A stretch of 29,062 nt of DNA. Source: Candidatus Poribacteria bacterium. GTDB taxonomy: Bacteria > Abyssobacteria > SURF-5. The stretch lies in the NCBI GenBank assembly GCA_016215705.1, contig JACRIR010000149.1, forward strand, positions 1 through 29,062. Direction: 5' to 3'. This document shows, piece after piece, positions 1 through 29,062 of the stretch. The notes beneath the pieces were generated by a model. It did no database searches, had not been told where the DNA came from, and saw only the letters and a program-made list of their open reading frames with translations. Made by a program: the position numbers and the translations under genes. The number at the start of each line of letters is the position of its first letter. Within the stretch, counting starts at the first letter, position 1.

Positions 1-2
1 CT

Positions 3-1934
3 GTGAACAACCCGGCTCAAGCTGATCTCGACGGCGACGGCGTCGGCGACTCCTGCGACGCTCAAACATGCGGTAACGGCGCTCTCGAGTTGGGCGAGTT
101 ATGTGATGACGGCAATGCCATCGGCGGAGACGGCTGTTCAGTCGCCTGCGAGGTAGAAGCATTCTCGGGCGTCTTCGACAGCGTGCAGGTGATCGACAAC
201 GGAGACGGAACCTATACGTACGATTTCATCATTGATGGAATCTCAGCGATAGAAATAGAGAACAATGTCGGCTTGATAAACCTGCTCGGCGTCAGCGCCG
301 CCTATCTGGACGACGGTTTTAAGGTTGCGCTGTCAGTGGGAAACCTCACATTGACGGCATCAACCAAATCGATCACCCTGCCCTCCAAACAAATGTTGTG
401 CGTTGTTGATGACCCGTCGTTCGTGGCGGCCGACCAACTGGGCGACCTGAGCTGCTGGACCAATCCTAATAGAGTAACGTGGTCTCCAGCGGGCGGAAAC
501 ACATGCGATGTGCCGGGAGTTCCCATCCAGGCAAAGGATAAAGACGGCAACTGGCTGCCCCAGTATGCATGTGAGCAGTTTATCGATGGCGGCAACCCAT
601 ACTCGAAGATGAGCAGTTTCGATCATACAACCGCCATGGGTGTGGATGACATGGACGGAGACGGGTATTCCGCCGGAGAAGACTGTGACGACACGGACAG
701 TTCAGTGTACCCCGGAGCCCCCGAGTTGTGTAACGGTCTCGACAACGACTGCGACGGCTCGGTGGCGGACGACGGAGCGGACGAAGCATGGTACAACCAG
801 TCCACAAGCTGCGGAGTCGGAGAATGCGCGTCAACCGGCGCGCTGACCTGCCAGGGAGGAGTTCAAGTGGATACTTGCTCCGCCGGTTCGCCGACTGGTT
901 CCGATGCTGACTGCGACGGCTTAGACCAAAACTGCAACGGCGTAGCCGATGACGCCTATGTTCCGACAGCCACAAGCTGCGGAGTAGGCGAATGCGCTTC
1001 CACCGGTCAGTTGATCTGCGTTGCCGGCAGTCTGCAAGACACCTGCTCGGCTGGGACTCCCGAGGAGGAAATTTGCGACGACATGGATAACGACTGCGAC
1101 GGCCAATCTGATGAAGGTGTGCAGCAGAGCTTCTATCGTGATGCTGACGGAGACGGTTACGGCAACGCGGCCATGCCGGTTCAGGCTTGCAGCACACCCG
1201 AGGGATACGTCGAAAATGACGGGGATTGCAACGACGGCAATGCCGGTGTTCATCCGGGGGCCGCTGAAGTGTGCGGCAACGGAGTTGACGAGGACTGTAA
1301 CGGCAGCGATTTGGTCTGCAACGATGTCACGCCGCCGGTAATCACATGTCCTGCCCCCATTCAAGTGAGCCTGCTCTGCGGCGGAGTGCCTGCCTCCAAT
1401 CCGGCAATCCAGTCGTTCCTGAACAGCGCGACTGCCGTGGATGACATTGATGGAACCATCCCGGTAGCGAATAATTCGCCCGGCGTATTCCTGACCGGAT
1501 TGACCATCGTCACCTTCACTGCGACCGACTCGAGCAGCAATACGAGTACGTGCCAGTCTTCGGTGAGAGTAGCGTACGCCTACGGAGGCTTACTCCCACC
1601 CATAAATGCCAGCGGGTCGAGCATCTTCAAGATAGGACGGGCGATTCCCGTAAAGTTCAGATTGTATTGCTCCGGAACCACGCCTGTCGGCACGGCGGCG
1701 GCAGCTCTGTCGGTTTTCAAGATCACTGACACCGTGACCGGAACCGTGCTTGAAGTCGAGACCGTTCCTGTGGGCGAAGCCAACACCGGCAACCTCTTCC
1801 GGTACGATCCTGTCGAACAGCAGTACATTTACAACTGGTCCACGCAGGGGTTAACCCAAGGCACATACAAACTTCGGATCACCCTTGACGACGGAACCAT
1901 ACACGACACAAACTTATCGCTGGAAGAGAAGTGA
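3..1934 (+). CDS. Cysteine-rich MopE/HYR-type surface protein, 5' end missing
   Basis: Probable secreted or cell-surface protein; no catalytic function is visible. The frame is open at the window edge, and residues 1-19 continue a thrombospondin type 3 repeat (ADLDGDGVGDSCD), so the gene begins upstream and the GTG at 3 is not a real start. In order: the Ca-binding-type repeat; a Cys-rich repeat of the ELCDDGN..GGDGCS type (about 22-50); an unassigned stretch (about 55-215); three or four MopE-like metal-binding motifs (DGDGY..EDCDD...YPGAPELCNGLDNDCDG) at about 215-440; an HYR domain beginning DVTPPVITCP (about 445-530); and a C-terminal PxKF-type domain (KIGRAIPVKF) to the end. Such modules occur in large adhesin-like proteins of sediment bacteria. 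MopE of Methylococcus binds copper, but metal binding here is inference. A strong terminator follows 24 bases after the stop. Confidence 0.85.
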   Translation: MNNPAQADLDGDGVGDSCDAQTCGNGALELGELCDDGNAIGGDGCSVACEVEAFSGVFDSVQVIDNGDGTYTYDFIIDGISAIEIENNVGLINLLGVSAAYLDDGFKVALSVGNLTLTASTKSITLPSKQMLCVVDDPSFVAADQLGDLSCWTNPNRVTWSPAGGNTCDVPGVPIQAKDKDGNWLPQYACEQFIDGGNPYSKMSSFDHTTAMGVDDMDGDGYSAGEDCDDTDSSVYPGAPELCNGLDNDCDGSVADDGADEAWYNQSTSCGVGECASTGALTCQGGVQVDTCSAGSPTGSDADCDGLDQNCNGVADDAYVPTATSCGVGECASTGQLICVAGSLQDTCSAGTPEEEICDDMDNDCDGQSDEGVQQSFYRDADGDGYGNAAMPVQACSTPEGYVENDGDCNDGNAGVHPGAAEVCGNGVDEDCNGSDLVCNDVTPPVITCPAPIQVSLLCGGVPASNPAIQSFLNSATAVDDIDGTIPVANNSPGVFLTGLTIVTFTATDSSSNTSTCQSSVRVAYAYGGLLPPINASGSSIFKIGRAIPVKFRLYCSGTTPVGTAAAALSVFKITDTVTGTVLEVETVPVGEANTGNLFRYDPVEQQYIYNWSTQGLTQGTYKLRITLDDGTIHDTNLSLEEK

Positions 1935-1957
1935 CGCCGTAGTTTGTGACACAAGCG

Positions 1958-1993
1958 AAAAGGGCGGTGTGACTTAAATGCGCCGCCCTTTTT
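1958..1993 (+). terminator. Intrinsic terminator
   Basis: AAAAGGGCGG (1958-1967) pairs perfectly with CCGCCCTTTT (1983-1992) around a 15-base loop, and the 3' arm runs into a T-rich tract. It closes the MopE/HYR gene. The A/T symmetry means it could also work on the minus strand. Confidence 0.9.
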
Positions 1994-2082
1994 GTTTGTC
2001 CATACTTGATGACTTATGTAGCTTTTTCCCTTCGTGACGTGATTTACGGATTTCATGAGTTGCTCGCGCCCCGGGCCGCGAA

Positions 2083-2140
2083 GGGGACCGTCCCTATTTG
2101 CGGGCCGAGTTCTTCAGGCCATAGAATAGGAATTGTCCCC
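2083..2140. repeat. REP-like imperfect inverted repeat (GGGGAC...GTCCCC)
   Basis: GGGGACCGTCCCTATTT at 2083 is mirrored by AATAGGAATTGTCCCC ending at 2140, with several mismatches. The GGGGAC...GTCCCC ends resemble REP-like elements linked to Y1 (RAYT) transposases in many genomes. No transposase gene is present in the window. Related GGGGACA ends recur at 8440 and 10675-10719. Confidence 0.55.
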
Positions 2141-2221
2141 GAAGCTCTAAACCAGAGACAAAGAACCTTATGCCTACTGCAGCCACGGATTCGCGCAGAT
2201 TTATTTTCGCCAATGGAATTG

Positions 2222-2251
2222 TTGACTTTACAGACACATTGGTGGTTTAAT
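2222..2251 (+). promoter_or_regulatory. Candidate sigma70-type promoter for the HTH-PBP regulator
   Basis: TTGACT (2222-2227) and TTTAAT (2246-2251), 18 bases apart, are each one mismatch from consensus. They lie just before a strong ribosome binding site (GGAGGTGA, 2262-2269), which would give a very short leader. Confidence 0.45.
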
Positions 2252-2270
2252 CGCTGAGGATGGAGGTGAA

Positions 2271-3212
2271 ATGTCAATGGAGAAGAACGACCTGTTGACC
2301 ACGCACGAGGTTGCCGAGTTGCTGCGCTTAAACGAAAAAATGATCTACGCCCTCATCGCCGAAAAAGGGCTTCCGGCTACGAAAGTAACCGGCAAGTGGC
2401 TTTTTCCAAAACACCTGGTCGAGCAATGGATCGAGAACCAGACAATCAATTATCCAAGAACGACAAGCCCCATACCGCCGTACCACGGGCTCCTGATTAT
2501 CAGTGGCAGCAACGACATCTTGCTCGACAGGACCATTTCTCTCTTCAATCGCCTGCACCCAAACCATGTCGCAGTCTTTGGAAACCTGGGGAGCATGGGA
2601 GGAATACGCGCGCTCAGGCGCAACCTTTGCCACATTGCCGCCAGCCATCTGCTCCAGGAAGATGAGAATGAGTACAACTTCGGTTTTGCGGAAGATGAAT
2701 TGGGAGAAATGCCCGCAGTCGTCAATTTCTGCAAACGCGAACAAGGACTGCTCGTCGCCAAAGGAAACCCGAAGGGTATCCGGGGTGTTACCGATCTCGG
2801 CCGGACAGGTATAAGAATCGTGAACCGCCCATTGGGAACGGGCACCCGCCTCCTTCTCGATAACCAACTCCAGAAGAACGGAATCGAAAGAGACCATGTC
2901 GCGGGTTACGATAACGAAATGGAGCGACACCTCGATGTCGGTCTCGAGGTCCTCACCGGTCGCGCCGACGCCGGTCCCGGAATCCGGGCCGTAGCCGGAC
3001 TCCTAAACCTCGACTTCATCTCATGGGGATGGGAACGGTTCGATTTCATCATCCTCAAAGACCGGTTCTTCGAAGAAGGCGTCCAACTCTTCTTGGGACT
3101 TCTCCACGAACGCGATTCCCGCGATCTCGCCGGTGACCTCACAGGCTATGATCTGAGTTCTTGCGGCAAAATGGTCTTCCCCCAGGAAGCCCCGCGTCAA
3201 GACGACAAATGA
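2271..3212 (+). CDS. HTH transcriptional regulator with PBP-like (molybdate/tungstate-type) sensor domain
   Basis: Cytoplasmic DNA-binding regulator of 313 residues. Residues 8-60 (TTHEVAELLRLNEKMIYALIAEKGLPATKVTGKWLF, split over the domain) form an excisionase/MerR-like helix-turn-helix of the type that reads DNA through a winged turn. Residues about 75-300 match the PBP-like domain family found in molybdenum-linked regulators: GSNDILLD, GSMGGIRALRRN, HLLQEDENEYNFG, REQGLLVAKGNPKGI, NRPLGTGTRLLLD, GRADAGPGIRA and LDFISWGWERFDF all follow that family's order. No signal peptide is present, so the ligand is sensed inside the cell. The start is fixed by GGAGGTGA 1 base before ATG 2271 (Met-Ser-Met); a second ATG at 2277 has better spacing. 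The ligand is probably an oxyanion such as molybdate or tungstate (inference). The Moco-type riboswitches and tupA about 6 kb downstream fit this. Confidence 0.85.
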   Translation: MSMEKNDLLTTHEVAELLRLNEKMIYALIAEKGLPATKVTGKWLFPKHLVEQWIENQTINYPRTTSPIPPYHGLLIISGSNDILLDRTISLFNRLHPNHVAVFGNLGSMGGIRALRRNLCHIAASHLLQEDENEYNFGFAEDELGEMPAVVNFCKREQGLLVAKGNPKGIRGVTDLGRTGIRIVNRPLGTGTRLLLDNQLQKNGIERDHVAGYDNEMERHLDVGLEVLTGRADAGPGIRAVAGLLNLDFISWGWERFDFIILKDRFFEEGVQLFLGLLHERDSRDLAGDLTGYDLSSCGKMVFPQEAPRQDDK

Positions 3213-3388
3213 CAATGGTGGCCTTTGCGCGGATGTTCCCTTTTAACCGTTCCCTCTTTTCCCCCGTAGCCGCAAGTTCTTTTGGCCGACCTTTCGCAGC
3301 GCCTTGATTTTTTCGGTGCATTTAAGCTAAATTAGCGTAAAGCCGTCGGCGTAGTTTCAAAACGAGCAAATCCGGGAGGGGATGAATC

Positions 3389-4447
3389 ATGCCGGCCAAA
3401 TGGGAGCATCCGGGCGGTAAACTGAGAGAGCTGGGGGCGGGGGCTCTCACGGACGCGGACGAGTTTCATCCGACATCCGTACTAAAACATCCCTTTCTCC
3501 AAACTGTTCTAGGCGGCAGCAAGTTGCGCAAGTTGGGAAAGAACCCTATGCTGTCAGCCGCCCGGAAAATGATACTCGAAACGTGCGAACGTGTTCGCCT
3601 CATCGGCCACTATTCTCCACACCCCGAAGCCAGAGGACTTGTGATCCTTTTGAACGGCTGGCTGGGAGATTCGGGTTCAGCATACATCGCCGGCACAGGC
3701 AAATATCTGTATCAAAATGGCTACAGCGTTTTCAGACTCAACTACCGGGATCACGGTGACAGTCATCATCTCAATAGCGGGCTCTTCTATGCAAGCTTGT
3801 TGGAGGAAGTGTTTGAGTCCGTCCGCCAGGCGGCATCCATTGAAAAGGGCCGGGCGGTCTTTCTGGCCGGTTTTTCGCTTGGGGGAAATTTTGCTCTTCG
3901 CATCGCCCACCAATGCGCGACAACCCACATTGAGAATCTGAAGCACATCGTCAGCATCAGCCCCCTCCTTGATCCGGACAAAACAACGGATACCGTTGAC
4001 AGTGATAAGCTCATCCGTGCCTATTTCTTGAAAAAATGGCGCCAATCCCTCTTGAAGAAGCAGTCCCTTTTCCCTGAAAAATACGATTTTAGTGGTATCC
4101 TTAACAACAACTATATCCGCATCATGACCGAGGAGCTTCTAAAACGATACGGCCCCTATGAAAGCGCGCGGCAATATTTCCAAGCTTATGAAATCAAAAA
4201 CGACGCGCTCATGACCATACCGGTTCCGACCACCATTATTACCGCCGAAGACGACCCCATCATTCCCGTGGCGGATTTTCATCGACTTGAACTGAATCGC
4301 CTGACAAAGCTTGTGATTCACCAGCATGGGGGACATAACGGGTTCATAGAGAGCTTCAGGCTCAGTACATGGTACGAAAGAAATATGGTATATCTTTTTA
4401 ATGAGATTGTCGGCGTCACAGAAAAAGACGTGAGGACATACCTATGA
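3389..4447 (+). CDS. Alpha/beta hydrolase, YheT-like
   Basis: Predicted serine hydrolase of 352 residues with no signal peptide, so probably cytoplasmic. It opens the core with GLVILLNGWLGD (oxyanion-hole region). It carries the nucleophile elbow GFSLGG at about residue 167, a candidate acid in TAEDDPIIP near residue 290 and a candidate base in HQHGGHNGF near residue 312. This order and the YRDHGDS segment after the second strand resemble the YheT/EMB8-type esterase group. The substrate is unknown. GGGAGGGGATG lies just before ATG 3389 and supports this start. The stop codon overlaps the start of the small YqaE-like gene by four bases (ATGA), so the two are probably translated together. Confidence 0.85.
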   Translation: MPAKWEHPGGKLRELGAGALTDADEFHPTSVLKHPFLQTVLGGSKLRKLGKNPMLSAARKMILETCERVRLIGHYSPHPEARGLVILLNGWLGDSGSAYIAGTGKYLYQNGYSVFRLNYRDHGDSHHLNSGLFYASLLEEVFESVRQAASIEKGRAVFLAGFSLGGNFALRIAHQCATTHIENLKHIVSISPLLDPDKTTDTVDSDKLIRAYFLKKWRQSLLKKQSLFPEKYDFSGILNNNYIRIMTEELLKRYGPYESARQYFQAYEIKNDALMTIPVPTTIITAEDDPIIPVADFHRLELNRLTKLVIHQHGGHNGFIESFRLSTWYERNMVYLFNEIVGVTEKDVRTYL

Positions 4448-4605
4448 GTCTTGGCCGCGCCATCCTATGTATCCTTCTCCCTCCCCTGGCGGTTCTGGAT
4501 AAGGGTTGTGGCTCGATAATCATAGTGTCTGTGCTTACACTGTTAGGTTGGGTTCCCGGCATAATCGGCGCCCTTATCATATGCAAGAAAGACCGTCCCG
4601 CGTGA
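4444..4605 (+). CDS. Pmp3/YqaE family small membrane protein
   Basis: A 53-residue protein. Residues 5-18 (RAILCILLPPLAVL) and 29-47 (SVLTLLGWVPGIIGALIIC) match the two transmembrane helices of the Pmp3/YqaE (UPF0057) family, including the ILLPPLxV and LTLLGxxPGIIxA signatures. Family members sit in the cytoplasmic membrane and in yeast and plants affect membrane potential and salt tolerance; the bacterial role is poorly known. ATG 4444 overlaps the stop of the preceding hydrolase (ATGA), which implies translational coupling. The loop between the helices (DKGCGS) is short, as is normal for the family. The length and motif order make a chance ORF very unlikely. Confidence 0.9.
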   Translation: MSLGRAILCILLPPLAVLDKGCGSIIIVSVLTLLGWVPGIIGALIICKKDRPA

Positions 4606-4816
4606 AGGACGTCCGCCCGGCGTTGCTTCTAAGATTCCAGGAACACAATACTAAACATGATTATTGCGCAATATAGCTTATGATTGCGCGCCCATTTCGC
4701 TAGCTTACCTGCCCTTTCGTGGCCACAAGTTCCACTGCCGCCTTCGCCTTACTCCTTTCGTTTATCCGGGAAGTCCCCGGCCTTGCTGAAAGAGTTTCAA
4801 AAGACTCCAGCGCCCC

Positions 4817-4845
4817 TTGACAAGAAAAGGGGCTTATGGTACAAT
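4817..4845 (+). promoter_or_regulatory. Strong sigma70-type promoter for the MarR gene
   Basis: TTGACA (4817-4822) and TACAAT (4840-4845) are separated by exactly 17 bases. An inverted repeat GCCCCTT (4812-4818) / AAGGGGC (4827-4833) embraces the -35 box. The expected transcription start near 4852 falls inside the 29-base palindrome described next. Confidence 0.8.
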
Positions 4846-4870
4846 ATGTTTTGATGTTCAAACTATATTG
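4842..4870. promoter_or_regulatory. Palindromic operator, probable MarR autoregulatory site
   Basis: A 29-base imperfect palindrome with arms CAATAT-N2-TTTGA and TCAAA-N2-ATATTG around a 3-base centre; 22 of the 26 arm bases are paired. It overlaps the -10 box and the predicted transcription start, the usual place for a repressor. The core TTTGA-N3-TCAAA recurs at 5377-5389. MarR dimers bind such sites, and the FabT branch, as I recall it, uses the same half-sites. Confidence 0.7.
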
Positions 4871-4914
4871 AAATGCGCATGAAAAGCCGCGCGGCTTGTA
4901 CCGGGGACGCAATC

Positions 4915-5349
4915 ATGGAAGAAATGGCAAAAGCCCTCAATGAGTATCTCCTTCAGGTCGCCGAAAACCTGCCCCTGTTCGAGCAGTTCAACCTGAAAAG
5001 AAGCGTTCTGAACAAGAACCTAACGGTGCAGGAAATCCACACCATCGCCCTCATCGGAAGACTCGACTCGCCGAAAATGTCGCAGGTCGCCGAGAGAGCG
5101 CATGTCACAATGGGGACCATGACCGTCATGGTGAACAAGCTCGTGAGAAAGGGCTATGTGAGAAGGTCTCGCCCGGATAAAGATAAGCGCGTTGTCCGCG
5201 TGAGTTTGACCGCAAAGGGGGCCCGCGTCGAGAAGCTCCATGAAGAATACCACAGTAAGACCATTGCCCGGATCATGACCGTGCTCGAAGAATCGGAACA
5301 AAAGCAGTTGCTCAAGCTCATGCAGAAGGTGGTGGCGGCCCTCGGCTGA
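4915..5349 (+). CDS. MarR family transcriptional regulator
   Basis: Winged-helix repressor of 144 residues, the normal size for MarR proteins. The core reads LTVQEIHTIALIG (helix leading into the reader), SPKMSQVAERAHVTMGTMTVMVNKLVRKGYVRRSRPDKDKR (helix-turn-helix plus wing, given in pieces, with the conserved DKR wing tip), and a C-terminal dimerisation helix rich in Glu, Lys and Leu. ATG 4915 is preferred because GGGGA (4903-4907) lies seven bases before it; an in-frame ATG at 4873 lacks any ribosome binding site and would add 14 unconserved residues. The gene has its own strong promoter with an overlapping palindrome, so it probably represses itself. A second copy of the palindrome core just downstream suggests that it also controls the secreted hydrolase at 5537. 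The effector ligand is unknown. Confidence 0.9.
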   Translation: MEEMAKALNEYLLQVAENLPLFEQFNLKRSVLNKNLTVQEIHTIALIGRLDSPKMSQVAERAHVTMGTMTVMVNKLVRKGYVRRSRPDKDKRVVRVSLTAKGARVEKLHEEYHSKTIARIMTVLEESEQKQLLKLMQKVVAALG

Positions 5350-5376
5350 AGTTATGGCCCTTCTTTCATCATATAC

Positions 5377-5389
5377 TTTGAATATCAAA
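5377..5389. promoter_or_regulatory. Second copy of the MarR operator core
   Basis: TTTGA-ATA-TCAAA repeats exactly the half-sites and spacing of the palindrome over the MarR promoter. It lies 28 bases after the MarR stop and 148 bases before the next gene. A TATACT hexamer (5372-5377) abuts it and could be a -10 box, although no good -35 box is visible. Confidence 0.55.
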
Positions 5390-5399
5390 TAAAAGCATT

Positions 5400-5427
5400 G
5401 GGGTCAGGTCTTGAATTGTGAATCAAG
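5400..5427. repeat. REP-like fragment (GGGGTCAGGTCTTGAATTG...)
   Basis: The sequence from GGGGTCAGG through CTTGAATTGTGAATCAAG forms a small bulged hairpin. It resembles ends of RAYT-associated elements that I recall from other genomes. This is recognition from memory; only one copy is present here. Confidence 0.3.
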
Positions 5428-5536
5428 CAACTGGAGGGCGACCAAAGGGCGTGAACGCCGTGTTTGAACACAACTTTGAAACCGAGTTGCGTGGCGCGAA
5501 TGCAGAAGGTCGTTACAGAGAACGGAGAGAACAACA

Positions 5537-6820
5537 ATGAGCAACAAATTCTTGATATTGGCAGTAATAGTCCTGGCTGTGGCAGTTGCAAGCGCCTACA
5601 ACTTTGCAGGAAAACCCGCGACCGGCTCGACGCGCTTTTTCAAAAGCGAAGAGTTCCATTTCCAGACGCTCAGGGCATTCAGCCATATCCCGTCCGGCGG
5701 CGCCGACACAGGCGAGATTCTCGCCACGATCGGCAAAATACGGGACGGCAATGCCGAAGACTGGTTTCGGGAATGGGACCGCGCGGCAAAGAGAGTCGAG
5801 GACGCCTCGCGCGAACTCAAAGACCCCATAAGCCGGGGAAGCGCCTTGCTCCGCGCACATAGCTACTACCGCACGGCAGAGTTTCTCACGCTTCCCGGCG
5901 ATCCGAGGAAGAACGAATCGTTTCACAAGAGTGTCGAGACCTTTCACGCCGCGCTCGGTGCGCTCGACGTGAAGTACGAACTCTTGACGATTCCATACGG
6001 AGACCAGACACTTAAAGCAGTCTATTATCCGGGACCGACTGGCGCCGGGGCCAAGCCGTTGATCGTCGTCTGCGGCGGCTATGACTCGACAATGGAAGAA
6101 ACGTATTTTCAGATTGCCGCCGCGGCCATCGAACGCGGATACTCCTGTCTCACTTATGAAGGACCGGGACAAGGCTCGATAATCAGGGAACAAGGAATAC
6201 CGTTCACACCCGAGTGGGAGAAACCAAACGCCGCCGTGCTCGACGAGTTCCTCAGACGATATCCCAAACCCCCAAAGATCGTCCTCATCGGAATAAGCCT
6301 TGGAGGTTACTTCGCCCCGCGCGCCGCCGCATTCGATAACCGCATCGATGGGGTTGTCGCCTTCGACGTCCTCTTCGATCATTATGAAGTCGTGTTTGCG
6401 AACGTTCCACGGCTCTTCACATATCTTTACGAGAAGGGATTCATCCGGACAGTCGATGCCCTCGCCGCCCTCCAGATGCGACTCTCACCCGAAATGAAGG
6501 CGGAGTTTCAAACCATCCTCTGGAAAATGGGGGCGAAAGACGCGCCCGACCTGGCGCTCACATTGCAGAAATACAACCTCAGAGATGTCGCGGACAAAAT
6601 TACCTGCGACGTGCTCATACTGGCCGGCGAAAACGACAGCATGGTCCCCCTCGAACAAGTGGATCGGTTCAAGGAAAAGCTTGTGAACGCCCGCAGCGTC
6701 ACCACCCGTGTCTTTACCCGGGAAGAAGGCGGCGCCGAACACTGCCAACTCGGCGCATCAACCCTCGTCCATGCGACCCTGTTCGACTGGCTCGAAAAAA
6801 CATTCGGCCCGCCTATCTGA
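5537..6820 (+). CDS. Secreted or membrane-anchored alpha/beta hydrolase (FrsA/DHPON-hydrolase-like)
   Basis: Predicted serine hydrolase of 427 residues. Residues 4-22 (KFLILAVIVLAVAVASAY) are an N-terminal export signal or membrane anchor, so the protein acts outside the cytoplasm. A helical region (about 30-150, with RAHSYYRTAEFL) precedes the hydrolase core, as in FrsA and the 2,6-dihydroxypseudooxynicotine hydrolase group that cleaves C-C or C-O bonds. In the core, PLIVVCGGYDST supplies the oxyanion hole, YEGPGQG follows the next strand, GISLGGY near residue 255 holds the nucleophile, AGENDSMVP near residue 362 the likely acid and AEHCQ near residue 400 the likely base. AACGGAGAGAACAAC precedes ATG 5537. 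It follows the MarR gene, with a MarR-type half-site pair between them, so repression by MarR is likely. The substrate is unknown. Confidence 0.85.
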   Translation: MSNKFLILAVIVLAVAVASAYNFAGKPATGSTRFFKSEEFHFQTLRAFSHIPSGGADTGEILATIGKIRDGNAEDWFREWDRAAKRVEDASRELKDPISRGSALLRAHSYYRTAEFLTLPGDPRKNESFHKSVETFHAALGALDVKYELLTIPYGDQTLKAVYYPGPTGAGAKPLIVVCGGYDSTMEETYFQIAAAAIERGYSCLTYEGPGQGSIIREQGIPFTPEWEKPNAAVLDEFLRRYPKPPKIVLIGISLGGYFAPRAAAFDNRIDGVVAFDVLFDHYEVVFANVPRLFTYLYEKGFIRTVDALAALQMRLSPEMKAEFQTILWKMGAKDAPDLALTLQKYNLRDVADKITCDVLILAGENDSMVPLEQVDRFKEKLVNARSVTTRVFTREEGGAEHCQLGASTLVHATLFDWLEKTFGPPI

Positions 6821-7034
6821 CCCCATCGTGCGACTTCCCTGTTTCACCGCGAAGCCTAAGCCTTCCGCCATTTGCCTCTTCGTTGACCATGGACTTTCGA
6901 CCTTTGATTTTGAATCCCGCGCGCTTCGCGCCGCCCCATTTCCCCTTTTGAGCCTTTTCTCTTTTTCCCAAAGCCGCTTGCTTTGACCTGCGACCCGTGA
7001 GCCGTGCCCCAAAACTTCGCGCATTCGCGAACGC

Positions 7035-7063
7035 TTGACATTGCTGAGTGAAGACAGTAATCT
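7035..7063 (+). promoter_or_regulatory. Sigma70-type promoter in a long intergenic region
   Basis: TTGACA (7035-7040) and TAATCT (7058-7063) lie exactly 17 bases apart in the 563-base gap between the hydrolase and the nuclease-like gene. Transcription would begin near 7070, more than 300 bases before the next start codon. Confidence 0.5.
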
Positions 7064-7069
7064 ATGCCC

Positions 7070-7254
7070 GCGGGGTTAGCTGGAGAGCCTGCTAGGGGTG
7101 AAGGTCGCGAAGGGCGAAAGGAACAGGGAGAACGCTGAGCGATGAGTAATGGATGCGGAATGGAGGAGCAGCCGAGGAGACTACATGGAACCGCCGAATA
7201 CCTGCAAGGCTGAATGAAGACTCGAAGACATGTTGCGCCGCCCCGGTTCCTCTT
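7070..7254 (+). ncRNA. Candidate small RNA or long leader, no known family
   Basis: The stretch begins at the predicted start of the promoter at 7035 and contains no convincing ORF. Near its end GGAACCG (7187-7193) can pair with CGGTTCC (7242-7248), which is followed by TCTTTT (7249-7254), a terminator-like ending with a long loop. The internal sequence is purine-rich. I do not recognise an RNA family. It could equally be the untranslated leader of the gene at 7384. Confidence 0.25.
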
Positions 7255-7383
7255 TTCATCCATGAGGAATTTCCCGGGGATTGCTTTGAGAGGCAAAGAT
7301 GGCGGTGATCATTTGAGAAAACGGATTGGACTTGTCAAGTGTCTGGCCTGACGTGTACGTGTTCGAGATGAGGTGATAATTCT

Positions 7384-8118
7384 GTGAAACAGCATGAGGC
7401 TGTGATAAAGGTGATGGAAGAAAATGGTGGTTTTGCGACATTGGGTTTCTTGAATCAGGAGGTAATGAAGGTTCCAGATGTCAAGTGGGGTACGAAGACT
7501 CCATTTGCGAGCATAAGGAGGATAGTGCAAGACAACAGATTCTTCTTCAAGGTCAAACCTGGACTCTGGGCGCTAAATAGCCACGAGGGCAAGCTGCCCT
7601 TTGAGCCTGTGGAAGATACGCAAGGGTTCCAGCCGAGAAAAGATGAGTTCAATCATACGTATTATCAAGGACTACTTGTTGAAATTGGCAATCTGAAGAA
7701 ATATCAAACCTCTGTGCCAAATCAAGACAAGAACAAAGATTTCCTTGGCAGAAGGCTTGGTGACATTAGCTCTGTCAGAGAGTTCTACAAGTTTGGTTAT
7801 GACCATATTGTCGCCATAGCTCAAAGGGTCGATGTGACGTGGTTCAACGAGAGGAAAATGCCTAGCAAGTTGTTTGAAGTAGAACACCTGAGCGACATAC
7901 AGAATTCCCTGCTGAAGTTCTCGGAGTTGCAGGATTATTTCTCGGAATTCTTCATCGTTGCGAACATTGTGAGGAAGGCTGAATTTGAAAAGAAGCTTGC
8001 GCGTACCGCTTTTGCGCCAGTTCAAAGAAGAGTGAGATTCTTAAGCTACGAAAAGTTATCCGAATGGCACTCAAGAACATACGAAATCGTTATGGTAGAG
8101 GAGAACCTTGCTCCATGA
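7384..8118 (+). CDS. Winged-helix protein with PD-(D/E)XK nuclease-like domain
   Basis: Protein of 244 residues, probably cytoplasmic. Residues 1-70 resemble the HARE-HTH-like winged helix often fused to restriction enzymes (GGFATLGFL, WGTKTPFASIRRIVQD, FFKVKPGLWAL). The rest fits a nuclease fold: E100 in LLVEIG, D150 in RVDVTWF, and E165/E167 in LFEVEHLSDI, followed by FFIVANIVRKAEFEKKLARTAF. The FEVEH...IV...F pattern recalls restriction-like families where Asp and Glu bind metal; here the usual Lys of ExK is replaced, giving ExE. GAGGTGA (7370-7376) is seven bases before the GTG at 7384 and supports this start. The gene is visibly A/T-richer than its neighbours (about 35% GC at 7681-7740), which suggests horizontal transfer. 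No methyltransferase is nearby. DNA cleavage is inference. Confidence 0.6.
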   Translation: MKQHEAVIKVMEENGGFATLGFLNQEVMKVPDVKWGTKTPFASIRRIVQDNRFFFKVKPGLWALNSHEGKLPFEPVEDTQGFQPRKDEFNHTYYQGLLVEIGNLKKYQTSVPNQDKNKDFLGRRLGDISSVREFYKFGYDHIVAIAQRVDVTWFNERKMPSKLFEVEHLSDIQNSLLKFSELQDYFSEFFIVANIVRKAEFEKKLARTAFAPVQRRVRFLSYEKLSEWHSRTYEIVMVEENLAP

Positions 8119-8393
8119 ACGACGAGAGAATAGAAGAAGTGTGCGAAGAGAAAGCTGATGAGCTTGTTGATATGCTTGTCCGATGTACTTACTGCAGCGA
8201 ACCATTCAAGGAGTGTGACACGCTGACGCCCGGCATTGGACTGACGGTTGGTGAAACTGATGTCGCGAAGTATCATGGCATGTATTGGCATCACGGATGT
8301 GTACAGGATTACGAGAAAGAAAATTGCCGCTGGCTGAGATTCATGAGAATCAGTCTTAGGATACTTTTGCACAGGTGTTGTCAGTTTATTTGA
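8115..8393 (+). CDS. Small Cys/His-rich protein, function unknown
   Basis: A 92-residue protein that I cannot assign. It starts with an acidic helix (DERIEEVCEEKADELVD) and then shows CTYC...C and HHGC motifs about 35 residues apart, a spacing compatible with one zinc-binding treble clef or LIM-like knuckle. The C-terminus is basic and hydrophobic (LRFMRISLRILLH). ATG 8115 overlaps the stop of the nuclease-like gene (ATGA), with GAGGAG about 11 bases upstream, so the two form one translation-coupled unit. It shares the low GC of its partner. By position it may be an accessory or regulatory subunit of that protein, which is inference from position only. Confidence 0.6.
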   Translation: MNDERIEEVCEEKADELVDMLVRCTYCSEPFKECDTLTPGIGLTVGETDVAKYHGMYWHHGCVQDYEKENCRWLRFMRISLRILLHRCCQFI

Positions 8394-8718
8394 GGTCCCG
8401 ATCTTCCCTTTCATTTATTAATACACGGTCTCGAAATCCGGGGACACAATACCAATATTGCTTAAAGTACAATTCAATCTACAATACCTTGACAGCCTGT
8501 CTCATGATTTCCTTGCTTTATTCATCACTCTATCGTCTGCTCGACTTCCTTGAACTTGTGACTCGTTACCCGTGCGGGAGCTGCCCGCTTCGCCTCTTCT
8601 TCCTTTCTCCTTCCCCCTTCGCCTCTTTGCCCTTTGTTTTGACTATGTGTTGCCAGCAGAAAGAAATAGTCACTATTAACCATTATTTTCCTTGTATAGC
8701 GCATCATCAAGAAACATG
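8394..8718. other. Intergenic region without a recognisable gene
   Basis: A/T-rich first half with a REP-like end (CCGGGGACACAATACC near 8440), then a pyrimidine-rich tract (CTTCGCCTCTTCTTCC-type, 8585-8640). Open frames here are low-complexity and lack ribosome binding sites. Confidence 0.6.
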
Positions 8719-8748
8719 TTGACAAATTATGACTGGATCGGCTATTAT
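8719..8748 (+). promoter_or_regulatory. Promoter of the riboswitch-tupA transcript
   Basis: TTGACA (8719-8724) and TATTAT (8743-8748) are 18 bases apart. It is the only strong promoter that I see before the first riboswitch, about 215 bases upstream. Transcription would start near 8755. Confidence 0.6.
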
Positions 8749-8962
8749 AGCACAGCTTTGACGCCGGGAAGCTACTGCATCGCAATGGCGCCGCGTCACG
8801 CATGTGGCATGGTCAATTGTGAAAGAAAGATGCGACGAAGGTATGATCCGTAGCGTCATCCTGAGCGAAACGAAAGACCAGCAAAGCGAAGAGTCTCTTC
8901 TTTGTCTTTTTCCCCTTTCGCCTTGCTCCTTTCGCCTTTCGCCTCTTTCTTGGTAGCGCTCC

Positions 8963-9070
8963 TAATTCTCCGATTCTATACGCATAAGGCCGCGTGAAAA
9001 AGGCTATGGCGGTTGAACGGCAGGTGTGGAGGGAAACGTCCACGCCACCCATCCTCGGAAAGGAGAATTA
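8963..9070 (+). promoter_or_regulatory. Moco/Tuco-type riboswitch, first of two
   Basis: The aptamer matches the molybdenum-cofactor RNA motif: a closing stem TAATTCTCC (8963-8971) / GGAGAATTA (9062-9070), perfect over nine pairs; a small stem ACGC (8980-8983) / GCGT (8992-8995); the core GAAAAAGGCTATGGCGG; a hairpin GGTGTGGA (9023-9030) / TCCACGCC (9039-9046) capped by GGGAAACG; and the hallmark 3' end GCCACCCA...CGGAAAGGAG. The class binds Moco or its tungsten analogue. Which of the two is bound here cannot be read from the sequence, but the downstream tungstate-binding gene favours tungsten. A terminator follows 23 bases later. Confidence 0.88.
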
Positions 9071-9093
9071 AGACGAGCGGGCATTCATTTATT

Positions 9094-9125
9094 GCCGGTT
9101 CCATGAGGATGGGACTGGCCTTTTT
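9094..9125 (+). terminator. Intrinsic terminator of riboswitch 1 (expression platform)
   Basis: GCCGGTTCCAT (9094-9104) and ATGGGACTGGC (9109-9119) form an 11-pair stem with two G-T wobbles and a GAGG loop, followed by TTTTT (9121-9125). The loop plus 3' arm GAGGATGGG (9105-9113) is the exact complement of CCCATCCTC (9048-9056) in the aptamer. The same bases can therefore form either an antiterminator or the ligand-bound aptamer plus terminator, which predicts ligand-OFF control. Confidence 0.85.
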
Positions 9126-9242
9126 CATTTTGGATTCTGGCCTGAAAGAACAACATTGAATCGCGCAAGACGCCTGACGCGACGAGAGGGAAGGTGAATC
9201 AAAGTAGAGTGAGATAGCCGGCTCGGCTACAGCAGTCATGTG

Positions 9243-9348
9243 ATTTCTCCGATTCAACGCGCCTAAGGCCGCGCGAAAAAGGCTATGGCGGTTGAACGGC
9301 AGGCGCCGATGGAAACGTTTGCGCCACCCATGATCGGAAAGGAGAAAT
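9243..9348 (+). promoter_or_regulatory. Moco/Tuco-type riboswitch, second of two
   Basis: Near-identical core to the first copy: closing stem ATTTCTCC (9243-9250) / GGAGAAAT (9341-9348); CGCGC (9258-9262) / GCGCG (9271-9275); GAAAAAGGCTATGGCGG; hairpin GGCGC (9302-9306) / GCGCC (9321-9325) with GGAAACG; and GCCACCCA...CGGAAAGGAG. The stems differ from copy one by paired substitutions, so both copies keep their fold. The unchanged core suggests that both bind the same ligand. It sits about 330 bases before tupA. Confidence 0.88.
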
Positions 9349-9359
9349 GGTGGAGTCAC

Positions 9360-9394
9360 GCCAGTTCCATGAGTCATGGGGACTGGCCGTTTTT
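9360..9394 (+). terminator. Intrinsic terminator of riboswitch 2 (expression platform)
   Basis: GCCAGTTCC (9360-9368) pairs with GGGACTGGC (9379-9387), and inner CCATG/CATGG can extend the stem; GTTTTT-ATTTT follows. TCATGGG (9374-9380) can instead pair with CCCATGA (9327-9333) of the aptamer, repeating the switch logic of copy one with different bases. Confidence 0.83.
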
Positions 9395-9396
9395 AT

Positions 9397-9676
9397 TTTG
9401 CATTTCGGACTGCTCTTGTCAAGAGCAATTGAGAAGAATGTCGTGAATCCTCTCATAACACGGGGCTCTCGTGCGTATTTCGAGAGGACACTCCTCCCCG
9501 GGGTCGGCTTCAGAAGTGACGATGATTGCAATGCTTCTCAACCACGGAGAGCATGGGAGAATGCGGTTCCTGGTGGGAAAACTTCTTTTTGCCAGTCGAT
9601 TTTCTCTTTGCGCCCTTTGCGCCTTTGCGGTGAATAAAGCTGTTTTGGACAGCAGTTACTTACGGAGGTAATGGAG
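9397..9676 (+). other. Leader between second terminator and tupA
   Basis: It holds a small perfect hairpin GCTCTT-GTC-AAGAGC (9413-9427) and a copy of the CTTTGCGCC repeat (9604-9631), then the ribosome binding site GGAGG (9664-9668). A 96-codon frame from 9347 begins inside the riboswitch and runs through the terminator and the repeat; I do not regard it as a gene. Confidence 0.5.
9604..9631. repeat. CTTTGCGCC-type dispersed repeat, copy 1
   Basis: A 28-base sequence CTCTTTGCGCCCTTTGCGCC... is found again unchanged at 27129-27156. It has an internal direct repeat of TTTGCGCC. Confidence 0.7.
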
Positions 9677-10516
9677 ATGAAACGATTAATTGTCTTGTTC
9701 GTGACGTTGGTAAGTATCCTGTTCATCTCACAACAAGGCCTGGCCGAACAGCGGCTCAGGCTCGCGACAACGACCAGTACCGAGAACACCGGTTTGCTCG
9801 CGATGTTTCTTCCTCCATTCGAGCAGAAGTATGGCATCAAGGTCGACGTGATTGCCGTAGGCACCGGGAAAGCCCTGAAACTTGGCGAAAACGGCGACGT
9901 TGACGTAGTGCTGGCACATGCTCGCTCGGCGGAAGACGAGTTCATACAGAAAGGCTTCGGCGTAAACCGGCGTGACGTGATGTACAACGATTTTGTGATT
10001 GTCGGCCCGAAGACTGACCCCGCCGGAATCTCCAAAGTTAAGAACGTCGATGACGCCTTCAAACTGATTGCTCAGAAAGAGGCAATCTTTGTATCCCGTG
10101 GCGACGAATCCGGAACACACATAAAAGAAAAAGATGTGTGGAAGGCCGCCGGAATCAAGCCGACCGGCAAGTGGTACGTGGAAGCAGGTCAAGGGATGGA
10201 GGCCGTCCTTGTGATGGCGGACGAGAAGAACGCCTACACGCTTACCGACAGAGCGACGTGGCTCGCGCACTCCGAGAAATTCGATCTTGGGATTCTTCTG
10301 CAGGGTGATCCGGCGCTCTTCAATCCGTACGGAATAATTGCCGTAAATCCCGCAAGATATCCGAGCGCGAACTACATGGGCGCAATGCTCCTGATTGCTT
10401 GGTTCACGTCGCCCGAAGGCCAGAAAATGATAGGCGACTTCAAAAAGAACGGGCAGATGCTGTTTGTGCCCGTGGCAGTCCCGACCGAAGGCCCAAAGGG
10501 AAAGACGAAAGACTAA
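9677..10516 (+). CDS. tupA: Tungstate ABC transporter substrate-binding protein TupA
   Basis: Periplasmic oxyanion-binding protein of 279 residues that captures tungstate with very high affinity in the TupABC family. A signal peptide spans about residues 1-24 (KRLIVLFVTLVSILFISQQGLAEQ, in pieces). The mature protein opens with LRLATTTSTENTGLL, the TupA-type TTTS motif that contacts the oxyanion, followed by AVGTGKALKLGENGDVDVVLAHA, FVIVGPKTDPAGI, SRGDESGTHIKE and DRATWLA, all in family order. ATG 9677 lies eight bases from GGAGG (9664-9668); the in-frame ATG at 9671 is only two bases away and less likely. Two Moco/Tuco-type riboswitches with terminators precede it, so the gene should shut down when cofactor is plentiful. 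The usual permease TupB and ATPase TupC are absent from the window, which is unusual. A related phosphate- or molybdate-binding role is possible but less likely. Confidence 0.9.
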   Translation: MKRLIVLFVTLVSILFISQQGLAEQRLRLATTTSTENTGLLAMFLPPFEQKYGIKVDVIAVGTGKALKLGENGDVDVVLAHARSAEDEFIQKGFGVNRRDVMYNDFVIVGPKTDPAGISKVKNVDDAFKLIAQKEAIFVSRGDESGTHIKEKDVWKAAGIKPTGKWYVEAGQGMEAVLVMADEKNAYTLTDRATWLAHSEKFDLGILLQGDPALFNPYGIIAVNPARYPSANYMGAMLLIAWFTSPEGQKMIGDFKKNGQMLFVPVAVPTEGPKGKTKD

Positions 10517-10567
10517 GTGGTCTATTTCACAAATTCAATCACATTTCTCACCAGAGCACGGATGCAA

Positions 10568-10588
10568 GGGCGACCCACCGGGTCGCCC
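10568..10588. repeat. GGGCGACCC palindrome, copy 1
   Basis: GGGCGACCC-ACC-GGGTCGCCC is a perfect nine-pair hairpin. A sister copy with GCC as the loop is at 26698-26718, and related GGGCGC hairpins are at 23296, 26959 and 27008. Confidence 0.75.
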
Positions 10589-10674
10589 CAACGTAAGACC
10601 GGGGATACGTGACCGCATTGAGGAATGCAACCCGGTAACCACGCTGTCTCGTGGTTAACTGAGGCGGAAACGCG

Positions 10675-10719
10675 CCAAAATTCGGGGACATGATGCCTCA
10701 TCGTGTCCCCGAATTTTGG
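10675..10719. repeat. Long REP-like hairpin between tupA and the TonB receptor gene
   Basis: CCAAAATTCGGGGACA (10675-10690) pairs perfectly with TGTCCCCGAATTTTGG (10704-10719). Inside, GATG/CATC pairs too with one T-G wobble between, so about 21 pairs enclose a 3-base loop. There is no T tract, so this is not a typical terminator. It could stabilise the tupA mRNA end or be a RAYT-type REP. Confidence 0.75.
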
Positions 10720-10970
10720 GAACAATTGTCAGCTTCTTGGGAACGGCTGATAACGGCGAGCGTGGTTAATTGTGGAGAAAGAGCACAGTCATTGCGAGAG
10801 GAGCGATCTCTGGAAAACGTTGAAATGGTGGGAGAGAGAATGAGAGAAGCAAGACCAGGCTTGAGTTTCTTTTTCTTTTCGCCTTTTCCCCCTGTTTTTT
10901 CGTCCCTTTCGCCTTTGACCTTTGCCCTTTCCCCTTTCTATGGCGGAGGGGAGAAAACGGGAGGAGAAGG

Positions 10971-13082
10971 ATGAATAGGCTGATTGTGGGAATCGTGTTG
11001 CTTGTCACGCTTTTTTCAAGCCCGGCATGGTGTGAGGAAGCAGCGCAAGAGGAGACTGCTGCTCCTTCATCTGGCGATGAGATGGTTGCGGCGGCAAATG
11101 CCAACCCGGAAAGCGTCACGGAAGCCGGGTACGAGGTGTACACGCTGGGAGAAGTAGTCGTCACGGGCGAGCGCGAGATTGTCGAGTCGGTGGGCGTCGT
11201 ACGTGAGATCACGGCGGAAGACATCAAGAGCAAAGGCGCAAGAACATTGGATGAAGCGCTTTACTTGCTGCCCGGCCTCATTGTCAGAAACGGGGCCGAA
11301 GGCATTCCGCGAATTGATATGAGAGGTTTCCGGTCAAGACACGTGATACTTCTCCTGGATGGGATTCCACTCAATTCGACTAATGATGGGCAATTCGACC
11401 CTTCTCTGATTCCCGTCGAGAACATCGCGAAGATAAAGGTCAGTTATGGCGATCACTCTTTGCTCTATGGCGCCGGAGGGCTGGGGGGAGTAATCAATAT
11501 TATTACGAAAAAGGGCGCTGAAGGCATTCACGGCAGCGCGTCCGCCGAGGCAGGCACAGGCGACAATGCGCTTGGCCGCTTCACGGTTTCAGGAGGACGC
11601 AATCTCTTTGGCGGTCGCCAGAAGGCTGACTTCTTTGTCGGCGGGAGTGCGCTCGACCGGCATGCCCTACCCCTTTCCGGTGATTTCGACTCGACCTCGG
11701 AAGAGAACGGCAGCCTGCGCGAGAATAGTGACAAAGAAAGAGAAAATGTCTTCGCCAACGTCGGATATACCCCGAATGACGAATGGCAACTCGGAGTCGT
11801 CGTGAACTACGCTCAGGGAGAGTTCGGGATTCCTCCAAGCACGATAAACAATGCGGCGGACCCGTTCGCCGACAAACCCAAGTTTGAGAGAGTCGATGAC
11901 TTCGAGGAGATTTCCGGACAGTTCTCCGTGAACTACGACGTGCCCGGTCCATTGGGTCTGAGGGCGTGGGTTTTCGCCAACCAGATGGACGAGGAAAGAA
12001 ATCGGTACGATGACGACAACTTCGATTCGATGGACGACCCGACCATCAAGGGCACATTCCATGAGAATGACACAACCCTCATAAGCGGCGCAGCGATTCA
12101 AACAACATATGATCTGGAATCATACGGCAAGCTCACGTTGGGGTTGAACGCTCGCAGTGAAGAGTTTGACTCCGACGGCAGAATTCGAGATGTCGCGGTT
12201 AGCGGTGGTGGTGGCGGCGGAGCCAAGAAGTTCAACTTCAGAGATTTTGACGAAGACCATGACTTGCAGGTATTCTCTGCCGCACTCGAATATGAGGTGT
12301 CACCCATCGACAAGCTCGGCCTGGTTTTGGGATACAGCCACAACTGGTTGGACAATGACGAAGGAGATAACGACGACGCGGGAAGCTTTCTTATCGGCTC
12401 GTATTATGATATTTTGAAGGATACCCGGATCAGAGGATCGGTCGCGAGGCAGGTCAGGTTCCCAACTATCCGGCAACTTTTTGATGAAGACGGAGGGAAT
12501 CCCGACCTGACCACCGAGAAATCCTATAATTATGAACTAGGAGTCGATCAAACCCTCCCGTGGAACAGCCAGGTGAGTCTGACCGGATTCTTCATCGACG
12601 TCAAAGACTTTATCGAGAAGTCGGACCAGACCGATCTGTTCGAGAACAATGACAAGTATCGGTTCCAAGGGTTCGAGTTGACTGCGGAAACGCGATTCAT
12701 CGAGAATCTGCTGCTAAGCGCAGGCTACACGTTCCTGGACACTGAAGATAAGTCCCCCGGAACGGAGAAAGACGAACTCCAATATCGCCCAAAACACAAG
12801 GTCACTCTCGAGGGCCGATACTATTTCGCGTTCGGACTTTCCGCGTATGCAAGTGTCAGCCACATAGCGGACCAGGTCACATACTCGAAAACAACGCCCC
12901 TACTCAAGAAGGATATGAATGATTACACGCTCGTCAGCGTGAAACTTGAGCAGGCATTTCTTGATGGATTATTGAACCTGTATGTTGGAGTCGATAACGC
13001 CTTTGATGAGGATTATGAGGAGAGCTACGGTTTCCCCTCGCCGGGAAGATTCATTTACGCGGGTGGCGAGGTTCGGTTCTAG
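10971..13082 (+). CDS. TonB-dependent outer-membrane receptor
   Basis: Outer-membrane active transporter of 703 residues, powered through TonB. Residues 1-22 are a signal peptide (NRLIVGIVLLVTLFSSPAWC). A TonB-box-like YTLGEVVVTGE (about 55-65) leads into the plug domain (about 65-170: EDIKSKGARTLDEALYLLPG, MRGFRSRHVILLLDGIPLN, YGAGGLGGVINIITKKG). The rest forms a 22-strand-type beta barrel, ending in the outer-membrane insertion signature GGEVRF. GGGAGGAGAAGG immediately precedes ATG 10971. The acidic loops (for example DEERNRYDDDNFDSMDD) may affect ligand choice. Upstream lies tupA and downstream, after 158 bases, an ECF importer, so the three may serve one ligand. The substrate is not deducible from the sequence; siderophore, cobalamin and oxyanion-chelate uptake are all possible. 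Confidence 0.9.
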   Translation: MNRLIVGIVLLVTLFSSPAWCEEAAQEETAAPSSGDEMVAAANANPESVTEAGYEVYTLGEVVVTGEREIVESVGVVREITAEDIKSKGARTLDEALYLLPGLIVRNGAEGIPRIDMRGFRSRHVILLLDGIPLNSTNDGQFDPSLIPVENIAKIKVSYGDHSLLYGAGGLGGVINIITKKGAEGIHGSASAEAGTGDNALGRFTVSGGRNLFGGRQKADFFVGGSALDRHALPLSGDFDSTSEENGSLRENSDKERENVFANVGYTPNDEWQLGVVVNYAQGEFGIPPSTINNAADPFADKPKFERVDDFEEISGQFSVNYDVPGPLGLRAWVFANQMDEERNRYDDDNFDSMDDPTIKGTFHENDTTLISGAAIQTTYDLESYGKLTLGLNARSEEFDSDGRIRDVAVSGGGGGGAKKFNFRDFDEDHDLQVFSAALEYEVSPIDKLGLVLGYSHNWLDNDEGDNDDAGSFLIGSYYDILKDTRIRGSVARQVRFPTIRQLFDEDGGNPDLTTEKSYNYELGVDQTLPWNSQVSLTGFFIDVKDFIEKSDQTDLFENNDKYRFQGFELTAETRFIENLLLSAGYTFLDTEDKSPGTEKDELQYRPKHKVTLEGRYYFAFGLSAYASVSHIADQVTYSKTTPLLKKDMNDYTLVSVKLEQAFLDGLLNLYVGVDNAFDEDYEESYGFPSPGRFIYAGGEVRF

Positions 13083-13240
13083 ACAAAGCGTCCGGACAAA
13101 TTCGACTTTCGTAGTTGATTCGGGAGAATCCCCCTCCCCCCTTAACCAATGGGGATATGTTTTGTCGTCACTTTACGCATCTCATTCATAATGTGGTTTG
13201 CGCATTTGAGCGCCAAGTCTCGTCGCGAGACTCATAGAAC

Positions 13241-14677
13241 ATGGAAAACCGAGTCCTACAAGTAGCCGATTTCTCATACAAATACAGGGGAGCGCCGACC
13301 CCGGCTGTTTGCAACGTTTCGCTCACGGTCGGGGCAGGCGAATGCCTTTGTCTGACGGGTCCTTCGGGCTGCGGAAAGACGACGCTCCTCCTTGCGATTC
13401 AAGGCCTACTGAGGGACGGGCTTTCCTCAGGCGCCGTCCGGGTCAGCAAGAATGGAAGCGGTTTTGATGTTGGCATGGTTTTCCAGAATGCTGATTCGCA
13501 GATACTCTGTTCAACCGTCGAGGAAGAAGTCGCATTCGGTCCTGACAACATGGGGCTCTCGTCTGATGAAATCGAGAAGCGTGTGCACAAAGCCCTTGAA
13601 GCCGTCGAAATGGAAGATTTTGAGCGGAGAAACGTTGAGACGCTCTCTGCCGGCGAAAAACAGCGACTGGCTATTGCATCGGTCCTCTCTTTGAACCCGC
13701 ACTTGTTACTTCTCGATGAGCCGACAAGTCAACTTGATGCCCCCGGCAAGGAACAACTGCTAACTGCTCTCAAGAAACTCAAGGAACAGGGTCGGGCGTT
13801 GCTTATAGTTGATCACGACCTTACGATGTTCAGTGACATCGCGGACCGAAGCATTTTCATGGAAAGTGGGCGATTATGCGACAGCACCATGAACTGTGCA
13901 CCTGCGCCCAACTCCGTTATGCCCCCTTCCTCAAACACTCCTTTTGTCACCTCGTCTCATACTGTCTCACCGACTCCTGCTATCCCCCCTTTCGCAAAGG
14001 GGGGGAGGGGGGATTTAGCTTGTCCTCTCGCAATTGACATCGACGGCCTCTGCCTCTCAGGGCATAGTGGGCATCCTGTCTTTAAGAATACTCGGCTGAA
14101 AATTCGCCGGGGAGAACTCGTTCATCTTTTCGGCTACAATGGCGCGGGAAAATCCACTTTGCTGAGGCTCATGGTAGGGCTCGACTCACCGGAGGAGGGA
14201 AGAATCCGCATTGCCGGCGTAGAGTCGCCCCGCCCCCAGCAACTCCCGGGAAAGGTGAGCCTGCTGTTTCAGAACCCGCAGAGACATTTTTTTGAAGATA
14301 CCGTCGGCGCGGAAGCAGGATTCGCACTCGCGAGGATGGGGCTTCCCCCCGAAGAACGTCGGTTGCGAGTCGAGCAAGCCCTGGCGTTTTGCGAGGTCTC
14401 CGATTTTGCAGAACGCTCGCCGCTGACATTGAGTTTCGGCGAACAGCATCGGGTGGCCTTGGCGTCGGTCATTGCGCCTCAGCCCGAGATTCTGTTGCTC
14501 GATGAGCCTTTCTCAGGGCTGGATTTTGCCCGAAGGCGCCGTGTGTTATCGTTCCTGTCCGAGGTCCGCCGCCGGTTTGGGACCACGGTCGTAATTGCAT
14601 CACATGATCCCTTATTCGATCCGCAGTGGGCGGACCGAAGACTCCTCTTGAGAAATGGCAAGATTGAAGACGTATAA
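13241..14677 (+). CDS. ECF transporter ATPase, fused double domain (EcfA-EcfA')
   Basis: Single chain of 478 residues holding both ATPase domains of an energy-coupling-factor importer. Domain 1: Walker A GPSGCGKTT (40-48), Q-loop VFQN, signature LSAGEKQR (136-143), Walker B LLLLDEPTSQLD and H-switch IVDHDL. Domain 2: Walker A GYNGAGKST (299-307), LLFQNP, signature LSFGEQHR (399-406), Walker B ILLLDEPFSGLD and ASHDP. The LSFGE of domain 2 departs from LSGGQ/E, as the second site often does. The linker (about 215-262) is low in complexity and contains IPPFAKGGRGDL, which is the in-frame translation of a palindromic repeat at 13983-14016. It overlaps ecfT by 23 bases if ATG 14655 is used. ATG 13241 lacks a clear ribosome binding site. 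The ATPases bind EcfT in the cytoplasm. Confidence 0.92.
   Translation: MENRVLQVADFSYKYRGAPTPAVCNVSLTVGAGECLCLTGPSGCGKTTLLLAIQGLLRDGLSSGAVRVSKNGSGFDVGMVFQNADSQILCSTVEEEVAFGPDNMGLSSDEIEKRVHKALEAVEMEDFERRNVETLSAGEKQRLAIASVLSLNPHLLLLDEPTSQLDAPGKEQLLTALKKLKEQGRALLIVDHDLTMFSDIADRSIFMESGRLCDSTMNCAPAPNSVMPPSSNTPFVTSSHTVSPTPAIPPFAKGGRGDLACPLAIDIDGLCLSGHSGHPVFKNTRLKIRRGELVHLFGYNGAGKSTLLRLMVGLDSPEEGRIRIAGVESPRPQQLPGKVSLLFQNPQRHFFEDTVGAEAGFALARMGLPPEERRLRVEQALAFCEVSDFAERSPLTLSFGEQHRVALASVIAPQPEILLLDEPFSGLDFARRRRVLSFLSEVRRRFGTTVVIASHDPLFDPQWADRRLLLRNGKIEDV
13983..14016. repeat. CCCCCTTTNNAAAGGGGG repeat inside ecfA linker
   Basis: TCCCCCCTTTCGCAAAGGGGGGG followed by AGGGGGGATTT matches the repeat at 24411 and 28957. 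It lies in frame between the two ATPase domains. Confidence 0.85.
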
Positions 14678-15413
14678 GGAATCATTGTTGAGACAACCCA
14701 CAGGACATGCGTACCAGTTCCGCGCCACGGACTCGCCAATTCACAGGCTTGGCGCTGGTTGGAAAGTGGCAATCGGCTGCCTCCTGAGCGTCGCAGCCTT
14801 TGCCGCTCGAGAACCGTGGGTGCTGGCAGGACTGCTCCTTCTCAACGCCTTTTATTATTTCCTTGCGCGCTTGAAGCTTGCCGATTTCTGGCGTGACACA
14901 CGGTTCTTCGCAGTCCAGATGATTATCATTGTGTCCCTGTACCTGCTGCGCTTCGGCGTTGCAGACGGTCTGTGGCCCGGCGCGCGAACTGCTCTGCAGA
15001 TATTGTTGTTCTTTGTGCCAGGCGTTGTCTTGCTCCGGACTACGCAAACCCGCGAAATGGCGCAGGGGCTTCGGCGCGTATTGTCGCCGCGTATGTCTTT
15101 CGTGGTCTTTTCGAGTCTCCGGTTTGTTCCCTTCTTCGCGCGCGAGCTTCGGGAGATCACGATGGCGCAGCGGCTTCGCGGAGCGCCCCTGAATTTTCCG
15201 CGGTGCATCTATCCCTGGAACTGGAAGGACGTCTTTCATTGCCTGGCTATTCCTTTGATTGTTCGTGCGCTGAAGACAGCCCATGACGCCGCCCTTTCCG
15301 CTGAGGCGAGAGGGTTCGGGCGACAAACGAGTTGCGAGTCTCGGGTTCCGGGTCGTCTCCTTCCGCAGAGACAAGAAAACTCGTCAAGCAATGCGGAAAA
15401 ATCCCCCTTCTGA
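14655..15413 (+). CDS. ecfT: ECF transporter transmembrane coupling protein EcfT
   Basis: Membrane scaffold of the ECF importer (252 residues), linking the ATPases to the substrate-binding S component. It shows the family start SPIHRLGAGWKVAIG, four or five hydrophobic helices (about 35-130 and 200-215), and the two cytoplasmic coupling helices with their Arg signatures: AQRLRGAPL near residue 175 and SAEARGFG near residue 215, which fit the ATPase grooves. ATG 14655 overlaps the ATPase gene by 23 bases; TTG 14688 with AAGGA (14676-14680) is an alternative start that would remove an odd N-terminus. The C-terminus is abnormal: the last residues (NAEKSPF) and the stop come from a CCCCCTTCTGACAAAGGGGG repeat, so the normal tail has been cut or extended by insertion. 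The coupling motifs are intact, so function is probably retained. Confidence 0.87.
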   Translation: MARLKTYKESLLRQPTGHAYQFRATDSPIHRLGAGWKVAIGCLLSVAAFAAREPWVLAGLLLLNAFYYFLARLKLADFWRDTRFFAVQMIIIVSLYLLRFGVADGLWPGARTALQILLFFVPGVVLLRTTQTREMAQGLRRVLSPRMSFVVFSSLRFVPFFARELREITMAQRLRGAPLNFPRCIYPWNWKDVFHCLAIPLIVRALKTAHDAALSAEARGFGRQTSCESRVPGRLLPQRQENSSSNAEKSPF

Positions 15414-15424
15414 CAAAGGGGGAC
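15398..15424. repeat. CCCCCTT..AAGGGGG repeat at the end of ecfT
   Basis: AAATCCCCCTT-CTGAC-AAAGGGGGA. The TGA at 15411-15413 in its loop is the ecfT stop codon. Confidence 0.75.
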
Positions 15425-15507
15425 TGAGAGAGCGTGATTTTTCCATTGAACAATGTGGTGCTGATCTGTGCAACTGAGTATTGACCCCATTGGAAGGAGC
15501 GCGTAAA

Positions 15508-16317
15508 GTGAGAGCGTTGATTGCCATCGACGACACTGATAATCAGGAAAGCGTCGGTACAGGAAGACTGGCGCGCATGTTGGCCGACTTCCTCGCCGAG
15601 AAAGGGCTCGTGAACAAGAGCAGCGTAACGAGACATCAACTTCTCGTTCATCCGGATATTCCTTATACGTCGCATAACAGTTGTGCATGTATAGAAGCTG
15701 AAATCCTCCCTTACCCCCCTTTAGCGAATGCAAAGAGTGAGGAGCGACCTTTGGTAGGCAGGGGGATTGACGGGAGTCCTTTGCAAAAGACGGATGTGGA
15801 GAATTCGGTCGAGGAAATCGCAGCGTACTCGATGGCATTCCTCATCGAAAACTATCACGAAGGCGCTGATCCCGGGTTGTGCGTGGTTGACGGAGCGGCT
15901 GTGCCCGCAGCCTTGCCGGAATTCGGCTTTCGGGCGCAACGGGAGGTCATCAAGACCGACGACGCAAAGAGGCTTGCGGAAGAACTCGGCGTGTTCACTT
16001 GGTGGAGTGGCGAACCCTGGCGCGGATGCATTGGGGCGATGGCGGGCGTCGGCCTCAGAAGCACGGAAAACGACGGACGCTTCATCGGGCTTGACGGCAT
16101 ACGCGAGCTTAAGGGGACTCTGTGCGTAAGCGAAATTATCCGCAGCTCGCGCATCAGGCGAGTCGCCACCGCCTCGGGACAGACATTGGATGACCGTGAA
16201 ATCGTGGATACACAGAATTGGGCCAGGCCCTCGCTGCTTCAGGGCGAGGCTGTCCTGGTTGTGGTAAAGCACGGGGATGTCTGGCGCCCCGCCGAAGACA
16301 AGAAGGGAAAACCGTGA
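15508..16317 (+). CDS. IDDTDN-motif protein with TiaS-like N-terminus, function unknown
   Basis: Protein of 269 residues, cytoplasmic by lack of signal or helices. It opens with RALIAIDDTDNQESVGTGRLAR, as do archaeal TiaS (tRNA-Ile2 agmatinylcytidine synthetase) proteins, and has TSHNSCACIE and GADPGLCVVD motifs. The TiaS zinc ribbon and tRNA-binding tail are not visible, so a tRNA role is doubtful. It is sandwiched between EcfT and the putative S component, which suggests a job in the import system, such as processing the ligand (inference). GGAAGGA (15492-15498) nine bases before GTG 15508 decides the start; the TTG at 15481 is upstream of that site. Residues about 65-98 (LPYPPLANAKSEERPLVGRG and onward) are an in-frame repeat-derived insertion. 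Confidence 0.7.
   Translation: MRALIAIDDTDNQESVGTGRLARMLADFLAEKGLVNKSSVTRHQLLVHPDIPYTSHNSCACIEAEILPYPPLANAKSEERPLVGRGIDGSPLQKTDVENSVEEIAAYSMAFLIENYHEGADPGLCVVDGAAVPAALPEFGFRAQREVIKTDDAKRLAEELGVFTWWSGEPWRGCIGAMAGVGLRSTENDGRFIGLDGIRELKGTLCVSEIIRSSRIRRVATASGQTLDDREIVDTQNWARPSLLQGEAVLVVVKHGDVWRPAEDKKGKP
15701..15768. repeat. Degenerate CCCCCTTT repeat inside the IDDTDN gene
   Basis: AAATCCTCCCTTACCCCCCTTT on the left and GGGGGATT on the right are the outer arms of the repeat family, here about 38 bases apart and diverged. It is read through in frame. Confidence 0.55.
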
Positions 16318-16404
16318 ATAGCAGAATCGACTCCCGGAGATATCTCTCCAATTTTCTCCTGGGCGTTGGCCGGCCTTTCGGAAAGCTGATAGGAGGATCC
16401 TGCA

Positions 16405-16974
16405 TTGGCGAATGAATTTCAGGAACGCAAGACCGGGAGCGCATACGCATTCTGGAATAAGCTTACTTTACGCGACGCCCTCTATCTGGGGTTCTGCGCC
16501 GTATTCATCGTGATTACTCGAGCGGCGCTCCGGCTGCACCTGAGCGTGCCGGGCCACGCCATGTTCTTCACGATATTCTTCCTTGTGCTTGGACGCGCAT
16601 GCGTGCCCGGAACAGGCGCGGCGAGCCTCGTCGGCTTTGTGGCCGGTCTGTTGAGCATGCTTCTCGGAATGGGAAAAGGCGGACCGCTGGCGGTGCTAAA
16701 GTTTGTTCTGCCGGGACTCGTGGTGGATGCGGGTGGAATTGTCTGTCCGCAGTTTTCAGCAAGCTATGCGGCCTGCATCGGTGTGGGAGCAATAGCATCG
16801 GCCACACGTTTTATTACTTTCTTCCTCGTCGACTGGCTGATTGGAATGGAACAAGAGGTGATCCTCCAACACGTCATCATCGCGTCAGCCATGAACACAC
16901 TGTTCGGGGCGCTCGGAGCCGCCCTGATTCCGTCGATCGTCCGCCGCCTCAAAATCCACCAGCTAATCCCTTAA
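16405..16974 (+). CDS. Putative ECF transporter S component (six-helix membrane protein)
   Basis: Integral membrane protein of 189 residues, the usual size for S components that bind the imported ligand. Hydrophobic helices are visible at about 28-45, 52-70, 74-92, 95-112, 120-140 and 160-178. LRDALYLGFCAVFIVITRAAL and GTGAASLVGFVAGLLSMLLGMGKGG have the Ala/Gly-rich helix surface expected for EcfT docking. TTG 16405 is the start: AGGAGG (16391-16396) is eight bases upstream and there is no ATG in frame nearby. The ligand class is not recognisable by eye; I see no BioY, ThiT, RibU or CbiM signature. Its place at the end of the ecf cluster makes the S role likely. The gene ends 172 bases before a convergent cytochrome gene. 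Confidence 0.75.
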   Translation: MANEFQERKTGSAYAFWNKLTLRDALYLGFCAVFIVITRAALRLHLSVPGHAMFFTIFFLVLGRACVPGTGAASLVGFVAGLLSMLLGMGKGGPLAVLKFVLPGLVVDAGGIVCPQFSASYAACIGVGAIASATRFITFFLVDWLIGMEQEVILQHVIIASAMNTLFGALGAALIPSIVRRLKIHQLIP

Positions 16975-17146
16975 CGGTCAAAATGGGTGAACTTCCTTAT
17001 TCGTGTAATTCGCAGATTTCGTGTCATCCGTGATTCAACTCTTCTTCTCTTCCTTCTTCCCTGAATCTCTGCAAATCTGCGAAATCTGCGGATTCCCTTG
17101 CTTCTTCTCGTTTGGTTGCGGCTTCGCCGCGATGTGCAACGGCCCG

Positions 17147-18391
17147 TTAGTGCGGCAGAGTTCGGCGTTTGAAATACAGGAAAGCTATGTTTACGAAGAT
17201 GACGCCTAGGATAATAGCAAGGTTTCTCTTGCGCGCATTGAGTTCCGCCTTGAACTCGCCCGTGCTCTGAACAAGCTTGCTCGAGTTGGCGACGACAAGG
17301 TCGGTCTTCTCCTTGATCTTCTCGATAGCCAACGTATGCGTGATTGGCAGGACTTCCGTCAGGTTTGTCCGAGCCTCTTCAGTAAGCGTTTGCAGGTCAT
17401 CGAGATTGCGGCCGGAATGCTCGATGTCGGCAAGCTCCTTTTCCATGAGGGCCACTTGCTTCGTAGCTTCTTCGAGAAGGCTCTTTATCTGCTGACCCGC
17501 CTGGTACTCCGGGGTAGACGCATCGTGGCACGCTCCGCAATGTCGGTCCTGATCGGATGAGAACATCTCGATACCGGGATAAAGGATTTCGTGGTTGCCA
17601 TGACAATCGACGCAGCGCGGCACGCCCGTTTCGGTCAGCGCAATATAGTGCGGGCCGTCCTTGAAGTATTTTGCGGTGACGGAATGGCACCTGCCGCATA
17701 TTTCGGGGACTTCCACGGCGCCGGGCAGCAGCGGACTATGAGTATGGCAGCTCGCACACGTCGGCGCGAGCGTGGGGTTCTTGTCGGGTATTTCGCCCCG
17801 GAGGATTTGCGCGTGATAGCTGCGGCTGTATTTCGCCACTTGATCCGTGGGCAGGCCGTATCCCTTCATATATTCGGCATCCGAGTGGCATTTGCCGCAC
17901 GTCTGCGGAATGTTGGTGTAGTAGACGGGAGAGGCAGGGTCTTTCTTGCTCAGGACCTTGTGCGCACCATGACAACTGACACAGGTTGCGACCTTGGTGT
18001 CGCCTTTATCAAAGAGAGCGCGCCCGTGGCCGCTGCGCCTGAATAGATCGTACTCGTCGACGCGAAGATTATATTTTCGCATTTTGTCCGGGTCGGAATG
18101 GCATGAGCCGCAAAGGTTCGGGATTGTCTTGACGGGCGGCACGCCGGTGTAGTCCTTGGTCGTCATCGCCTCCATGCCCTCGATAGCAGGGTTGCCGCCG
18201 TGGCACGAGTGGCAGCCCACGCCTGCGTCGTGATGCACGCTCTGCTGCCAGTCCTCGACGGGCGGGGTCAGCCTTTCGTCGCCTGCCTCTTTATGACAAG
18301 TAACGCATGAACTCTCCGCTGCAAACGCAAACGCAGGCGACAGGAGCACTGAAATCGCTATGAAGAGCAAACGAATATGAAATCTTCTCAT
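17147..18391 (-). CDS. Nine-haem c-type cytochrome with C-terminal membrane anchor
   Basis: Periplasmic electron-transfer protein of 414 residues. A signal peptide (about 1-24, ending AFAFA) is followed by nine CxxCH haem sites: CVTCH (29-33), CHSCH (60-64), CGSCH, CVSCH, CGKCH, CASCH, CGRCH, CVDCH and CGACH. A helical region (about 300-385, rich in Glu, Leu and Lys) precedes a single membrane helix LAIILGVIFVNIAFLYF and a basic end, so the haem domain hangs in the periplasm. ATG 18391 overlaps the stop of the cytochrome b C-terminal gene by four bases (ATGA). It probably takes the place of cytochrome c1 or f as electron acceptor of the Rieske/cytochrome b complex encoded upstream. The terminal acceptor is not identified. 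Confidence 0.9.
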   Translation of the reverse strand: MRRFHIRLLFIAISVLLSPAFAFAAESSCVTCHKEAGDERLTPPVEDWQQSVHHDAGVGCHSCHGGNPAIEGMEAMTTKDYTGVPPVKTIPNLCGSCHSDPDKMRKYNLRVDEYDLFRRSGHGRALFDKGDTKVATCVSCHGAHKVLSKKDPASPVYYTNIPQTCGKCHSDAEYMKGYGLPTDQVAKYSRSYHAQILRGEIPDKNPTLAPTCASCHTHSPLLPGAVEVPEICGRCHSVTAKYFKDGPHYIALTETGVPRCVDCHGNHEILYPGIEMFSSDQDRHCGACHDASTPEYQAGQQIKSLLEEATKQVALMEKELADIEHSGRNLDDLQTLTEEARTNLTEVLPITHTLAIEKIKEKTDLVVANSSKLVQSTGEFKAELNARKRNLAIILGVIFVNIAFLYFKRRTLPH

Positions 18392-18822
18392 GAGAGTTTT
18401 CCCCAGATCGTGAGTGCGGCCAGCGCGATAAGAGCCAGGATTCCCATGGCAATCATAAACGGCCTTTTTCGGGGATGTCTTTCAGGGTTCTTGTCCAGAA
18501 ACGGCAGGAGAACGAGCAAGAAGAGCCCGCCGGCCTGAACGAGTATTCCGAGCACTTTGGGCGCCCACGCCCCCAGGAACGAGAAGTGCTCGGCCACCTT
18601 GAGAGCCTGATATGCCGAAAGGAAATACCATTCGGGCTTGATGTGCTCGGGAGTGACAAACGGGTCGGCCGGCGGCTCCATCGGCGCAGGGAAAAACATC
18701 ACGAGGGTCACTAGGATTGCCAGCATAACAAAGACCATCATCGTCTGGTCGAGCATGTGATTAGGGAAAAAGGGCTCGCCTTCTTCCGTCTTGTTTGCTT
18801 TTTCACCTAAGACTTCCGACAT
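18388..18822 (-). CDS. Cytochrome b C-terminal subunit (b6f subunit IV-like)
   Basis: Membrane subunit of a quinol:cytochrome c oxidoreductase, 144 residues. It begins MSEVLGEKANKTEEGEPFFPNHMLDQ, has helices at about 30-48, 95-113 and 122-140, and carries the PEWYFL quinone-site signature (in HIKPEWYFLSAYQALK). This is the petD-like half of a split cytochrome b. The start is ATG at 18822, because GGTGGAGG precedes it by nine bases; the frame stays open up to 18903, but that extension (TPYVWVANREPETVNHEW) is read from a palindrome-rich spacer between the two cytochrome b genes. It overlaps the nine-haem cytochrome gene by four bases. Confidence 0.9.
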   Translation of the reverse strand: MSEVLGEKANKTEEGEPFFPNHMLDQTMMVFVMLAILVTLVMFFPAPMEPPADPFVTPEHIKPEWYFLSAYQALKVAEHFSFLGAWAPKVLGILVQAGGLFLLVLLPFLDKNPERHPRKRPFMIAMGILALIALAALTIWGKLS

Positions 18823-18973
18823 TGGAATTGGTCCTCCACCGATTGTCCATTCGTGGTTTACAGTCTCCGGTTCACGGTTCGCAACCCATACATACGGTGT
18901 CATCAGCTTGGGAGAAAACTGTGGACCGTCGACGGTGAACCGTGGACTTCTTTTTCTTGCTTTTCGCCCATCC

Positions 18974-19720
18974 TCATAGCGGGCCGGAGATACCCTGCTT
19001 TCTGATCATGAAGAAATGGCCCATCAGGAAGAAACTTATCACAAGCGGCAAAATGACCACGTGCACCGCGAAGAAGCGGGTGAGCGTGGTCTGACTTACT
19101 TCGGCGCCACCTCGAATCAAAGTGGTGAGGAGTCCGCCGACCACGGGAACAGCGCCGGGCGCCTCGGTGCCAACCGTCGTCGCCCAATAGGATATCTGGT
19201 TCCACGGCAGCAGATAGCCCGTGAACCCGAACCCGAGCGTGAGCATGAGCAGGATTACGCCGGTGACCCAATTGAAGTCGCGAGGCGGTTTGTACGCTCC
19301 GTAGAAGAAGACACGCGCCATGTGCAGGAACACCATGACGATCATCAAGTTTGCGGCCCAATGGTGCAGGCCGCGCACGAGCCACCCGAATGGAACATTA
19401 TTGGTAACGTACACGACGCTCTTGTACGCTTCGGCGATAGTGGGCCGGTAGTACATGAGAAGCATTATGCCGGTCACTGCCTGGACGGTGAAGAGGAAAA
19501 GCGAAAGCCCGCCGAAACAGAACAGCCAGTTGACGTGATGCGGGACGGCCTTCTTGAGATTCTTTTCAAGCGCTTCTTTGATGTTGAGGCGCTCGTCGAG
19601 CGGCCCATAAACGAAACCTGTCAGCGAGAATAACTCGAACAACTCCCTCAAACCTGAGCGCTGCTCGAATGAAGGCTGTTGCTCCTTAAGGGCCTTCCCC
19701 TTTTCATGCTCGTTCATCAC
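18974..19720 (-). CDS. Cytochrome b N-terminal subunit (b6-like)
   Basis: Haem-bearing membrane subunit of the Rieske/cytochrome b complex, 248 residues with four core helices. Likely haem ligands are H119 and H133 in one helix (RGLHHWAANLMIVMVFLHM) and H220 and H235 in another (FFAVHVVILPLVISFFLMGHF). The 14 residues between the second pair match the b6 rather than the bc1 type. LGFTGYLLPW-like (FGFTGYLLPWNQISYWATTV) and GAVPVVGG are quinone-pocket signatures. GTG 19720 follows GGAG at a good distance and directly abuts the Rieske stop; ATG 19717 is the alternative. Helix-forming residues 1-60 are an N-terminal extension with charged sequence. It is in one operon with the Rieske gene upstream and subunit IV downstream. 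Confidence 0.93.
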   Translation of the reverse strand: MMNEHEKGKALKEQQPSFEQRSGLRELFELFSLTGFVYGPLDERLNIKEALEKNLKKAVPHHVNWLFCFGGLSLFLFTVQAVTGIMLLMYYRPTIAEAYKSVVYVTNNVPFGWLVRGLHHWAANLMIVMVFLHMARVFFYGAYKPPRDFNWVTGVILLMLTLGFGFTGYLLPWNQISYWATTVGTEAPGAVPVVGGLLTTLIRGGAEVSQTTLTRFFAVHVVILPLVISFFLMGHFFMIRKQGISGPL

Positions 19721-20176
19721 TCATGCTTCTCCTATAATAACCTCGTCCGGCGTGATCTTTGTGTGGTAGCTGGCCAGCGGCTTGGGCGCAGGACCGGCGG
19801 TGACATTGCCATTGACGTCAAATGTGGCGGCATGACAGGGACAAACAAGCAGACGCTTCGAGCCGTCCCATTTCACGATGCAGCCAAGGTGAGTGCAGAC
19901 CGCCGAAAGCGCGTGAACTTGCTTCTCACTCACACGGATGACGACTGTGGGCTCGCCTTTATAGCGAACAATTTTCGACCCACCGATGGGAAGTTCCGCG
20001 AGCATGACGCGCACAGTCTCGCTCCCGCTTTCAGCTCCAATAGCGGCGGGAGGAAAAAGATACTTTGCAAAGGCGTAGGCTGCCGAGCCCCCAAATGTTC
20101 CGATTGACAGGCCAAGAAAATAGTTAAGGAAAGAACGCCGGCGTATCGGCTGGTCTTTTTCAGAGTTCAATTCCAT
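19721..20176 (-). CDS. Rieske [2Fe-2S] protein of the cytochrome b complex
   Basis: Iron-sulfur subunit that carries electrons from quinol to the cytochrome. Cluster ligands are clear: C94-T-H96-L-G-C99 and C112-P-C114-H115, with the disulfide Cys pair included. Residues 12-45 (RRRSFLNYFLGLSIGTFGGSAAY) look like a Tat-type signal/anchor, as expected for Rieske proteins, which are exported folded. Length 151 from ATG 20176. The frame extends to a GTG at 20206, and GGAGG lies 8 bases before a TTG at 20182 and 14 bases before the ATG, so TTG 20182 is a real alternative. It heads the set Rieske - cytochrome b - subunit IV - nine-haem cytochrome, all minus strand and closely spaced. Confidence 0.92.
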   Translation of the reverse strand: MELNSEKDQPIRRRSFLNYFLGLSIGTFGGSAAYAFAKYLFPPAAIGAESGSETVRVMLAELPIGGSKIVRYKGEPTVVIRVSEKQVHALSAVCTHLGCIVKWDGSKRLLVCPCHAATFDVNGNVTAGPAPKPLASYHTKITPDEVIIGEA

Positions 20177-20263
20177 TGTCAAGTCTGTTCCCTCCTGCAA
20201 ATTCACCCTTCCGGCCTCTGCAAAGGCAGGACTTGAGACTCTCCCTTAATTCTTTGGATGTGA

Positions 20264-20316
20264 ATTTATTCGCATTGGCAACGCGGAAAGTGCCATATAA
20301 TACTGTGCGAATAAAT
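20264..20316. promoter_or_regulatory. Perfect inverted repeat flanking the Rieske operon start
   Basis: ATTTATTCGCA (20264-20274) and TGCGAATAAAT (20306-20316) are exact complements with a 31-base spacer that contains TATAAT (20296-20301, plus strand; ATTATA on the minus strand). It lies about 90 bases upstream of the Rieske gene and could be a pair of half-sites for a regulator, or a weakly paired hairpin. Confidence 0.4.
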
Positions 20317-20375
20317 ACGGCTGCAGAATTTCGTCCTGGTCCGCCAATTGCGGAACAGTCTCGCTTTTCTCCGGG

Positions 20376-21527
20376 TCACGGGCTCTTGGAGTCCGAACCC
20401 ATCCCAATATTTATTTCCTCCTCTTTCAAGAGCAGCGGTCGATAACTATAGTGCAGCGTCGCCCTCACGAGATACCTCTGGCGAGGAGAGGCCGCGAAAT
20501 CGAATGGAATCTGCACTGATCCGCCGGGCGGGATGCGATTATCTTTCGACACGATCGCCCCATTGAGGATTATGTCCGCGTCGTTGGTGAGAGGGTTGTG
20601 GTCCTTATCGAGTATTACCCTTTCAAACTTATGTTCGTCGGATTCGACCATAACACCTTTTGAATCGACGAGTTGGACTTCGAGCACAAGCGCTCGCGAG
20701 GGAATGCCGGTGGGAATCATGTGGCCGGAGCCTGCGTTGCTCACCTCGACGACCGCATGCAGCCCGCCAGGAACCTGCGAGACGGAAACGACTCTCACTT
20801 TTCCGGCGGAGGCCACCTGAACAATGGAGTGCCCTCCCGAGAGATTGTGCGAGTTGATCATTTGGCGCTCTTCTCTTCCCTTGCCCGTCACAATCGCGCC
20901 TTCAACCAGAGGCATGTGACACGATTGACAATTGACACCTTTCGCGGCGTATGGGCCGTTCAGCCATTCCCGGTACGTGTCGAAGACGGCAACGCCTTGC
21001 GGGTTGTTCCATTGATGGCATGTGGCGCATATCTTGGAGTCAATGAACAGGCTTGATTGCACCGAAGGGTGCGAGTCAGCCGATTTGCCGGCCCTGAGGG
21101 GGCCGTATTTCTCAGCGCCCGTCGTGAGGGTAACTTTGGCTTGTTTGCCCTCGAGATTCAGAGACGATATCCGGTGACAGAAATCACACGTAATGGCTTC
21201 GGCAGTAAGCGGAAGTTTCATCATTATGTCATTTGTGACGGTTGTGGTGGGAGCATGGCAATCGAGGCATATCTCTCTCACGCCATCCCCGTTCTCTTTG
21301 AGCGCAAGCATGAAGGCGGCCTGGAATATATTGTCGCTGAGAGCGCCCGCATGGAGAGAGTCTTTCCAGTAGGTATGAATATCAAGATGACATTTCGCGC
21401 AGTTCGCACTCGAGATGAACCCGGGCTTGCCGCCGGCGCTGGTGACAACGTCTATCTGCGCCCTCGCTTCAGGCGCGCACATCCAAATCGTCATGCCGGC
21501 AATAATCGCGACAAACAGGTTTCTCAT
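20376..21527 (-). CDS. Five-haem c-type cytochrome, cytochrome c554-like
   Basis: Secreted multihaem protein of 383 residues. The signal peptide spans about 1-23 (RNLFVAIIAGMTIWMCAPEARA). Five CxxCH sites are present: CAKCH, CLDCH, CDFCH, CATCH and CQSCH, all in the first 230 residues, with extra His residues (for example SLHAGAL, HQWNNPQG) as likely sixth ligands. The layout resembles the cytochrome c554 / multihaem NrfB-like fold. The C-terminal 150 residues lack haem sites and look like a beta-rich domain (VRVVSVSQVPGGLHAVVEV, GSGHMIPTG). ATG 21527 starts the signal peptide directly; an ATG 48 bases upstream adds a non-signal stretch. It is co-oriented with the Rieske operon, 200 bases upstream of it, and probably passes electrons to or from that complex. 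The partner is inference. Confidence 0.85.
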   Translation of the reverse strand: MRNLFVAIIAGMTIWMCAPEARAQIDVVTSAGGKPGFISSANCAKCHLDIHTYWKDSLHAGALSDNIFQAAFMLALKENGDGVREICLDCHAPTTTVTNDIMMKLPLTAEAITCDFCHRISSLNLEGKQAKVTLTTGAEKYGPLRAGKSADSHPSVQSSLFIDSKICATCHQWNNPQGVAVFDTYREWLNGPYAAKGVNCQSCHMPLVEGAIVTGKGREERQMINSHNLSGGHSIVQVASAGKVRVVSVSQVPGGLHAVVEVSNAGSGHMIPTGIPSRALVLEVQLVDSKGVMVESDEHKFERVILDKDHNPLTNDADIILNGAIVSKDNRIPPGGSVQIPFDFAASPRQRYLVRATLHYSYRPLLLKEEEINIGMGSDSKSP

Positions 21528-21575
21528 TATCGGGAGTCCTCGCCTCTCTGCCCTCTGAAATAATATCTCTTTCAT

Positions 21576-21876
21576 TGCGTTATTCCGCGTTGTGTATCCA
21601 TTTCATTTTCATTTTCTGTTCATTTCCTGACTCAAAATAGGCTTTCACAACCATAATAAGTATGATATATGAGGTGATAGCGGGCAAGAGTGGGAAAGAA
21701 ACTTGATCAACAGAGCGGAATTATAACTTACATCATCGGAAAAGTCAAGATGGTTTTCAGCTAAACTAGCGGACATTTCTGTCCGGTCTTGACAGATGGA
21801 TTTCTTCCGCCTTGGCTCGCTCTCCTTTGCATTCCCACGCTTCGGGTCCGTGACCCTTTTCAGTCAGGAGACTCTG
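21576..21876. other. Intergenic region with a short hairpin
   Basis: No gene seen. CGGACA-TTTC-TGTCCG (21770-21785) is a perfect six-pair hairpin lacking a T tract. The rest is A/T-rich and may hold the promoter of the cytochrome gene. No convincing pair of promoter boxes stands out. Confidence 0.5.
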
Positions 21877-22500
21877 CTAATATCGCGCGATCACTTTTCT
21901 TCCACGGATTTCCAGACGGCCTTCAGCGATGAGACGAATGGTCTCAGGATAGATTCTGTGTTCTTCGATTTGGATGCGTTGGTGGAGAGTTTCGGGCGTG
22001 TCGTCATTCTTGACCTCGACGACGGCCTGCAGGATTATTGGACCGGTGTCCATCCCGAGTTCAACGAAATGGACAGTGCAACCAGTGTATTTGACGCCAT
22101 ATTCAAGCGCCTGTTTCCATGCCTCGAGCCCACGAAATGCAGGCAGGATTGACGGGTGAATGTTGATGATTCGATTTGGGAAAGTATTGATGAAATCTTC
22201 CTTGAGCATTCGCATGAAGCCGGCGAGGACGACAAGGCCGACGCCATGGTCCTTCAGGCATTTGATGTACTTTTCTTCAGTTTCCTTGTCGAGTCTCGTC
22301 TTGTATTTTCCGGGTGGAATGTAGATCGCTTCGATACCGTGCTTGCGGGCGCGCTCGAGGATAAAGGCATCTTCGACGTCGCTTATCACGCACGTGATTC
22401 GTGCCGGGATTCTTCCGGTAGTCACATTATCAATGATGGATTGAAGGTTGGTTCCCTTGCCTGAGCCGAGAACCCCCACTTTCAGAATTTCCTGCTGCAT
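21877..22500 (-). CDS. purN: Phosphoribosylglycinamide formyltransferase
   Basis: Purine biosynthesis enzyme of 207 residues; it transfers formyl from 10-formyltetrahydrofolate to GAR, giving FGAR, in the cytoplasm. The N-terminus LKVGVLGSGKGTNLQSI is the phosphate-binding loop. Catalytic residues are in place: N113 and H115 in INIHPSILPAF, and D151 in ELGMDTGPII. Length and order match E. coli PurN (offset of about seven residues). GGGAGGTGATCG stands just before ATG 22500, a textbook ribosome binding site. It is monocistronic as far as visible; the rest of the pur pathway is not in the window. Confidence 0.97.
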   Translation of the reverse strand: MQQEILKVGVLGSGKGTNLQSIIDNVTTGRIPARITCVISDVEDAFILERARKHGIEAIYIPPGKYKTRLDKETEEKYIKCLKDHGVGLVVLAGFMRMLKEDFINTFPNRIINIHPSILPAFRGLEAWKQALEYGVKYTGCTVHFVELGMDTGPIILQAVVEVKNDDTPETLHQRIQIEEHRIYPETIRLIAEGRLEIRGRKVIARY

Positions 22501-23007
22501 CGATCACCTCCCATTTCTCCCCCCAAACAAGCCGCAACGGCGGATGAGACGCTCCTCAGTTCGGGTGATTCTATCACAAAACAAACCGGAGGGAAAAGGA
22601 CAAACGGGAAGTGACATAATGACGAGTGAGATTTTCACCCCAAATGGAGTATTTTGCCGGATTGAATTGAGGTATACCCTGAAGATTTGGCCAGGTTATG
22701 ATTTGGCCAATTGCCTCATAAGTATTTTGCCGGCAAAATGTTGCAGATTCAAATGTGTGCCTGTGACTAGTGTGGCATCGAGCTTGCTTCTACTTCCGAA
22801 TGTCCGATTTGATACTCACAGGGAGCCTCAACTGTGGAAGTAAGATTCCGACCTCTTCAGACATCAACGCGCGCGAGTCGTGTGCCCTCAGCACAGGCGG
22901 GCGCGGAGGGAGGCCAAAGCTTCTTGGAGATGGTCGAGAGTGTGGCCGGCGCAGAGAATTCATTGAGAGAAAAGACTGGCTCAAACCCGAAAAAGCAGAC
23001 TTCCAAC

Positions 23008-23056
23008 CGGTGGGCTCCGTCGGAAACCGAAACCCTTGCGGCCACGGAGCCCACCG
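23008..23056. repeat. 13-pair perfect inverted repeat
   Basis: CGGTGGGCTCCGT (23008-23020) and ACGGAGCCCACCG (23044-23056) with a 23-base spacer. Only this copy is present in the window. Confidence 0.7.
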
Positions 23057-23295
23057 ATCATGCTGACGCCCCTAAACCCACCGTACCGCCCTCGCCAAAA
23101 GCCACTGCCATCCGGAAAGACCATGTCGGTCTTCAGATCGATATGACCGCCTGAACAGTTTGCGATTTTTACAGTGGTGGAGAAGCTCTCCGTACTACTC
23201 ACTACTAAATTCAGAATCTTGCTTCTCTGTTGTGATCTTCATCGGCAAACTTCACGCAAGCAAATGACAATGGCAGGAATCAGAAGACCCCGTAG

Positions 23296-23315
23296 GGGCG
23301 CGATTCATCGCGCCC
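23296..23315. repeat. GGGCGCGAT-TC-ATCGCGCCC palindrome, copy 1
   Basis: Perfect nine-pair palindrome preceded by GTAGG, identical in core to 27008-27027. The homology continues past the palindrome (GGTCGCGGCCGTGCCGC against GGTTGCGGCTACGCCGC). Confidence 0.8.
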
Positions 23316-23380
23316 GATGCGGGATTCTTGGTCGCGGCCGTGCCGCCATGTGAAACGCAAGAACCCACGACTTACGACGA

Positions 23381-23404
23381 GATTCTTCGCTTCGCTCAGA
23401 ATGA
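23381..23404. repeat. TCATTCTGAGCGAAGCGAAG repeat, minus orientation
   Basis: Reverse complement of the 24-base repeat at 25339-25362. A degenerate third copy is near 8858-8892. Confidence 0.75.
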
Positions 23405-23443
23405 CGGTTACTCATTCGCGCAATTCGTGCTCCATTTCTCTTC

Positions 23444-24241
23444 TTACCGGCCAATGAAGTCAAAGATCGCGCTGACAGTGTCATCGAGACGTTCGGTCAT
23501 GAAGCCGTGGGCGGAGTTCTCAAAGAGGATGAGTTCTGCGCCGGGGATTCGCCCTGCGAGGATTTCTGAGTTTTTGGCAGGGATGAGAATGTCCTCGATG
23601 CCGGTCATGACGAGCGTCGGACAAGAGATTCGTGGCAGGCGGTCATATGCGTTGAAGGTCATGGCGGCGTGCAGATGTCGCTCGAAGGCATAAGGCGGCG
23701 TTGGATACTCGATCTCCCTCTTAAGCTTTCTCTCAAGCCAGTCCCAATGCGCTTCGATGAATTGCTTTGTGAACGCGGCGGGCCGCATGGCGCGGTTGCC
23801 TTCCTCCGGTGACAGGTCTTTGACGCTCGCGAGGATTGCAAATGCCTCTGCCGTTGGAGGCACAATGCTATCTCCGCCGGCGAGAGTGCAACACAGGATG
23901 AGCTTTCGGCACATACTCGGGTATTTCAGGGCAAACTCCTGCGCGGTCATGCCGCCCATTGAAGCGCCGAGGATGAATGCGGATTCTATTCCGAGCGCTC
24001 CGAGCAGCGCGGCCGAGTCGTCGGCGAACAACTCGATTGTGTATTGTTCATCCGGCTTATCCGAGCGGCCAGTGCCGCGATTGTCGAAGATGATTACTTG
24101 GAACTTCCTGCCAAACGCCTCGATAAGCTCGACGTCCCACAAAGCGATGTTGCCTCCGAGCCCCATGAACAACGCAAGCGGCTCGCCCTTCCCGTGTATC
24201 TCGTAGTAGATGTTCACACCGTTAACGAATTTCGTTGGCAT
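23444..24241 (-). CDS. Alpha/beta hydrolase (3-oxoadipate enol-lactonase-like)
   Basis: Cytoplasmic serine hydrolase of 265 residues, a common size for the PcaD/BioH-type esterases. FMGLGGNIALWD supplies the oxyanion hole, DNRGTGRSDKP the strand-turn signature, GASMGGM (about residue 95) the nucleophile elbow, MTGIEDILIP (about 212) the acid and NSAHGFM (about 243) the base. All triad positions are occupied. A lid region lies between about 125 and 190. The ribosome binding site is weak (GGGGGTGG 7 bases before ATG 24241). There is no operon partner, and the substrate cannot be named; enol-lactones, esters and dienoates are the usual possibilities. Confidence 0.88.
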   Translation of the reverse strand: MPTKFVNGVNIYYEIHGKGEPLALFMGLGGNIALWDVELIEAFGRKFQVIIFDNRGTGRSDKPDEQYTIELFADDSAALLGALGIESAFILGASMGGMTAQEFALKYPSMCRKLILCCTLAGGDSIVPPTAEAFAILASVKDLSPEEGNRAMRPAAFTKQFIEAHWDWLERKLKREIEYPTPPYAFERHLHAAMTFNAYDRLPRISCPTLVMTGIEDILIPAKNSEILAGRIPGAELILFENSAHGFMTERLDDTVSAIFDFIGR

Positions 24242-24410
24242 GCGGTTGCCACCCCCAATGCGCTCTTCTCATTCTCCGCCCGTTGACTGACCCTGTCGCC
24301 TCGACTCGCATTCTACCACACCGCTTATGGCCCGTCAAAACTGCATCTCGTGCCATTTGTCCATAGTGTGGTTGACACAGAAACAGTAAAACGTCACAAA
24401 TGGCGCCGAT

Positions 24411-24515
24411 TCGGCGACGTTCCCCCCTTTGCAAAGGGGGGGGGATAAGGGGGGATTTGAGACTTTTGTTCCCAAGGACCTCTGCGACTTCGTAAATCCC
24501 CCTTTTTCAAAGGGG
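24411..24515. repeat. MITE-like repeat, copy A
   Basis: TCGGCGACGTTCCCCCC... through AAATCCCCCTTTTTCAA matches 28957-29062 along its whole visible length, including the unique centre (CCAAGGA...TCTGCGACTTC). Outer and inner CCCCCTTT/AAAGGGGG arms are palindromic. Confidence 0.85.
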
Positions 24516-24570
24516 TTCCAACAATTTCTAGGAAGCACTCTGCCAATTAGCCCCTTTTCTCCTTCTCAAG

Positions 24571-24586
24571 TGTGATGTTAGTCACA
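24571..24586. promoter_or_regulatory. CRP/FNR-superfamily site (TGTGA-N6-TCACA)
   Basis: TGTGA-TGTTAG-TCACA is a perfect match to the symmetric site used by CRP and by HcpR, a CRP-family regulator of nitrosative stress and sulfur metabolism genes in anaerobes. Its centre lies about 46 bases before the predicted start of transcription, a typical activating position. Confidence 0.65.
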
Positions 24587-24591
24587 GACTT

Positions 24592-24618
24592 TTGTAATCC
24601 GGAAGAGAAAAGTATAAT
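24592..24618 (+). promoter_or_regulatory. Candidate promoter of the siroheme-ferredoxin gene
   Basis: TATAAT (24613-24618) is perfect. The -35 region is poor (TTGTAA at a 15-base spacing, or TTTTGT at 17), as expected for a promoter that needs the activator site just upstream. Confidence 0.5.
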
Positions 24619-24640
24619 AGAAGGGAGAAGGAGCGGGTAT

Positions 24641-25267
24641 ATGGAAAGAATGAAAATGCCGGAAACCAAAGATGTGACCGAGGTCGTGACGTGTAGGGCG
24701 GGCATAAACGGATGTCCTATGGCAATCATAGACGTGAAGGAGATTGCGGCCAGAGTCGCTGAGTTGCTCATGCGCCCGGAGTACAAGCGTGAGCTCGAAC
24801 GAAAACTGGCGAAACCCTTCAATTTCCACAGTCAATTCTGCGCCGCAGTTACCGGCTGCCCGAACGCCTGCGCTCAACCGCAAATCAGGGATTTCGGCGT
24901 CATAGGGCGCGCATCAATTGCGTTTGCCGAGCCGCTTTGCTCCGGCTGCGGATTCTGCGCCAACGCCTGCAAGGAAAATGCGATCGAGATGGTGGAAGAG
25001 TTGCCGCGCATCAATGCTGCGCGCTGCATCGGCTGTTCGGACTGCGTGCGGGCGTGCCAGAACGATGCGCTTTCGGTCGCGGGCAAGAGATACGAAGTTA
25101 CGGTCGGCGGAAAGCTCGGCCGTCATGCGAAGCTGGCAGAATCGCTCGGCGAGTTTGAAACGGTTGACGAAGTGGTTGAGTGCCTCCGTCGCGCCATAGT
25201 ACTGCTCCTCGAAGAAGGCGAGAAGGGTGAGCGACTCGGAGCAATGTTGGAACGACTGGCGAGATAA
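24641..25267 (+). CDS. Siroheme-type domain fused to two [4Fe-4S] ferredoxin clusters
   Basis: Redox protein of 208 residues related to small sulfite/nitrite-reductase-like proteins. Residues 15-80 carry the siroheme/[4Fe-4S] motif pattern (CRAGINGCP and C67-x5-C73-PNA-C77 in CAAVTGCPNACAQP). Residues 100-139 are a bacterial ferredoxin: C100xxC103xxC106xxxC110 and C129xxC132xxC135xxxC139. Basic VGGKLGRHAKLA follows, as in DsrAB/AsrC-like proteins (VGGK.GR). The chain is shorter than AsrC or DsrB, lacking the N-terminal domain, so it may be an electron-transfer or stand-alone siroheme protein. AAGGAG (24628-24633) seven bases before ATG 24641 fixes the start; an upstream ATG at 24578 would lie inside the CRP-type site. 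Reduction of sulfite or nitrite is inference. Confidence 0.85.
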   Translation: MERMKMPETKDVTEVVTCRAGINGCPMAIIDVKEIAARVAELLMRPEYKRELERKLAKPFNFHSQFCAAVTGCPNACAQPQIRDFGVIGRASIAFAEPLCSGCGFCANACKENAIEMVEELPRINAARCIGCSDCVRACQNDALSVAGKRYEVTVGGKLGRHAKLAESLGEFETVDEVVECLRRAIVLLLEEGEKGERLGAMLERLAR

Positions 25268-25338
25268 GAAAAACGAAGGAGCTGGATTAGACCGCAAAGG
25301 GGTAATCCTGAGCCTCAACTCCATCCTGAGCCTCAACG

Positions 25339-25362
25339 TCATTCTGAGCGAAGCGAAGAATC
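25339..25362. repeat. TCATTCTGAGCGAAGCGAAG repeat, plus orientation
   Basis: Exact inverse of 23381-23404. Immediately upstream are two partial CATCCTGAGCCTCAA units. Confidence 0.75.
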
Positions 25363-25451
25363 GGCTGCCCTGCTTCTGTCTTTGCGGCTTGACTCAATCT
25401 TGATTACAGGCGGCATCGCTTGGCGTATCAGCAAAGACCTGGTCCCGCCCA

Positions 25452-26513
25452 TCAATATTTCCCGAATCTTTCACTCGCCTCGACGAGCGCGTCGATGTTT
25501 TCCGGCGGAGTTCCCCTGTCAATGACGCCGCCGCTCGAAAGCGCGAAGCCGCCCCCTGCTGCCGCTCCCTCGATGCAGCGGCGTGACTCATGGAGAATAC
25601 GTTCAGGTCCCTCGCGCATAAGCACTGCCACGGGCGCAACATTTCCGATGAGGCACATGCGCCCCCCTATTGTCCGTTTCAGCCTGGCCATATCGTGCAT
25701 GAAACCCATGTGGAACGCGCGCGCGCCGGTCTCCGGCGCAAGCTCGGTCAGGTTGTGCATTTCGGAATCGCAGTGATAGATGGTGAGCGCATCCGAGTGC
25801 GTCCGAAAAATTCGCGCGGCATAGGGCAGGAAGAACTCTTTGAAGAGAGACGGCGACAGCAGGCCGGATATGTCATCGCACAGGAAGACCGCCGCAAGAC
25901 TTCCGAGCGCTCTCTTCTGCATGTCGAGATATGCAAGCAAAGTTTCGGTGGCTATCTCGAGAAGCTGGTGACATTTGTCCGGCTTATCGAACATATCGAT
26001 CATGAATTCGCTGATCCCGCGTATCAGGGCCGCGAGGACAACCGGCCCGCGCAGACTGCCGAAACCGACGGGGCCGCAAGGATTGCCAACCCCCATTTGC
26101 AGGCCGCGCTCGAGCGCCATCGCGTTCATCACCTCGAAATACTCCATTATCCTCGGGAACAGGCCGTCACGCTTCGTGTCGGGAACGCTCAGATTGTCGA
26201 CCTCATCAATGCTATTAATGGCTGGTTTAGCCCAGGGCGAATCGTCTTCAGGCCAGAAAATCTCGCAGAAAGCCGCCGCTTCGGTCACCACGCCGAAATC
26301 AGTGTACAGCGGACTGAGCCCGTTGAAGCGTTTCTGCGCCTTCGCCTGGCACTCGAGCATTCTTCTGGGATCGTTGTGATATTCGCGTTGCGGCACACCG
26401 CCATATTCCGCCATGAAACCGCTTTCGATCGGCAGAAACACTGGAACCTGGTCGGGCTGTTCGCCATTGATCGCCTGAAAGAGGCGCATCGCATTCAGCA
26501 TGGGATCGATCAT
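25452..26513 (-). CDS. URO-D family protein (corrinoid methyltransferase-like)
   Basis: Cytoplasmic TIM-barrel protein of 353 residues, the size of the MtaA/CmuA branch of the uroporphyrinogen-decarboxylase family, which moves methyl groups between corrinoid proteins and coenzyme M or other acceptors. Family order is visible: NGEQPDQVPVF near the N-terminus, GPVGFGSLRG, LCDDISGLLSPSLFKEFFLPY, IYHCDSEMHN (about 245-254), GNVAPVAVLMREGPE and FALSSGGVID at the end. The zinc ligands of MtaA (H-x-C and a distal Cys) are not all kept: here the first is H247-C248-D, and the distal position reads SSGG. The start is ATG 26513, as GGAGGAAGG is 7-11 bases upstream; the longer frame adds 13 unrelated residues. 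No corrinoid protein is adjacent. Confidence 0.85.
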   Translation of the reverse strand: MIDPMLNAMRLFQAINGEQPDQVPVFLPIESGFMAEYGGVPQREYHNDPRRMLECQAKAQKRFNGLSPLYTDFGVVTEAAAFCEIFWPEDDSPWAKPAINSIDEVDNLSVPDTKRDGLFPRIMEYFEVMNAMALERGLQMGVGNPCGPVGFGSLRGPVVLAALIRGISEFMIDMFDKPDKCHQLLEIATETLLAYLDMQKRALGSLAAVFLCDDISGLLSPSLFKEFFLPYAARIFRTHSDALTIYHCDSEMHNLTELAPETGARAFHMGFMHDMARLKRTIGGRMCLIGNVAPVAVLMREGPERILHESRRCIEGAAAGGGFALSSGGVIDRGTPPENIDALVEASERFGKY

Positions 26514-26697
26514 ATATACGCCTTCCTCCGAAAAAACGCGTTCAGGGTTCAAAGTCCTAATGTTCCGAGTATTGAGCTCCCTTATTCCTGTAGGGCTCTG
26601 AATGGCAAGTTTCCTAATCCCTTATGATGTATTCTGTACGGACAACCCTTCTGTGACGTACTCTGTAAGGGCGACATTTCTTTGACGTGCTTTGTAG

Positions 26698-26718
26698 GGG
26701 CGACCCGCCGGGTCGCCC
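26698..26718. repeat. GGGCGACCC palindrome, copy 2
   Basis: GGGCGACCC-GCC-GGGTCGCCC, the same arms as 10568-10588 with a changed loop. Preceded by GTAG, as are the other copies of this family. Confidence 0.8.
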
Positions 26719-26958
26719 GTATGGAGTTTGCGCGGATACGTCGCCGTATTCATGAAAACGCGTGCTGAGAAACTCCGAAACCGACAGCGATGTTAGCGTG
26801 GAACGAAGATAACACATCCAGAGGTAAGTGTCAAAGTGGACGACGGCGACAAGTGAAGCGCTTGTTATTCGTGATTCGTGCAACCCCTCTGTACTACTCA
26901 CATTCGAAATCTTGAATTCCTGTCGCGATTCTCATGACACACCGTATGAAACTCACAC

Positions 26959-26978
26959 GGGCGCAATGAACTGCGCCC
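26959..26978. repeat. GGGCGCA...TGCGCCC palindrome
   Basis: Seven-pair hairpin GGGCGCA-ATGAAC-TGCGCCC followed by CTACAGG, a diverged member of the GTAGGGGCGC family. Confidence 0.6.
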
Positions 26979-27007
26979 CTACAGGAGTATACGAGGGATT
27001 TCCGTAG

Positions 27008-27027
27008 GGGCGCGATTCATCGCGCCC
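27008..27027. repeat. GGGCGCGAT-TC-ATCGCGCCC palindrome, copy 2
   Basis: Same core as 23296-23315, with TGGTTGCGGCTACGCCGC about 20 bases downstream. A third copy of that trailing part is near 17112 (GGTTGCGGCTTCGCCGC). Confidence 0.8.
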
Positions 27028-27128
27028 GATATGGCGATTTGGTTGCGGCTACGCCGCACTCCGTCCCTCGGCGTCCTCTGAGGGTAGGACGGTGCGCATC
27101 GATTCCTCTTCGTCTTCCTGTTGATTCC

Positions 27129-27156
27129 CTCTTTGCGCCCTTTGCGCCTTTGCGGT
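27129..27156. repeat. CTTTGCGCC-type dispersed repeat, copy 2
   Basis: Identical over 28 bases to 9604-9631. Confidence 0.75.
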
Positions 27157-27344
27157 AAGAAAACCGTTTGAGACAACGATGTTACGCCCGCCATTCCTGG
27201 CGCGAATATGGAATTTGATGGTACAATCGTTTAGACGCTTTGGTTAGGTATGGCTTTGTTTGGGAAAGAAGAGTGACGTTGGACAGGAGAAGAGGTCTGT
27301 CTTCTTCTTCTTTCTTCCCCTGTCCCCTCTCCTGGGAGCCGCGT

Positions 27345-28925
27345 ATGTCAAAGTTCTTTCTCGGTCTCGACTCGAGCACTCAGAGCCTGACGGCCATTAT
27401 TATTGATTTTGACGCGCGCGAAGTCGTCTATGACAGGTCCGTCAATTTCGACGTGTCTCTCCCCCACTACGGAACGAAACACGGTATTCTCCCGTCCAAT
27501 GACCCCAAAATAGCCCACGCGCCTCCGCTCATGTGGGTCGAGGCGCTGGACCGAATGTGTGAAATCATGCGAGGCGATAAGGCGCCGCTTGGTGAAATCC
27601 TGTCAATCTCCGGCTCGGGACAACAACACGGGACAGTCTACCTGAACGAGCGAGCGGCAGCGGCTCTTGCCGGATTGGTCACGGCAGGGAATCTTGCCGA
27701 CGCGCTTCGAGATGTTTTCTCGCGACCCACCTCACCCGTTTGGATGGACTCCTCCACGACAACCGAATGTGTTGAAATCAGAAAAACGCTTGGCGGCGCA
27801 AAAGCCACAGCGGAAACAACAGGATCAGACACATTTGAGCGATTCTCAGGGCCGCAGATCAGAAAGTTCCACAGGGCAGACCCGATCAGCTATGAAAACA
27901 CTCGCCATATCGCCCTTGTGAGTTCGTTCATGTCGTCATTGCTGGCCGGCCGAATATCCCCGATTGACCATGGCGACGGCGCGGGCATGAACCTCATGGA
28001 CATCAGAAAGAAGGAGTGGCTGCCGAAATCGCTGGAGGCCACGGCGCCGAGACTCGGCGAACGCCTGCCCCGTCTGTGCGCGCCGTGGACTGTCGTGGGA
28101 GATGCCTCTCCATACTTCACTCGTCGCTACGGCCTCAATCAATCCGCCAAATGCGTTGCCTGGTCGGGCGACAATCCGTGCAGCGTAATCGGACTCGGCT
28201 TGATCAATCCGGGCATGGTCGCTATCAGCCTCGGCACAAGCGACACATATTTCGGCACGATGAAACAGTGCCATACCGACCCCCGCAGCGAAGGGCACGT
28301 CTTCGGGTCGCCCACGGGCGATTATATGACGCTGATTTGTTTCAAAAACGGCTCGCTCGCCCGGGAAAAGATTCGTGACATGTATGACATGGATTGGAAT
28401 CAGTTTTCAGATGCGCTGCGACAAACACCACCAGGTAACAACGGCAAGATTCTCTTGCCTTATTTTGAGCCGGAAATCGTCCCGAAAGTCTTGAAGCCGG
28501 GGCCGCGCAGGTTCTTCCTGCAGGAACAAGACGCCCCCGGGAACTGTCGCGCCGTTGTGGAGGCGCAAATGCTCTCGACGCGGATACATTCAGAATGGAT
28601 GCGCGTCAGCCCGACACAAATCTATGCGACCGGCAGCGCATCCGTTAACAGAGAGATATTGCAAGTCATGGCGGACGTGCATCAGTGTCCCGTTTACAGA
28701 TTCGACGTATCGAACAGCGCCTCCCTGGGCGCTGCCTTGCGGGCGGCTCACGGATACTTTAGTCATATCGGAGATACAATTCCATGGGAAGAGGTTGTGC
28801 GGGGTTTCACCGAGCCAACGAGAGGCTCACGAATTGACCCCAATCCGGATACCTTGCCGATATACGACAAGCTTGCCCGCCAATACGCCACCCTCGAGGC
28901 AGAGGTCGCCGGAGAACTTGCCTAG
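27345..28925 (+). CDS. FGGY-family carbohydrate kinase (xylulokinase-like)
   Basis: Cytoplasmic sugar kinase of 526 residues with two actin-like lobes. The phosphate-1 loop is FFLGLDSSTQSLTAIIID (residues 4-21). Sugar-site motifs are ISGSGQQHG and PVWMDSSTT; the catalytic Asp of the family lies in VAWSGDNPCSVIG, followed by the ATP-side SLGTSDTYFG. ATGSASVNREILQVMADV and SASLGAALRAAHGYF near the C-terminus match the family's adenosine-site region. It most resembles xylulokinase, but the exact sugar is uncertain. The start is ATG 27345 (GGGAG 5-9 bases upstream); the frame opens 35 codons earlier, but that part is low-complexity leader. It has no visible isomerase or sugar-transport neighbour. 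Confidence 0.9.
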   Translation: MSKFFLGLDSSTQSLTAIIIDFDAREVVYDRSVNFDVSLPHYGTKHGILPSNDPKIAHAPPLMWVEALDRMCEIMRGDKAPLGEILSISGSGQQHGTVYLNERAAAALAGLVTAGNLADALRDVFSRPTSPVWMDSSTTTECVEIRKTLGGAKATAETTGSDTFERFSGPQIRKFHRADPISYENTRHIALVSSFMSSLLAGRISPIDHGDGAGMNLMDIRKKEWLPKSLEATAPRLGERLPRLCAPWTVVGDASPYFTRRYGLNQSAKCVAWSGDNPCSVIGLGLINPGMVAISLGTSDTYFGTMKQCHTDPRSEGHVFGSPTGDYMTLICFKNGSLAREKIRDMYDMDWNQFSDALRQTPPGNNGKILLPYFEPEIVPKVLKPGPRRFFLQEQDAPGNCRAVVEAQMLSTRIHSEWMRVSPTQIYATGSASVNREILQVMADVHQCPVYRFDVSNSASLGAALRAAHGYFSHIGDTIPWEEVVRGFTEPTRGSRIDPNPDTLPIYDKLARQYATLEAEVAGELA

Positions 28926-28956
28926 TACCGCGTTTCCTAAATAACATGCACTTAAC

Positions 28957-29062
28957 TCGGCGACGTTCCCCCCTTTGCAAAGGGGGGAAGGGGGGATTTA
29001 AGACTCATGTTTTCCAAGGATTTCTGCGACTTCCTAAATCCCCCTTTGTCCCCCTTTTTCAA
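28957..29062. repeat. MITE-like repeat, copy B, cut by the window end
   Basis: Matches 24411-24515 from TCGGCGACGTTCC to CCCCCTTTTTCAA, with one additional CCCCCTTTGT unit. It begins 32 bases after the kinase stop. Confidence 0.85.

Follow-up and report, generated by a model that had tools for sequence, protein, structure and literature searches.

The P3-less type of the Moco/tungsten-cofactor riboswitch (RF01055) was described by Regulski et al. in 2008 and linked to tungsten metabolism, tandem copies being present in S. wolfei and G. metallireducens; for the S. wolfei triple, a 'digital' mode of control was proposed (PMC2408646). A survey of tandem riboswitches published in 2022 classes tandem Moco and Wco RNAs as pseudo-cooperative and counts 13 Moco doublets and 2 triplets (PMC9481103). 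We have analysed a further case in a genomic stretch of 29,062 nt (the window), where a homotypic pair of P3-less RNAs of the Moco/Tuco class lies in the mRNA leader of a tupA-like gene and likely acts as two OFF attenuators in series. The pair has the composition of a pseudo-cooperative tandem: one aptamer class occurs twice, each copy has its own expression platform, and no gene lies between them, the 153-nt gap being too short for any gene of note.

The two aptamers

It had been predicted from the letters that two Moco-class aptamers share this leader, and a search with the Rfam covariance models bears this out. Both segments match RF01055 over model positions 1-135 and exceed the gathering cut-off of 36 bits, while cmscan against Rfam returned no other RNA-family match in the whole window. 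In both alignments the P3 model positions are deleted, which makes both copies P3-less. The original prediction called the cores almost identical; they are indeed alike, but with 86% identity over 102 nt the wording is slightly strong. The predicted spacing of 172 bases is close to the about 177 nt measured from core to core (153 nt by the Rfam boundaries). An assembly duplicate can be ruled out, as the copies are only 86% identical, the linkers differ and the leader contains no N run. A recent local duplication likewise receives no support from the identity, copy 2 being 87% identical to a single copy on another contig of the genome (C220) versus 86% to copy 1.

The copies differ at one conspicuous position. 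Copy 2 has the GAAA tetraloop together with the complete canonical CCUAAG/UAUGG receptor. In copy 1, GGAAAC and UAUGG are present, while the remaining receptor half reads CAUAAG and not CCUAAG, with an A at position 8984 in a column where C is nearly invariant (25 sequences). Because of this non-canonical tetraloop receptor, copy 1 may bind the ligand poorly.

Features of the tupA leader, and Porin_O_P genes at other tandem loci (positions refer to the window unless a locus is named)
Feature	Position	Strand	Details
Candidate promoter	8719-8748	+	TTGACA-N18-TATTAT; consensus scan, 11/12; ~200 nt upstream of copy 1
Copy 1, RF01055 match	8956-9081	+	50.4 bits, E 2e-9, full length (cmscan vs Rfam)
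Copy 1, paired core	about 8966-9067	+
Copy 1, alternative-pairing strand	9048-9056	+	CCCAUCCUC; within aptamer P4/P5 region
Terminator 1 (intrinsic)	9094-9125	+	stem 9094-9119, 11 bp, -17.6 kcal/mol; T tract 9121-9125
Copy 1, partner strand	9105-9113	+	GAGGAUGGG; terminator 1 loop and 3′ arm
Copy 2, RF01055 match	9235-9359	+	58.9 bits, E 6.5e-12, full length (cmscan vs Rfam)
Copy 2, paired core	about 9245-9346	+
Copy 2, alternative-pairing strand	9327-9334	+	CCCAUGAU; 8 bp with 9373-9380
Terminator 2 (intrinsic)	9360-9394	+	stem 9360-9387, -15.3 kcal/mol; T tract 9390-9394
Copy 2, partner strand	9373-9380	+	GUCAUGGG; inside terminator 2
tupA-like gene	9671-10516	+	tungstate ABC transporter substrate-binding protein, 281 aa; NF041772, PF12849
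Porin_O_P gene, L140	3560-4954
Porin_O_P gene, L151	about 3894-5100	-
Porin_O_P gene, L152	835-2229

Terminators and alternative pairings

Each aptamer was expected to have its own intrinsic terminator, and a hairpin with a T tract does follow each copy, CTTTTTCATTT lying directly after the hairpin of terminator 1 and CGTTTTTATTTT directly after that of terminator 2; the proposed ends at 9125 and 9394 fit. A simple terminator scan reports terminator 1 and misses terminator 2, apparently because the stem of the latter is bulged. In both copies a strand of the aptamer is complementary to part of the following terminator, and this alternative pairing and the terminator are mutually exclusive. The complementarity of copy 1 is perfect (9 bp, -24.0 kcal/mol), and in both copies the pairing goes beyond what dinucleotide shuffles yield (p 0.0045 for copy 1 and 0.0040 for copy 2). 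The C220 copy shows it as well, and so do the RNAs of two relatives with one copy each (p 0.012, 0.042 and 0.019 against shuffles).

Two C-G pairs of the alternative helix in copy 1 are replaced by G-C and A-U in copy 2. We also exchanged the aptamer strands and terminators of five RNAs, and the copy 2 strand paired at -18.0 kcal/mol with its own terminator compared to -12.3 to -17.4 kcal/mol with the four others. Since two helix pairs have changed on both sides, each copy appears to retain its own working attenuator. The change in the terminator arm of copy 2 partly also extends its terminator stem, so that these changes suggest compensation but do not prove it.

The predicted default folds of the two copies differ. 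The minimum for copy 1 is the alternative pairing (-68.1 versus -58.8 with the aptamer enforced), whereas that for copy 2 keeps the terminator (-67.1 versus -61.4 with the alternative pairing enforced), in energies that leave out the ligand, tertiary contacts and the co-transcriptional order of folding. In these predictions a balanced switch in each copy does not emerge from folding alone. The predicted minimum of copy 1 further includes a pairing between AAAAAGGC in the P2 loop (8997-9004) and the complementary GCCUUUUU, which covers the terminator 1 arm and T tract (9118-9125); AAAAAGGC recurs in copy 2, where a G interrupts its partner.

We propose that at low cofactor levels the 3′ strand of the aptamer (CCCAU...) would pair with the 3′ arm of the next hairpin; with this pairing formed, the terminator could not form and the polymerase would pass. 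When the cofactor, most likely in its tungsten form, is bound, the 3′ strand would be kept in the folded aptamer, the terminator would form and transcription would stop, an OFF direction that we take from the anatomy of the leader. As transcription of tupA would require passage through both copies, each would decide independently and their readthrough fractions should multiply. It is plausible that two copies give tighter or sharper OFF control in this way: the response would become tighter and steeper, and tungstate uptake would be closed once the cofactor suffices. In other words, tungsten import is probably shut off sharply when cofactor is plentiful.

Gene context and competing explanations

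The gene behind the pair, expected to encode a tungstate-binding protein, is indeed tupA-like by its matches to NCBIfam NF041772 (E 8.9e-75, 251 bits, which is under the curated 400-bit cut-off) and Pfam PF12849 (E 3.1e-47). The third RF01055 copy of the genome (L100, G000:C220, 5710-5836, - strand) is single and P3-less, has its own hairpin and alternative pairing, and precedes tupB and tupC. In two relatives of the same family (G001 and G002), one riboswitch precedes an intact tupA-tupB-tupC. With copies before tupA and tupBC here versus tupABC in the relatives, the tup operon is split in this genome, both parts being under predicted RF01055 control. Behind tupA lie genes for a TonB-dependent receptor (10971-13082), a double-ATPase ECF-type protein (13241-14677) and a CbiQ-like protein (14655-15413). 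Inclusion of the receptor and ECF genes in the regulated unit is unsupported; they begin about 450 bp from tupA, and in G001 a close homologue of the receptor is located on a different contig from its tupA.

The absence of P3, the position of all three copies in front of tup genes and nine aldehyde ferredoxin oxidoreductase (AFOR)-family genes in the genome, a family which we take to be tungsten enzymes, make the tungsten cofactor (Tuco/Wco) the most likely ligand; the known association of the P3-less variant with tungsten metabolism thus holds in this genome. The same observations make it unlikely that the RNAs respond to the molybdenum cofactor or to both forms, with the tup genes following total cofactor, even if the tungsten selectivity of P3-less RNAs is assigned by correlation only. 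Seventeen of the 19 organisms with P3-less RNAs also have genes of tungsten-cofactor metabolism, and when P3 was taken out of the E. coli RNA, regulation was disrupted but the specificity did not switch to tungsten (PMC2408646). Whether the copies act in series depends on their sharing a transcript. At the three single copies (C220, G001 and G002) the motif TTGAC[TG]-N17/18-TATAAT directly adjoins the aptamer, and a separate promoter for each tandem copy would similarly give two transcripts and no series action. We nevertheless consider this highly improbable for the pair: the consensus scan, which has other sigma factors outside its scope, finds no + strand site resembling a promoter in the stretch from copy to copy (9126-9235), and the site upstream of copy 1 is the only strong one on the + strand of the window. 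This distribution favours one transcript through both copies.

It is possible, if somewhat unlikely, that the set points are staggered, both copies working but differing in affinity or in the strength of their terminators, which would produce a two-step or broadened response and not a sharper one. The receptor substitution in copy 1 means that the set points may differ, and the lower score of this copy and the contrasting default folds point the same way. On the other hand, the energy differences between the copies lie within prediction error and, apart from position 8984, the core residues of copy 1 match. The lower score and the substitution could also indicate that copy 1 is a duplicate in decay, regulation being left to copy 2 only. 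Decay would however be expected to break the terminator and the pairing, and with a strong terminator and a perfect alternative pairing still present in copy 1 we regard this as very unlikely. Two working OFF attenuators in series remain our preferred reading. An extension of it would be that since the tup split TupA, under two differently tuned copies, is shut earlier or more fully than TupBC. We consider this quite doubtful, but if true the cofactor would govern the stoichiometry of the transporter and not merely its amount.

Other tandem pairs and comparison with described systems

We searched for further tandem RF01055 pairs in 47 genomes picked for a tupA homologue and in 148 genomes of one phylum. 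The first sample has pairs in 3 of 47 genomes: one in Syntrophomonadaceae before a MOT1-type transporter, one in a deltaproteobacterium before Porin_O_P, tupABC and moeA, and one in Schekmanbacteria before tupABC, with an N run between the copies in the latter two. In the phylum sample 34 of the 148 genomes have a match above the cut-off and 3 of these 34 a tandem pair, two pairs lying before Porin_O_P genes with tupA downstream and one before an AFOR gene; to call tandem copies uncommon, as the original prediction did, is therefore fair. Tungstate or molybdate importer genes stand behind five of the six other tandem pairs, and that such pairs turn up repeatedly ahead of tungstate importers hints that tungsten uptake may be selected to be controlled tightly or sharply. 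We do not claim that tandem pairs are enriched at tup loci: the strict rule gave 2/3 tandem versus 15/60 single units (Fisher p 0.17), and the looser rule with gaps to 1.3 kb, which gave 4/5 versus 11/56 (p 0.011), was tried second and may include one case with a gene between the copies. Across 80 tupA loci searched with R1, a model built here for surveying only with a consensus structure lacking P1, an RF01055-like element was located upstream of tupA in a minority, and two of these leaders were tandem.

Some of these loci deserve mention for their own sake. In three genomes, a gene for an outer-membrane porin of the Porin_O_P family separates the tandem RF01055 copies from tupA, and we consider Porin_O_P a candidate outer-membrane tungstate channel. 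At L153 (G119:C28, 588-901), a tandem RF01055 pair is found directly before the gene of an AFOR-family (tungsten) enzyme. Two divergent copies about 130 nt apart in G209:C121 (15584-15709, - strand, and 15840-15958, + strand) possibly serve two operons.

The closest described relative is the Syntrophomonas wolfei triple, which like the present pair consists of P3-less RNAs in series with terminators. It differs in having three copies with terminators after the first two and none noted for the third, compared to two copies and two terminators here, and in preceding a seven-gene operon that serves molybdopterin synthesis and the transport of molybdate/tungstate where our pair precedes a lone tupA (PMC2408646). 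The tandems of the 2022 survey are homotypic with multiple expression platforms, as is this one, but its tandem Wco RNAs are listed before hydrogenase and arsenic-response genes (PMC9481103), where the present pair and five of the six others precede tungstate or molybdate importers. Tandem TPP riboswitches, the model for pseudo-cooperative action, likewise present one class twice, each copy terminating or reading through, but they belong to another ligand class and have been tested experimentally (PMC9481103). A natural tandem with separate, apparently compensated attenuators should be a convenient object for testing tandem function, and the single copy at the partner genes tupBC in the same genome offers a built-in control. 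The arrangement is real but of a kind already described in 2008 and 2022 (PMC2408646, PMC9481103), to which this locus adds the apparently compensated attenuators, a split tup operon with two copies at one part and one at the other, and the repeated finding of tandem pairs ahead of tungstate importers.
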